The notes: generated from the sequence alone by a model not told the origin. A DNA stretch of 64,000 bases from an uncultured Clostridia bacterium (GCA_947591785.1 CANQDK010000005.1:46416-110415); one strand, 5' to 3'. Shown: positions 1 to 64,000, numbered from the stretch's first letter. Numbers and translations are program-made.

Positions 1-153
1 ATTGAAAATTAGTAAGAATACAAGTTAATTGTTTTATTATTAAAATTAAAATATATTTAAACTAAACAATAATTAAGTTAAGCAATAATTAAACTAAAAC
101 ATAATCCTATTAAAATGTTTGACAAATTAAAAAAAAGTTGATAATATATTAAT

Positions 154-465
154 ATGAATCTTAAAGAATTTGTTACATTACTGCAAGACAACAAAATGAA
201 AAACATTTCTGTTTATGACCTTTCCGAAATGGGAGAGGAGAAGTTTGTTGTGCTTTGCACGTCCAATAAAGTGACTGACAGCAAAAAAGTTGCAGATGTA
301 ATTGCAGAGAAATATGGATACCAAGACAAAATCGAAGGCTATTTCAAAGGTGAATGGATTGTTTTTGATTTTCAAAACCTAACTCTTCATATATTCTTAC
401 CAAAAGTTCGTGAAAAATATAATCTTGATAAAATGTATAAACCAAAGAAAATCACCATTAAATGA
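154..465 (+). CDS. rsfS: Ribosomal silencing factor RsfS
   Basis: 103 aa with GEWIVFDFQNLTLHIFLPKVREKYNLDKMY, typical of the RsfS/Iojap family. Confidence 0.85.
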   Translation: MNLKEFVTLLQDNKMKNISVYDLSEMGEEKFVVLCTSNKVTDSKKVADVIAEKYGYQDKIEGYFKGEWIVFDFQNLTLHIFLPKVREKYNLDKMYKPKKITIK

Positions 466-934
466 TTCTCTTAAATTCTAATTAAAAATCCACAATTACT
501 TGTTTTAAGGAGATGTTTGACTCTCCTTTTCTATTGTTTTATAATTCTTGTTTTTAGTTGTTTTACTTTTTTGTTTTTAATTGTTATCTATTTATTTTTT
601 TTATTATATTGAGGAATATCTCCAACAATTTAAGACTTTCAACGAAAAGAAGAAAACTTTTTCCCTAAGATATTTTCAACAACCAACACTTTCTGTGATG
701 CTGTCAATTGTTTGAGAAAATGACAAAACCTTTTTTTATTAATTTAAGTGCTTGTTTTCAATATTAGGACTCAAAATAATGAGATAGCAAAAACCCTTTA
801 TATTATTATTCTTAATTTTATTTAACAAACTTGTAAAATTGTTTTGATTTTTTTTCGATTTGGTTTACAATAAGCATATTAGGACAAAAATTTTTACTAG
901 TATAGAAAACCTATTTTATTTGAAAGGTGTGTCT

Positions 935-1363
935 ATGATTGAAATATGTTTTGTTTGCACTGGAAACACTTGTCGTTCTATTATGGCAGAGCGTATCGCA
1001 AAAAAAATGGCGAAACAACGAAAAATTAAAGATGTAAAATTTTCTTCAGCAGGAATTTATGCAAATGGCGAAAATATTTCTCAAAACGCATCTCTTGTTC
1101 TAAAAAAATTGGGCTATGATGGGCGTGCAAGAAAGAGTGTTAAACTGAAAAAAATTAAACCTGAAACAATTTATATCGCTGTTACAAATGAGCATAAACG
1201 CTTCATTGACTCGAAAAAAGTTCTAAGCTTTGAAGATTTTGCAGGTGTTGTTGGTGATCCTTATGGACAAAGTTTGGAAATTTACGAAAAATCAGCACAT
1301 CAAATTGAAAAAAATGTTGAAATGTTGTTGGATAAAATTAATCTTTTGAGAGGTGTTAAATGA
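935..1363 (+). CDS. Low-molecular-weight protein tyrosine phosphatase-like
   Basis: N-terminal ICFVCTGNTCRS P-loop; start moved to ATG 935 from the track's 860. Confidence 0.85.
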   Translation: MIEICFVCTGNTCRSIMAERIAKKMAKQRKIKDVKFSSAGIYANGENISQNASLVLKKLGYDGRARKSVKLKKIKPETIYIAVTNEHKRFIDSKKVLSFEDFAGVVGDPYGQSLEIYEKSAHQIEKNVEMLLDKINLLRGVK

Positions 1364-1794
1364 TTATAATGGCAAGTGATCATAGGGGATTCACTATGAA
1401 GGAAGATTTAAAGACTTTCTTTAATAAAGAAAATATCATCACTATTGATGTTGGAACTTACAGCAAAGAACCTGTTGACTATCCTGATTTTGCAAAACTT
1501 GGTGTGGAAAAAGTTCTGGCAGATAAGAATAATATCGGAATTTTTATTTGTGGTATGGGCAACGGAATGAGTATGGCAGCAAACAGAAACCCTAAAATTC
1601 GTGCAGCATTGTGTGTTAATCCTAAAATGGCAATATTTGCAAGAAAAGATAATGATGCAAATGTTTTATGCTTGCCAGCTTTTTTAAGAAAGAAAAAAGC
1701 AATTTCTATTGTTAAGGCTTTTTTAACAACAAATTTTGAGGGAGGCAGGCACGCTCGAAGAATTAAGAAGATTTCTGGAGGTGCGGATAAGTGA
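1360..1794 (+). CDS. rpiB: Ribose-5-phosphate isomerase B / LacAB family
   Basis: ASDHRGFTMKE, ICGMGNGMSMAANRNPKIRAALC, NDANVLCLPA motifs. Confidence 0.85.
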   Translation: MIIMASDHRGFTMKEDLKTFFNKENIITIDVGTYSKEPVDYPDFAKLGVEKVLADKNNIGIFICGMGNGMSMAANRNPKIRAALCVNPKMAIFARKDNDANVLCLPAFLRKKKAISIVKAFLTTNFEGGRHARRIKKISGGADK

Positions 1795-2558
1795 TAAACA
1801 TCATTGTTCCAATTGTTGAATCACCTGAAAAATATGTCGAATTCCTTAAAAGAATTAACACAAAAGACATCAAAATTTTTGTCGGAATAAGAGAAAATCT
1901 TATAAACAATTTTAAAATTTCATCGAAACAAATTGAAATCCATAAATTTGCTAGTAACTCAAATCTTGAAGAAATCCTTAATTCAATGCATTCATGCAAA
2001 ATGCAAAAAGGCAGGATTTTGATTGTTAGGCGTCCTCTTAGCAATGCGGAATTTGAAAAATTGACAAATTCAACAAAAGACATTTCAACTTTGAAAGCAA
2101 AACACAATAAGTTTGTCATGGCAATAAAAAATTTTGCAAAGAAAATTGTTAAAAGATTTTTCTCTTTCACATTTTTTGAGGATATTTCGGCAATATGCTA
2201 TAACGAAAATTTGTTTGAACTTATATCTGTTTGCACAAACTTGTCAATGACAAGCAGATTGAATAGATATATTGGAATCTCAATTGAAGAATTTGAAACT
2301 GAAACAAAACAAGTGAAAAAACAATATTCAAGATGGAAAAACGCCTTGCTGTTTATGTTGAGTTGTTTGCTTTTTATGGGAAGTGTGGCAGGTGGAGTTT
2401 TGATTTGCATTTTCACACCTTTAAGAGCATTCACAATTATAGCTGTTGTTTTTTGGATAGTTTTAGCATTGTTCTTATGGTTTATTGCACTTCTTAATTT
2501 TATTAGAACTATTGTTGTTGGAAATCTTAGATATGGCAGGGTGAGTGAGATTATTTAA
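1791..2558 (+). CDS. Hypothetical protein with two C-terminal TM segments
   Basis: ORF overlaps the rpiB stop; hydrophobic segments near the C-terminus. Confidence 0.6.
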   Translation: MINIIVPIVESPEKYVEFLKRINTKDIKIFVGIRENLINNFKISSKQIEIHKFASNSNLEEILNSMHSCKMQKGRILIVRRPLSNAEFEKLTNSTKDISTLKAKHNKFVMAIKNFAKKIVKRFFSFTFFEDISAICYNENLFELISVCTNLSMTSRLNRYIGISIEEFETETKQVKKQYSRWKNALLFMLSCLLFMGSVAGGVLICIFTPLRAFTIIAVVFWIVLALFLWFIALLNFIRTIVVGNLRYGRVSEII

Positions 2559-2622
2559 TAAGCAAAAATAGTAGGTCATTTCTGCATCTGTATGTTGAAT
2601 GTTAAAACCAAATTACTGTTAA

Positions 2623-3681
<1,059 letters not shown>

Positions 3682-3847
3682 TTTACTTCTAAAGTAATTT
3701 GATGTTATGTGTAAAATATGGTTTAATCATTTTTAAATCTATAACAAAAAATTAAGTATATTTGAACAAAAATATGTTAAGTCATGAAAATTATATTTTT
3801 TAAGAAATAACATATTTAAAGATGAAAATTTAGGAGAGTAACAACTC

Positions 3848-4795
3848 ATGAAGAGTGAGCTTAACAAAGAACTAATTGAAGGTTTGAGCGAAAGTGCTAA
3901 TCAAAAGTTTATAGACAGTGTGAATGAACTTGTCTATAATCTTGTTTCAACTGCAGTTGAAAATGTTTCTTTAAAATCTCCTTTTGTTGTTCTTGACAAG
4001 TGTGTGCTTTTGTCTGTGAATGAAGTTTACACAGGGGCCTTCACTCAACTTTCAACTTTTGATTACTTTCTTGGAATAGATAATCCTCAAATTGAAATGA
4101 ACACAAAACTTAGAAAAAACTTTTGGAAATTTGTTTGGAGAGAGTTTCGTGCTTCATGGAGATTAGGGCGTAAGAAATATAAGAAAAAGAAAAAAGAAGA
4201 AATCCATGAGGTTTCAGTTGGAAAATATCAACTCAGTGATTTTAGGCATGACATTGTTGAAAAATTGTCGGAACTATTGACAAGCAGTTCTATTATTTAT
4301 GAATATAATCGAAGTATTTCTATTGTTGGGAAAGATGATTTTGGAACAAATGTTCGAGTTAATTTGTATATATGTGCATACGACATGCATAGTGGCGATT
4401 TTAAGTTGTACACAAACTCTAGAAACAAATTTAAAATAGTGAATTTTGGTGATAGATTTGATAATTTGGAGTATAAAAAGGCCGTTTGTGGTGATGTTTA
4501 TACAAAGATGTTGAGAGTCTTTAATTCAATCTACTCGAAGAAATATAACAAGATTCCAAATCAGGTTTTGCTTGAAAGTTTGTTATTCAATTGTCCTAAC
4601 ATACTTTTTGATAAGAATGATATTTACAAAACCTTTGTTAATGTTGCAAACTATATTCGTTTTAAACAACCAAATTCTTTTGTTTCAATCAGTGACACAA
4701 GTAAGTCTGTTTTTGAAGATGGACTTATTGTTAATACTGGTAAACAAGTTGAATTTGGGAAAATAATTAATATGCTTGACGAATATAAATATTAA
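3848..4795 (+). CDS. Hypothetical protein
   Basis: 315 aa ORF with a purine-rich stretch (aggagag) upstream. Confidence 0.55.
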   Translation: MKSELNKELIEGLSESANQKFIDSVNELVYNLVSTAVENVSLKSPFVVLDKCVLLSVNEVYTGAFTQLSTFDYFLGIDNPQIEMNTKLRKNFWKFVWREFRASWRLGRKKYKKKKKEEIHEVSVGKYQLSDFRHDIVEKLSELLTSSSIIYEYNRSISIVGKDDFGTNVRVNLYICAYDMHSGDFKLYTNSRNKFKIVNFGDRFDNLEYKKAVCGDVYTKMLRVFNSIYSKKYNKIPNQVLLESLLFNCPNILFDKNDIYKTFVNVANYIRFKQPNSFVSISDTSKSVFEDGLIVNTGKQVEFGKIINMLDEYKY

Positions 4796-4929
4796 AATTT
4801 CTCTCTAAATTAGAAATGTTTTGTTGTTTTTGAGTGTTTTAAAACTTATTCTTAGCATAAAATCTATGCTATATGTTATTTTATGTATAATTTTTCTCTT
4901 TTTACTCATCATAAGTTTAGGGAGGAAAA

Positions 4930-5124
4930 ATGAAAGAAGTTTTTATGATTGTAGGGTTTGGTGCAGGGCTAATTACAGGTATGCTGCTCTATAAGCATTG
5001 TGATGATGCAAAAAAAATTGTCAACAAGGGTGAAAAGGCTGTAAAACAAGAAGTTGAAAATCTAAAATCTTCTGTTAAGAAAGAAATTAAACCTAAGAAA
5101 CAAGAAAAATCTGCATCAAAATAA
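4930..5124 (+). CDS. Small YtxH-like membrane-anchored protein
   Basis: N-terminal hydrophobic glycine-rich segment plus Lys-rich tail; RBS ggagg. Confidence 0.55.
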   Translation: MKEVFMIVGFGAGLITGMLLYKHCDDAKKIVNKGEKAVKQEVENLKSSVKKEIKPKKQEKSASK

Positions 5125-5136
5125 AACCTAACAAAC

Positions 5137-5165
5137 AAAAAACACCTGAAAAGGTGTTTTTTTAT
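5137..5165 (+). terminator. Rho-independent terminator
   Basis: AACACCTgaaaAGGTGTTTTTTT. Confidence 0.85.
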
Positions 5166-5348
5166 ATTTTAAAGACTTTTAAATTGTATTTTTTATACTT
5201 TAAAGATTCTTACATTGATTCTTATATTAGTTACTTTAATATTTATACATTTATTTATTAATTTAAAGTTAAAGGATTCTTACATTTTCTTATTTTGATA
5301 GTTTTAAAGCATTTTTATATTGCTATTTTATTATTCTTAACATTTTCA

Positions 5349-6254
5349 TTATTTCTTTATTTTTTTACCACATAGTGGACAATAACGTTGCTCTGGAAGG
5401 ACATCTGCTCCGCAGTTTGAACATTTAAAATAGTTTTTTTCAAACGGGTTATCAAAGTTTGTTTCTTGTGATGTTGTTTGGGATAATTCTTTCTTTGGTG
5501 GTGGGTTATTATTTGAAAATTCTTTACCATTTTGCTTTTCTGCGTTATAGTTTTTCTTAACTTTAATGTGAAGAAAGATATAAATTACGATTATACTTAA
5601 AAAACATGTTGCAGTTACAATAAACAGAATGTTTCGGATTGTGACATTTTTTCTAGCAACAATCCATTCTCCATCTTGGGTGAGAGGCATATCTTTATAA
5701 TCCATTGGGATAGAGTCTGTTTCTGTTGTTACTTCTGAAGAATTCACGGCAACAGAAATATGCTCATCAACTCGGGGAACGGTTGTTAGAGTGTAAACTG
5801 AAAAGGAATATCCTTCCAATTTTCCACTGCCATCATCGGTGTCAAGTTCGTAAATTATATAATACTTTCCACATTCCTCATTTAAAGCAAAATCTTTGAC
5901 AACGGCTTCTCTAATAAGATTCTTGTCAGGATTATTTTCGGCATAAGAAATCATATCTTGATAATACATGTAATCTTGTTCTATTTTGCTAAGGTTTAAA
6001 GAGAGAGTAAGAAAAAGTATTGCGAAGAAAAGAGTGAAGATTGCAATAATAAATAGGAAAGAACATAGTATGCTTGCCCATTTATATTTTTGGGGAACAC
6101 TTGTTCTTATTCCACGACTGATAAATATAGTTGAGAAGAAGGGAAATCCAATATACCTGCTGTGTGAACTGACTCTGTTTGAAGAGGTTTTTACATGAGA
6201 TGCTCCACCACTTCTGTGACTTCCAGAACTTCCAAAATGACTTCCTGATGGCAT
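5349..6254 (-). CDS. Membrane protein with C-terminal zinc ribbon
   Basis: CSNCGADVLPEQRYCPLCGKKIKK at the C-terminus; two hydrophobic segments. Confidence 0.7.
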   Translation of the reverse strand: MPSGSHFGSSGSHRSGGASHVKTSSNRVSSHSRYIGFPFFSTIFISRGIRTSVPQKYKWASILCSFLFIIAIFTLFFAILFLTLSLNLSKIEQDYMYYQDMISYAENNPDKNLIREAVVKDFALNEECGKYYIIYELDTDDGSGKLEGYSFSVYTLTTVPRVDEHISVAVNSSEVTTETDSIPMDYKDMPLTQDGEWIVARKNVTIRNILFIVTATCFLSIIVIYIFLHIKVKKNYNAEKQNGKEFSNNNPPPKKELSQTTSQETNFDNPFEKNYFKCSNCGADVLPEQRYCPLCGKKIKK

Positions 6255-6424
6255 AGGCTTTTCTCCATTTATTTTTTATATATTTTTTGTTCATTAAAAT
6301 TATATAATAATGAAGATATGAATGTCAAATAAAATAAAAAGTTCTATTTATAAATGTCAAATAAAAAGAAAAAATCAATTAAAGTGTTGTAAATAAATAT
6401 AATTATAAAATTTAAAATGGAATA

Positions 6425-6476
6425 TGTTGTGTATTATGCAACATTCTACACTTAATCTTGTGGTGATATGCATATA
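6425..6476. repeat. Palindromic repeat copy A
   Basis: TGTTGTGTATTATGCAACA...GTGGTGATATGCAT. Confidence 0.65.
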
Positions 6477-6652
6477 TAGATTTCTTGTTTATAAATACAA
6501 GTTTCATAAAGTTATTTTTAGCGAATTTTATTATTCGACAAAATAAGACATGAAATTATGTCAAATATGCTTGCTTTTTTTATCTTTGTATGATAGAATT
6601 TATAAGATTTTATTATTAAATCGACATTTTCTATGATACACGGAGGAATTTT

Positions 6653-7921
6653 ATGTACACAATCGAAAAAAACAAAACTAAAGTCGAAGTAAACTTGACA
6701 ATTGATAACAAGGAATGGGAAGAGGGAGTTCAAAAAGTTTACGAATCTTCAAAAGGAAAATTTAATGTTGAAGGTTTTAGAAAAGGGCATGCACCAAGAA
6801 AAGTTATTGAAAAAACTTATGGTGACAGCATCTTTTTTGAGGATACTGTAGATTTTTTTGTCAATAAAGTTATGAATGAAATTTTGGACAAAAATCCTGA
6901 ACTTGAACCTGTTGCTATGCCAAAAACAAAATTTGAGAGTTATACTGCTCAAGATGGACTCAAAATGAAAATATTATTTGAAATTGTGCCTGATTTCAAA
7001 ATTTGTAAATATACTGGAAATGAAATTAAAGTTCATTCTGCTGAAGTAAATGAACATGATATTGAGCATGAATTACATCATCTTCTTGAAGAACATGCAA
7101 AATTTGACACTGTTGATAGAGCTGTAAAAAATGGAGATATTGCTGTTATTGATTTTATTGGTTTTATTGACAATGTTGAATTTGAAGGGGGCTCTGCAAA
7201 CAATTATTCATTAGAAATTGGTTCTCACAGTTTTATTGATAATTTTGAAGAACAACTTATTGGACATAAGAAAGGCGAAACTGTTGATGTTAATGTAACT
7301 TTCCCAAGCAATTATCCAGCAAGTGAATTTAAGGATAAAAAGGCAACTTTCAAAGTTACGATTAATGAAGTCAAAGAAAAAACTCTTCCAACTCTTGACG
7401 ACAAATTTATTGCTGATGCGACAGAATATGAAACACTAGATGAGTATAGAAAAGCAACAACAGCTCATATTCAAGATATGAAGAAGAATGATCAAGATGC
7501 TGAGTATGAATATAATATTCGCGAATATCTCTTGGAGAATACAGAAATTGATATCCCAGAAATTATGGTTGATAACTTTGTTCATCAAGAAATTCATAAT
7601 TTGGAAGATGCGTTAAAGCCATACAATATGAGTGTTGAGGAGTATATTTCAAGAACAGGCGGAACATCATTTGAAGACTATTTAAAAATGATGAAAGAAA
7701 GAACTTTGAAAAGTATTAAAACCAGATATATTTATCGCAAAATTATTGAACTTGAAAACATTGTTATATCTCAAGAAGAACTTAATGAAGCAACTAAAGG
7801 AATGACAAACCGTGAGGACATAATTCGCACTGAAAACGAACTTTCATTACAAAAGCTTCATAAATTCTTGAAAGATAACAATAATATGGTTATTATTCCT
7901 GAAAGCAACGAAGAGTGCTAA
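6653..7921 (+). CDS. tig: Trigger factor
   Basis: FRKGHAPRKVIEKTYG, FKGx-type FKBP domain, lies upstream of clpP/clpX. Confidence 0.95.
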   Translation: MYTIEKNKTKVEVNLTIDNKEWEEGVQKVYESSKGKFNVEGFRKGHAPRKVIEKTYGDSIFFEDTVDFFVNKVMNEILDKNPELEPVAMPKTKFESYTAQDGLKMKILFEIVPDFKICKYTGNEIKVHSAEVNEHDIEHELHHLLEEHAKFDTVDRAVKNGDIAVIDFIGFIDNVEFEGGSANNYSLEIGSHSFIDNFEEQLIGHKKGETVDVNVTFPSNYPASEFKDKKATFKVTINEVKEKTLPTLDDKFIADATEYETLDEYRKATTAHIQDMKKNDQDAEYEYNIREYLLENTEIDIPEIMVDNFVHQEIHNLEDALKPYNMSVEEYISRTGGTSFEDYLKMMKERTLKSIKTRYIYRKIIELENIVISQEELNEATKGMTNREDIIRTENELSLQKLHKFLKDNNNMVIIPESNEEC

Positions 7922-8036
7922 AAATTTGTTTCAAATTTTGCCTTAAAGTTTTAACTTAAACCAAAAGTGTATAAAATTATTAAACATTTAAAAATGTTGA
8001 TTCAAACTTAAATTTTTGTTAATGGAGGTGATTTAT

Positions 8037-8636
8037 ATGATGATACCAATGGTTATTGATCAAACAGGTGGAAGTGAAAGATCTTATGATATTTATTCAA
8101 GATTATTGGAAGACAGAATTATTTTCCTTAGTGGAGAAATAACAGATGCAACAGCAAATGTTGTTATTGCACAATTAATTTACCTTGAAGGCAAAAACCC
8201 AGATAAAGACATATATCTTTATATAAACAGTCCTGGCGGTTCAGTCAGTGCAGGTATCGCAATCTATGACACAATGAACTATATTAAATGTGATGTTTCA
8301 ACAATATGTATTGGCCTTGCAGCATCAATGGGAGCATTCCTTCTTTCAAGTGGAACAAAAGGTAAAAGATTTGCACTCCCAAACAGCGAAATTATGATTC
8401 ACCAACCACTTGGTGGGGCACAAGGGCAAGCTAGTGATATTGAAATTCAAGCAAAACACATGAAAAAAACAAAAAATATGCTCAATAAGATATTAAGTGA
8501 AAACACAGGCAAAACATTGGAAGAAATTGAAAAAGACACGGATCGTGACAACTATATGACACCAGAAGAAGCAAAGAAATATGGTTTGATTGACAATATC
8601 TTTATCACAAGAAAATCTAAAAAGGAAGATAAATAA
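8037..8636 (+). CDS. clpP: ATP-dependent Clp protease proteolytic subunit
   Basis: [46 protein letters not shown] ggaggtg before ATG 8037. Confidence 0.97.
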
Positions 8637-8648
8637 ACGCAAGATAAG

Positions 8649-8673
8649 GTGTATTATGCTTTGCATACTACAC
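8649..8673. repeat. Palindromic repeat copy B (clpP-clpX)
   Basis: GTGTATTATGCtttGCATACTACAC. Confidence 0.8.
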
Positions 8674-8705
8674 AAAATATAGTATTATATAATTTAGGAG
8701 TGAAA

Positions 8706-10001
8706 ATGAAAGATATTGAAATGTGTAATTGCACTTTCTGTGGGCGTCCACAAAAAATGGCTAAAAAACTTATTGCAAGTCCTAATGGTGATGCCTTTAT
8801 TTGTGATGATTGTATCAAAATTTGTGCAGACATAATTCATGAAGAAACTTTAAAGGTTAAGACTCTTAAAGACCTTGTTTTGCCATATCCAAAAGAAATC
8901 AAAAAACTGCTTGACGATTATGTCATTGGGCAGGAACAGGCAAAAAAAGTTCTTTCTGTTGCTGTTTTTAATCATTATAAAAGAATTAATTACAACTATC
9001 ACAATAAAGTTAATGCAAAGAAAAATAAAGAGGGAGTTCAAGACAAATCTCCTCTTGAATTGGAAAAAAGTAATGTCCTTATGATTGGGCCAACTGGTTC
9101 TGGAAAAACTCTTCTTGTTAAGACTTTGGCAAAGATTCTTGATGTTCCTTTTGCTTGTGCAGATGCAACAACTTTAACTGAAGCTGGTTATGTGGGAGAA
9201 GATGTTGAAAATGTGCTTTTAAAACTTATTCAAAATGCTGACTATGATATTGAAAAAGCACAACGAGGAATTATTTATATTGATGAAATTGACAAACTTG
9301 CTCGCAAGAGTGAAAATCGCTCTTTGACACGCGATGTTGGTGGTGAAGGGGTTCAACAAGCACTTTTAAAAATTATTGAAAGCACTGTTGCAAGTGTTCC
9401 ACCTCAGGGTGGTAGAAAACATCCTCATCAAGAGATGTTACAAATCGACACAACAAACATTTTGTTTATTTGTGGTGGGGCTTTTGTTGGACTTGATGAT
9501 ATTATTCATAAGCGTCTTTCTTCATCATCAATTGGTTTTAATGCTAATGTTAAGAATTCAACCGAAAAAGCAAAAGTTGATTATTCTAAAGATGTTCAGC
9601 CAGATGATCTCATTAAATTTGGACTTATTCCAGAGTTTGTTGGAAGATTACCAATTGTAACAGGACTTGATAATCTTGACGCAAAAGCACTTCAAAGAAT
9701 TTTGGTTGAACCTAAAAATTCTCTTATTAAACAATACAAACAAATGTTTAAAATTGATGGACTCGAAATTGAGTTTAATGATGATGTTATTGCCTACATT
9801 GCTCAAAAGGCAATCGACTTAAAAACTGGTGCTCGTGGAATTCGCACAATTATGGAATCAAAAATGTTGGAACTTATGTTTGATTTGCCAGATCCAGCAA
9901 TGTATGAAAAAATCGTTATAACACGTGATTTTATTGAAAATGATGGTGCTCCAATTCTTATAAAAAGAGAAACTAAAACCGAAGAAAAAAAGGCAGTTTA
10001 G
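8706..10001 (+). CDS. clpX: ClpX ATPase subunit
   Basis: N-terminal C4 zinc finger (CTFCGR...CDDCIKIC), [11 protein letters not shown] 8706 follows RBS aggag. The track start at 8649 runs through a palindromic repeat. Confidence 0.96.
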
Positions 10002-10156
10002 TGCCTGAAATCTCTTAAATTTTGGAATTGTTTGACTTATCTGTTATGTAGAGAGTGTGATTTCGTTTGAATAATAAATTCGTTAGACATCTTAATTAAT
10101 ACCATAATTAAAAAGATTTTCAAATTCTATTTAATTTGTTTGACAAAAAATAAAAA

Positions 10157-10200
10157 AAAGGGTAAACTTAAATTGATTTAAGAGTTTGCCCTTTATTTTT
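10157..10200 (+). terminator. Rho-independent terminator after clpX
   Basis: AAAGGGTAAACTTAA...TTAAGAGTTTGCCCTTT followed by T-rich tract. Confidence 0.75.
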
Positions 10201-10254
10201 CGTCATTTGGGGCTTTGTCTTAAAAGAAAAGAGGATTTTTGAAGAGGAGATATT

Positions 10255-11850
10255 ATGAGAAATTTACTACTTGCTGGTTCTTCCTCTGCGATTATCGTGT
10301 CGGGCGTGGTGTCAGGCATCATTTGTCTTTTGGTTGGTTTGGCCATTGGACTTTTGGTGTTTAAACTTTATAGCAACAAAAAATTACAAAAAAACAAATC
10401 TAATGCCATTAAAATCATTGAAGATGCGTATGCAGAGGCGAAAACCATAAAAAAAGAAGCGATTATTGAAAGTAAAGAACAATCGCAAAAATTAAAGGAA
10501 GAAGTTGAAAACGAAATTCGCGACAGGCGTTTGGAAGTAACCAAACTTGAAGAAAGACTTTCTCAACGTGAAGAATACATTGAGAAAAAAGAACAAGCCG
10601 TTGATAAAAAAAATGAACTGCTTGACGAAGAAAGAAAAAGTGTTCAAGATGCTAAACAGGGGCTTGAAAAAATTAAGCAAGAACAAGAAACTTTAAAAGA
10701 ACAAATCGTTGAACAACTTGAAAAAACTGCACAATTTTCAAAACAAGAAGCAAAAGATATGCTTATTGAAAATATGCGTAATGATGCACAAAAAGAAGCA
10801 GTAAGCATTGTCAAGAAAATCGAAGATGATGCTCGTGAAGAAGGAGAAAATAAGGCTCGTTGGATTATTGGACAAGCTTTGCAAAGATGTGCAACTGAAA
10901 CAACAAGCGAAATGACTGTTTCTGTTGTTTCTCTTCCTAATGACGAAATGAAAGGAAGAATTATTGGCAGAGAGGGGCGAAATATCAGAGCAATTGAAGC
11001 GGCAACTGGGGTTGAGCTTATTATTGACGACACTCCAGAAACAATCACAATTTCTGGGTTTGACCCAATAAGAAGAGAAGTTGCAAGATTATCACTTGAA
11101 AAACTTATTTCTGATGGAAGAATTCATCCAACTCGTGTTGAAGAAATTGTTGAAAAAATGCAGAAAGAAGTGGATAAGATTGTCAAACAAGCAGCTGATG
11201 ATGCTTGTAATGAAACGGGAATATTCAATCTTAATCCTGAAATTTTGAAAACTCTTGGCAGACTTAAATACCGCACAAGTTATGGACAAAATGTTTTAAA
11301 ACATTCCATTGAAACATCCATTATTGCAGGGCTTTTGGCAAGCGAAATGGGAGCAAATGTTAAAGTTGCAAAACGTGGAGGACTTCTTCATGATATTGGA
11401 AAAGCTCTAGACCATGAGCAAGAAGGAACTCATGTTCAAATCGGTGTTGAGCTTGCAAGAAAATGTGGAGAAAGCGAAGCGGTTGTTCACTGCATTGAAG
11501 CTCATCATTTTAATGTTGAATTTAAAAGTATTGAAGCTGTTATTGTTCAAGTTGCAGATGCAATTTCAAGTTCAAGGCCAGGTGCAAGAAGAGATAGTTT
11601 TGAAAACTATATCAAACGTTTACAACAACTCGAAGAAATTGCAAATGGTTTTAAGGGTGTTGACAAATCGTATGCGGTTCAGGCTGGAAGAGAAGTAAGA
11701 ATTATTGTAAAACCAACAGAGGTTTCTGATAGTGAAGCAATGTTTATGGCAAAAGAAATTGCTCAAAAGATTGAAAAAGAAATGCAATATCCAGGACAGA
11801 TAAAAGTTAATGTTATCAGAGAGAGCAGATATACTGAAACAGCAAAATAA
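10255..11850 (+). CDS. rny: Ribonuclease Y
   Basis: N-terminal TM, coiled coil, KH domain (GRIIGREGRNIRAIEAATGVELIIDDTPE), HD domain (HSIETSIIAGLLASEMGANVKVAKRGGLLHDIGKALDHE). Confidence 0.96.
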   Translation: MRNLLLAGSSSAIIVSGVVSGIICLLVGLAIGLLVFKLYSNKKLQKNKSNAIKIIEDAYAEAKTIKKEAIIESKEQSQKLKEEVENEIRDRRLEVTKLEERLSQREEYIEKKEQAVDKKNELLDEERKSVQDAKQGLEKIKQEQETLKEQIVEQLEKTAQFSKQEAKDMLIENMRNDAQKEAVSIVKKIEDDAREEGENKARWIIGQALQRCATETTSEMTVSVVSLPNDEMKGRIIGREGRNIRAIEAATGVELIIDDTPETITISGFDPIRREVARLSLEKLISDGRIHPTRVEEIVEKMQKEVDKIVKQAADDACNETGIFNLNPEILKTLGRLKYRTSYGQNVLKHSIETSIIAGLLASEMGANVKVAKRGGLLHDIGKALDHEQEGTHVQIGVELARKCGESEAVVHCIEAHHFNVEFKSIEAVIVQVADAISSSRPGARRDSFENYIKRLQQLEEIANGFKGVDKSYAVQAGREVRIIVKPTEVSDSEAMFMAKEIAQKIEKEMQYPGQIKVNVIRESRYTETAK

Positions 11851-11946
11851 TTGATAAAATTAATTGGAATATATGTCTTATTTATTTGGTTGTGTTTCAA
11901 ACTCATTTTTATGATGTTTGTTTCATAATATTTTTAAGGAGGGGTT

Positions 11947-12309
11947 ATGTCTGAAAAAAAAGAAACTAAAACAAATGAAACAAAGACGACTGAAAAGAAA
12001 ACTAAAACTGTAAGGACTTGGTCAAGCACAAAAATTTTGGATTGCTTAGCATATTTTGCAATCATGTTTATTGCTCTTGCTTTGATTTTACACTTGATAT
12101 TTAGAGACAACAGTCCACAAGTTGCGAGTGCATTTCAATCTGTTGGAGAATGCTTGGCGTATATCATCTTAATCTGGTTGGCGTTCTATTGGACTTTGCG
12201 TAAACGTGGGGCTGGTTGGAACAATCGCTCAGTCTGGTGGCTTGTTGCATGGATTATTGCAACTGTTTTGATTATTGTGTTCTATATTTTCACTATTGTG
12301 AAGATTTAA
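11947..12309 (+). CDS. Hypothetical membrane protein
   Basis: RBS aggagg, Lys/Thr-rich N-terminus, three TM segments. Confidence 0.6.
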   Translation: MSEKKETKTNETKTTEKKTKTVRTWSSTKILDCLAYFAIMFIALALILHLIFRDNSPQVASAFQSVGECLAYIILIWLAFYWTLRKRGAGWNNRSVWWLVAWIIATVLIIVFYIFTIVKI

Positions 12310-12385
12310 GTTTTTAAATTGAAACTTTATATCTATAATTTTGTTGTTTTTTAAAAAGATTTTATTTGAAAACTTGGAAGGGCAA

Positions 12386-12763
12386 ATGAAAAATATACCA
12401 TATATAATCACAGCAATTTTGATTGTTTTGGCAGGAATTTTTGCATTATTAAATAGAGTTTGGGCAGGGTTTGTATATTTTGTCCTGTCCTTTCTTTTGT
12501 TGTTGTCAATATTTTGGGCAGTTTGGCTTATAATTGAATACTTTACCACATTTAAAAGAGAACTTGATGAAAGTTTTAAACTATATCGTGCTGATACGAT
12601 AAATAGCAAAGAAGTTTCTGCACAGCAATTTGATGCAAATATTCCCGTCTATAAAAAACAATTTAACAGAAAAATTTTAAAAGTCAAATTGGTTAAGTGG
12701 GGGATTGTTATCTTCTGTTTTGCTGTTGCTGTGGCATTTTTGGTTGGAATGATTTTATATTAA
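12386..12763 (+). CDS. Hypothetical membrane protein
   Basis: ORF with TM segments; start moved to an internal ATG. Confidence 0.5.
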   Translation: MKNIPYIITAILIVLAGIFALLNRVWAGFVYFVLSFLLLLSIFWAVWLIIEYFTTFKRELDESFKLYRADTINSKEVSAQQFDANIPVYKKQFNRKILKVKLVKWGIVIFCFAVAVAFLVGMILY

Positions 12764-12849
12764 AAACGAAAAAATTTGTTCATTAAAGTTAATTTCATTT
12801 CTAAAACAAATCGCAAAATAAAAATGTTTTTGAAATGTTTTTGCTAAAA

Positions 12850-12877
12850 AGAAAAGTGCAAAGCTTTTCTTTTTTTG
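12850..12877 (+). terminator. Rho-independent terminator
   Basis: AGAAAAGtgcaaagCTTTTCTTTTTTT. Confidence 0.8.
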
Positions 12878-12984
12878 TGTGAAATTTTTCTTATTTTTTG
12901 ATTTGTGTTATTTTGTGTGTTATTAGATAAATTGTTTTGAAAAGATAAGAGAATTTGATATAATATCTATTATGTGAGGTGAAA

Positions 12985-14520
12985 ATGTTATCAAAAGTTC
13001 TAGGCTTTGGACTTATAGGTATTGATGGCTTTCCTGTCCAAATTGAAACTGATATGATAGGTGGAATTCCAAATATCGAAATTGTTGGACTTGGTGATAC
13101 CGCTGTTAAAGAAGCAAAAGAACGTGTCAAATCTGGAATACGAAATTCTGGTTTGGAATTTCCAGTGAAACATTATACAGTGAATCTTGCTCCAGCAGAT
13201 GTCAAGAAAGAAGGCCCATGTTTTGATTTGGGTATTGCTGTTGGAATTTTGTCTGCTTCACAACAAATTAAAATAAAAAAATATAAAAATTTTGTTTTTA
13301 TTGGTGAACTTTCTCTTGATGGGAGTTTAAAGAAAGTTAGAGGTGTTCTTCCAATGCTTATTTCGGCAAGAACAATGGGGTATAATAAATTTATCATTCC
13401 AGAAGAAAATGCGGAAGAGGCAAGATATATTGATGGAATTGACATTTATGCATTGTCAAATCTTAAAGATACTGTTGATTTTTTAAATGATGAAAAGGAA
13501 ATTAAACCGCTTGAAGTCAAGTCTTTTGATGAAGCTGTTAATGCCGAAGAAAACACTCTTGATTTTGAGAATGTTAAAGGGCAGGCTCAAGCAAAAAGGG
13601 CTTTGGAAATTGCAGCTGCAGGAGGGCATAATGTTTTGATGATTGGGCCACCTGGCAGTGGAAAAAGCATGCTTGCAAAATGCTTTCCTGGAATCCTTCC
13701 AGACTTAACATTTGAAGAAGCTCTTGAAGTTACAAAAATTCATTCAGTTGCAGGAGAATTGGATTTAAAAAAAGGCATTATTTCAAAAAGGCCTTTTCGT
13801 TCTCCGCATCACACAACAACATCAGTGAGTATGACAGGCGGTGGAAACAAGACAAAACCTGGAGAATTCAGTATGGCACATAATGGTGTTTTGTTTTTAG
13901 ATGAATTTCCAGAATATTCAAAACAAATGATTGAAACGTTGCGTCAACCACTTGAAGATGGAAAAATCACCGTTTCAAGATTGAATCAAACGATAACTTA
14001 TCCATCAAATTTCACATTGATTGCAAGCATGAATCCTTGTCCATGCGGATATTATGGTTCTACTGATAGAGAATGTAAATGTTCGCCAGTGCAGATACAT
14101 AAATATTTGTCAAGGATTTCTGGGCCAATTATGGACAGAATCGATATTCAAGTTGAAGTGGACAATGTTAAATTTTCTGAACTAAACAGCACGGAAAAAG
14201 AAGAGAGCTCTGTAGAAATCAAAAAGAGGGTTAACAAAGCAAGAAAAATCCAATTGGAACGCTTCAAAAATTCAAAAAATTATTCTAATGCTAAAATGAC
14301 AGTTCCTCAAATGAAGAAATTTTGTCAACTTTCTCCAGATTGCACACAACTTATGGAGCAGGCGTTTAACAGCCTTAAACTTAGTGCAAGAGCACATGAT
14401 AGGATTTTGAAAGTTGCAAGAACTATTGCTGATTTAGATGGAGAAATTGATATTAAACCACAGCATATTGCTGAAGCAATTTCTTATCGTGGGCTTGACA
14501 GAAAATATTGGAGTATTTAA
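12985..14520 (+). CDS. comM: YifB/ComM family Mg-chelatase-like AAA ATPase
   Basis: GPPGSGKSMLAKCFPGILP, FRSPHHTTT, NPCPCGYYG. Confidence 0.95.
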   Translation: MLSKVLGFGLIGIDGFPVQIETDMIGGIPNIEIVGLGDTAVKEAKERVKSGIRNSGLEFPVKHYTVNLAPADVKKEGPCFDLGIAVGILSASQQIKIKKYKNFVFIGELSLDGSLKKVRGVLPMLISARTMGYNKFIIPEENAEEARYIDGIDIYALSNLKDTVDFLNDEKEIKPLEVKSFDEAVNAEENTLDFENVKGQAQAKRALEIAAAGGHNVLMIGPPGSGKSMLAKCFPGILPDLTFEEALEVTKIHSVAGELDLKKGIISKRPFRSPHHTTTSVSMTGGGNKTKPGEFSMAHNGVLFLDEFPEYSKQMIETLRQPLEDGKITVSRLNQTITYPSNFTLIASMNPCPCGYYGSTDRECKCSPVQIHKYLSRISGPIMDRIDIQVEVDNVKFSELNSTEKEESSVEIKKRVNKARKIQLERFKNSKNYSNAKMTVPQMKKFCQLSPDCTQLMEQAFNSLKLSARAHDRILKVARTIADLDGEIDIKPQHIAEAISYRGLDRKYWSI

Positions 14521-14533
14521 ATTTTAACTTATA

Positions 14534-14560
14534 TTGTGGTGGTATGCATGCATAATACAC
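14534..14560. repeat. Palindromic repeat copy C (comM-dprA)
   Basis: TTGTGGTGGTATGCATGCATAATACAC. Confidence 0.8.
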
Positions 14561-14595
14561 ATTATTTGGTATTATGTCAAATTTGGAGGTTTGTT

Positions 14596-15687
14596 TTGAT
14601 TTCGCAAATAGATAGATTTTTAGTGTTTATGTCTATGAATGAAATTCCAAATAAGAAACAAGAGATTTTAATTAATCAATTTTATAAAAATGACGAAAGT
14701 TTTTCGCTTGATGAACTGCTTTTTAACGAGGATTTAAGTTCAATATTTTTGGAAGATGAACTTAAAACTTTAAGAAAAAACTACGATGGGCAACAACTTG
14801 ATGGCACTATTGAAAATATGCTTAATTCTGGCATTAAAATTTTGACGGTGTTTTCCGAGGATTTTCCAAAATCTCTTTATGGACTTTCTGATAGGCCACT
14901 TATTTTATATGCAAAAGGCGATGTTTCTCTTTTAAAAGGAAAATGCTTCAGTGTTGTTGGAACGCGTATGCCAACTTCCTATGGAAAAATTATCACTGAA
15001 AAATTCGTTAAGAAACTTGTTCAGGGCGGGCTTACAATTGTAAGTGGTTTATGTTTTGGAATTGACGAAATTGCTCATCGCACCACTCTTGAAATGAGCG
15101 GAAAAACAATTGCAATTATTGGAAGTGGTTTTTCGCATATTTATCCGTCAACAAATGTAAATCTTGCAAAACAAATTGCTGAAAAGGGACTTATTTTAAG
15201 TGAATATCCACCATCTTTTCTTGCGAAAAAATACACTTTCCCAAGAAGAAACAGAATTATTGCTGGTGTTAGTATGGGCATTTTGATTCCAGAAGCTGGA
15301 ATTAAAAGTGGAACTATGCATACAAAGGAATATGCACTTGAATATGGAAAGGATATTTTTGCTGTTCCTGGAAATGTTGTGAGTAACAAAAGTGAACTTC
15401 CAAATATGCTTATCAAAACCGCTCAAGCAGAGTGCGTTTTAAGTGCTGATGATATCTTGGAATTTTATGGATTAAACTGTCAAAAACGCCCTGAACAAAA
15501 TAAATATATTGAACTTTCTTTTGATGAGCAAATGATTATCAATTTATTGAAAAACGAGGAGCGTAGTTTCGATTTCCTTGCAAAAGAAACTAAAATTCCT
15601 GTTAATATTTTGAATAGTTGTTTGACAACATTGGAAATTCGTGGTTTAATAAAAAAGTTACCAGCACAAAAATTTTGTTTGACTTAG
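14596..15687 (+). CDS. dprA: DNA processing protein DprA
   Basis: VVGTRMPTSYG, GLCFGIDEIAHRTTL, FPRRNRIIAGVS; likely TTG start at 14596 after GGAGG. The track start at 14536 lies in a palindromic repeat. Confidence 0.93.
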   Translation: MISQIDRFLVFMSMNEIPNKKQEILINQFYKNDESFSLDELLFNEDLSSIFLEDELKTLRKNYDGQQLDGTIENMLNSGIKILTVFSEDFPKSLYGLSDRPLILYAKGDVSLLKGKCFSVVGTRMPTSYGKIITEKFVKKLVQGGLTIVSGLCFGIDEIAHRTTLEMSGKTIAIIGSGFSHIYPSTNVNLAKQIAEKGLILSEYPPSFLAKKYTFPRRNRIIAGVSMGILIPEAGIKSGTMHTKEYALEYGKDIFAVPGNVVSNKSELPNMLIKTAQAECVLSADDILEFYGLNCQKRPEQNKYIELSFDEQMIINLLKNEERSFDFLAKETKIPVNILNSCLTTLEIRGLIKKLPAQKFCLT

Positions 15688-15733
15688 ATATCAATATGGT
15701 GCTAAATTTATATAAAATAAAAAGGAGTTTGTT

Positions 15734-17812
15734 TTGAAACTTGTTGTTATTGAAGCCCCAGCAAAAAGGGACACTTTAAAAAAATATCTTGGTGACGGTT
15801 ATGAAGTCTTTGCAACAAAAGGGCATATTAGAGATTTGCCTGCAAAGGCATTTGCAATTGACTTAACAAACAATTACGAACCGCATTATGAAATTAACCC
15901 AGACAAAAAAGCTCTTATTGAAGATTTAAAAAAGAAAGCAAAGCGAGCTGACGAAGTCTTGATTGCAACCGACCCTGATAGAGAAGGAGAGGCGATTTCT
16001 TGGCATGTTGCTTATGTTCTTGGGCTTGATCCAAAGACAAAATGCCGAATTCAATTTAATGAAATTTCAAAAAAAGCAGTTCTCAAAGCATTGACAGAAC
16101 CTCGAACAATTGACATTAATCTTGTTAATGCTCAACAGGCAAGGCGTGTTCTTGATAGAATTGTGGGCTATAAGCTTTCACCAATTCTATCACGTAAAAT
16201 TGCACCAAAACTTTCTGCGGGCAGAGTTCAGTCTGTTGCACTTAAACTTGTTGTTGACAGAGAAAAAGAAATTGAAAATTTTAAGCCAGAAGAATATTGG
16301 ACTGTTTCTGCATTGCATGAAAAGAACAAACTCAAATTTAAATCGAATTTGACTTCCTTTAAAGAAAAGAAAATAAAACCAGCAAATCGAGCCGAAGTTG
16401 ATGTTGTTCTTTCTGCTGTTAAAGGAAAAAATTTTGAAGTTGTTGAAATTAAGAAATCGCGAACAAAATCTCATGCACAAGCTCCTTTCACAACAAGCAC
16501 TATGCAACAAGATGCTTTAAACAAGCTTGGAATGAGTTTGCGAAAAACAACTCAATCAGCTCAAGAACTTTATGAAGGTGTTGAAGTTAAGGGTGAAGGT
16601 AAAATTGCACTCATAACTTATATTAGAACTGACAGCACGCGTGTTTCTGTTGATGCACAAAACGCTTGTCGTCAATTTATTGTTGAAAAATATGGCAAAG
16701 ATTATGTTCCTGAAAAACCAAACATCTATGCAAGCAAAAAGAACGCACAAGATGCTCACGAAGCAATAAGGCCAATCAATATGCAAATGACACCAGAGAT
16801 GGTTAAGGACAGTCTTTCAAAAGACAATTATCGACTTTATAAACTTATATATGAGCGATTTATGGCAAGTCAAATGAGTGAAGCGGAATATTCAAATGTT
16901 AATGTGACATTAAATTGCGAAGGATATGAATTTAAAACTGTTGGAAAAACGCTTGAATTTGCTGGATACACAGCAGTTTATAAAGAATTTAATGATGAAG
17001 AAAAAGATTTGAATAAAAACAATTCAGATAAAATTCCTCAACTTAGTGAAGGAGAAACTTTGTCTGCACTTGAAATTAAGGAAGAACAAAAATTCACAAA
17101 ACCACCTGCAAGATTTACCGAAGCCAGTCTTGTTAAGGCAATGGAAGAAAAAGGGATTGGCAGGCCTGCAACTTATGCAGCAACCATAACGATTCTAACT
17201 GCAAGAAACTATTGTTCTAAAGATGGCAAGGCACTTGTTCCAACTGAACTTGGACGAAAGATGGTTGAATATTTGGAAAAATTTTTCAATAGTGTTATTA
17301 ATGTTAAGTTTACTGCACACATGGAAAATCGACTTGACGATATTGCAGAAAATAAAGATGAGTGGCATAGTGTTGTTGACAGTTTTTGGAATGGATTTAA
17401 GGATTTGCTTAAAAATGCCGACTCAAGCAGTTTAACTATGAAAAGCAATCCAATCGAAACTGATATTTTATGTGAGAAGTGTGGGCATAAAATGTTGATT
17501 CGAGAGGGAAGATATGGGAAGTTTTTGGGTTGTTCAAATTTTCCTAAGTGCAGAAATGTTCGCCCTTATGAAGAACATGAGAAAAAATCTGTTTCAAAGT
17601 GTCCTCTTTGTGGAAAGGATGTGTATGCTCTTCGCACAAAACGTGGAAAATTTTTCTATGCTTGCGAAGATAGAGAACATTGCAATTTCATGAGTTGGGA
17701 TATTCCAACAGGGGAGTTGTGTCCAAAATGTAAAAAACCTCTTGTAAAGAGAGGTAAAAATGTGAAGTGTTCTGAATGTGACTATGTTCAGCCAATTGAA
17801 ACAAAAGAGTGA
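15734..17812 (+). CDS. topA: DNA topoisomerase I
   Basis: IEAPAKRDTLKKYLG, ATDPDREGEAISWH, C-terminal Cys4 zinc ribbons. Confidence 0.97.
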   Translation: MKLVVIEAPAKRDTLKKYLGDGYEVFATKGHIRDLPAKAFAIDLTNNYEPHYEINPDKKALIEDLKKKAKRADEVLIATDPDREGEAISWHVAYVLGLDPKTKCRIQFNEISKKAVLKALTEPRTIDINLVNAQQARRVLDRIVGYKLSPILSRKIAPKLSAGRVQSVALKLVVDREKEIENFKPEEYWTVSALHEKNKLKFKSNLTSFKEKKIKPANRAEVDVVLSAVKGKNFEVVEIKKSRTKSHAQAPFTTSTMQQDALNKLGMSLRKTTQSAQELYEGVEVKGEGKIALITYIRTDSTRVSVDAQNACRQFIVEKYGKDYVPEKPNIYASKKNAQDAHEAIRPINMQMTPEMVKDSLSKDNYRLYKLIYERFMASQMSEAEYSNVNVTLNCEGYEFKTVGKTLEFAGYTAVYKEFNDEEKDLNKNNSDKIPQLSEGETLSALEIKEEQKFTKPPARFTEASLVKAMEEKGIGRPATYAATITILTARNYCSKDGKALVPTELGRKMVEYLEKFFNSVINVKFTAHMENRLDDIAENKDEWHSVVDSFWNGFKDLLKNADSSSLTMKSNPIETDILCEKCGHKMLIREGRYGKFLGCSNFPKCRNVRPYEEHEKKSVSKCPLCGKDVYALRTKRGKFFYACEDREHCNFMSWDIPTGELCPKCKKPLVKRGKNVKCSECDYVQPIETKE

Positions 17813-18027
17813 ATTGTTTTTAATTTTGAGTCTTTTTATATTCAATTTTGTTAAAAAAAATTATTTATGTCTTTAATTTGTTTTTAAAGAACTCAAAATT
17901 GTGTTATAATTGATTTGTAAAGATTGTTGAAATGAATAAATTTATTTAAATTTAGTCTTATTTGGACAAAGAAAATTTAAGGTAAAAATCATGTTCAACT
18001 AAATTTCTTAGAAATTAAGGAGATTGT

Positions 18028-18567
18028 ATGGAAAGTATGTTTAGAGGCACAACAATTTGTGCTGTAAAGAAAGATGGTAAAATTGCTGTTGCGGGTGATG
18101 GACAAGTTACAATGTCAAATAGTATTATCTTTAAAAACAACGCAAAAAAAGTTAGAAGAATATACAATAATTCTGTTGTTATTGGATTTGCAGGAACTGT
18201 TGCTGATGCTTTTTCTCTATCTGAAAAATTTGAGGGTATGCTCAACAAATTCGCAGGAAATCTTATGCGTAGTGCAGTTGAACTTGCTCAACTATGGCGT
18301 GAAGATAAAGCATCAAGACAACTCGACGCAATGATGATTGTTGCTGACAAAAACCAAATTTTGATTTTGTCTGGAACTGGTGATGTTATCGAACCACAAG
18401 ATGGAATTTGTGCAATTGGTTCAGGTGGAAATTATGCTTTGGCTTCTGCACGTGCTTTAATTCAAAACACAGATTTTTCTGCAAAAGAAATTGCTTATAA
18501 ATCTTTGAAAATTGCAAGTGAAATATGCGTTTTCACAAACGATAACATTATTGTTGAAGAACTATAA
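18028..18567 (+). CDS. hslV: HslV peptidase subunit
   Basis: [25 protein letters not shown]; next to hslU. Confidence 0.96.
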
Positions 18568-18710
18568 TTTTGCTTTAAGTGAAAATTAGAAATTTGTTAA
18601 TTTTAAAATTTGAAAATTTGAAATTGATAAAATATTTGTTGCATTATTGCAAGACAACAATATGATTATTCAAGAAGAAATCTTATATAAATTATTAAAG
18701 GAGTTTTAAA

Positions 18711-20006
18711 ATGAATTATACACCAAAACAAATCGTGGCTGAACTTGATAAATATATTGTCGGACAGACAAAGGCAAAACGTGCGGTTGCTGTTGCTCTT
18801 AGAAATAGATATCGTCGCAGTCGTCTTCCTGCTGAAACCAGAGACGAAATCACTCCAAAAAATATCGTTATGAGTGGGCCAACAGGTGTTGGTAAAACAG
18901 AAATTGCTCGCAGACTTGCAAAGTTGGTTGGTTCTCCTTTTGTTAAGGTTGAAGCAACAAAATATACTGAAGTTGGCTATGTTGGGCGTGACGTTGAAAG
19001 TATGGTGCGTGATCTTGTTGAAGTTGCTGTGAGAATGGTTAAAGACAACAAAAAGAAAGAAGTTGAAGCAAAAGTTATGCCAATTGTTGAAAACAAACTT
19101 GTTGATGCTCTTTTTCAGAACCGCCGCGTAACTATGGTTGACGTCAACAGAGATTCTCTTTTTGATGAATTGCATTCTGGAAAAGTTGAAGATGAAGTTG
19201 TTGAAGTTATTGTATTGGAATCTCCAAAACCTATGATGGCTTTTGGTGGAAACGAAATTAATTTGGGTTCTATGTTTGATGGGTTGACACCACCAAAACA
19301 TAAGAAAAAGAAAATGTCAGTTCGTCATGCAAGAGAAGCACTTTTACAAGAAGAAAGTGACAAAATTATTGATATGGATAATGTAAACGAAGAGGCCATC
19401 GCACTTGCTGAGGAACAGGGGATTATCTTTATTGATGAAATTGATAAGATTATTGGAAAGAGTCAAGCAACAAACAGTGCTGATGTTTCAAGAGAGGGGG
19501 TTCAAAGAGATATTTTGCCAATTGTTGAAGGAAGCACCGTTCCAACAAAATATGGAAATGTGAAAACAGATTTTATTTTGTTTATAGCTGCAGGAGCTTT
19601 TCATGTTGCAAAAATGGAAGATATGATTCCAGAACTTCAGGGGCGTTTTCCAATTAGAGTTGAACTTGAAAGTTTAACAAAAGAAGATTTCAAGAAAATC
19701 TTAACCACTCCAAAGAATGCTGTAACTTTGCAATATTCAAATCTTCTTAAAGTTGATAACATCAATTTGGTGTTTAAAGATGATGCACTTGATGAGATTG
19801 CAGAAATGGCAGAACGAGAAAATGAAACAAGTGAAGATTTGGGTGCAAGGAGATTGCATACAATTATGGAAAGTGTTTTGGAAGATGTTTCTTTTAACGC
19901 AACAGGCGAACATCCAATGCTTGATGTTGTGATTGACAGAACTTATGTTCAAAATGTCTTTAAGGATAAAACACAAAAGTTTGATTTGAAGAAGTATGTA
20001 TTATAA
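18711..20006 (+). CDS. hslU: HslU ATPase subunit
   Basis: TPKQIVAELDKYIVGQTKAKRAVAVALRNRYRR, GPTGVGKTEIARRLAKL. Confidence 0.97.
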   Translation: MNYTPKQIVAELDKYIVGQTKAKRAVAVALRNRYRRSRLPAETRDEITPKNIVMSGPTGVGKTEIARRLAKLVGSPFVKVEATKYTEVGYVGRDVESMVRDLVEVAVRMVKDNKKKEVEAKVMPIVENKLVDALFQNRRVTMVDVNRDSLFDELHSGKVEDEVVEVIVLESPKPMMAFGGNEINLGSMFDGLTPPKHKKKKMSVRHAREALLQEESDKIIDMDNVNEEAIALAEEQGIIFIDEIDKIIGKSQATNSADVSREGVQRDILPIVEGSTVPTKYGNVKTDFILFIAAGAFHVAKMEDMIPELQGRFPIRVELESLTKEDFKKILTTPKNAVTLQYSNLLKVDNINLVFKDDALDEIAEMAERENETSEDLGARRLHTIMESVLEDVSFNATGEHPMLDVVIDRTYVQNVFKDKTQKFDLKKYVL

Positions 20007-20014
20007 GAAAGGGA

Positions 20015-20047
20015 AGTTAGGACTAAATATTATCCTAACTTTGTCTT
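20015..20047 (+). terminator. Probable terminator after hslU
   Basis: AAGTTAGGActaaatattaTCCTAACTTTGTCTTT. Confidence 0.65.
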
Positions 20048-20053
20048 TATTAT

Positions 20054-20107
20054 ATTGCATACTACACAAAATTTTGTGTAGTATTGTTGCATAACACCAC
20101 AATATAC
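20054..20107. repeat. Palindromic repeat copy D (hslU-tcdA), compound
   Basis: TTGCATACTACACAAAATTTTGTGTAGTATTGTTGCATAACACCACAATATA. Confidence 0.85.
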
Positions 20108-20197
20108 ATGATTTTTTAAATATAGTTTTTTAATCTTTATATTTAATTTTTATTAATATTGTTTATTTATAAAAATCGTAATAATTGGAGTTTTTTA

Positions 20198-20935
20198 ATG
20201 TGGAATGATAGAACAAAACTTTTGATTGGAAATAGAGGGTTAAATGTGCTTGAAAACAGCAATGTTTGTATTGTTGGAATTGGTGGCGTTGGTGGTTATG
20301 TTGCATACCTTCTGGCTAGAGCGGGAATTGGAAGTTTAACTTTTGTTGATTTTGATAGAGTTGACGAAACAAACATAAATAGACAAATTGTTGCAACAAC
20401 AAAAACTGTTGGAAAGTTTAAGACAGATGTTATGAAAGATATCATTGCAGAAATAAATCCAAAATGTGAATGTTTAGTTGTTAATGAGCGGTTAGAAAAT
20501 GAAAATATGGATAAAATTCTTACATTGAAAAAATTTGATTTTGTTGTTGATGCCATAGACAGTGTTCAAAATAAAGTTGATTTAATTTCCTATTGTAAGG
20601 AACATGGGATTCGTATTGTTTCTGCTATGGGTGCTGGAAATCGTATAACTATTCCAAGTTTTAAGATAATGGATATATACAAAACTTCTAATGATGGGCT
20701 TGCAAAGGTTATGCGAAAAAAATTGCGTGAGAAAAATATTAAATCACTTGATGTTGTTATTTGTGATTCTCAAACTTTAAAAAACAATGTATTTGATGAA
20801 GATTTAAGTGAATTAAAACTTGATGAAAGAAAATCCGTAGTGGGAAGTATATCGTATTTTCCTGCTATGTGCGGTTGTGTTTGTGCAGGATTTGTGATTG
20901 AAAATTTACTTGCTGAAGAAAACAAAACTAAATGA
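20198..20935 (+). CDS. tcdA: ThiF-family tRNA threonylcarbamoyladenosine dehydratase (TcdA-like)
   Basis: CIVGIGGVGGYVAYLLARAGIGSLTFVDFDRVDETNINRQ. Confidence 0.85.
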   Translation: MWNDRTKLLIGNRGLNVLENSNVCIVGIGGVGGYVAYLLARAGIGSLTFVDFDRVDETNINRQIVATTKTVGKFKTDVMKDIIAEINPKCECLVVNERLENENMDKILTLKKFDFVVDAIDSVQNKVDLISYCKEHGIRIVSAMGAGNRITIPSFKIMDIYKTSNDGLAKVMRKKLREKNIKSLDVVICDSQTLKNNVFDEDLSELKLDERKSVVGSISYFPAMCGCVCAGFVIENLLAEENKTK

Positions 20936-21007
20936 AACTTTAAATTTTAACTTATTTTGCTTTATTTTTTTATTTGAATTTGATAAAATATGTAATGAAA
21001 TAAAGGG

Positions 21008-21328
21008 GTGAAGATTATGGAAATAATAACTGAAAAAGAATTCCAAGATAAAACTAAAAATGGTGTTGTCCTTATTGATTTTTTTGCCACATGGTGCGGG
21101 CCTTGCAAAATGATGAGTCCAATCTTGGAAAATGTTCAAAAAGAAATTGGAGATAAATTAACAATCTATAAAGTTGATGTTGATAATGATGAAAAACTTG
21201 CTTGTAGTTTTGGAATTATGAGCATTCCAACTATGATTTTGTTTGTTAATGGCCAAAAAAAAGAAAAACATGTTGGACTTTGGGCAAAGCAAGATGTTAT
21301 TGACACTGTAAGCAAATATTTGCCTTAA
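21008..21328 (+). CDS. trxA: Thioredoxin
   Basis: DFFATWCGPCKMMSPILE. Confidence 0.95.
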   Translation: MKIMEIITEKEFQDKTKNGVVLIDFFATWCGPCKMMSPILENVQKEIGDKLTIYKVDVDNDEKLACSFGIMSIPTMILFVNGQKKEKHVGLWAKQDVIDTVSKYLP

Positions 21329-21479
21329 ATTTGACTTCAAAATTTAGTGTTTATTTGGCAAAAATTAATTTAAAACTAAATAATTTTTATATAATATAAA
21401 AATTTTAAACTTTTTCCTATTGACATTACTTTTTTTTGGTGTTAAAATATTCTTGAATTTTATTTTAAAAGGAAAGGTT

Positions 21480-22655
21480 ATGGAAAGAAAAATTTATTTG
21501 GACAATGCATCAACAACTTATGTTTCCAATGAAGTAATGGCAGAAATGCTACCTTGTTTCAATACTCTTTATGGAAACGCAGGTTCCCTTCATAGTTTTG
21601 GGCGTGATGCTGTCGCAATCTTGGATAGGGCTCGTGATAGAGTTAAAAATGCCATAAATGCAAATAAAGCGAATGAAATTTACTTTACTAGTGGTGGAAC
21701 TGAAGCTGACAACTGGGCAATAATTGGAGTTGCTCATGCAAATGCAAATAAAGGAAAACATATCATCACAAGTGCAATTGAACATCATGCTGTTTTGCAT
21801 GCTTGTGAACAACTTGAAAAAGAAGGATTTGAAATAACATATTTGCCTGTTGACCAATATGGACTTGTTAAAATGCCAGAGCTTTTGCATGCTATTAGAA
21901 AAGACACTATATTGATTTCTGTCATGACAGTCAATAATGAAGTTGGAACAATACAAAACATTAAAACTATTGCTAAAATTGCTCACGATTATGGTATATT
22001 GTTTCATACTGATGCAGTTCAAGCAATTGGACATGTTAAAATGGATGTTCAAGATATGGAAATTGACCTTATGTCTATGTCCGCTCATAAAATTCATGGA
22101 CCAAAAGGGGTTGGGGCATTATACGTTAAAAATGGAATAAGAATCGACCCAATCACTTATGGCGGAACAAGTCAAGAAAGAGGAAAGCGTTCAGGAACAG
22201 AAAATATTCCAGCAATTGCTGGGTTTGGTAAGGCCATTGAAATTGCAACAAAAAATTATATCATCACAAATAAAAAACTTCATTCAATTAGGGATTATTT
22301 CCTCGAAAAACTAAAAGAAAAAGTGGAATATTTCCAAGTTAATGGCCATCCACATCAAAAATCAAATGCTATTTTAAATGTTTCATTTTATGGAATTGAA
22401 GGTGAAAGCATATTAATGCTTCTTGACCTTGCAGGAATTTGTGTTTCAACAGCATCTGCTTGCACTTCAAAATCGCTTTTGCCATCTCATGTTTTGAAAG
22501 CGATGGGTGTTCCTGATGATATAGCACAAGGTTCGATACGCTTCTCTTTTGGAACAAATATTTCAAAATCTGATGTTGATTATGTCACAGATGAAATTCA
22601 AAAGGTGGTTGCAAAACTTAGAGCAATTTCACCAATTCAAGCAGGGAGGATTTAA
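21480..22655 (+). CDS. iscS: Cysteine desulfurase (NifS/IscS type)
   Basis: YLDNASTTYVSNEV, SAHKIHGPKGVGALYVK, STASACTSKS. Confidence 0.94.
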   Translation: MERKIYLDNASTTYVSNEVMAEMLPCFNTLYGNAGSLHSFGRDAVAILDRARDRVKNAINANKANEIYFTSGGTEADNWAIIGVAHANANKGKHIITSAIEHHAVLHACEQLEKEGFEITYLPVDQYGLVKMPELLHAIRKDTILISVMTVNNEVGTIQNIKTIAKIAHDYGILFHTDAVQAIGHVKMDVQDMEIDLMSMSAHKIHGPKGVGALYVKNGIRIDPITYGGTSQERGKRSGTENIPAIAGFGKAIEIATKNYIITNKKLHSIRDYFLEKLKEKVEYFQVNGHPHQKSNAILNVSFYGIEGESILMLLDLAGICVSTASACTSKSLLPSHVLKAMGVPDDIAQGSIRFSFGTNISKSDVDYVTDEIQKVVAKLRAISPIQAGRI

Positions 22656-22657
22656 TT

Positions 22658-23071
22658 ATGTATAGCAAAACTGTTATTGATAGATTTCAAAATCCACGTA
22701 ATGCAGGTGGAATGCATGGGGCAAATGCAATTGGAGAAGTTGGAAATGCCGCATGTGGTGATATTATGAAAATGTATCTCAAAATTGATGATAATGGAGT
22801 TATTGAAAACGCAAAATTCAAAACTTTTGGTTGCTGTGCTGCAATTGCATCAACAGATATGGCATGTGACCTTATAAAAGGTAAAACAATTGATGAAGCA
22901 TTAAAAGTGACAAACAAACAAGTTTTGGATTTATTGGGAGAACTTCCACCACATAAAATTCATTGCTCAATTTTGGCAGAAGAAAGCATTAAAGCTGCCA
23001 TTCAAAACTACTATGAAAGAAAAGAAAAAGAACTTAAAAAATCTGTAAAAAAACCAATAAACTATGTTTAG
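22658..23071 (+). CDS. iscU: Fe-S scaffold protein (IscU/NifU N-terminal type)
   Basis: FQNPRNAGGM, GNAACGDIMKMYLKI, KTFGCCAAIASTDMACDLIKGKT, PPHKIHCSILAEESIKAAI. Confidence 0.93.
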   Translation: MYSKTVIDRFQNPRNAGGMHGANAIGEVGNAACGDIMKMYLKIDDNGVIENAKFKTFGCCAAIASTDMACDLIKGKTIDEALKVTNKQVLDLLGELPPHKIHCSILAEESIKAAIQNYYERKEKELKKSVKKPINYV

Positions 23072-23287
23072 TTTTTAATAAAATATTTTGCGAATAGATA
23101 AATATTAATAACCAAATATCTTTAAATGTATAATAACTAAATGGAGATGTAATAGCGAATTTTATATTCATAATAATGTAAAAAATCTATGTTGACTTAA
23201 TTTTGAAAAACGATAAAAAAACAAAATTAAATATGTTGCAGACATTTTATTAAGAGTATCTTATTTTAAGTCACATTAAAAAATTAT

Positions 23288-23318
23288 AAATCCTACATAA
23301 TTTGTTGTAGGATTTTTT
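23288..23318 (+). terminator. Rho-independent terminator upstream of the prophage
   Basis: AAATCCTACAtaatttgTTGTAGGATTTTTT. Confidence 0.8.
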
Positions 23319-23350
23319 ATATTTTAATATTGTAAACAAAAATTATAAAA

Positions 23351-23390
23351 AGTTTGCATAATACCATATTTTGATAGTATTATGCAAACT
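23351..23390. repeat. Palindromic repeat copy E (upstream of attL)
   Basis: AGTTTGCATAATAC-12 nt-GTATTATGCAAACT, perfect 14-bp arms. Confidence 0.9.
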
Positions 23391-23410
23391 GTATACAAAA
23401 TATAGACTAA

Positions 23411-23440
23411 CTATGCGTAAAACCTGTCTTTTGAGTATGT
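23411..23440 (+). repeat. Left attachment site (attL), dif-like
   Basis: CTATGCGTAAAA-CCTGTC-TTTTGAGTATGT; shares the 18-nt core CGTAAAACCTGTCTTTTG with attR. Confidence 0.85.
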
Positions 23441-23517
23441 AATGTAATTTGTAATACAAAAATATTGCAAATATACGCAAGTATACATTTTTTGAGATCT
23501 TAAACCAGGAGGGGTAT

Positions 23518-23835
23518 ATGAAAAATGACATCACATTTTGGACAACGATTGCTTCTACAGCAGTTGGAATTGTTGGGTATGTTATCACTATCATTATCAA
23601 CAAGAAGAAAAATAAAGCTAGCAAGCTTGTTGAGCTTGCTAAAATTGTTCAAAAGTTGCCTGAGTTTATTGCTGAAGCTGAAAAAATTTTCGGATCCGGG
23701 AATGGAACTGCTAAATTAACATACGTTTTGAACAAAGTCCAAATAGAATGTTTAAAAAATAAAGTAGAATACAACGAAGAGCAATTCAAAGGTGAAATTG
23801 AAAACATATTAAGCACACCTGAAAAGAAGGCTTAA
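23518..23835 (+). CDS. Prophage holin-like single-TM protein
   Basis: RBS ggaggg, N-terminal TM (TIASTAVGIVGYVITIII), charged C-terminus with AKLTYVLNKVQ; LLH-holin resemblance by eye. Confidence 0.6.
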   Translation: MKNDITFWTTIASTAVGIVGYVITIIINKKKNKASKLVELAKIVQKLPEFIAEAEKIFGSGNGTAKLTYVLNKVQIECLKNKVEYNEEQFKGEIENILSTPEKKA

Positions 23836-23931
23836 ATGACAAAAAAAATGCTTAAAAAGGAAATTGACAAACTTAAGCTTGAAATAGAGCATAATAGGAA
23901 AATTATAAATTTTATTATAAAAAACCTATAA
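23836..23931 (+). CDS. Small prophage ORF, 31 aa (MTKKMLKKEIDKLKLEIEHNRKIINFIIKNL)
   Basis: ATG immediately after the preceding stop; not in the supplied ORF track. Confidence 0.4.
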   Translation: MTKKMLKKEIDKLKLEIEHNRKIINFIIKNL

Positions 23932-23954
23932 AAAATCAAAAAAAAGGAGCAAAA

Positions 23955-24074
23955 ATGAAAAAAACCGTTATGAAAAATAAAAGACGTGACCGTGCGTGCT
24001 TTGAAATCACGGCCAACAAAATTCACAAAAAAAATCTTGACACAACACAATCAAAAGGGGGGATTAGATTATGA
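23955..24074 (+). CDS. Small basic gokushovirus-type protein, 39 aa (MKKTVMKNKRRDRACFEITANKIHKKNLDTTQSKGGIRL)
   Basis: RBS aaggag, Arg/Lys-rich, ends GGIRL; ATGA overlap with the VP5-like ORF; below the track length cutoff. Confidence 0.7.
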   Translation: MKKTVMKNKRRDRACFEITANKIHKKNLDTTQSKGGIRL

Positions 24075-24331
24075 AACTTAAACTATTTGCAGTTAAAGAC
24101 ACAGTGCAAGGTGAAATGATGAACCCATTCTTGCTAAGAAACAATGAAGAAGCAAAGAGAACTTTTGCAACAGCAGTAAATTCTGGAAGAGATAATAACA
24201 TCTGTTTATATGCGAAAGATATGCAACTTTTCGAACTTGGCGAGTATGACACAATAACAGGAGAAATAACACCAAAAGTTGAATACGTATGCAGTGGGCT
24301 TGAATTTAAAGAAGAAAAAAAGGAGGCTTAA
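24071..24331 (+). CDS. Gokushovirus VP5-like non-structural protein
   Basis: FAVKDTVQGEMMNPFLLRNNEEAKRTFATAVN...YDTITGEITP pattern and genome position. Confidence 0.75.
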   Translation: MKLKLFAVKDTVQGEMMNPFLLRNNEEAKRTFATAVNSGRDNNICLYAKDMQLFELGEYDTITGEITPKVEYVCSGLEFKEEKKEA

Positions 24332-24892
24332 ATGAATTTCAAAAGCTTAACAAATTTACACGAGCCACACAAATTTGCAGAAGGTGGCTTCAAAGAAACT
24401 GTTGACGTTTATGAAGATATAATAAACGAAAAAACAGGAAAAGTTGAAACAAAGAAAACCAAAGAAGAAAACTTCTATGAAAAAATTCAAGAAATGAAAG
24501 AAAGTCAAATGCTAGAAAACATTATCAAGAGATACAACATTGATTTGAATGAAAATCACATCACAGAAATAAGAGAAGAAATTGTTGATATGACACAAAT
24601 TCCAGAAGATTTGATTGAAACATACGCAATGACAAAGAAACTTGAAACAATGTTCAATGAAACAACAGCGGACATTAAAAACCACTTCAAAGACTTTGCC
24701 GGGTTTTTGCAAAGTGTTCAAAAAGGAACTTTACAAAGTGAACTTCAAAGTCTAAGCAAAAGAAAAATAACACAACAACAAATGCCACAACAACAAGTGC
24801 AACAACAAATGCCACAACAAGAAATGCAACCACAACAACAAATAATGCAACAACCACAAAATCAAAATCAAGGGGGAATAATGTATGCCTGA
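24332..24892 (+). CDS. Gokushovirus internal scaffolding protein VP3 with Gln-rich tail
   Basis: Position immediately before VP1; charged N-half, poly-Q/MPQQ tail. Confidence 0.8.
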   Translation: MNFKSLTNLHEPHKFAEGGFKETVDVYEDIINEKTGKVETKKTKEENFYEKIQEMKESQMLENIIKRYNIDLNENHITEIREEIVDMTQIPEDLIETYAMTKKLETMFNETTADIKNHFKDFAGFLQSVQKGTLQSELQSLSKRKITQQQMPQQQVQQQMPQQEMQPQQQIMQQPQNQNQGGIMYA

Positions 24893-26588
24893 TAATAGAC
24901 AATTTGTTGAGAATATAGCTCAACTGATAAATAGACAACAAAGAACAAAATTCAATTTGACAGGAAACAACGGTGGCCTAAAATTGATGACCATGAACAA
25001 AGGTTATTTATATCCAATTTTCACACTCGAAGTTTTACCGGGGGATACATGGAGAGTTGATATTCAAGCATTAATACGTGCAACAACAATGATAAAACCA
25101 ATCATGAATAATATGTGGGCACAAATTCAATGCTTTTTCGTTCCAAACAGATTGACCTATAAACACTGGGAAGAAGTAATGGGTGAAAATAAGCAAGGGC
25201 CTTGGATAACAAATAAAGCAACTTATGAAGTGCCAAAATTAACAGCACCTGCAGGTGGGTGGAATCCAAAAACACTTGCGGACTATCTCGGAGTTCCAAC
25301 AAAAATTCCAAACTTGGAAATCAACTCGCTATACACAAAAGGTTATGCAAAAATTTGCAACGATTGGTATAGAGACGAAGACAGAATGAACTTCACACAC
25401 ATAACAGATGACGAAAAAAATTTGACAGGTGTAAACACAAAAAACTATGTGACAGACATTGAACTTGGCGGGGCATTATTTCCTGTTGCAAAAGCACATG
25501 ACATATTTACATCTTCTGCAATCGAACCACAAAAAGGCCCAACTGTTATGCTACCACTTGGAACAAGTGCACCAGTAAGTGTAAATGACCTTATGATTTA
25601 TGGAAACGGAATAACAATGGGCTTAACAGATGGAACCAATAAATTAGGCTTTGGCATAAGCACCGACATGAAAGTTTTCCCATCAGATGCCAAATACGGA
25701 AAAAATGTTGGAGATACGACAAGTGCAACAAATCACGGAAAAGCGAATGCATCATTAGGTTTAACAGAAGAACCAACAAAAAGCGGAATAACAGGAAAAG
25801 GCGAAGGAACTGCTGACCTATCACAAGCAACAGGGAGCTCTGTAAATGACCTAAGAATTGCAATAGCACTTCAACAGATGTATGAACTCGATGCACTTGC
25901 AGGCACAAGATACACAGAAATCATATTCTCACATTTTGGAGTAAGAAGCAGTGATGCAAGACTTCAAAGAAGTGAATATCTAGGCGGAAAGAAAGTTCCA
26001 ATCACAGTAACACAAGTCATTCAAAATTCAGAAACAGCAACAACACCACAAGGAAACTTAGCAGGAATGTCACAAAGCTTTGACGGAGACCACTATTTCA
26101 CGAAGTCATTCGAAGAACACGGAATATTGTATGTATGTTGTTGTATAAAAGGCGAAAACATATACCAACAAGGCTTACCTGCAAAATTCAGCAAATTCAA
26201 AAGAACGGACTATTACGACCCACTTTTCGCAAACCTTGGAATGCAACCAATTTTGAATAAAGAAATTTACGCACAGGGCAATTCAAAAGATAATGAAGCA
26301 TTCGGCTACAAAGAAGCATGGGCAGAATATAGATATTTGGAAAAAGAAGTTGCAGGAGAATTCAGAAGCAACTATGACCAATCAATCGATTATTGGCATA
26401 TCGCAAGAGACTTCAAAGAACTTCCAACAAATGGCGAAGAGTTCATAAAAGAAGGGCAATCAAACCTTGACAGAGCATTAACAGTTTCGAGTGAAGAAGC
26501 AGACCAATTCCAATGTGCATTCGCATTAAATGCAGTAGTAACTAGAGTTATGCCACCACACAGTGTGCCAGGATTAAAACGTTTCTAA
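24885..26588 (+). CDS. Microviridae major capsid protein VP1 (F protein)
   Basis: FTLEVLPGDTWRV, NRLTYKHWEEVMGEN, LAGTRYTEIIFSHFGVRSSDARLQRSEYLGG, C-terminal MPPHSVPGLKRF. Confidence 0.95.
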   Translation: MPDNRQFVENIAQLINRQQRTKFNLTGNNGGLKLMTMNKGYLYPIFTLEVLPGDTWRVDIQALIRATTMIKPIMNNMWAQIQCFFVPNRLTYKHWEEVMGENKQGPWITNKATYEVPKLTAPAGGWNPKTLADYLGVPTKIPNLEINSLYTKGYAKICNDWYRDEDRMNFTHITDDEKNLTGVNTKNYVTDIELGGALFPVAKAHDIFTSSAIEPQKGPTVMLPLGTSAPVSVNDLMIYGNGITMGLTDGTNKLGFGISTDMKVFPSDAKYGKNVGDTTSATNHGKANASLGLTEEPTKSGITGKGEGTADLSQATGSSVNDLRIAIALQQMYELDALAGTRYTEIIFSHFGVRSSDARLQRSEYLGGKKVPITVTQVIQNSETATTPQGNLAGMSQSFDGDHYFTKSFEEHGILYVCCCIKGENIYQQGLPAKFSKFKRTDYYDPLFANLGMQPILNKEIYAQGNSKDNEAFGYKEAWAEYRYLEKEVAGEFRSNYDQSIDYWHIARDFKELPTNGEEFIKEGQSNLDRALTVSSEEADQFQCAFALNAVVTRVMPPHSVPGLKRF

Positions 26589-26598
26589 GGAGTGAAGT

Positions 26599-27042
26599 AT
26601 GGAAAATCCAAACGGAGCAGTTAGAGAAAACTGGATAACAACAAATATAGGAAGCTTCTTCAATGATATAACAGGAGCAACTGCAACAAACAACTTTAAC
26701 GCAAGACAAGCTCAAATCCAAAGAGATTGGGAAATGGAGATGTCAAACACAGCATATCAGCGTGCGGTTGAAGATATGAAAAATGCCGGGTTAAATCCTG
26801 CTATGTTATATCAAAGCGGTGGACAAGGAGCAAGCACACCATCAGGAGCAAATGCAACAGGCCAAAAAGGCGGAATTGCAATGAACCTAATAGGACAAAC
26901 TGCAAACCTTGTAAACTCAATCACAAACGCGAGAAAAGTCGATGCAATTACAAAACATGACGAAATAAAATCAAATGACGTCTCAAGACTTTATAGAACA
27001 ACTGCAAGAATTGCAGAAATGTTAGCAAAATTTATGAGCTAG
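26599..27042 (+). CDS. DNA pilot/minor capsid protein VP2 (short, 147 aa)
   Basis: NNFNARQAQIQRDWEMEMSNTAYQRAVEDMKNAGLNPAMLYQSGG. Confidence 0.92.
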   Translation: MENPNGAVRENWITTNIGSFFNDITGATATNNFNARQAQIQRDWEMEMSNTAYQRAVEDMKNAGLNPAMLYQSGGQGASTPSGANATGQKGGIAMNLIGQTANLVNSITNARKVDAITKHDEIKSNDVSRLYRTTARIAEMLAKFMS

Positions 27043-27172
27043 AATCAACAAAAGTGACACGCTGGTGTCACTTAGCCACTAAATAAACAAGTATATAAAC
27101 ATGGCTAATTTAATAAATAACCTGCGTGTGCACGCACGCACGCGAGAGCGTTTATTAAATTTTGTTGATTCT
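27041..27172 (+). repeat. Nested inverted-repeat structure between VP2 and VP4
   Basis: Outer 13-bp perfect stem AGAATCAACAAAA/TTTTGTTGATTCT, hairpin AAGTGACACgctgGTGTCACTT, stem TTAGCCA/TGGCTAA, stem AATTTAATAAA/TTTATTAAATT capped by a CACGC-rich loop. Confidence 0.9.
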
Positions 27173-27185
27173 TAAGGAGTGAAGA

Positions 27186-28217
27186 ATGATAAGTTGTCCA
27201 AGACCGATGCACGCGTTCTTCACAGGTGAGAAAACCGCCGGGGGTGGTGAAAAATTGATTTTCCGAGACAGATTCACGGAAGAATTAAAATATATGCACC
27301 ACCTTCCAAAAGGCGGAGATGTTGAAGTAACGCTGACAGAATATGTTGAAATTCCCTGCGGGAACTGTGAAATTTGCAAAGCAAACCAAGCAAAAGCAAA
27401 AGCAGAAAGAGCAATAGCAGAGGCAATGAGTTGGGAACACAACGAAGTCATTAACTTAACTTACAACAACGAAAACCTACCAAAAAAGAAAAGACCAGAC
27501 GGAACGGAAGTAGCAACGTTAAATTATAAAGACGTTCAAGACTTCAAAAAAAGACTTTTGAAACAGTGGAAACAAAAATATAATGCAAATGGAATAAGAT
27601 TTCTATGTGCTTGTGAATATGGTGAAAAATATCAAAGACCACACTATCACTTAATTATGTTCAACTTTGAAGCACATGACAAGAAATTTTATGGCTACAC
27701 GTTAAAAGGCTCAAAAGAATGGGGTAGTGAAGAAATTGCTAAAATTTGGGGCAAAGGTAACATCACTATTGGAGAAGTTACACCGGCAACAATTCAGTAT
27801 GTTGCTAATTACTGTTTGAAGAAATTCAAAGGAAAAGAAGCAAAAGGTTATTACAAAGACCTTGGAATTGAACCAGAAAAGGTAACGTCAAGCAATAGAA
27901 AGGGCCTTGCGGGCGATTTTCTTGAAAAAAGGATAGAATTATACAAAAACACAGGAAAGTGCTTTGTAGGCACTGAAAACGGGCTTAAAACAATAGGTGT
28001 AAACAAATACTTTGACCAAAGAATAGCAAAAATTTATGGTGAAGATGTTTTGAAACAAATCAAAGAAGAAAGAATGCAACTTGCTAGCGACAGAGAAAAA
28101 ACAAGAGCATTCATAACAGGAATTGACATCGAAACACAAAGAGAAAATGATGAAAGACTGTTCCTAGAAAAAATAAAATCTGCCAAACAAAGAACATTTA
28201 AAAGCACAGGTTATTAA
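27186..28217 (+). CDS. Microvirus replication initiator VP4 (HUH endonuclease)
   Basis: PCGNCEICKANQAKAKAERA, CEYGEKYQRPHYHLIMFNF (HUH), IQYVANYCLKK. Confidence 0.94.
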   Translation: MISCPRPMHAFFTGEKTAGGGEKLIFRDRFTEELKYMHHLPKGGDVEVTLTEYVEIPCGNCEICKANQAKAKAERAIAEAMSWEHNEVINLTYNNENLPKKKRPDGTEVATLNYKDVQDFKKRLLKQWKQKYNANGIRFLCACEYGEKYQRPHYHLIMFNFEAHDKKFYGYTLKGSKEWGSEEIAKIWGKGNITIGEVTPATIQYVANYCLKKFKGKEAKGYYKDLGIEPEKVTSSNRKGLAGDFLEKRIELYKNTGKCFVGTENGLKTIGVNKYFDQRIAKIYGEDVLKQIKEERMQLASDREKTRAFITGIDIETQRENDERLFLEKIKSAKQRTFKSTGY

Positions 28218-28233
28218 GCTTGTGCTTTTTCTT
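28200..28233 (+). terminator. Terminator overlapping the VP4 stop
   Basis: AAAAGCACAggttattaagctTGTGCTTTTTCTTTTT. Confidence 0.8.
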
Positions 28234-28249
28234 TTTCCAAAAAGAAACA

Positions 28250-28402
28250 AAAAGGCTCCGCAAAATTACGACATTTGTCACAAATCTCTATTTTGCTCGT
28301 TCTCCCTAGGCGGGAAGCCTGAGTGTGCAGGCTGTCGGCCTCATTGTCGGCCCGGCTAGTGCGAGCGGGCAGTTTCCGTTAGCTCGTCAGCACAGAACAA
28401 TC
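28250..28402 (+). other. GC-rich multi-hairpin intergenic region of the prophage
   Basis: AGGCgggaaGCCT, GCCTGagtgtgCAGGC, GGCCtcattgtcGGCC, GCCCG...CGGGC, GAGC...GCTC in series, in an otherwise AT-rich background. Confidence 0.75.
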
Positions 28403-28440
28403 AAAAGAAAAAAATATTTAACTTTTTTTGGCAAAATTAG

Positions 28441-28469
28441 TTGACAAACAAAAATAACATAATTATAAT
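28441..28469 (+). promoter_or_regulatory. Sigma-A-type promoter of the RHH gene
   Basis: TTGACA-17 nt-TATAAT; overlapped by TAATACAaaaTGTATTA (28466-28482). Confidence 0.8.
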
Positions 28470-28525
28470 ACAAAATGTATTACAAAAATAAATACAAATT
28501 TATATCAATAAAAGGAGGTGAAAAA

Positions 28526-28675
28526 ATGACAAAGGTTCTTTACCAAGTTAGACTTGACGAAGATATAGTGCAAGGAATTGAAACAATCGCTAAACAAAAA
28601 AATAGAAAAAAAAGCGAAATTGTTAGAAAAATTCTTGAAAATTATGTTGAAAATTACAATTTATACAACAAATAA
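28526..28675 (+). CDS. Ribbon-helix-helix (CopG/Arc-like) regulator
   Basis: MTKVLYQVRLDEDIVQGIETIAKQKNRKKSEIVRKILENYVENY; RBS ggaggtg; start moved from 28475. Confidence 0.75.
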   Translation: MTKVLYQVRLDEDIVQGIETIAKQKNRKKSEIVRKILENYVENYNLYNK

Positions 28676-28700
28676 AAAAAACAAAATATTGTATGAATTA

Positions 28701-28720
28701 TGTTGCATAATACACTATAT
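28701..28720. repeat. Palindromic repeat copy F (half unit, inside prophage next to attR)
   Basis: TGTTGCATAATACACTATAT. Confidence 0.6.
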
Positions 28721-28729
28721 CTAACCTAA

Positions 28730-28759
28730 CTATTCGTAAAACCTGTCTTTTGCGAATAG
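28730..28759 (+). repeat. Right attachment site (attR), dif-like near-perfect palindrome
   Basis: CTATTCGTAAAA-CCTGTC-TTTTGCGAATAG; 12-bp arms with one mismatch, 6-bp centre. Confidence 0.87.
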
Positions 28760-28959
28760 ATTTGAATTATGAAACAATCAAAAATTTTCATCTCCCCTCA
28801 AAAATTTTTCGGTGTAACTAATTGAAAAGCACCAAAAATATATTCTTAAATTGTAGTTGAAAACATTTCCCTTTTTGGAATTGTTATTCCATCAAAAATG
28901 ACATCTCAAAGGATTTTTCATTAAGGAAAGAAGTTTTCTCTTTTATAAGAAATCGTTCT

Positions 28960-29514
28960 TTATTGAAGTTCTTTCAACATCTCTTTTGCACGAACACTTC
29001 CACCCTTTTGGGCTTTTTCAAAATATTCCCTCGCTTTTTCGTTATTCTTCTCAACTCCCTTGCCTTCGAGATAGAACTTTCCCATATCGAAGCAAGCACC
29101 ATAGTGTCCAAGTTCTGCACTTTTTTCAATATATTGAATTGCTTGCGAAAAATCTCTTTTTACTCCACCTATGCCATAGTTGTGATATGCTCCCAGAATG
29201 AAATGGGAATACATATCCCCTTCCTCTGCAAGTTTTTTCAGTTTTGGATATGCCTCCGCAAAAAGTTTGTTTGCAAGTTTGTTGTCTTTCTCTATCACGC
29301 CCTCTGGCTCACTTTCGCCATCATCATAAAGAAACATCGCATAGCCATATTCACATCTTGGGTCTTTCAAAACCATATAGCCATATTTATATCACTTGAA
29401 CGATGTTTCATAATCCTGTTTACATCCGTTTTCTTGACTGTAGTAACTTCTGCCAACAATATATGCGGCAAGTCCGTTTTGCAAGGCCTTCTTTTTTAAT
29501 GTTTCAATTGACAT
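28960..29514 (-). pseudogene. Sel1-repeat protein with an in-frame TGA at codon 41
   Basis: MSIETLKKKALQNGLAAYIVGRSYYSQENGCKQDYETSFK*YKYGYMVLKDPRCEYGYAMFL...; TGA at 29392-29394; same frame continues into the track ORF 28960-29376. Confidence 0.75.
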
Positions 29515-29583
29515 TTTTACCTCTCCCTTTTCTTTGATGACATTTTATGTTGATGTTTTAGATGTTTTTGTAAATTTGTTTTA

Positions 29584-30744
<1,161 letters not shown>

Positions 30745-30801
30745 TTATTTTTAAATAAATAATTTAAAAACTAATTTTTAATCACATAAATTCTTAACGA
30801 A

Positions 30802-31029
30802 TTAGTCCTCATTTTTAATTTTTGTGAATCTCAGCATTCTTTTGCCATCTTTTTCAATCTCTTCATTCCACATTGATTTTGGCCTTACCCAAACTTGTCC
30901 ATTGCCATAAAGTGCAATATAAACAACCATATCTTCTAATGTTTCGCTGTGTTTTGCAAGTGCAAGAACTTTGTATTGATTCCCTTTATAATGTTTATAT
31001 GTTGCTCCTATTTCAATATCTTGTTTCAT
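30802..31029 (-). CDS. DUF1653-like protein
   Basis: IGATYKHYKGNQYKVLALAKHSETLEDMVVYIALYGNGQVWVRPKSMWNEEI. Confidence 0.75.
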   Translation of the reverse strand: MKQDIEIGATYKHYKGNQYKVLALAKHSETLEDMVVYIALYGNGQVWVRPKSMWNEEIEKDGKRMLRFTKIKNED

Positions 31030-31046
31030 ATTTCTCTCCTTTTTTA

Positions 31047-31586
31047 TCAGAGTTGCAAACTTATTTTTGCAACCAACTCTTTCTTACCAAATTTGAGTTG
31101 TGAAAATTCCTCAATTTTTCTAAATCCCAAATCATAAAAAACTTTCAGAGCATTTTCTCGGTTTTCTGGAACATTGTCCGTCAGAGCATCGATTCGTTGA
31201 AATCTTGCTTTTTCAATTAGTTTTTGCATCGCTGGTCGCATATATCCCTGTCCTCGAAATTCGTTTTTGATTAAAATTCCAACACTTGCACTGTTGCTTT
31301 TTTCATCCTTTCTGAAGTTTACATAGCCGACAAATTTTTTGGTTTTTTCATCTTGAATATAGGCAAAAAACATATTTGGATTTTTTATCTTTTCAATCCA
31401 AACGTTCCACATCGCTTTTGGAAAATCAATGCATCCAGTTTCAAAATGATAACCATCGCAATATAGGTCGTAGCCAGCATTGTATGACATTGTGTTTGGG
31501 TCTTGATTGCATTCCTGCCTAAACCACAAATCATCAAGTTTTGGCTCATACAAAACAATTTGTTTGTTTTCTTTCAACTTAAGCAC
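31047..31586 (-). CDS. GNAT N-acetyltransferase
   Basis: VGILIKNEFRGQGYMRPAMQKLIEKA. Confidence 0.8.
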   Translation of the reverse strand: MLKLKENKQIVLYEPKLDDLWFRQECNQDPNTMSYNAGYDLYCDGYHFETGCIDFPKAMWNVWIEKIKNPNMFFAYIQDEKTKKFVGYVNFRKDEKSNSASVGILIKNEFRGQGYMRPAMQKLIEKARFQRIDALTDNVPENRENALKVFYDLGFRKIEEFSQLKFGKKELVAKISLQL

Positions 31587-31600
31587 CTCGCTTTTGAAAT

Positions 31601-32515
31601 CTATTTTGCAAAATCGTTAAGTAAATCTTTCAGCCAAGTTCTGTCCATTTTTTTGTAAGCTTGCTCAAAATAATAGGCGAATTGATAAAGTTCAATTCTT
31701 TCTTTTAAAAATGGAATATCAAACAACTTTGGATAAAATTCTTCTAGCCAGCCAAGCACATTTTGATAGTCCTCTTTCTTGACATTCTTTTCGTCCTCTT
31801 CGTTGGCAAATTTCCAAGGTTGATCGCACATTGATTTGATAATCATCAATTCATAGTCAATTGGACAGAACAATACTCTGTCAAAATCAATCAAAAACAA
31901 TTTGCCTTTGTCATAGATGAAATTGTCAAAATGTGCATCATTATAAACCAAACTATATTCGTTTTTGTCCAAGAATTGCAAAGTATTTTTAAGTTTGTTT
32001 ATTGCCTTTGTATTGTTTATTCTAAGTTTTTCAAGGCAGTTTATTATGTCGTCAATTTGAGCCTTCCAGTGCGATTTCCAATCGTCAAAGATGTCTTTTT
32101 GAGGTAATTTAGTCACTTTTGATTGATGAATTTTCATTAAGATGTTTGCCATTTGTTTAACAATATCTCTTCGCTTTATGTCGTCAAGTTTGTGCCATAT
32201 TGAATATAGGCTCTCCCCATTTATTTGTGAAATAATCAAATAAGTCCAACCATCAAATTCGCCACTTGCAATCAGTTGTGGAATGAAATTAAAAGAGAGA
32301 GACTTATAAATATTTGTTTCTTTTTTCAAACTATCTTTTTTGTTTTCATCTTTTGTCAGTTTAATCACGTAACTTTTGTCAACAAGAAAAACATCATTTG
32401 TGAAACCAGATGATGATTTATTGATTTTTGAAAATAAAATATTCTCTTTTTTTAATATTTGCAAAACTACTTCGCAAACATTTTCAGCATTTTTCTTGCA
32501 AACACTTTCCATCAA
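31601..32515 (-). CDS. Aminoglycoside/choline phosphotransferase-like kinase
   Basis: LVYNDAHFDNFIYDKGKLFLIDFDRV catalytic/DFD-type motifs. Confidence 0.8.
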   Translation of the reverse strand: MMESVCKKNAENVCEVVLQILKKENILFSKINKSSSGFTNDVFLVDKSYVIKLTKDENKKDSLKKETNIYKSLSFNFIPQLIASGEFDGWTYLIISQINGESLYSIWHKLDDIKRRDIVKQMANILMKIHQSKVTKLPQKDIFDDWKSHWKAQIDDIINCLEKLRINNTKAINKLKNTLQFLDKNEYSLVYNDAHFDNFIYDKGKLFLIDFDRVLFCPIDYELMIIKSMCDQPWKFANEEDEKNVKKEDYQNVLGWLEEFYPKLFDIPFLKERIELYQFAYYFEQAYKKMDRTWLKDLLNDFAK

Positions 32516-32674
32516 CCTAATTTTTCCCTCGATTCTAATTCTCTCAACATAAATTTGAATATTTGCAAAAGTGATTTTTCTGCATAATTTTCAAATTACA
32601 TTTTATTCTTTGTTTCTTTGCTCCCCTCCCCAATTTCTTCCATCAACTTTTTTGGTTAAAAATTTCTTTATTTA

Positions 32675-33748
32675 TTAAAGTTTTTTATCATACAAAAACA
32701 TTGCATCACCAAAACTGAAAAAACGATATTTTTCTTTTACTGCCTGTTTATATATTGCAAGAGTTTTGTCAATGTCACCAACAAATGCACAAATTAGCAT
32801 AATTAGTGTGCTTTCTGGCAAGTGAAAGTTTGTTATCAATGCATCGACAATTTTGAATTTATATGGAGGATAAATGAAAATTTTTGTTTCACGTTTTTGT
32901 GGAACGAGTTTCCCTTCATCATTAACACCACTTTCCAGCACCCTTACAGATGTTGTTCCAACAGCAATAATTCTTCTGCCTTCTTCTTTTGCACGATTAA
33001 TTTTATCTGCAACTTCTGAAGATATTTCAAAATATTCGCTATGCATGTCATGATTTTGAATATTGTCTTCCTTAACAGGTCTAAATGTCCCTAAACCAAC
33101 ATGAAGCAAAACTTCCAAGATTTCAACGCCTTTTTGTCGAATTTTTTCAAGAAGTTGTGGTGTGAAATGTAATCCTGCTGTTGGAGCTGCACTCGAACCA
33201 TCAAACTTTGCATAAACAGTCTGATAACGATTCTTATCTTTTAGTTTTTCTTTGATATATGGTGGAAGAGGCATTGTTCCAATTTCCATTAAGTGTTCCT
33301 CAAATGTCTTTTGTGGTGAAAAATCAAAGCAAACTTTACATGAACCATACTCACCTTTTTCAATCACTTGACACTTTATATTTTCATTGAAAACAACTTC
33401 GGTTCCTTTATCAAGTCTTTTAGCAGGTTTGCAGATAACTTCCCACTGTTTAAGGTCAATACGTTTTTGTAATAGAATTTCAATTTTTGCCCCTGTTGTT
33501 GCTTTATATCCAAACAATCGTGCAGGCAGAACTTTTGTATTATTTATAACAAGGACATCACCCTTTTGCAAGTAATCAAGTATATCATAAAAATGTTTGT
33601 TTGTAATTTTATCTTTGTCACAATCATAGCACAAAAGTCTGGAGTGGTCGCGAGGTTCGATTGGTGTTTGAGCAATAAGCTCTGGCGGTAAATCATAGTG
33701 GTATGTTTTTCTCAACAAATTTTTTTCACTAATTTCTGTTTTATCCAT
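32675..33748 (-). CDS. queA: S-adenosylmethionine:tRNA ribosyltransferase-isomerase
   Basis: YDLPPELIAQTPIEPRDHSRLL, AAPTAGLHFT, NFHLPESTLIMLICAF. Confidence 0.96.
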   Translation of the reverse strand: MDKTEISEKNLLRKTYHYDLPPELIAQTPIEPRDHSRLLCYDCDKDKITNKHFYDILDYLQKGDVLVINNTKVLPARLFGYKATTGAKIEILLQKRIDLKQWEVICKPAKRLDKGTEVVFNENIKCQVIEKGEYGSCKVCFDFSPQKTFEEHLMEIGTMPLPPYIKEKLKDKNRYQTVYAKFDGSSAAPTAGLHFTPQLLEKIRQKGVEILEVLLHVGLGTFRPVKEDNIQNHDMHSEYFEISSEVADKINRAKEEGRRIIAVGTTSVRVLESGVNDEGKLVPQKRETKIFIYPPYKFKIVDALITNFHLPESTLIMLICAFVGDIDKTLAIYKQAVKEKYRFFSFGDAMFLYDKKL

Positions 33749-33825
33749 TTTTTATTTCCATTTTGATTTTTATTTCTATTTTAATATTTTAATAAAGATT
33801 GATTTTGAATCAAATAAATTATCCT

Positions 33826-34830
33826 TTATTTTATTTCTGGATATGGCAATCCAAGATGTTTATAGGCATTTTCAAGAGCAACACGTCCACGAGGAGTTCG
33901 TGCAATAAAACCAAGTTGAAGAAGATATGGCTCATAAACATCTTCAATTGTTCCTGCATCTTCGCAAATTGTTGCAGAAAGAGTTTCAAGTCCTACTGGT
34001 CCTCCGCCAAATTTATGAATAATGCTATCCAAAATTTTTCTGTCTATAAAATCAAGTCCAAGTTCGTCTATTTCCATCTTTGCAAGTGCTTGGTCAGTGA
34101 TTTCTTTTGTGATTTTGCCACTACCCATAACTTCAGCATAGTCACGCACTCGTTTAAGAAGTCTATTCGCAATTCTTGGTGTGCCACGAGAACGCTTTGC
34201 AATATCCAAACTTGCCTGCGGGTCAATATCAATATTCAATATCCCTGCTGAACGTTTTATAATTTCTTGAAGTTCTGCTGGTTCATAAAGTTCAAGTCTG
34301 CAAATCACACCAAATCTATCACGAAGAGGGCCTGTGAGCATTCCAGCTTTTGTTGTTGCACCAATTAAAGTGAAAGGTTGAATTTTTAAACGCATATTTT
34401 TTGCAGATGGGCCTTTACCAACAATAAAATCTAACGCAAAATCTTCCATTGCTGGATATAAAATTTCTTCCACACTTTTATTTAAACGATGTATTTCATC
34501 TATAAAAAGGACATCATTTTTTCCCAGATTTGTTAATATTGCGGCTAAATCTGCAGCATGCTCAATTGCAGGCCCAGATGTAACTTTAAATTGAGAACCA
34601 AGTTCGTTTGCGATAATATGAGAAAGTGTGGTTTTCCCAAGCCCTGGTGGGCCATAAAGTAAAACATGATCAAGAGCATCTTTTCGCGATTTTGCTGCTT
34701 GAATATAAACTTTTAAACTCTCTTTAACTTTTTCTTGTCCAACATACTGTGAAAGTGCAGTCGGCCTTAGAGAATTTTCAATCTCTGCGTCTGTCCAATT
34801 TTTGCTACTTGTTATAAACCTATCTTCCAT
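33826..34830 (-). CDS. ruvB: Holliday junction helicase RuvB
   Basis: [39 protein letters not shown]. Confidence 0.97.
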
Positions 34831-34845
34831 ATTCTATCCTTTTTT

Positions 34846-34883
34846 CAATATATTGTTGTATTATGCATGCATACTACACAACA
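34846..34883. repeat. Palindromic repeat copy G (ruvA-ruvB)
   Basis: CAATATATTGTTGTATTATGCATGCATACTACACAACA. Confidence 0.88.
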
Positions 34884-34888
34884 TTTAT

Positions 34889-35491
34889 TTATTTTCCATA
34901 TTCTTTTAAAACTTTCAAAATTATTTCTTCTGCTGTTGCTCCTTCTGTAAATTTTGAGCGAGCAAGCCTGTATGCTTCGTTTTTGTTTACTCCCAAATTG
35001 ATAAGTGTTGAAACAGCATCGTTTAAAACATCTTCATTAATGTTTTCAAAAAGTGGTAGATTTTCATTGATATTTCCAAGAGAAACTGCATTGATTTTAT
35101 CCTTAAGTTCAAGACAAATACGCTCAGCACTTTTCTTTCCCAAACCTTTAACTTTTGAAAGCATAGAACTGTCGCCACTTGCAATTGCTGTCATAAGTTC
35201 AGACAACTTCACTCCTGAAAGGACGGTAATGGCACTTTTTGGTCCAATTCCTGAAACAGTGATAAGTTTTTCAAACATCATTTTTTCTTCAGCAGTTGCA
35301 AAACCATAAAGACAAACACCTGTGTTCTCACTTACTTGCAAATATGTTAAAACTTTTGCTGTTTCACCCTCCATAGGCAAACTGGCAAGAGTATTGTTTG
35401 ATATTGTCAATTCATAACCAACACCATTTACATCGATGACAAGCACATTTTCTCGCTTTTCTTCAATTGTTCCAACTAAATAAGCAATCAT
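34889..35491 (-). CDS. ruvA: RuvA
   Basis: MIAYLVGTIEEKRENVLVIDVNGVGYEL, VSGIGPKSAITVLSG. Confidence 0.95.
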   Translation of the reverse strand: MIAYLVGTIEEKRENVLVIDVNGVGYELTISNNTLASLPMEGETAKVLTYLQVSENTGVCLYGFATAEEKMMFEKLITVSGIGPKSAITVLSGVKLSELMTAIASGDSSMLSKVKGLGKKSAERICLELKDKINAVSLGNINENLPLFENINEDVLNDAVSTLINLGVNKNEAYRLARSKFTEGATAEEIILKVLKEYGK

Positions 35492-35645
35492 TTCTTACTC
35501 CATACTTTAAATTTTTATATTTTAATTTTTTATTTTTGGTTTAATTCTTTAAGGTTCTAATTTGAAAATGAAATTTATGTATTTTCTATCTTTAATTTTT
35601 TTCTTATAAATGATAAATCAAAAATCATTTAAATTTAATGTAAAA

Positions 35646-36134
35646 TTAAATCATATTGTTGTTTAATCTTGGATTTATTTGGCTGTGACACAAGGCAACC
35701 GCAAGTGCATCTGCTGCATCATCTGGTTTAGGAATTTTTTCAAGTCCAAGCACCGCTTTAACCATGAATTGCATTTGTTTTTTTTCAGCTCTTCCATTTC
35801 CTGTTAGTGCTTGTTTTATTTGCATTGGCGTGTATTCAAAAATGCGTTCACAATGTTTCATGGCAGTTAGAACAATCACTCCCCTTGCTTCAGCAACTGG
35901 AATAACAGTTGTCTGATTCCTAAAATAGAAAAGCTCTTCAATCGCGACTTCATCTGGTTTATATCTTTCAAAAAGAACTCTTAAACTTTCTTCAATACGC
36001 ATGAGTCGAACAGGAAAACTTTCTTCTTTTGGTGTTTCGATGACTCCATAATCGACAACAGCATTGTTTCTGTGTGTGTCTATAATTCCGTAACCAACTA
36101 TTCCATATCCTGGGTCAATTCCTAAAATTCTCAT
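35646..36134 (-). CDS. ruvC: RuvC
   Basis: MRILGIDPGYGIVGYGII, EELFYFRNQTTVIPVAEARG, DAADALAVALCH. Confidence 0.96.
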   Translation of the reverse strand: MRILGIDPGYGIVGYGIIDTHRNNAVVDYGVIETPKEESFPVRLMRIEESLRVLFERYKPDEVAIEELFYFRNQTTVIPVAEARGVIVLTAMKHCERIFEYTPMQIKQALTGNGRAEKKQMQFMVKAVLGLEKIPKPDDAADALAVALCHSQINPRLNNNMI

Positions 36135-36147
36135 AACTTAATTCTAA

Positions 36148-36186
36148 TAAAAAACACCCTTATTTGTCAAACAAAAATGGGTGTTA
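36148..36186 (-). terminator. Terminator between yebC and ruvC
   Basis: Minus strand AACACCC...GGGTGTT followed by T tract. Confidence 0.75.
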
Positions 36187-36297
36187 TTATATGTTTTATT
36201 TTGTTTAATTTATTAAATTATTTTTGTTAAAATTAATAATGAACAAATTGAAATGATAAATATTTAATTTTAGCACACTTATTCTTTAATTTTATTA

Positions 36298-37026
36298 TTA
36301 TTCTTCTTCATCTAAATTGACATTATGATAAACTTCTTGAACATCATCAAGGTCCTCTAAGGAATCAATCATTCTTTGAAATTTTGCTTGTTGTTCTGCA
36401 TTCAAATCAACATATAAATCTGGAACTAAAGCTGTTTCGCTTGAAACAACATTGTAGCCCTTCTTTTCAAGTCCTTCTTGCATTTTTCCGTGTTCATTTG
36501 GTTCTGTTATGATTTCAACGCTATCTTCATCTTCTTGCACATCAACTGCACCAAGTTCAATTGCATCAAGCATTAAAGCTTCACTATCTTTGACATCAAC
36601 AACAATCACAATACCTTTTCTCTTAAAAAGATAGGAAACGCAACCATTACTTCCCAAACTTCCACCATGTTTGTCAAAGGCATGTCTAACATCACCTGCA
36701 GTCCTGTTTTTATTGTCTGTTAAGCACTCAACTATGACAGCAGAACCACCAACGCCATATCCTTCATAAGTGATTGCTTCATAGTTTACTCCACCAAGTT
36801 CTCCAGCTGCTTTTTTTATGGAACGCTCAATATTATCACTTGGCATATTGTTTTGTTTTGCCTTTGCAATAATATCTTTGAGCTTGCTGTTCACATTTGG
36901 GTCACTTCCGCCTGCCTTAACACATACAGCAATTTCACGCCCAATTTTTGTGAAAATTTTTCCTCTTGCTGCATCAGTTTTTCCTTTTTTTGCTTGAATA
37001 TTATGCCATTTTGAATGTCCAGACAT
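36298..37026 (-). CDS. yebC: YebC/PmpR family protein
   Basis: SGHSKWHNIQAKKGKTDAARGKIFTKIGREI. Confidence 0.96.
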   Translation of the reverse strand: MSGHSKWHNIQAKKGKTDAARGKIFTKIGREIAVCVKAGGSDPNVNSKLKDIIAKAKQNNMPSDNIERSIKKAAGELGGVNYEAITYEGYGVGGSAVIVECLTDNKNRTAGDVRHAFDKHGGSLGSNGCVSYLFKRKGIVIVVDVKDSEALMLDAIELGAVDVQEDEDSVEIITEPNEHGKMQEGLEKKGYNVVSSETALVPDLYVDLNAEQQAKFQRMIDSLEDLDDVQEVYHNVNLDEEE

Positions 37027-37104
37027 AGTTTTCTCCTTTTATTTTATATTTATATATTAACATAAAACTTTTTAATTTCAAACTTAAAATTTAGATTTTA
37101 TTAA

Positions 37105-37923
37105 TTAAACAAATTGTTTTTTTGCAAGTTCATACATAATCAAACTGCCGCTCACACCTGCATTTAAACTTTCAATCCCCTCTTTCATTGGAATTTTGAT
37201 TGTTTTGCAACATATTTTTCGCAATTCGTCACTCACACCTTGTCCTTCATTGCCAATCACAACACCAACTATTGCCTCGGTTGTTTTGTATGTAAAAATA
37301 TTTTCACCTTTCATATCACAACACAGAAGATTGAATTTGTTTGTTTTTGCATAGGAAACAAATTCTTGTCTTGTCATTTCATAAACCTTATTTGATAAAA
37401 CAGCACCGACTGAACTGCGAATAAGTTTTTCATTTGTCCTTTTCACACTATCAATCAGAAAAACAGTTTCAAAACCTGTTGCTTTTGCTGTTCTAATCAA
37501 TGTTCCAACATTTCCTGGGTCTTGAAGTCCGTCTAAAACAAGAAAATTTGTTTTTGGAGATTCCACAACATATTGTTGGTGGTATGCAATGCATAATACT
37601 TTCTGTGGTGTTTTTGTGGTTGCAAGTTGTTCCAAAGTTTTTTCTTCAACTTTAAAAATTTTAATTTCAAAATTACTATTCTTGTTTTGATTTTCATCTA
37701 TATCTATATTTGTTTTTTGAGATTGAAAATCAATTAAAATTTTTTCAAGATGTGTTTTTTCAAATTCCTCTTCACTCAAACTTGTGAGAATATATTTTAC
37801 ATCAATATCGCCATTTGAAATTGCATCTTTTATTATTTTAATATTATCCAAAAAAAGCAAAGACTTGTTTTCTCGTTTTTGCTTTTTAAGTTCTATTATA
37901 AAGTTTTTGCTCGCCCTTTCCAA
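37105..37923 (-). CDS. SpoU/TrmH-family RNA 2'-O-methyltransferase
   Basis: FLVLDGLQDPGNVGTLIRTAKATGF, GNEGQGVS, IPMKEGIESLNAGVSGSLIMYE; TTG start at 37923 just after the rplT stop fits better than the track start. Confidence 0.88.
   Translation of the reverse strand: MERASKNFIIELKKQKRENKSLLFLDNIKIIKDAISNGDIDVKYILTSLSEEEFEKTHLEKILIDFQSQKTNIDIDENQNKNSNFEIKIFKVEEKTLEQLATTKTPQKVLCIAYHQQYVVESPKTNFLVLDGLQDPGNVGTLIRTAKATGFETVFLIDSVKRTNEKLIRSSVGAVLSNKVYEMTRQEFVSYAKTNKFNLLCCDMKGENIFTYKTTEAIVGVVIGNEGQGVSDELRKICCKTIKIPMKEGIESLNAGVSGSLIMYELAKKQFV
37571..37600. repeat. Palindromic repeat copy H (inside methyltransferase CDS)
   Basis: TATTGTTGGTGGTATGCAATGCATAATACT. Confidence 0.82.
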
Positions 37924-37924
37924 A

Positions 37925-38272
37925 TTATGCCTTCTTTGCAACAGCAACAAGTTCTGCAAATGCTTGTGGTTCTTTGACTGCCATATCTGCAAGAACTTTT
38001 CTGTTGAGGTTTACATTGGCTTTTTTCAACCCACTGATAAATCTTGAATAAGAAATATCATTCTGGTGGCAACCAGCATTTATTCTTGTTATCCAAAGTG
38101 AGCGGAAGTTTCTTTTCTTAAGTTTTCTTCCAACGTATGCATATTGTCCACTCTTCATCACTTGTTCACGTGCTGTGCGATAGAGTTTGCTTTTTGCTCC
38201 AAAATATCCTTTTGCTTGTTTAAGGATTTTTCTGCGTTTCTTTACTGCATTTACGCCTCTTTTAATTCTCAT
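37925..38272 (-). CDS. rplT: Ribosomal protein L20
   Basis: [38 protein letters not shown]. Confidence 0.97.
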
Positions 38273-38287
38273 AACTGTCCTCCATTA

Positions 38288-38482
38288 TTACTTTGCAAGC
38301 AAGGTCTTAATGTTTTGGCTGTTTTTTCCAGCAATGTATGAACCTTTGCGAAGTTTTCTTTTACGACTTTTAGTTTTCACTGTTAAGAAGTGCCCTTTTC
38401 CTGGTCTTGCAAACTTAACTTTTCCTGTGGCTGTCAGTGAAAATCTCTTTTTTACGCCACTATGTGTTTTTTGTTTAGGCAT
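38288..38482 (-). CDS. rpmI: Ribosomal protein L35
   Basis: MPKQKTHSGVKKRFSLTATGKVKF. Confidence 0.96.
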   Translation of the reverse strand: MPKQKTHSGVKKRFSLTATGKVKFARPGKGHFLTVKTKSRKRKLRKGSYIAGKNSQNIKTLLAK

Positions 38483-38497
38483 TTTACTTTTCTCCTT

Positions 38498-39010
38498 TTA
38501 ACCCTTTTTTGGACTGATTACAACTGAAACATTTCTCCCCATAACAACTGGCTCTTTGTCAGCAGTGCCATAGTCGGCAAGCCCTGCAACAAATTTTTTG
38601 ACATCTTCCACTGCATTATTAACATAGGCTTGTTCACGCCCACGCATACGTAATGAAACTTTTACCTTATCGCCATCTTGCAAAATCTTTTGAGCGTTTT
38701 TGATTTTAAAACTGGTGTGGTAGTCATCAATACGCATTGAAAGTTGAATTTCTTTGATTTCGCTTATTTTTTGATTTTTGCGAAGTTCTTTTTCTTTTTT
38801 CATTGCATCAAACTTATATTTTCCATAATCCATAAGCTTGCATACAGGTGGATTTGCATTTGGTGACATAAGCACAAGGTCAAGCCCTAATGCATCTGCC
38901 TTTTCCTGTGCTGATGCTTTGGAAAGCACTCCAAGTTGCTCTCCTTCCTCGCCGATAAGTCTAACTTCTTTTGCATAGATTTGGTCGTTGATTTGAAGTT
39001 CTTTAAAAAT
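38498..39010 (-). CDS. infC: Translation initiation factor IF-3 with a probable ATT start
   Basis: ELQINDQIYAKEVRLIGEEGEQLGVLS; AAAGGAG RBS upstream of ATT at 39010; the track start at 39079 is inside the leader. Confidence 0.9.
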   Translation of the reverse strand: MFKELQINDQIYAKEVRLIGEEGEQLGVLSKASAQEKADALGLDLVLMSPNANPPVCKLMDYGKYKFDAMKKEKELRKNQKISEIKEIQLSMRIDDYHTSFKIKNAQKILQDGDKVKVSLRMRGREQAYVNNAVEDVKKFVAGLADYGTADKEPVVMGRNVSVVISPKKG

Positions 39011-39198
39011 TGTCGTAATCTCCTTTAAAAAAAATTCTGCAAAATTGCAGAATCCCCTAAGAATAATCAAATCTGTCATATTGACAAATCTTAATAATTC
39101 AATTTTAATACCACATTAAAACAAAATTCAATGGGTGAGAAGGGAATCTTCTGCTTTCTTACATCGTTAATATTATCACAAAAGAATTTGTATGTCAA
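39011..39198 (-). promoter_or_regulatory. infC-rpmI-rplT leader: promoter plus attenuator (L20/IF3-type leader)
   Basis: Minus strand TTGACA-17-TAATAT; AAGAAAGCAGAAGATTCCCTTCTCACC; terminator ATTCTGCAATTTTGCAGAATTTTTTTT immediately before the infC RBS. Confidence 0.75.
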
Positions 39199-39427
39199 CT
39201 ATTTTTTAAAAATTTTTTTCTTTTTTTATTTTTAATTTGAAAATAATTTTTTATAAGATAATACAATCTGTTTATGCCTTGATTTTTTATTTCATTTAAT
39301 TAGAAAGAAAATAGGTTTAAATTTTTATATTAATATTTTTTATAATTATTTTAATATTTTTTATAATTTTACATTTTAATAGTTCAGTTTTAGTGTTTTT
39401 AACATTTTTAATAATTTCTATATATTT

Positions 39428-40075
39428 TTATTCCTTTTTTATTTTTCTCCTTCTTCTTACTTTTGTTTTTATAAAATCAAAAAGGGAAAATTCTAGAAAT
39501 TTTCCAGTTGTCATGACAATTCTATCGCAGTTGTCAACTGCATATCCCTTTAATATTGCTTTGCAAAAGATTGTTAGTCCTGCAATCATGGAACTGATAA
39601 AACAAGTAACTAAAAAATATATGCTTGCTTCATTTATGTGCATTGACAACACAAGACTCACCCCACCTGCTCCGCTTAATATTCCACAAATATCTCCAAC
39701 AACATCTCCACAAAAAGATGAAACTTTTTCTCGATTTTGACATAGTTTTTTTGCCGTTTGAAAACCCCTCTGCCCCTCTTTTGTTTGAATTCTTTCAAGG
39801 GAAGTTGATGTGACTGCAACGCCTATCATGTCAAATAGCGATGCAAAAGAAATGAAAAACACAATCACAAAAAGTGACAAAAAAACTGGCAAGGTTGGAA
39901 AAATGCTTTGTGAAATAACACTAAAAAAAACAGATAAAAAAAATGATAGCACAAAAGTTTTTATTGCCCAACTCAAATTTTTTCTTTTCATATTGATATT
40001 ATATTGAATTACAAGAAAAAATAGGACAAAACAAATGCTCTGCCCTATCAATAGTTTTCTTCTCAATCTATTCAA
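39428..40075 (-). CDS. Hypothetical multi-TM protein (DUF21-like by eye)
   Basis: 215 aa, several TM segments, basic C-terminus; true start may be ATG 39991. Confidence 0.5.
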   Translation of the reverse strand: MNRLRRKLLIGQSICFVLFFLVIQYNINMKRKNLSWAIKTFVLSFFLSVFFSVISQSIFPTLPVFLSLFVIVFFISFASLFDMIGVAVTSTSLERIQTKEGQRGFQTAKKLCQNREKVSSFCGDVVGDICGILSGAGGVSLVLSMHINEASIYFLVTCFISSMIAGLTIFCKAILKGYAVDNCDRIVMTTGKFLEFSLFDFIKTKVRRRRKIKKE

Positions 40076-40114
40076 TATTTTAGTTGTTTACTTCTCAATT
40101 TTTTCAATATTTTA
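40055..40114. repeat. Two-copy 28-bp repeat at the 3' end of the 867-aa gene
   Basis: TTTTCTTCTCAATCTATTCAATATTTTA / TTTACTTCTCAATTTTTTCAATATTTTA. Confidence 0.75.
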
Positions 40115-42715
40115 CTTCTTAAAAGTTTTTGTTCCATTTTTTTCAAGGTCGTCATAAACAGTGTCTTGCTTCATTTTTATGCAAGGAAGTTCTTTTGTTC
40201 CCTGAGATGCTGGCTTTAGTTTCATCTTTTCAACAAATTCTTTGTCTGGAGTTTGAGGATATAAAAGAGTGAAACCTTTTTTGAATTTTACATAAATTCC
40301 TTTATCATCATATTCAACACCTGTTATATCAAGAATGGTGTTGTTCACTTTTTTATCAAATTTCCATTTTCCAGTTCCGCTATCTTGAGCCACCAAAAAA
40401 CAACATTTCAATGCTTCGTGTTTCAACATACTTTGGTTTTGTGTGGAGTAAGGAGAATCGTCATGTAAACTTCTCTTACCAATATTTAAAGTATCAAGTG
40501 TTGAGAGTGGAGTCTTTTTCATTAAACTGTTTTTCAATCCAAACTCATCTGATTTCAAGAAATAAATTTCATTTTCTGAAAGGTCTCTCATTTCTTTAGT
40601 TGCAATAAATAATGTGACTGGAATTATTGGATTGAACATCTTTTCAGAAATTTCTTTTAAAAGTTCAGGATTAAGAATCTCGTCAGTATGATTCTTGAAC
40701 GCTTTTCTAACTTGCGAAACAAATTCAAGTAATTGCAAATTAATGTTTGCTTCATTAAAGAAAATTTGGTTAAATTTGAAAAACAAATTGTTCTTATCAT
40801 TTTTAGTTTTATACAATTCATATTTACTGTGAAGAATTTTATCATTATATCTGCTTATTTGATTTGCAAGGCTTGAAATTTCTTCACATAATTTTGCAGT
40901 GGTTTCTGCTTTTGCAACTGACATCAAATAGTTGTCTGGTAGAACATATTTTTGAATATCTGCTGTTTCATACAATTCAATAGGAAAGTTGTTAGTCATT
41001 ATTTTTGTGATGTGTGATACAATTTCATTGAACGAACTTAGCAAAGACTCGTCGTCAGCAATTAATTTTGCCATTTCTTCACATTTAATCTGTCTTTCAA
41101 TGTTCTTTCTTAGTTCATCAGATTTTAAAAATCTTCTGCTGAAACCATTGCCATACACTTTATCAAGACATAATTCAGAAATATCCAAAATCTTTTGTGC
41201 CGATGACATCTCTTGATTTGATTCGATTTTAGAAATGTTTTGAAGAAGTTCATCATCAATATATTTGAATCTGCTTGTCTTTGTTTTGTTTGATGAATTG
41301 CCATTTGAGTCTTTATTTGTGTTCTCTGTTGCAGTTCCTCTCTTTCTTGAAATAGTCTGCTCTGATGTCGTTTTGGATTCATCTTTATTTTTAAGCTTAT
41401 TAATGACGCTTTCAACATATTCTTTATCTTTTTCAGACAGTCTTGACATCTGTTTTTGTAAAATCATCTTTTCATCATCTGTCAAATTTATTCTATCTTT
41501 CAAAGATTTTAAAGTTAGATTGCTTTTTCTTCTTGAATTATGATTTTCAAAAGGAGTTGTTGAAGGAAGTTTGCTTTCACCAGCGAATGTTGTCAAGGCA
41601 GAAGGTTTTTGCAACAAATTTGCATAAACCCCTTCCTCAATCGCTCTTTTGAAGATAATGTCAAGAACAACTGGATTTGTTTTGATATACTCAAATCTTG
41701 TCAATGCATCAAGCACACTCTCCTTGTCCAAATATTTTTCAAGAGTGTCTTTAACAAGTCCAAGATTTGACATATTTTGTTGTGAAATACCATTAATTTG
41801 AATCAAATTGTCTTTATTAAAGCAAAATGCTTTTGCTTTCTCTTCACTTAGTCCAAGAGAAATAAGTTTTTTCTCTAAATCAGTAACCTTATCAGGCGAA
41901 AGTAATAAAATTGCAGGGTCTTCATCAATCTTTTTAAGTAAATCAATTTTGCTTGATGGGTCTTTCTCATCAACAAAATAGAGTTCCAAAAAAGCCATTG
42001 TATCTTCTAATTTTGACAAAGGCTGCGTTAATATTCCTTTACATTTTCTTATCATATTGACATAGTTGACATTTCCATAGAAAACATTATGCTCTTTATC
42101 ATAAGTGAAATTGCTTAAAAGTTCCAAAACATTTTGAATTGCCTCTGCGTTAAACTTGCAAGCTTCTGAACTGCATTCTTCAAACATGGCTTTCACATCT
42201 TCCATTTCTTCAAAAAGCCTAAATTCTTTGTTTGTGTTTGTGTCAATATAAGTTTCTTCAACAAGTGCATATAGGCTCTTTTTAAAAGACTCAACTGTCA
42301 AATTTTTGAAAGTTGTTTTGTTCGAAATTTTGTATGGGTCAATTCCATAACTTTCTGCTTCTTTAAGAGCATCAAAAAACTCCTGCCTGATTCTTTTGTT
42401 GTCGTTTTTATAAAGTTCAAGTGCCTTAGTCACAATCTTCTCTGCGGATTGTTTTCTGTAAATTTTTTCAGTTTCAGTTAAATCCTTTGAAGAAGTGAGC
42501 AGTGTGCTATATTTTTGGAATATTTCATAGAAATACATCACCGCTTCTTCATTATTCGATTTGAATATTTTTGTAACATTTTCCAACAGTTTTTTTTCTG
42601 TGAAACAGAAGCTGGTTTTGAAAATTTTTTCAAGTTCTTCAAAATAAAGTTCAACGAAATCATAATCAAGTTTGTTTTCCTGTGATATTTTTAGTATTTC
42701 TTCCTTATCAATCAT
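40112..42715 (-). CDS. Large hypothetical protein, 867 aa
   Basis: Long ORF, upstream RBS (aaggagaa), helical and charged, Ser/Thr/Asn-rich linker. Confidence 0.65.
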   Translation of the reverse strand: MIDKEEILKISQENKLDYDFVELYFEELEKIFKTSFCFTEKKLLENVTKIFKSNNEEAVMYFYEIFQKYSTLLTSSKDLTETEKIYRKQSAEKIVTKALELYKNDNKRIRQEFFDALKEAESYGIDPYKISNKTTFKNLTVESFKKSLYALVEETYIDTNTNKEFRLFEEMEDVKAMFEECSSEACKFNAEAIQNVLELLSNFTYDKEHNVFYGNVNYVNMIRKCKGILTQPLSKLEDTMAFLELYFVDEKDPSSKIDLLKKIDEDPAILLLSPDKVTDLEKKLISLGLSEEKAKAFCFNKDNLIQINGISQQNMSNLGLVKDTLEKYLDKESVLDALTRFEYIKTNPVVLDIIFKRAIEEGVYANLLQKPSALTTFAGESKLPSTTPFENHNSRRKSNLTLKSLKDRINLTDDEKMILQKQMSRLSEKDKEYVESVINKLKNKDESKTTSEQTISRKRGTATENTNKDSNGNSSNKTKTSRFKYIDDELLQNISKIESNQEMSSAQKILDISELCLDKVYGNGFSRRFLKSDELRKNIERQIKCEEMAKLIADDESLLSSFNEIVSHITKIMTNNFPIELYETADIQKYVLPDNYLMSVAKAETTAKLCEEISSLANQISRYNDKILHSKYELYKTKNDKNNLFFKFNQIFFNEANINLQLLEFVSQVRKAFKNHTDEILNPELLKEISEKMFNPIIPVTLFIATKEMRDLSENEIYFLKSDEFGLKNSLMKKTPLSTLDTLNIGKRSLHDDSPYSTQNQSMLKHEALKCCFLVAQDSGTGKWKFDKKVNNTILDITGVEYDDKGIYVKFKKGFTLLYPQTPDKEFVEKMKLKPASQGTKELPCIKMKQDTVYDDLEKNGTKTFKK

Positions 42716-42828
42716 ATTTTCTCCTTAAAATAGTGCGTTATATTTTAGCACAATATCATTTAAAAATCAATAAAAAGCAAGAAAATATTTTGCAAATTTT
42801 GGAAATTTTATTTAAGTTGAAAACAAAA

Positions 42829-42860
42829 TAAAAAAAGGACTTTTTTTAAGTCCTTGATTT
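42829..42860 (-). terminator. Terminator downstream of proS
   Basis: Minus strand AAGGACttaaaaaaaGTCCTTTTTTT. Confidence 0.75.
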
Positions 42861-42911
42861 TTATGTTATGATTATTGCTTTGTTTCTAATAATGTTCTTG
42901 TTCTATTTTTA

Positions 42912-44630
42912 TTACATGAGTTCTTCCAAATCGCCCTTAATCATTTCTTTAAGTTCAGAAATTAAGTCGGCAAAATTGATGAAAAGTTTTTCTCCTGTTT
43001 CTCTTATTGTCACTTCGGCTTGGCCATTCACGATTGTTTTTGGACTGATTATCACTCTGATTGGAACACCCATAAGTTCGCTGTCTGTAAGTTTCACTCC
43101 TGCTGATAAGTTTCTGTCATCATAAAGCACTTCAATTCCTGCTTTTTCCATGTCACGATAAAGTTCCTCTGCAAGAACCCCAACATTCTCGTCATCAAGA
43201 CGCAATGGACAAAAATGAACTTGCCATGGTGCTATGCTCATAGGCCAAACAAGCCCTTTGTCATCTGCTTTTTCTTCAATAATGCTTTCCAAACTTCGTC
43301 CAACTCCAATTCCATAGCACCCCATAATAGGTTCTTTCACACTGCCATCTGGCATTGTCACTTTCATTCCCATCTCTTTGGTGTAACGTGTCCCAAGTTG
43401 GAAAATATTTCCAATTTCAATTCCTCTTGTAAAGGAAAGTTCTTCACCGCAATGAACACATCTCTCACCTTCTTTCACAAGTGCTATATCAACAAACTCA
43501 ACATCAGCAAGGTCGCGTGAAGCCGAAACATTTTTGATGTGGAAGTCTTTCTTGTTTGCACCTGTCACAAAGTTTTCAAGATTTTGTAAACTTTTATCAT
43601 AAGCAATCACACTCCCACTTGGAGCATTTAAATTTAGACAGCCAATGTTTCCTGCAAACAAACCAAATTCTTCAACATCGACAGGGACAAGTTCGCTTCT
43701 TGCAATTTTTTGAAGTTTAGATTCGTTGACTTCATGGTCGCCACGAAGAAAAGCAACAACAAGTCTGCCATCTGTTGTCTTATAACATACCGCTTTTGCT
43801 GTGTGCTTAGCATCAATTTCAAGAAAATTACAAACATCTTCAATTGTATGAGCATTTCCTGTGAAGACTTCTTCAATTTCACCTTTGACAGTGCTGTCAT
43901 TTTCGTCTTTAACAGACACCGCAACTTCCATATTACTTGAATAGCCACAATGCTTACATATCACAAGACGGTCCTCACCCGCTTCCGTGACAGCCATAAA
44001 TTCATGAGAAACTTTGCCGCCCATCATACCGTTATCGCCTTCAACAGCCACAAAGTTTTTAAACCCTATACGCTTGAAAATACGCATATATGCATCAAAA
44101 ACTTTTTGATAATAATTTGCCAAATCTTCCTGAGTTGCATGGAAAGAATATGCATCTTTCATTGTGAATTCTCTTGCACGAATAAGCCCACCACGTGGTC
44201 TTGCTTCATCACGGAATTTTGTTTGAAGTTGGAACACCATAAATGGAAGTTGGTCATAACTTTTGATTGTGTTTAGAGCCAAATGAACAGCCGCCTCCTC
44301 ATGTGTCATTCCAAGAACCATATCATGTTGTGTTCTGTCTTTAAATCTTATCATTTCGTCTTTGATTGAAGAGTAACGCCCACTCATTTCCCACAGTTCA
44401 CGTGGCATAACAACAGGAAAAAGCACTTCTTGGCCACCAACAGAATTCATTTCTTCTCTAATGATGTTTTGAATTTTTAAATTAACTCTTTGTGCAGGTG
44501 GAAGTAATGAAAAAATTCCTGCACTCACTTGTTTTATGTAGCCCGCACGAAGTAAATAAATATGGCTTCTTAGTGTTGCACCACTTGGAACATCTTTAAT
44601 TCTTTCACCAACAAGTCTGGACAGTTTCAT
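42912..44630 (-). CDS. proS: Prolyl-tRNA synthetase
   Basis: MKLSRLVGERIKDVPSGA, RPRGGLIRAREFTMKDAYSFH, GCYGIGVGRSLESIIE. Confidence 0.97.
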   Translation of the reverse strand: MKLSRLVGERIKDVPSGATLRSHIYLLRAGYIKQVSAGIFSLLPPAQRVNLKIQNIIREEMNSVGGQEVLFPVVMPRELWEMSGRYSSIKDEMIRFKDRTQHDMVLGMTHEEAAVHLALNTIKSYDQLPFMVFQLQTKFRDEARPRGGLIRAREFTMKDAYSFHATQEDLANYYQKVFDAYMRIFKRIGFKNFVAVEGDNGMMGGKVSHEFMAVTEAGEDRLVICKHCGYSSNMEVAVSVKDENDSTVKGEIEEVFTGNAHTIEDVCNFLEIDAKHTAKAVCYKTTDGRLVVAFLRGDHEVNESKLQKIARSELVPVDVEEFGLFAGNIGCLNLNAPSGSVIAYDKSLQNLENFVTGANKKDFHIKNVSASRDLADVEFVDIALVKEGERCVHCGEELSFTRGIEIGNIFQLGTRYTKEMGMKVTMPDGSVKEPIMGCYGIGVGRSLESIIEEKADDKGLVWPMSIAPWQVHFCPLRLDDENVGVLAEELYRDMEKAGIEVLYDDRNLSAGVKLTDSELMGVPIRVIISPKTIVNGQAEVTIRETGEKLFINFADLISELKEMIKGDLEELM

Positions 44631-44875
44631 ATCTCCTCCTCAACAATTTTATCAAGTTCTTTTTTGACTTGTAATAATTTGCCAGAACTTTTTGCAAGTT
44701 CCTCTTGTGAAAATTTTGCAAGAGTTGATGCACGTTCAAAAAGTTCTTGTGCAGTATTCAAAGGTAGATTTTCATTTTCAAGTTTTTGAATTATTTCTTC
44801 AATTTCCTTAATTGCATCTTCAAAAGTCATATTACACTCCTTTTTGAGTCTTATTTTCATTTTTTTTCTCAGCAA
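44627..44875 (-). CDS. xseB: Exodeoxyribonuclease VII small subunit
   Basis: MTFEDAIKEIEEIIQKLENENLPLNTAQELFERA. Confidence 0.92.
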   Translation of the reverse strand: MLRKKMKIRLKKECNMTFEDAIKEIEEIIQKLENENLPLNTAQELFERASTLAKFSQEELAKSSGKLLQVKKELDKIVEEEI

Positions 44876-46025
44876 TCAACTTTCCATCTATAAAGACAAC
44901 ATCAAAACATCTTGCTGTGTCAAGTTGTGAAAGCTTTGCAATATTTTTGCCTTGTTGTTCTATTTTAACATATCCCTGTGCCAAAATGTCAAGCGGATTA
45001 TGTTTATTTAATGTTGCCAATTTCAATTTCAAACCATAATCCTTCTCAACAAGCATTGTGTGTAGTTTTGTTGAAAGAGTTTGTGTCAGTTTCTTTAACT
45101 TTGCCTTGCAGTCCTCAATTTTTTCTTCGTAAAGTTCAAGAACAATGTTTTTTGTGCCTTGATACAACATCGTTTTTTCTGCTATTATGCTGTCTAAAAT
45201 TCTGTTTAATCTTCCTATTTCTCTTTTAAAAGTTTGCTGTAAGTTTTTTGTGTCATTTGTCAAAAGTTCTGCAGCAGCACTTGGAGTTGGAGCTCTTAAG
45301 TCACTGACAAAATCAATTATTGTGAAGTCAACTTCATGCCCAACAGCAGATACAATTGGTTTTTCACAGTTGTAGGTTTCTTTTGCAACAATTTCTGTGT
45401 TGTATGCCCACAAATCATCAAGACTTCCTCCACCACGTGCCACGACAACAACATCAACTCCATCATAGTTTGAAAAAAATCTGATTCCTTCTGCAATTTC
45501 ACTTTCTGCACCATTTCCTTGCACCTTACAGTCATAAAGGACAATATCAACTGAAGGATTTCTTCGCCATGCAACATTTTTGATATCCTGAATCACTGCA
45601 CCGTCTTTTGATGTCACAACGCCGATTCTTTTTATGCTTTTCGGCATTTGTTTTTTATGAGATTGTTCAAACAGTCCTTCCTTTTGGAGTTTTTCTTTAA
45701 GTTCGAGAAACCTTTGAAAAAGAACACCTTGCCCATAGGGTTCAATTTTTGAAACAACAAAATTAAATCTGCCACTTTTTGTATAAAAATTTGGAGAACC
45801 AGTCACAACAACTGAATCTCCTTCTTTTAAGTTTTCTGTTATTTCAGTATAGAAACAAACACATGGCAAAGAACTCTCTTCGTCTTTAATGGAAAAATAG
45901 ACTGCACTTTTTGAAATAGAAACGCCAAAAACTTCTCCAACGATTTGAATGTTGTGGAGAAGTTCTTCTGCGTTAAATATGTTTTTAACATAGTTATTAA
46001 ATTTTGTGACGGTTAATGTGTTCAT
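44832..46025 (-). CDS. xseA: Exodeoxyribonuclease VII large subunit
   Basis: OB fold, RIGVVTSKDGAVIQDI, VVVVARGGGSLDDLWAYN, VGHEVDFTIIDFVSDLRAPTPSAAAEL. Confidence 0.96.
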   Translation of the reverse strand: MNTLTVTKFNNYVKNIFNAEELLHNIQIVGEVFGVSISKSAVYFSIKDEESSLPCVCFYTEITENLKEGDSVVVTGSPNFYTKSGRFNFVVSKIEPYGQGVLFQRFLELKEKLQKEGLFEQSHKKQMPKSIKRIGVVTSKDGAVIQDIKNVAWRRNPSVDIVLYDCKVQGNGAESEIAEGIRFFSNYDGVDVVVVARGGGSLDDLWAYNTEIVAKETYNCEKPIVSAVGHEVDFTIIDFVSDLRAPTPSAAAELLTNDTKNLQQTFKREIGRLNRILDSIIAEKTMLYQGTKNIVLELYEEKIEDCKAKLKKLTQTLSTKLHTMLVEKDYGLKLKLATLNKHNPLDILAQGYVKIEQQGKNIAKLSQLDTARCFDVVFIDGKLIAEKKNENKTQKGV

Positions 46026-46405
46026 TCTTCTTTAATTATTGCAGAAATCAAGCCATTTATAAATTTATGAGATTTCTGTGTGCTGTAAATTTTTGCAAGT
46101 TCGATTGCTTCATTGATTGCAACTGCACTTGGTGTTTCACAATACAATATTTCGCACAGTGCAACATAGACAAGTGCAAGGTCAATTTTGAACAACCTAT
46201 CATAAGAAAAATTTTTCAAGTGTTTTTCAATTTTTTCTTTTAATTCATCTTTGTGGTTACGAAAAGCATTAATAATTTGTTCAAAAAATTTTTGTTCTTC
46301 TGGTTTCAGTTTCTCAAGATTCTCACTGGATAAAAGTTCATCTGGTTCATGAAAAAGACTTTCAAAAACAAGTTTAAATGCATTTTCTCTGGCTGTTTTA
46401 CGCAT
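46022..46405 (-). CDS. nusB: Transcription antitermination factor NusB
   Basis: MRKTARENAFKLVFESLF, CETPSAVAINEAIELAKIYS. Confidence 0.92.
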   Translation of the reverse strand: MRKTARENAFKLVFESLFHEPDELLSSENLEKLKPEEQKFFEQIINAFRNHKDELKEKIEKHLKNFSYDRLFKIDLALVYVALCEILYCETPSAVAINEAIELAKIYSTQKSHKFINGLISAIIKEE

Positions 46406-46763
46406 TTTCAACCTCTTTATCACATTCAACATTGAGAACATGAATATTAATCTTAAGCGGTTTTAGAGCAACCATTGTTGCCAGAGAGTTTCTAACGTTT
46501 TCTTGAACACGATATGCGATGTCAGGCACACTGAACCCAACATAGATGTTTATAAAGACATCAACAGTGAGTGCACCATTTTTTTCAAATTTAATTTCAA
46601 CGCCATCATCATATTTGTTTAGCATTTTTTTATACCATGGCCTTGAAGAGTTTGTGACGCTTTCAACACCATTTATTTCTTTTGCTGCCAAATTGATTAT
46701 TGAAGATAAGATTTTTCTGTCAAGAGTAATTTTTCCACTGCCCTCTTGTTTTTTTGTTGTCAT
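46398..46763 (-). CDS. Asp23/Gls24 family protein
   Basis: GKITLDRKILSSIINLAAKEINGVESV. Confidence 0.85.
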   Translation of the reverse strand: MTTKKQEGSGKITLDRKILSSIINLAAKEINGVESVTNSSRPWYKKMLNKYDDGVEIKFEKNGALTVDVFINIYVGFSVPDIAYRVQENVRNSLATMVALKPLKINIHVLNVECDKEVENA

Positions 46764-46915
46764 AAAAGCTCCTTGTTTTATGCTTTGAATTTTTCGTTTA
46801 AATTTCAAAACACACAAAAATTAAATTTTCATATCTATGATAACATATTCAAAAGACAATTTGCAAATTATTCAACGCAAAATCTTTGAAAATATTTTAT
46901 TGGACAATCAGAGCC

Positions 46916-47383
46916 TTATTCAGCATAGAAAATTATAATATTTCTTATAGGACATTCAAGTTCTCTTGTGACAGTTGAACAAATACGTGCAACTTCCAAA
47001 TCTGTCAAACTTTCTGCTTGCACAACAATGTTAACTTTGCTTTTTGTTATTGCAATAACGCAATCAGAGAAACCTTGTGCTTTGATAAGTCCTTCTATTG
47101 TCAGTTCTTCATCCATTTTAGCAACAAGGTCAAGTTTTGCTTGTTTTGCAGCAATAACATCTGCATCTGTTGGTTCTCCACTTTCAATAATAGCATCGTA
47201 GTAAAGAAGTTCTTGGTCGCGAGTGCTTGTCCTGTCATTGCGATAAGAAGAAAAATAACTTCCAGCAGTCACAGTTACATTTGTTTCCTTAATTGAGTTG
47301 TTAAGCACGATGTTGAGATAGCCAGTCACCCCTAAAAGCACAATCATAAGTGAAAGAATGATAATTTTAGTTCTCTTTTTCAT
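46916..47383 (-). CDS. spoIIIAH: Stage III sporulation protein AH-like
   Basis: N-terminal TM, SSYRNDRTSTRDQELLYYDAII, C-terminal YscJ/FliF-like fold pattern; next to spoIIIAG. Confidence 0.88.
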   Translation of the reverse strand: MKKRTKIIILSLMIVLLGVTGYLNIVLNNSIKETNVTVTAGSYFSSYRNDRTSTRDQELLYYDAIIESGEPTDADVIAAKQAKLDLVAKMDEELTIEGLIKAQGFSDCVIAITKSKVNIVVQAESLTDLEVARICSTVTRELECPIRNIIIFYAE

Positions 47384-47662
47384 TTTCCTACTCCTTTATT
47401 TCACAAATTTTTATAACCAATCTTTTGTGTTTTATGTTTATCTTTAATGTTTGGTTCTGTTTTCCTGTTCAAATAAGTTTCATTTCAAATTCATATTCAA
47501 AGAAGTTTCGTTGCATATAAAGTTCAAATAAATTTTTGTTTCATATCCAAGCATTGATTCAATTTGTTTCAAACTTTGAATGAATTGTTGAAATTCTTCT
47601 TTTTGTATTTGCATAGAAAAACATGGTTTGCGTTTGTGCCTAAAAAACATCTTCAAAAATCG

Positions 47663-48178
47663 TCACGAAAGAATTTTTATTTGTTTTTCTTCAACCTCCA
47701 ATAGTGTTTCAACTGCTTCAAGCAGTTTCATCTTTACAGTAAAATCCTTTGCCCCAGCGGAAACGACAACCACTCCTTTAATGACAGGATACCATTCTTT
47801 GACAACAACAGGTTCACCATTCACCAAAATGACAGTTTCGCTTGTTATGACAACATCGCCACCATTACTTGTCCGACTTTCAACTTCCTTAGCGTAGTCG
47901 TATGAAAATCCGCTTTCAAGGGTGACAAGCACAGATGTTTTTCCAGCTCCAGAAATCTGTGACAAGACATTATTCAATTTATTCTCAATCCAATCCACAT
48001 ATTCCTCAGCAGATGAAAAGGAATTAGTCGAAATTTGCTCTGTTTTGTCAGTTTTTTTGTTATTGAAGAATGTAAAATAAAAAACGCATAACAAAACGGC
48101 AATCAAACATGCCAAAACAAACTCTTTGTGCCTGATTTTTTTCCATGCTTCTTTAAATTTATTCATAAAAACCTCCAA
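47663..48178 (-). CDS. spoIIIAG: Stage III sporulation protein AG
   Basis: N-terminal TM, LNNVLSQISGAGKTSVLVTLESG, operon order. Confidence 0.88.
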   Translation of the reverse strand: MEVFMNKFKEAWKKIRHKEFVLACLIAVLLCVFYFTFFNNKKTDKTEQISTNSFSSAEEYVDWIENKLNNVLSQISGAGKTSVLVTLESGFSYDYAKEVESRTSNGGDVVITSETVILVNGEPVVVKEWYPVIKGVVVVSAGAKDFTVKMKLLEAVETLLEVEEKQIKILS

Positions 48179-48241
48179 TTCAAACTCAGCCTTTTAGTTC
48201 CATTAACTATTTTGCTCCATAGATTCATTTAATCATTAAAT

Positions 48242-48380
48242 CAAATCGGCTTATTCCCAAAATTAAACTTTCAATTTAATAAATCGGCTTATTCCAGAAA
48301 TTAAACTTCACATTATTCCAAAAAATTAAACTTCACAATTGAGTAAAATTAGTTTATTCCAAGAACTCAACTTTCACATT
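48242..48380. repeat. Degenerate tandem repeat of the spoIIIAF 3' end
   Basis: Four copies of TTATTCCaraAwTtAAACTTtcACAtT, the rightmost being the coding end of spoIIIAF. Confidence 0.8.
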
Positions 48381-48854
48381 TCTTAAAAGTTCAAACTCTT
48401 TTGTTATATCAACAATTTTTAATTTTGCTTTCACAATATCTTTACTCCCAAATTTAGCAGTATATTCAATATCGCACAAATCGACAAAAACTCCATAAAT
48501 TTCCAAGTCTGTTGTGAGAACATTTGCATTTATTCGGATGCGGACATTCAACATTCCTTCCTTTTCAACTTTGCTATTGAGTTCATCAGTTATTGCTGTA
48601 ACTTTGTCAAGGTTGAGTTGATATAAATAATCTTCCTGCAACTCGCTGTCATAATTGCCTAACAATTGAGAAAAGTTTATATCTTTTCCAAACAATTTTG
48701 GAAGTGGCATTATAATGACAAGCATAATAACAAATGAAAAGATGACTTTAATATATTTGTTGATTTGCCCTTCAGGAAGGATAAATTCTGCAAGAACGCT
48801 TAAAATCACTACACAAGCAATAGAAAGCAACCAAGATGATACAGTGGACATCAA
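48354..48854 (-). CDS. spoIIIAF: Stage III sporulation protein AF
   Basis: LSVLAEFILPEGQINKYIKVIFSFVIMLVII, operon order. Confidence 0.87.
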   Translation of the reverse strand: MMSTVSSWLLSIACVVILSVLAEFILPEGQINKYIKVIFSFVIMLVIIMPLPKLFGKDINFSQLLGNYDSELQEDYLYQLNLDKVTAITDELNSKVEKEGMLNVRIRINANVLTTDLEIYGVFVDLCDIEYTAKFGSKDIVKAKLKIVDITKEFELLRNVKVEFLE

Positions 48855-48898
48855 ATCTTCTCCTTAACAATTTTTTTCAAGAGTTTTTTATACAAATT

Positions 48899-50284
48899 TC
48901 AAACTAAATTTGCTGAACACATCACAAGCCCTGTCACTATAAAGTACATAAACGAAACAGCAACCAAAAGTGCAACAAGAAGGCTCATTGTCTTAGAAAT
49001 GTCAGAAACAAAATTTGCAATTTTACTGTCACCAATTGGTTCAATAATTCCAGCCATAAATTTAAGTGATAAAATGAAAAGCACAAGGTTTATTATTGGT
49101 GACATAACTGTTGCAAAAAGAAGAAAAAGCCCAACTCCGCCCACAGCATTTTTTATGAGCATACTGCTTGCCATTATGATTGAAAGTCCATCGGAAACAT
49201 ATCCTCCAACAATTGGAATATAGCTTTTTATTGCATATTTTGCTGTTCTAATTGAAAGTCCATCAACCGCACCTGCCATAATTCCTTGAATCGAAACAAA
49301 ACCAAGAAAAACCGTAAAACATAGTCCAATAATCCACTTGAAAGCTCCTTGAAGGAATGACACAAATTTGTCAAGTTTAACATTATTTGACAGATTGCCA
49401 ACAATTGAAAACACGATTGCAAAAATGAATAATGGTAACAAAATGTATGTGATTAGAGAAACAAAAATGTTTGATAAAAGTGCGATTGCAGGTTGATAAA
49501 TTCCAACCGAAACTGTTCCGCCTATAGCAGTTAGAAGTGTCAAAAGAATTGGAAAGATTGCATCAAACATAGTTTTCAACACTGTCAGAGTTTCAGTTGT
49601 GACTTTTATAAGTTGAACAAGCGAACTTCCAAGAAAAACAATAACAATTCCGTAAGTGACAAAATGGACAATGTTACCAATAGATTTTCCGTTTGTCATA
49701 GGTTTTAAATTTGCAACCATACCACCCAAAATAGAAATTGAGATTATGCTTGCAATCATTGGCAAAAATGCTTTCAAACTCTCCCAAAATATTGACATAA
49801 CACCAACAAAGAAATTTTGAGAATTGTCAGTATATTCACCCAAAATAACTGCTCTAAGTTTGTCCATGAAAGAATTTGAATTAAAAAGCATTTTAGCACG
49901 CTCAGATAAACTTGCAAGAACACTTTCAAGTCCGCTCATATCCAAATTTGAGAGTTGATTGTCAACTTCATCTTGGAGTTCTTTTTCAATATCTTCAATT
50001 TCTTCGCTTTCTGCATAAACATTTGGAATAAAACCACTTGAAATATCAAATCTTCCATAGAAACAAGTTATAAAAATGAAAATAACTGCAACAACAGCCC
50101 AAAATCTTTTTTGCTTTGATTGGATTGTTTTGATTTTGGTGTAATGTGATAAATACTTCACGCTTTGGCTTTTATTTCTATCTTTTGAGTCAATTTTAAA
50201 ATTGAAAATTTTTCTGTTTTTTTTCAATGAAAAGCCCCTCTTTTTCAAAGTAAAAAAACAAAAAAGAAATAATAAAAAAATCAT
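48899..50284 (-). CDS. spoIIIAE: Stage III sporulation protein AE
   Basis: Multi-TM, GAVDGLSIRTAKYAIKSYIPIVGGYVSDGLSIIMASSMLIKNAVG. Confidence 0.92.
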   Translation of the reverse strand: MIFLLFLFCFFTLKKRGFSLKKNRKIFNFKIDSKDRNKSQSVKYLSHYTKIKTIQSKQKRFWAVVAVIFIFITCFYGRFDISSGFIPNVYAESEEIEDIEKELQDEVDNQLSNLDMSGLESVLASLSERAKMLFNSNSFMDKLRAVILGEYTDNSQNFFVGVMSIFWESLKAFLPMIASIISISILGGMVANLKPMTNGKSIGNIVHFVTYGIVIVFLGSSLVQLIKVTTETLTVLKTMFDAIFPILLTLLTAIGGTVSVGIYQPAIALLSNIFVSLITYILLPLFIFAIVFSIVGNLSNNVKLDKFVSFLQGAFKWIIGLCFTVFLGFVSIQGIMAGAVDGLSIRTAKYAIKSYIPIVGGYVSDGLSIIMASSMLIKNAVGGVGLFLLFATVMSPIINLVLFILSLKFMAGIIEPIGDSKIANFVSDISKTMSLLVALLVAVSFMYFIVTGLVMCSANLV

Positions 50285-50673
50285 TTAGGAAGGAGTTGCA
50301 TGACAATGTCAAGAATGCTGGTTACAATAGGAAGGGCCATAACCAAAATCAAAATTTTTCCACCGAGAAGAACCTTATCTGCCAGACTTTGATTTCCTGT
50401 ATCTCCGCAGATTGAGGCAGTAAATTCTGTCAAATAACCAATTCCAATGATTTTAAAAATAATTGCATAAAGAGATGAATTAACACCTGATGTTGTAAAA
50501 ATATTATCAAAAACATTAAAAATATTGGAAAGGAATGAGAGCATGTAAAATATTATTATTATTCCACCCACAATTGAAATAAAAATTGCAAAGTCTGGAC
50601 GGACAGGCTTAACAATAAGACAAGTCACACAAGTGACAATTGCAATGGCAATAATCTTATAAAAGGTGTCCAT
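50281..50673 (-). CDS. spoIIIAD: Stage III sporulation protein AD
   Basis: VRPDFAIFISIVGGIII, KIIGIGYLTEFTASICGDTGNQSLADKVLLGGKILILVMALPIV. Confidence 0.92.
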   Translation of the reverse strand: MDTFYKIIAIAIVTCVTCLIVKPVRPDFAIFISIVGGIIIIFYMLSFLSNIFNVFDNIFTTSGVNSSLYAIIFKIIGIGYLTEFTASICGDTGNQSLADKVLLGGKILILVMALPIVTSILDIVMQLLPK

Positions 50674-50724
50674 TTTTGCTCTCCTTTGAAAACAGAATTT
50701 GGTAAAATTTTATAATAGCAAAAT

Positions 50725-50780
50725 CAATATATTGTTGTGTTATGCACTGCATAATACACTATATAATGTGGTATTATGCA
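50725..50780. repeat. Palindromic repeat copy I (inside the spoIIIA operon, AC-AD)
   Basis: CAATATATTGTTGTGTTATGCACTGCATAATACACTATATAATGTGGTATTATGCA. Confidence 0.88.
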
Positions 50781-50867
50781 TTCTCTTTGTCAACATATCC
50801 TTATAAAAATAAGTTAAGCTTTAATTGCAATGCTTTAATTTTTTTGAAATAACAATCACAAAAAAAT

Positions 50868-51110
50868 TTACAAAAAAGGAAGAATAGAAAAATCAAACAT
50901 AGTTTTTATGGAAGAAAACAATTCTCCAATCAATGACAAAACCATAAAAAGCACAACAATAACCCCTGCAAGAGTCGCCAAAGTGGAAATATCTTCCTTT
51001 CCACTGTTTTTCAAAATCTGGCTTACAACCGCAGTCAATATTCCAATAGCACCAATTTTAAATATTATGTCGACACTCAAATCCACCTCCCAAAGATGCC
51101 TTTGCATCAT
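50868..51110 (-). CDS. spoIIIAC: Stage III sporulation protein AC
   Basis: VDIIFKIGAIGILTAVVSQILKNSGKEDISTLATLAGVIVVL; start may be a few codons downstream. Confidence 0.9.
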   Translation of the reverse strand: MMQRHLWEVDLSVDIIFKIGAIGILTAVVSQILKNSGKEDISTLATLAGVIVVLFMVLSLIGELFSSIKTMFDFSILPFL

Positions 51111-51125
51111 TTCTATTGCAAATTA

Positions 51126-51620
51126 TCACAGAATAATAATTGCAAAGAACAAACCAGCAACAATTCCAAGTTTAATCGCCAAATTTCCATATTTTTTCTG
51201 CTCTTCGTCGCATTTAACTTTTATCTCAGAAAATCTTGAAATAAACGATTGAATTTCTTTTGTTTGATTTTCAACATCGCTCCTGCCTAAATTTTTTAAA
51301 AATAACAAGACTGTTTCTTTCTCTTCCGTTTTTAAGCAATCACATTTTTTAAAGATTTCTTCTGTTGTTAATTCAATTTTTTTATCAAGGTATGCAATGA
51401 AATTTTCATCAACACCAAGCAAATTCTTTCTTGCACCTGCATCAAAATTTTCTAACAAAACTTTAAGTCTTTCCCGTGAAAAATTTATTTCAAGTGACAA
51501 TTTGTCAGCCAACGCAATCAATGAAGAAAAGAATTTCTTTCTGCGTAAATATTTTGTCGATGAGATAAATCCAACAGCACAACACAACACAAAAACAACA
51601 ACAATCAAAATATACTTCAT
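51126..51620 (-). CDS. spoIIIAB: Stage III sporulation protein AB
   Basis: N-terminal TM, LIALADKLSLEINFSRERLKVLLENF, operon order. Confidence 0.85.
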   Translation of the reverse strand: MKYILIVVVFVLCCAVGFISSTKYLRRKKFFSSLIALADKLSLEINFSRERLKVLLENFDAGARKNLLGVDENFIAYLDKKIELTTEEIFKKCDCLKTEEKETVLLFLKNLGRSDVENQTKEIQSFISRFSEIKVKCDEEQKKYGNLAIKLGIVAGLFFAIIIL

Positions 51621-51653
51621 AAAAACTCCTTAAAAGTGTTTAGATTTTCTCTT

Positions 51654-52562
51654 TTAGTTTTGTCCAGGCATATAAATTCGTGCCAAATTTTCGTTATACA
51701 CTCCCTCAAATGTTCCTGGCCCATTTCTTTTTGATAGAAGCACAAATCTTCTAAATATTTTTTCTTTTAATAATTGCGTAAAAAGCGGTTTTTTACAAAA
51801 GGTTTCCATATTATCTGAGTGAGTTGAAGCAAAAACTTTAACTCCACATGAACTTGCATATCGAACAGCTTCAATATCCTCTTCTTGTCCAAGCTCGTCA
51901 GTTATAATGATGTCTGGTGATAATGCCCTAATGCCATTTTCAAATCCATTTCTCTTACTTGAAAAAGCAATTTTGTCTGTAAACAACGAATTTATTCCTG
52001 AATCAAGTTCTCCCCTTTCATCAAGGAGCAAAATGTTGTAAGGCAAATTTCTCTCTGAAAGTTGATAGACAAAATCACGCAAGAAAGTTGTTTTTCCACA
52101 CCCTGGAGGACTTATCACAAGAGTATTCTCAACTCCGTTTTCTCCAACAATAAAGGGATATGCTGACAGACTGCAATTTTTAATGATATGCGGAACTCGA
52201 ATATTGCATGAACAAAAATTTGTCATCGTTTTTATGTGTCCGTTTTCTTCCACCAAATTTCCGCCTATTCCAATACGAACTGCTTCATCTGTGACAATAA
52301 AACCCTTCTTAATTTGTTCATTAACAGTATAAATTGAACATTCACTTGCACGAAAAATCACATCTTCAATCATAATTTTGCTGGCATATAATGAATTTTT
52401 TAAACTGCTTGTCACACCATTTTCACTAAGAAAAAACATCTTCCCATTTATGTTGACAACAATGGGCTTTTCAGCACGTAAACGAATTTCATTCACCGCC
52501 TTAAAATTAACCTTTTCAGTCAGCACTCTATAAATTTTGTCTGGTAATATTTTTTCAAGCAT
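51654..52562 (-). CDS. spoIIIAA: Stage III sporulation protein AA ATPase
   Basis: EIRLRAEKPIVVN, ISPPGCGKTTFLRDFVYQLSE, IITDELGQEEDIEAVRYASSCGVKVFASTHSD. Confidence 0.95.
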   Translation of the reverse strand: MLEKILPDKIYRVLTEKVNFKAVNEIRLRAEKPIVVNINGKMFFLSENGVTSSLKNSLYASKIMIEDVIFRASECSIYTVNEQIKKGFIVTDEAVRIGIGGNLVEENGHIKTMTNFCSCNIRVPHIIKNCSLSAYPFIVGENGVENTLVISPPGCGKTTFLRDFVYQLSERNLPYNILLLDERGELDSGINSLFTDKIAFSSKRNGFENGIRALSPDIIITDELGQEEDIEAVRYASSCGVKVFASTHSDNMETFCKKPLFTQLLKEKIFRRFVLLSKRNGPGTFEGVYNENLARIYMPGQN

Positions 52563-52692
52563 AATTTCTCCTTTGCCTTATTCTATGAGAACCTACGGAC
52601 TTATTAAGTCGAAATTTATTATCAAAAAAAGCTCAATTTTGTCGAAAGCATTTGATTGATTTTGGAAAGATTTCATCTTTTTAGAAAAATAC

Positions 52693-52721
52693 TTGACAAA
52701 ATTTATTCGCGTGCGTATAAT
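52693..52721 (+). promoter_or_regulatory. Consensus promoter of the SRP RNA gene
   Basis: TTGACA-17 nt-TATAAT. Confidence 0.88.
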
Positions 52722-52727
52722 GATAAC

Positions 52728-52994
52728 ACTGGGCTAGATGGGGAGATAGCGGTGCCCTGTAACCTGCAATCCGCTACAGCAGGATTGAACAGTTGTCTCG
52801 GTGCAGTTTGGTTGAATATGTGTGTCAACTTTGAACGTTGAAATCAAGGTCTTATGCAATTAACTCCTTTGAACCGTGTCAGATCCTGACGGAAGCATCA
52901 CTAAGAAGACCTGTTGATGTGCCATGAGGAAACTTTGGTGGAGTTTAGAATTTTCAAGGCAGTCGGTCAGATTGCAACAAAACAACCGCCCAGA
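52728..52994 (+). ncRNA. ffs: Large (Alu-containing) bacterial SRP RNA
   Basis: GGGGAGATAGCGGTGCCCTGTAACCTGCAATCCGCT 5' domain; CCGTGTCAGATCCTGACGGAAGCATCACTAAG S-domain; CTGGGC/GCCCAG terminal pairing. Confidence 0.9.
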
Positions 52995-53000
52995 AATGAT

Positions 53001-53027
53001 AAAAACGAGGTTATCCCTCGTTTTTTT
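53001..53027 (+). terminator. SRP RNA terminator
   Basis: AAAAACGAGGttatCCCTCGTTTTTTT. Confidence 0.88.
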
Positions 53028-53137
53028 CTTTACTTTTGTTTTATTTAATTTGTTTTATTTAAGTAGTCCAAATAAATACAAAGTTTGTTGTTGAAAACTT
53101 TTCACTTATTAGTAAAATTTGTGAAATATTTATAAAT

Positions 53138-53251
53138 AAAAAAAGTAGGGATTAAATCCACCCTACTCAATGCTCGACAATCCGAGCGGGCACCCACAAC
53201 CCAAATCCTTCGGATTTGCCCATGAGCCTGTTAGAAGATAACTCAATCTTC
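53138..53251 (-). ncRNA. Candidate structured small RNA of unrecognised family
   Basis: Minus strand GAAGATtgagttATCTTC, AAATCCgaaGGATTT inside GGGC...GCCC, GCTCGgattgtCGAGC, terminator GTAGGGtggatttaatCCCTAC-T7. Confidence 0.65.
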
Positions 53252-53257
53252 ATTATT

Positions 53258-53286
53258 ATTATTTCCAAAAGATATAAGAATGTCAA
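53258..53286 (-). promoter_or_regulatory. Promoter of the candidate small RNA
   Basis: Minus strand TTGACA-17 nt-AATAAT. Confidence 0.75.
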
Positions 53287-53362
53287 TACTTTTTTTAACA
53301 AAAAAATTAAAAAATATGCTTAAATCTTTTGAAAAAAAATTTTTGAATGATATAATGAAAAT

Positions 53363-54403
53363 ATGAAAAATCTTTCCTACTATGCCAAACGTGACTTGAA
53401 AAATATGCAAAAAATAGGTTCTTATCTCCAAAATCTACCAGATTTTTGCTATGATTTCTTCACAGGAATTGAAAACAACACCTCAACCCTAACTCGAGTC
53501 AATTACGCTATGGATTTGGCTGTTTTTTTTGATTACCTTGAAAAATATGTTATTAAAAAACCAAAAGCTGAAATCACTCTTGCGGACTTAGAAAAATTGG
53601 AAGCTCGAAACATTGAAAACTACCTTTCCTATCTCTCCTATTATGAGATAAATGACAAAATGCAAAGAAACACAGAACGAGGGAAAGCCCGAAAACTTGC
53701 ATCAGTAAGGAGTTTTTTTAAATATTTGTTTGACCATGATATGTTGTCAAGTAATGTTGCAAGCAAAATAAGAACCCCAAAACTTCATAATAAAGAAATC
53801 ATTAGACTTGAGGAAGACGAAGTTGAACGTATGCTAGATGCAGTTCAAAGTCCAACCACTTTTTCAAAGCGTCAAAAAAATTATAACAAACACACACAGG
53901 AAAGAGATAATGCAATTGTAACACTTTTTCTTGGAACAGGAATTCGTATTTCAGAACTTGTAGGACTTAATATTGAAGATTTTGATTTTTCACAAAATGC
54001 TTTTAAAGTGACAAGAAAAGGTGGAAATCAAACAATATTATATTTTTCATTGGAAGTTAAAACAGCACTTGAAGAATGGCTCGAAAAACGTAAAACCTTG
54101 AAACTTGACCCTGATGAAAATGCGATGTTTGTGTCACTGCAAAATAAAAGAATCTGTGTGAGAGCAGTTGAAAATCTTGTAAAAAAATTTGCAAAAGAAT
54201 CCACCCCTTTAAAGAAAATATCTCCACACAAACTTCGTTCAACCTTTGGCACAAACTTATACCGCGAAACAAAAGACATTTATATTGTTGCGGATGTTCT
54301 TGGGCATAAAGATGTCAACACAACCAAGCGTCATTATGCTGCAATAAGTGAAGATATGAGAAAAAGCGTTGCTGGAAAAATTAAAATACATAGAGCAGAC
54401 TGA
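53363..54403 (+). CDS. Xer-type tyrosine recombinase
   Basis: FLGTGIRISELVGLNIEDFDF, SPHKLRSTFGTNLYRET, VLGHKDVNTTKRHY (R..HxxR..H..Y catalytic set); 346 aa with a long N-domain. Confidence 0.93.
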   Translation: MKNLSYYAKRDLKNMQKIGSYLQNLPDFCYDFFTGIENNTSTLTRVNYAMDLAVFFDYLEKYVIKKPKAEITLADLEKLEARNIENYLSYLSYYEINDKMQRNTERGKARKLASVRSFFKYLFDHDMLSSNVASKIRTPKLHNKEIIRLEEDEVERMLDAVQSPTTFSKRQKNYNKHTQERDNAIVTLFLGTGIRISELVGLNIEDFDFSQNAFKVTRKGGNQTILYFSLEVKTALEEWLEKRKTLKLDPDENAMFVSLQNKRICVRAVENLVKKFAKESTPLKKISPHKLRSTFGTNLYRETKDIYIVADVLGHKDVNTTKRHYAAISEDMRKSVAGKIKIHRAD

Positions 54404-54661
54404 TTTAAGCCTGCTTTTTTGTATTTACCAATCTGCTCTTTTATTTATAAACCAATTTATATTTACAAGTCTATTTTTTGTTTACAATCTTTTTTACAAT
54501 TTATTTTATTTACAAACCTGCTTTTATATACAAGCTTTCTTGATATCTTTCAAATTAAATTAATAAATATTATACAATATCTTTTTAAATTAATAAAATT
54601 CCATATCAGTCTATATTAGTTTTATATTTAACCATTTTGACATCAAAAATTCTAGTGTTTT

Positions 54662-55834
54662 TTATTGAAGCATAAAATCCGCATAGACTCCAAAACCTTT
54701 TGTTGGATCATTTAAGAAAACATGTGTGACAGCTCCAATAAGTTTTCCATCTTGAATTATTGGCGAACCACTCATACCCTGCACAATTCCACCAGTCAAA
54801 TTAAGCAATCTCTTATCTTTAACACGAAAGACTAAACTTTTGTCACTTGCATTTTTTTGATAATTAGCCTTAATAATTTCAATATCATATTCTTCTGTTA
54901 TTCCACTTACACTTGAAACAATTTTTGCTTTTCCAAGCCTTACACCCAGCCTGCCACCAACTTTAACTGTCAGATTTTCATCAACAAGTCCATTTAAATC
55001 TGTTATGACACCATTTATACCAAATTTATAGTTGTTTTCAATACTTCCTTTTGATTTTGAATTTGTCGCAAAAATACATCTTAGCTCTCCTGGTGCATTT
55101 TTTCTGCCTTTATTTATTCCAATCAAATTGCATGGAACAATTTTCCCTGTTGAAACAGGAATGATATTTCCACTGTTTGCCTCGACAATTGGATGTCCAA
55201 GAGCACCATATTTATGTGTTTTTTTGTTTACAAAAGTCAAAGTGCCAACACCGTTTATATCATCTTTAACCCACAAACCCAATTTTACATGTTTATCTTC
55301 ATCTTTTGTCGTTTTAATGAGAGATTTAAAAGCCTTGTTTTTGTGCAAATATTCAACTTCAACTTCTTCACTACTTGAATCATTTAATAAGTTTGGAATT
55401 TGCTCTAAACTTTCAATTTTTTGTCCAGCAATATGAGTGATGATATCCCCTTCTTCAAGAGAAGAATTGCCATCATTACTTACCACAATTGCCCCATCTG
55501 AACAAATCGAAAGTCCAATCGGCATTCCTCCAAGATAAAATTCTTCTTGCTCACAAAGGTTGACACTTACACGCCTTATTGGAATAAATCCAAAAAGTTT
55601 GAAAACGATTTCGTTTTTCTTGCGTTTTTGTCCATCAACCTGCATTTCTTTTTCTTCAATTTGAGTGTTTATAAAACTGCCAAACTTTCTATCCTCGTTT
55701 GCAATTTCAACGTCTTCATAACTTGCTAAAAATCCATCATTAAATGTAAAAACTTCTCTCAAAGGAACAATGATTGACAGAACAAAAATAAAAACAAAAA
55801 CAATAGAAAGAAACTTGTAATAATTTTTTTTCAT
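54662..55834 (-). CDS. spoIVB: SpoIVB peptidase (S55)
   Basis: PDZ domain plus GVGTLTFVNKKTHKYGALGHPI and GGIVQGMSGSPIIQDGKLIGAVTHVFLNDPTKGFGVYAD. Confidence 0.94.
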   Translation of the reverse strand: MKKNYYKFLSIVFVFIFVLSIIVPLREVFTFNDGFLASYEDVEIANEDRKFGSFINTQIEEKEMQVDGQKRKKNEIVFKLFGFIPIRRVSVNLCEQEEFYLGGMPIGLSICSDGAIVVSNDGNSSLEEGDIITHIAGQKIESLEQIPNLLNDSSSEEVEVEYLHKNKAFKSLIKTTKDEDKHVKLGLWVKDDINGVGTLTFVNKKTHKYGALGHPIVEANSGNIIPVSTGKIVPCNLIGINKGRKNAPGELRCIFATNSKSKGSIENNYKFGINGVITDLNGLVDENLTVKVGGRLGVRLGKAKIVSSVSGITEEYDIEIIKANYQKNASDKSLVFRVKDKRLLNLTGGIVQGMSGSPIIQDGKLIGAVTHVFLNDPTKGFGVYADFMLQ

Positions 55835-55905
55835 TTCTTTCTTAGTTTTTGTAGTTTTAAATCAAATATTCAACTAACAAATCAATAATTTCAATAAATC
55901 AAAAA

Positions 55906-56535
55906 TTAGAAATCCGCCTTTAAAACAAACGAATAAAAAGAAAGTTCTTTTTTAAGTTGCTTATAGTTTGGACAAAATTTTTCAACCGACTTCCAAAATT
56001 TTGGTTTGTGATTCATGTGAACACTGTGACAAAGTTCATGATAAATCACATATTCACTCAATTCCTTAGGTAAAATAAGAAGTTTCCAATTCAACTTCAT
56101 AACTTTTGAAATGTTATAACTTCCCCAAATCCTAACAGATGTGGTTGGTTTTATTTCTTTAAACTTCAATCCTGTTTTGTCAGAAATTTCCTTTGCAAGA
56201 GTTTCAAGACGTTCAAAATTTGCTAAATAAAATTTTTTTATAAGCTTTTTCTTCTTTTCTTGGGTTAAGGCATTAAAATCAAAAGCAAGTTCAGCTGTGG
56301 AAGAAAAGATTTTTCCATTTAGATAAAGATAAGTCTCAAAATCAAAACTGTGAGATAAATTTTCTTTTTCTTTCATTTTTATTGAATTTTTCTCCAACCA
56401 CTTGCTTTTGCTTTCAATGAAATCATCAATTTTTTTCTGAGAAAAGTTTGTAGGTGCTTTTAAAACTGCATTTTCACTGTCAACGATTTTCAAAACCATT
56501 GTTTTACGTTTTTCTCTTATAATATTAATTTTCAT
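55906..56535 (-). CDS. YgjP-like zinc metallopeptidase
   Basis: YVIYHELCHSVHMNHKPKFWKSVEKFCPNY. Confidence 0.85.
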   Translation of the reverse strand: MKINIIREKRKTMVLKIVDSENAVLKAPTNFSQKKIDDFIESKSKWLEKNSIKMKEKENLSHSFDFETYLYLNGKIFSSTAELAFDFNALTQEKKKKLIKKFYLANFERLETLAKEISDKTGLKFKEIKPTTSVRIWGSYNISKVMKLNWKLLILPKELSEYVIYHELCHSVHMNHKPKFWKSVEKFCPNYKQLKKELSFYSFVLKADF

Positions 56536-56594
56536 TTTTTCATTATATCACATAAAAAAATTTTTTGCAACAAAAAAAGATTCAATACAAATAC

Positions 56595-56690
56595 TTGCAT
56601 AATACCACAATATATTGTGCTTGTTATATGCATAACACATTATATTTTGTTGTAGTATGCAAATTAAAAAAAATTGCATAATACCTCAAA
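56595..56690. repeat. Palindromic repeat copy J (compound cluster)
   Basis: TTGCATAATACCACAATATATTGTGCTTGTTATATGCATAACACATTATATTTTGTTGTAGTATGCAAATT + TTGCATAATACC. Confidence 0.85.
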
Positions 56691-56805
56691 AAAATTTGAC
56701 AAATTTATTTTATAAGTTTAAAATACATATAGAATTATTTTAATTAAGTCTTTTGCGTTTCAATTTTGCGTTTCTATCATCAAAACTTTTTTGAAAGGAG
56801 TTTTT

Positions 56806-58629
56806 ATGGCATACAATTCAACAAGTGAAAGTTCTTATCTTATTTTGGATAGTCTTGCTGATGGCTCAAAATATGGCCTTGAAATTATTGAACATATTTT
56901 TAAAAGAACCAATGGTTCTTACATTATGAAAAAACCAACACTTTATTCCTGCCTCACCCGTATGGAAAAGAAAGGACTTGTTTCTTCATCATATTGGGGT
57001 GAAAGTGATATGGGTGGAAAACGCCACTATTACACCATAACAGCCGAAGGAAAACGCGAATACGCTCAACTTTCTCTTGATTTTCAAAATGCATCTTTTG
57101 ATAATGATGAAACAAATGAAGAACCTGTCCAAAAAGATGATGCTGTTTTTATTGAAGAACGTGTTTCTTCTCCAACTGTTATGCAACAAGACAATATTTT
57201 TAATCTTGTGAATGACAAAACTGAATCTTCTTCAACAAAAGAAAAGACTGTAAAGGAAACCGAACCAAATATTGTTGAAAATCAGATGGATATTTTCTCA
57301 ATCCCTCTTCAACCTGAACAATCGAGTCAGGACAATACTTCAAAAGAAAAAGATGCTATTCAAGAACAAACCACATCACAATACACAACAAATGTTCTTT
57401 CAAACACATCATCTGTTGAAAGCAGCCAAGATAAAATGGCTTATTATCAAACAATTTTGGAAGGAGAGCAAAAACATGACGATGCAGTTCTTCTTTCTGA
57501 AAACGAGCGTCTGACACCAAAAGAAGAAAGTGAAAATAAACGGATTTTCGACACTTCAAGTGAACTTAAAAAATTCCGTAAGCGTAAAAGTTTTGCTGAG
57601 AATCAAATTGAAATGAATGTTGTTTACGAAACAGAGGAAGAACAAGAAATTCAAAAGGCAAGAATACAAGAATTAAAAGCTTCTCTGCTTTCTGCAAGGA
57701 ATAAAGGCTTCTCAACTCAAGAAAATCCCCCAAAAGAGAATGTTTTTTATAGTGAAAATTCACCTAAGCCAACTTTTGCTTCAGACAACATTCAAAATTC
57801 CAGAATTTCACAAGAACCTATAATTTCACAAGAAGAACCAAACGATGATGCAGTGTTCATCACTTCAAGATATGACGAAGTGCCAGTTCAAAAGAAAATA
57901 ACTCCCCCTGACATTGAAATAAGTGTCACAACAGAGAATTTGCCTGCACCAAAGAGAAATTCAAATCTTGAACCAACCTATAAAGATATGATGTCGAAAC
58001 TCTTTGAACGAAAGAAAGAAAAAGAACAAGAAAAACAAAACTCAACAAAAAAACAGGCGATTTCTCAAACACAAGCACAAAGCACTCAAACACTCCCTCA
58101 GACAGAAACAAATTTGCAAGTTGAGAATTTTGCGGATTACAATTCTTTAAGGAAATATTATAACGGTCACGGAATAGAATTTAAAGAATATCAATCTTCA
58201 AAAGTTGAAATGAATCACAACACAAATTTTCTTGTTTTCATAAGTTCAATAGTCCTTTTGCTTTTGTCTGGAATTGGAGTTTCTATTGTTTATGGAATTG
58301 GTTATTCGACAAAATTTTTGAATGTAAGCACAAATTTTATGTTCTACACTCTCCCAATTTTGTTTTTCGTTTACACAATTTTCACTTTAATTCGCTATAA
58401 ATTCTGCACAAGCAAAAAAGCAGTCTTTATGTATAACAGTGTTGTAAGTTGGGCAATATTTGTGCTTTCAGTTGTCGTTGTCGTCGTTATAAATATTTTG
58501 TGTGGAATGCAATATGAAAATATGTTGCCTTATGTGACTTCGCTGATTATTCCAATCTATGCAATGCTCCTATGCTTCCCTGTTAATTACTACATTAAGA
58601 AGTTCCTTTATAGACATTACTCAAAATAG
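56806..58629 (+). CDS. PadR-type wHTH fused to a disordered linker and C-terminal membrane domain
   Basis: SSYLILDSLADGSKYGLEIIEHIFKRTNGSYIMKKPTLYSCLTRMEKKGLVSSSYWGESDMGGKRHYYTITAEGK; about 350 aa E/Q/S-rich linker; about four TM segments. Confidence 0.8.
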   Translation: MAYNSTSESSYLILDSLADGSKYGLEIIEHIFKRTNGSYIMKKPTLYSCLTRMEKKGLVSSSYWGESDMGGKRHYYTITAEGKREYAQLSLDFQNASFDNDETNEEPVQKDDAVFIEERVSSPTVMQQDNIFNLVNDKTESSSTKEKTVKETEPNIVENQMDIFSIPLQPEQSSQDNTSKEKDAIQEQTTSQYTTNVLSNTSSVESSQDKMAYYQTILEGEQKHDDAVLLSENERLTPKEESENKRIFDTSSELKKFRKRKSFAENQIEMNVVYETEEEQEIQKARIQELKASLLSARNKGFSTQENPPKENVFYSENSPKPTFASDNIQNSRISQEPIISQEEPNDDAVFITSRYDEVPVQKKITPPDIEISVTTENLPAPKRNSNLEPTYKDMMSKLFERKKEKEQEKQNSTKKQAISQTQAQSTQTLPQTETNLQVENFADYNSLRKYYNGHGIEFKEYQSSKVEMNHNTNFLVFISSIVLLLLSGIGVSIVYGIGYSTKFLNVSTNFMFYTLPILFFVYTIFTLIRYKFCTSKKAVFMYNSVVSWAIFVLSVVVVVVINILCGMQYENMLPYVTSLIIPIYAMLLCFPVNYYIKKFLYRHYSK

Positions 58630-58742
58630 TTTTTATGTTTGTAAAAAGAATTTAAACTTAGTAAGTTTATCAACAAATAAAAATTTTTAAAATTTTTTTG
58701 AATTTGATGAATATTAAAAAAATTTCTTCACATTATAAGAGT

Positions 58743-58839
58743 AAGTTAAGTGACTGCCAAGTGGCAAAAATCTTAACTTAAAAACGAAAAGAGATTGTCA
58801 GTTCATGAAGAACAAATATAACATCTCTTTTCTTTTTTT
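58743..58839 (+). ncRNA. Candidate structured RNA ending in a terminator
   Basis: AAGTTAAGtgactGCCAagTGGCaaaaatCTTAACTT then GAAAAGAGAT...GTTCatgaaGAAC...ATCTCTTTTC-T7. Confidence 0.5.
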
Positions 58840-58872
58840 ACAATTGCACTTTGCTTAATCTCCAACATTTTT

Positions 58873-58953
58873 CAAGATTGGATAAGCAAGATTGGATAAA
58901 ATTTTAATAAATAAGATTATAATAAAATTGTATTTGATAGCAAGATTGGATAA
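58873..58953. repeat. Three copies of CAAGATTGGATAA
   Basis: 58873-58885, 58887-58899, 58941-58953. Confidence 0.8.
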
Positions 58954-59141
58954 AAATTATATATTAAAATGGAGTGAAAAATTTTATTATAAAATCACTT
59001 ATACATTAAAGAAGAAGTTTGTGATAAAATCATTGGTTATAACATTTTTTACAAATTTTTACACTTTTATTTGGAGATAGATGTCGAAATATGATATTAT
59101 ATTCTTAATTGATATTTTGCATTCATTTAAAGGAGTTTAAA

Positions 59142-60329
59142 ATGGAAAAGAAAACAGAATATGACTATAAAAATTTGACAAAATCGCAACAGAACTGCCT
59201 TTCCCTTATTGAATCACTTGGAATTTATGAACTTCGTGCTCTTGCACGTGTTTTTGGTGATAATGCTCCAACAACAATAAAAAGAAATGAACATATTGCT
59301 TTTGTTATGAACAAAATTCTTTCTGGTGAAGATATTAAACCTATTCCTCTAAGGCAAGGACGCCCTTATAAAGAACTTTCAAATATAGAAGGAATTTTGA
59401 CAGAACTTTCCCATCTCACTGGCAAGGACTACTCCTTAACTCAAACAAATGTGTCTTCTCAAACACATATTAATAAAGTTGTGCATTTTAAACAGGTTGA
59501 TAATGAAATATACAGCAAAAAAATCAATCCAATAAAAGTCTGCGGCGTTCTTTGTGAAAAAAGTGAAAAGGAAATGTTTTTAGTAAATCAAAATGGTGCA
59601 AAGAAGTCTGTTTTAGTTAAGAAAGACGACTTCCCTAGCCTTGACACCTATGATTTCATCACTGGAACCGCTGTTGTTATGAACTCAAATAAGGAATATA
59701 TTCTTGACACTGTTGAAACAATCAATTTTCAAAATTTGAAAACTTATCAAAGAAAAAAAGTGGAGTTTGAACAAATTATTCCCGAAAAGACTCTTGAATA
59801 TGATGGCAAATCCTTTTTGCTTGGCACAAGATATGTTTTAAAAACACCGAAATTTACAGAATATCAAGGAATTAAAAACTTAATCAAAAAATTCAAAGAA
59901 AATGGAATTGTAACAATTGCCCTAATCCCAAATGTAATGCCTGAAGACGAAATTCTCCTTCAAGGCCTTGGTTTTGACAATTTGTTTAAAATCTTATATG
60001 AAGATAGTGCTTTTTCCGTAAATGAAACACTCAATATTTTTATTGAACATATCAAACATCTTCAAGAAGTTGGACTGTCTTTAGTTATTTTTGTCGAAGA
60101 TGTGGTTTCTCTTGCAAATTATATTGATTTTGCCTTTAAAAACAACACAAAATCAACAGTTGGACATACTGAAGCTGCAAGTAATATTATAAAAAAAATC
60201 TTTATGCTTGCTAAGGCTGGAAAAAACAATCAAAACATCACCCTTATCACAACTTTTGACGATATTGACACTATTGATTCTCTATATCTTTCTGATGTTT
60301 ACAAAATTTGTAAGAAATTGAATTTTTAA
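59142..60329 (+). CDS. Rho-like protein apparently lacking Walker A
   Basis: Rho-N-like GIYELRALARVFGDNAPTTIKRNEHIAFVMNKIL; EHIKHLQEVGLSLVIFVEDVVSLANYID matches the Rho Walker-B region; no GxxxxGKT. Confidence 0.65.
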   Translation: MEKKTEYDYKNLTKSQQNCLSLIESLGIYELRALARVFGDNAPTTIKRNEHIAFVMNKILSGEDIKPIPLRQGRPYKELSNIEGILTELSHLTGKDYSLTQTNVSSQTHINKVVHFKQVDNEIYSKKINPIKVCGVLCEKSEKEMFLVNQNGAKKSVLVKKDDFPSLDTYDFITGTAVVMNSNKEYILDTVETINFQNLKTYQRKKVEFEQIIPEKTLEYDGKSFLLGTRYVLKTPKFTEYQGIKNLIKKFKENGIVTIALIPNVMPEDEILLQGLGFDNLFKILYEDSAFSVNETLNIFIEHIKHLQEVGLSLVIFVEDVVSLANYIDFAFKNNTKSTVGHTEAASNIIKKIFMLAKAGKNNQNITLITTFDDIDTIDSLYLSDVYKICKKLNF

Positions 60330-60407
60330 GAACTATTTATTTTATTTTTGTTAATAATTTTTCAATAATAATTGACTTAGATAGCTTAATAAAAGTATAA
60401 TATCATT

Positions 60408-61268
60408 ATGAACAATCTTTTTTTAGGCATTACAAATGGTTTCTATCTTTTTGGATTAAAAATAAACTTTTATGGGATAATCAGTGCTTTCTCTTATCTT
60501 CTAGGCGTGATTCTTGTCATGAAATTCGCAAAAAAAAGAGGATTTAAAGCGGAAGACATCTTACTCCTTGCCATCTATGTTATCCCTTTATGTGTGATTG
60601 GTGCAAGAATTTATTATGTTCTTTTCCGACTTGACAGTTATAAAAACTTTTGGGATATTTTCAAAATCTGGGAAGGCGGACTTGGTTTTTATGGCGGATT
60701 GATTGGTGGTGGAATTGGTGTTTTAATTTATTGCCTTATCCATAAAAAAAATTTCTTTGCTCTTGCGGACATTATGATGCCAGCACTTATTTTGTGTCAA
60801 GGAATTGGCCGCTGGGGAAACTTCTTCAATCAGGAAGCGTATGGTTATCCTGTCACCAACCCATCTATGCAATGGTTTCCTTTTGCAGTATTCATCGACA
60901 ACTGTTCAATGGCGGATTGCACATGTGCTGGAAGCGGTTGGCATTTGGCAACTTTTTTCTACGAATTTTTGTGGAATGTGATTGGCTTCACCCTGCTTTT
61001 AATAATGCTTTATCGTATAAATTTTAAGCACAACGGAGTCATTGCATTTTCATATCTTGTCATATATGGAATCGGAAGGGCAATTTTTGAAGGGCTACGC
61101 ACTGACAGTTTATATATCGGTTCGTTGCGTGTTTCCCAACTTTTAAGTATTATTTTTGTCGTTGTCGGTGCATCATATCTTTTGTTTTACGCAATTAAGA
61201 GTTACCTAAACAAAAAAAATGCTTCATCTTTTGACAAGATTATGCAAGTCCTAAGAAAAGACTTATAA
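60408..61268 (+). CDS. lgt: Prolipoprotein diacylglyceryl transferase
   Basis: YGIISAFSYLLGV, GARIYYVLF, GLGFYGGLIGG, GIGRWGNFFNQEAYG. Confidence 0.95.
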   Translation: MNNLFLGITNGFYLFGLKINFYGIISAFSYLLGVILVMKFAKKRGFKAEDILLLAIYVIPLCVIGARIYYVLFRLDSYKNFWDIFKIWEGGLGFYGGLIGGGIGVLIYCLIHKKNFFALADIMMPALILCQGIGRWGNFFNQEAYGYPVTNPSMQWFPFAVFIDNCSMADCTCAGSGWHLATFFYEFLWNVIGFTLLLIMLYRINFKHNGVIAFSYLVIYGIGRAIFEGLRTDSLYIGSLRVSQLLSIIFVVVGASYLLFYAIKSYLNKKNASSFDKIMQVLRKDL

Positions 61269-61453
61269 GATTCATATTTTTAATTTTTCATAATAAAAAT
61301 TTTATAAATTGAACTTTCATAAATAAAAAATTCTCATATAGAAAAAATTTTCAGATAGAAAAATAAGAAACCAAACTACAAAAATCTTTCGTTTGCTAGT
61401 CAAATATGTTTCTTGGTAAGTTTAAAATATTAATATTTTGATATAATTTATTT

Positions 61454-61957
61454 GTGGCTAACGGAAAATTTTTAGGAATAAAAAAGACATACATTCTAAG
61501 GACAATTGCAATAGCTTGTTTCTTAGGTTTTTTATCTTTTGTTTTCATCTCAATCTTCCTTTTCAAAAGTCCTACACTTTGGTTTTATGCATTTTGTGTT
61601 TTTGTTGGTTTATTTGAACTTCTTAAAGCATTTTTGTTCAAATTTGACAGTTCTGTCTATCTTGGAACACTTCTTTTGTGTATTGGAATTTCTGGATTTA
61701 TCTTCACATACACAAACACGGAACCGTATTCAGCATTCTACATTGCGATTTCTTTCATTTTGGCCTCAATCTTCACTTTTATTTTCTGTGGGCAAAGATT
61801 TCATCTTATCATTGCTTTTTCGATATTTTTCGTAAGTATTTACGCAATTTTATATGTAATTAATTTGATAAATCTACCAATTTTAATTGCTTTTTTAGTT
61901 CCATTTTTGTTATTATTAATTGTGGAGATTTTGTGGCTATGTTTTCACAAGAAATAA
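61454..61957 (+). CDS. Hypothetical membrane protein
   Basis: 167 aa, about five TM segments, overlaps the next CDS. Confidence 0.55.
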   Translation: MANGKFLGIKKTYILRTIAIACFLGFLSFVFISIFLFKSPTLWFYAFCVFVGLFELLKAFLFKFDSSVYLGTLLLCIGISGFIFTYTNTEPYSAFYIAISFILASIFTFIFCGQRFHLIIAFSIFFVSIYAILYVINLINLPILIAFLVPFLLLLIVEILWLCFHKK

Positions 61958-62565
61958 ATGGTTATAATCGCAGAGAAGTTGACAAATATATTCAGCAACT
62001 AAAAACTGAATATGAAGCAAAATTAATGGGTGAAAAACTTAAAGCCCTTGAGAGCGAAAAAAGAATGCTTGATTTGAAAAATGACAGAACAGAAATTGAG
62101 AATAAGGAAAAAAACATTCTCAATGCTCTTTCTGTAATTGAAAAAGCCAAGAAATTTCAAGAAGAAGGCTCAAAGAGTTTAAGTTCTCTCATCGTCAACA
62201 AGTTGGAACTTTTAGTTAAAGAACTTAATGTCAAATTTCCACAATTTATGCGTGATCAAAACTTTGAAGATATTATGGGAGAATTCAACAAACTTATAAA
62301 AAACTATCGCGATAACTTGGAAAAAATGAATAATATAACCAGCCCAATATACTCAAATAACGACAGTATGCGTATTCTGCTTAACAAGATGCAAGACTAT
62401 AAAAAGCAAGAACCAAGCAAAGAAATGCACATAACAACAACAAGAAAATCATTAAAAGATTTTCCAGAAAGCGAAAGCGGATTCAACTTTGAAGAAGCTT
62501 TAAATCCAACCGATGATTTGGAAGAAATCATGAAAGCTTTTGATTTCTATAACGACAACAATTAA
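61939..62565 (+). CDS. DivIVA-like coiled-coil protein
   Basis: FSQEINGYNRREVDKYIQQLKTEYEAKL N-terminal signature and coiled coil. Confidence 0.65.
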   Translation: MFSQEINGYNRREVDKYIQQLKTEYEAKLMGEKLKALESEKRMLDLKNDRTEIENKEKNILNALSVIEKAKKFQEEGSKSLSSLIVNKLELLVKELNVKFPQFMRDQNFEDIMGEFNKLIKNYRDNLEKMNNITSPIYSNNDSMRILLNKMQDYKKQEPSKEMHITTTRKSLKDFPESESGFNFEEALNPTDDLEEIMKAFDFYNDNN

Positions 62566-62625
62566 AAAAAGTAAAATCAAATAAATTTCAAAATAAAATA
62601 AAATAAAAATTGAGAGGATAAAAAA

Positions 62626-62877
62626 ATGATTGAATTTAAATTTGACACACAACTTCTTATAGAGGGGAAAAATTTAAGTGATGACAAAATTCGTGACTAC
62701 ATAACAAACAATATAAAAGGAGATTGTTTGCTTGTTGTTGGTGATGACGAAATGATTCGTCTTCATTTTCACACAAACACACCATGGAAAGTTCTCGAAT
62801 ATTGTGACAGCCTTGGTGACATACAAGATATAGTCGTTGAAAATATGGAACGCCAATCAAACGGCCTAAATGGTTAA
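62626..62877 (+). CDS. Stand-alone FakA/DAK2-type C-terminal domain
   Basis: FDTQLLIEGKNLSDDKIRDYITNNIKGDCLLVVGDDEMIRLHFHTNTPWKVLEYC. Confidence 0.65.
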   Translation: MIEFKFDTQLLIEGKNLSDDKIRDYITNNIKGDCLLVVGDDEMIRLHFHTNTPWKVLEYCDSLGDIQDIVVENMERQSNGLNG

Positions 62878-63012
62878 TCTATTATAAATAGATAATGTAT
62901 AAAATGATTTTATAAAAGCAATTAAAAATCATATATTAAAAAGGAGATTATCCAATCCCCTGTTTTTCTTTCTATAAAAAAATTTATTTAATTAATGCAA
63001 GAAATATAAACT

Positions 63013-63654
63013 TTATATTCTACTTGATGGACAAGTTCTGTTAAAAACACAATTTTCGCAATCAGGTTTCATAGCCTTACAAGTGTATCTTCCAAAAAGA
63101 ACCATTTGATAATGTAATTTTGACCATTTGTTCTTTGGGAAAATCTTACATAATTCCAATTCGATTTTCAAAGGTTCACTTGTCTTAACCAGCCCAAGAC
63201 GATTTGAAACTCTAGCAACATGCGTGTCCACAGCAAGGGCATCTCCACCAAATGCAACCGCCATAACCACATTCGCGGTTTTTCTTCCAACTCCTGCCAA
63301 TGTCAACAAGTCATCAAAATTATCTGGCACTTCTCCGTGAAATCTATTCAATATATCCTGACTTGCAGACTTTATTGCCTTCGCTTTGTTATGGTAAAAT
63401 CCACATGAATGGATTTTTTCTTCTAATTCTTGCAAAGGAATCTGAGCAAAATCTTTTGGTGTGTTGTGAGTTTTAAAGAGTTCTTGTGTCACCTGATTCA
63501 CGCGTTTATCGGTGCATTGTGCGGATAAAATCACAGCAACAAGCAGTTCAAAAGGTGTTCTATGTTCAAGTTCACATCTTGGTTCTGGCACCATAATGTC
63601 CAACCCGTCCATAACAAATTTTGCATAATCAACATCATTTTTTTTCAACTGCAC
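63013..63654 (-). CDS. nth: Endonuclease III
   Basis: LLVAVILSAQCTDKRVNQVTQELF, LAGVGRKTANVVMAVAFGGDALAVDTHVARVSNRLGL, Cys4 FeS loop CKAMKPDCENCVFNRTC. Confidence 0.95.
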   Translation of the reverse strand: MQLKKNDVDYAKFVMDGLDIMVPEPRCELEHRTPFELLVAVILSAQCTDKRVNQVTQELFKTHNTPKDFAQIPLQELEEKIHSCGFYHNKAKAIKSASQDILNRFHGEVPDNFDDLLTLAGVGRKTANVVMAVAFGGDALAVDTHVARVSNRLGLVKTSEPLKIELELCKIFPKNKWSKLHYQMVLFGRYTCKAMKPDCENCVFNRTCPSSRI

Positions 63655-64000
63655 AACCCCCTGTTTTGAACTCTTAAAGCCTATGATTTGCCCTTAAAAA
63701 CTTAAATGAAAGAAACTTAATTATAATTTTTGTAATCAGAAAGGCAACTGCTCAAAAACCAAATTTGAAAATCAATAATTATTTAAAATATCTCTTGCCA
63801 TTTTCAATAAGTTGATTGTTGATGATTGTTCTAACCTTCGGCGTTACCCAACCTTTTCCGATTCGAGTTTTTATTTCGATATCTCCAACCTTTGCACTAA
63901 GAGAAACCGCAAATTTAAAAAAGGGTTTCATCTCATCTATAACTTTGCCATCAAAACAAAGTTGACAAGTTGTGATTTTCACAAAAACATCTATCCTATG

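Follow-up and report, generated by a model that had tools for sequence, protein, structure and literature searches.

How a single-stranded DNA phage that lacks an integrase comes to lie within a bacterial chromosome is the question raised by a locus in an uncultured gut Clostridia lineage, to which Candidatus Caccovivens faecavium is the closest prophage carrier with a name. Few phages are commoner in animal guts than gokushoviruses, which are generally taken to be lytic; to our knowledge, most of them have no known host. At dif, a site in the terminus, chromosome dimers are resolved by a recombinase of the cell itself. The window analyzed here, a 64,000-nucleotide stretch of DNA (GCA_947591785.1, CANQDK010000005.1:46416-110415), contains an intact gokushovirus prophage at positions 23411-28759, comprising one 5319-bp unit bounded by direct repeats that lie 5319 bp apart. 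It is highly probable that this prophage is a temperate gokushovirus integrated at dif by the host's Xer machinery, likely a XerS-like enzyme, with a ribbon–helix–helix (RHH) protein of the phage probably serving as the repressor.

The microvirus genes are all on one strand, and every gene is open. The prophage lies between iscU and a Sel1 gene, with NifS-IscU to its left and Sel1-Tgt to its right, so the unit length, single strand, location and uninterrupted genes given in a preliminary description of the locus all hold. That description had also listed a VP5-like, VP3, VP1, VP2, VP4 module. All five genes are present, but the first gene of the module (23518-23835, plus strand, like those that follow) encodes a holin-like (LLH) membrane protein of 105 aa (phrog_6918, E 3e-10; Pfam Holin_LLH, E 4e-4, below its cut-off), which has counterparts in the related prophages L059 and L065. 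The VP5/ORF5-like DNA-binding protein is instead encoded at 24071-24331 (PF20577, Phage_ORF5, E 3e-19; phrog_1670). It is followed by the VP3 internal scaffolding protein (24332-24892; PF09675, Chlamy_scaf, E 8e-12), the VP1 major capsid protein (24885-26588; PF02305, Phage_F, E 1e-134, and the tree described below), the 147-aa VP2 DNA pilot protein (26599-27042; phrog_11693, E 7e-25) and the VP4 rolling-circle replication initiator (27186-28217; phrog_942, E 5e-78; PF23343, E 3e-17). The homologues of VP1, VP2, VP3, VP4 and VP5 within 5319 bp agree with the Gokushovirinae type, in which they are found in a genome of ~4.5-5.5 kb. A truncated VP2 was considered and rejected, the VP2 of free relatives being equally short. 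Profile searches of all the prophage's own genes found no integrase or recombinase among them, and gokushovirus genomes are described as having no phiX-type lysis gene (PMC7062461, introduction).

Two small plus-strand genes had been overlooked in the preliminary description. At 28526-28675, a 49-aa RHH (CopG/Arc-like) regulator is encoded (PF01402, E 7e-5, above cut-off), and 6 related prophages, as well as free phages, have an RHH gene at the matching position. The 39-aa basic peptide at 23955-24074 resembles a J-like DNA-binding protein in size, position and composition; the free phage PQ006699.1 has a 39-aa 'DNA binding protein' at the corresponding position. Searches of 20-32 kb of the window for structured RNA families found none, and a tRNA attachment site was rejected, as the window has no tRNA.

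In a VP1 tree of 57 rows, which includes phiMH2K among the gokushovirus capsids, the window capsid groups with L059, L060 and the free phages PQ006699.1 and MZ089778.1 at 100/100 support, a clade also listed with L104 and L105. This clade is nested in a 30-row set (100/99) made up mostly of gut Clostridia prophages and faecal phages. The phylogenetic placement that had been suggested as a check thus puts VP1 with the gokushoviruses, in a well-supported gut-Clostridia clade, and together with the full gene set it confirms a complete gokushovirus prophage in a Firmicute chromosome. As to the suggestion that this prophage is uncommon and possibly a new lineage, it belongs to a VP1 clade of its own with its relatives, and the lineage, with ten related prophages including this one, is no one-off. 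In a capsid search, hits occurred in 3 of 396 genomes of the order, all in the same family, and in 9 of 197 genomes in another sample from that family, so that prevalence is only roughly known. The description of the host as sporulating has some support in a Spo0A_C match of 133 bits in the host genome. A single origin of dif integration is unsupported on the VP1 tree, on which this trait needs 7 changes, although its labels depend on contig completeness.

The ends of the prophage identify its attachment site. On the plus strand, attL (23411-23440) reads CTATGCGTAAAA-CCTGTC-TTTTGAGTATGT, i.e., host left arm, core and a degenerate phage right arm, whereas attR (28730-28759) reads CTATTCGTAAAA-CCTGTC-TTTTGCGAATAG, with a phage left arm, the core and the host right arm. 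The latter is a near-perfect 12-6-12 palindrome and forms a complete dif. The bounding repeats had been called near-identical; they are in fact 76% identical over 58 nt, and their common part is the arm and core of the dif site. The 'unusual attachment site' proposed earlier is therefore real, but its identity as the host's dif had been missed. The canonical Firmicute XerCD dif was not seen at the prophage ends, which match the 12-6-12 palindrome.

Judged from sequence and skew, the prophage sits exactly at the host's dif. The GC skew of the window changes sign at the prophage, and the cumulative skew of the host sequence minus the prophage reaches its maximum at 23356, 55 bp from attL. With 3 mismatches allowed, 28 of 61 relatives each have a single copy of the 30-bp site in their genome; the reversed-site control gave zero matches. 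In all 12 relatives inspected, the site is near the switch from positive to negative skew, within about 1 kb in most and at about 2-3 kb in L052 and L056. Like an IMEX (an element exploiting Xer), the phage encodes no integrase, and it is located at dif with a dif mimic in its own genome.

The site before integration can be deduced by swapping the arms at the core, which yields attB as CTATGCGTAAAACCTGTCTTTTGCGAATAG. Such an empty site, which the preliminary description had recommended seeking in related genomes, exists: the deduced attB is an exact match to the site of relative G003 (locus L054), which lies between the same gene neighbors, IscU and Tgt, without a phage, and whose left arm is identical to that of attL. 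The order iscU-dif-Tgt without a phage is found in L047, L050, L054 and L055, and in L028 the flanks match on both sides of its site. The predicted attP, CTATTCGTAAAACCTGTCTTTTGAGTATGT, would lie between the RHH and holin genes. The free faecal phages PQ006699.1 (VP1 78.5% identical) and MZ089778.1 (75.0%) carry the attP arm and core exactly where predicted, flanked by RHH and holin genes and with a degenerate right arm. Three more faecal phages carry attP there with other cores (about 0.05-0.1 matches expected each). Among the best 80 matches of an IMG/VR capsid scan, mostly distant (35-42%), the arm motif was present in 7 against about 3 expected by shuffling, which gives no clear signal. 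Because these near relatives of the window prophage are complete circular records from faecal samples, it is plausible that the window prophage is inducible. The empty site of the relatives and the matching half-site in free virions mean that common gut gokushoviruses can be temperate in Gram-positive gut bacteria.

Comparison of ten prophages (that of the window, L059, L060, L062, L064, L065, L066, L068, L070 and L071) shows one structure throughout, in which the left and right sites have the left arm and core in common, the right-hand site is a full or nearly full palindrome, and in the left-hand site the right arm is altered. The cores vary between hosts (CCTGTC, GACAGG, CACTTC, GACAAC, GCCTTC, CAATAC and TACAGA), and the attL and attR cores are equal in 8 of the 10, with 2 differences in L064 and L071. 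If the left edge of the core is where exchange takes place, the core in attL would come from the phage and that in attR from the host; the two would therefore have matched each other already before integration. L059 has an inverted phage core, and its phage occupies the same iscU-Sel1-Tgt slot in the opposite orientation, which implies that core direction sets insertion direction.

These features suggest a simple route of integration. The circular phage would carry its attP between the RHH and holin-like genes, consisting of a single good Xer arm of 12 nt, a 6-bp core identical to that of the host dif, and a second arm that is degenerate. Exchange of strands within this core, presumably catalyzed by the host's own Xer recombinase since the phage has no integrase, would generate attL from the host left arm and the phage right side, and attR from the phage left arm and the host right arm, with the asymmetric core setting the direction of insertion. 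As attR is a full dif palindrome, a working dif should remain and excision should stay possible.

Four tyrosine recombinases were found in the host genome. The enzyme most likely to act on both phage and dif is a single XerS-like protein of 346 aa encoded at 53363-54403 (plus strand), as suggested by profile, conservation and linkage. Its best curated profile is XerS, at 188 bits against a cut-off of 267, so that it is XerS-like and not XerS; none of 41 relatives exceeds this cut-off. It is conserved in 59 of 61 relatives; its gene shares a contig with dif in 22 of 28 genomes, at distances of 74-643 bp in 8 genomes of other families and 2.5-25 kb in 14 of the genus, and an XerS-like gene lies within about 5 kb of related prophages. 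The linkage of one ~350-aa recombinase to one site is the mark of the XerS and XerH systems (PMC5357621). Since one XerS-like gene is conserved and linked to a near-symmetric site, as in such systems, we infer that the host uses a single-recombinase Xer system.

The same integration at dif might alternatively be the work of a classical XerC/XerD pair missed by the profiles, the site then being an odd XerCD dif. Most Firmicutes studied do use XerCD (PMC3025954, PMC5357621), and in two relatives of other families, G040 and G044, there is an additional XerD-like protein with a better score (280 and 244 bits), still below cut-off. However, the XerC and XerD cut-offs were exceeded in none of 41 relatives, several near-complete genomes (G005, G023 and G039 among them) carry the site with one XerD-model match, and near-perfect symmetry together with linkage to one gene is the single-recombinase pattern (PMC5357621). 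The classical pair is thus improbable. Even less credence is given to a degraded or domesticated, immobile relic: the right arm of attL is degenerate, but all genes are open, and the closest free phages have the same gene order and carry the same degenerate arm in attP, so that a degenerate arm is normal for the free form. An assembly or binning artefact, in which a free circular microvirus was joined to the chromosome through a chance repeat, is the least probable of these readings. The host assembly is fragmented into 16 contigs, and PMC9239249 warns that bin-based assignments of microviruses to Gram-positive hosts are error-prone. Yet a single 110-kb contig holds both flanks, the arms at the two ends are different and recombinant, the exact empty site exists in a relative, and the ten related prophages, from separate assemblies, have the same structure with different sequences. 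The mis-assembled free phage against which the preliminary description had cautioned is therefore very unlikely.

For lysogeny after the proposed integration at dif, the RHH protein is the probable regulator. A perfect sigma-70-type promoter (12/12) precedes its gene (28441-28469, plus strand), and the palindrome TAATACAAAATGTATTA at 28466-28482 overlaps the end of this promoter. Beside attL, an operator-like palindrome, TTTGTAATACAAA (23448-23460), related to the element at the RHH promoter, overlaps a 15-nt element shared (14/15) with the RHH promoter region. Of 12 related phages, 8 have a phage-specific element common to the stretch ahead of the RHH gene and the stretch from attP to the next gene; its score was reached by 7 or fewer of 200 shuffles, and the element differs between phages. 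In L064, L065, L071 and L189, such sharing of operators is weak or lacking. Expressed from its consensus promoter, the RHH protein would probably repress itself and the holin-side operon through operators common to both sides of attP.

Control of copy number or directionality is a frequent function of small RHH proteins, and the operator-like sequence abuts the degenerate att arm, so the protein might control plasmid-like copy number or, as an accessory factor beside attP, the direction of recombination rather than lysogeny. This is a tentative alternative of appreciable but clearly lesser probability. In L062, L066 and L068, a divergent RstR-like repressor lies across att instead (by profile match in L066 and by sequence resemblance in the others). 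As these prophages of the clade have a repressor in place of RHH, a repressor role appears to be the simplest reading for the RHH protein. The two tandem copies in L066 are 100% identical apart from the repressor region, which forms their first ~500 bp (57-89%), as would be expected of heteroimmune double lysogens, although an exact repeat of 4.6 kb in an assembly from short reads calls for caution.

Integration of gokushoviruses at dif has precedents. Enterogokushovirus EC6098 and its relatives likewise have no integrase and use host Xer at dif, with one flanking dif conserved and the other variable; a need for XerC and XerD was shown for the Escherichia phages, and dif-like motifs were reported in 48 further MAGs (PMC7062461). 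They differ in using XerC plus XerD at 11-bp arms with a 6-bp spacer in enterobacteria, compared with a XerS-like enzyme and a 12-6-12 site in Clostridia. The window prophage has an RHH regulator and a holin-like gene, while the main text of PMC7062461 does not contain the word 'repressor'. With a Clostridia host and the enterobacterial capsid L078 outside its VP1 clade, it does not belong to Enterogokushovirus, which is characterized by an enterobacterial host, an XerCD dif and its VP1 clade. The BMV proviruses of Bacteroidetes are also integrase-less microviruses flanked by dif-like repeats, but they form a separate capsid lineage in XerCD hosts, and terminus location was untestable in that study (PMC3091885). 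The first microvirus prophages of Gram-positive bacteria date from 2022; those of Erysipelatoclostridium and Mammaliicoccus belong to other host lineages, and the passages of PMC9239249 available to us leave their integration site unnamed.

The host system itself recalls XerS/difSL of streptococci and lactococci and XerH/difH, in which one ~350-aa recombinase is linked to one dif-like site (PMC5357621). The single linked recombinase of that size is shared with XerS/difSL; however, the XerS cut-off is not reached, and difSL has 31 bp and an 11-bp center, unlike the nearly symmetric 30-bp site with a 6-bp center. LME-1 of Legionella, an IMEX, similarly exploits a single-recombinase (XerL) dif and revealed the host system, but it is phage-like, is not described as a microvirus, and its xerL is >400 kb from dif (PMC9765430). 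Within the open-access literature, neither microviruses at the dif of a single-recombinase system nor this system in Clostridia were found described. What is new relative to the known dif-integrated gokushoviruses is the probable single-recombinase dif in Clostridia, the host-matched cores and the regulators beside att. We favor, with some reserve, the broader view that an undescribed single-recombinase Xer/dif system (XerS-like, 12-6-12) operates in gut Clostridia and that a clade of gut gokushoviruses is specialized on it, each phage having a half-dif with the core of its own host and its own RHH or RstR-like regulator for repressor-controlled lysogeny, and being able to form heteroimmune tandem lysogens. 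The dif core serves as a host tag, as matching the attP of a phage to the dif of a host allows virome genomes to be assigned to hosts directly. Related prophages also occur in two cultured strains: that of Oscillibacter sp. PC13 (L073) adjoins an Xer-like gene and a palindrome, and that of Phascolarctobacterium faecium DSM 14760 (L081) has flanking repeats similar to half of a canonical dif.

Directly past the host gene iscU lies an orphan right dif arm (TTTTGCGAATAG, window 23086-23097), 325 bp from attL, and comparable orphan arms directly past iscU are present in two relatives with a phage-free dif, L028 (position 1757) and L047 (position 10408); the arm might function as an accessory Xer site, or it might be a relic. 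Upstream of attR, the phage sequence TTATGTTGCATAATACAC (window 28690-28729) has a match in the host DNA that precedes the empty dif of L028; thus, phage-host similarity reaches past the core site.

Two gokushovirus prophages are arranged in tandem in the related dif-site locus L066 (8247-18622). Since the copies are identical over ~4.6 kb, yet differ in their repressor regions (RstR-like HTH), their sequences suggest a heteroimmune double lysogeny, for which the assembly across this long exact repeat should be checked.

In Oscillibacter sp. PC13 (L073:6440-12870), a Xer-like gene is followed by the palindrome TTGAACAAAATTTTTATTTTGTTCAA and a gokushovirus carrying an M15-type peptidase gene, a locus that may serve as a test case in culture. 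The gokushovirus of Phascolarctobacterium faecium DSM 14760 (L081:9854-14405) is bounded by ATATATTATGTAAA repeats, spaced 4533 bp apart, which resemble one half of the canonical XerCD dif. Dif-like repeats of the TTATGTAA type flank the Melainabacteria/Gastranaerophilales gokushovirus prophages at L079:8500-14059 and L076:8693-14246.
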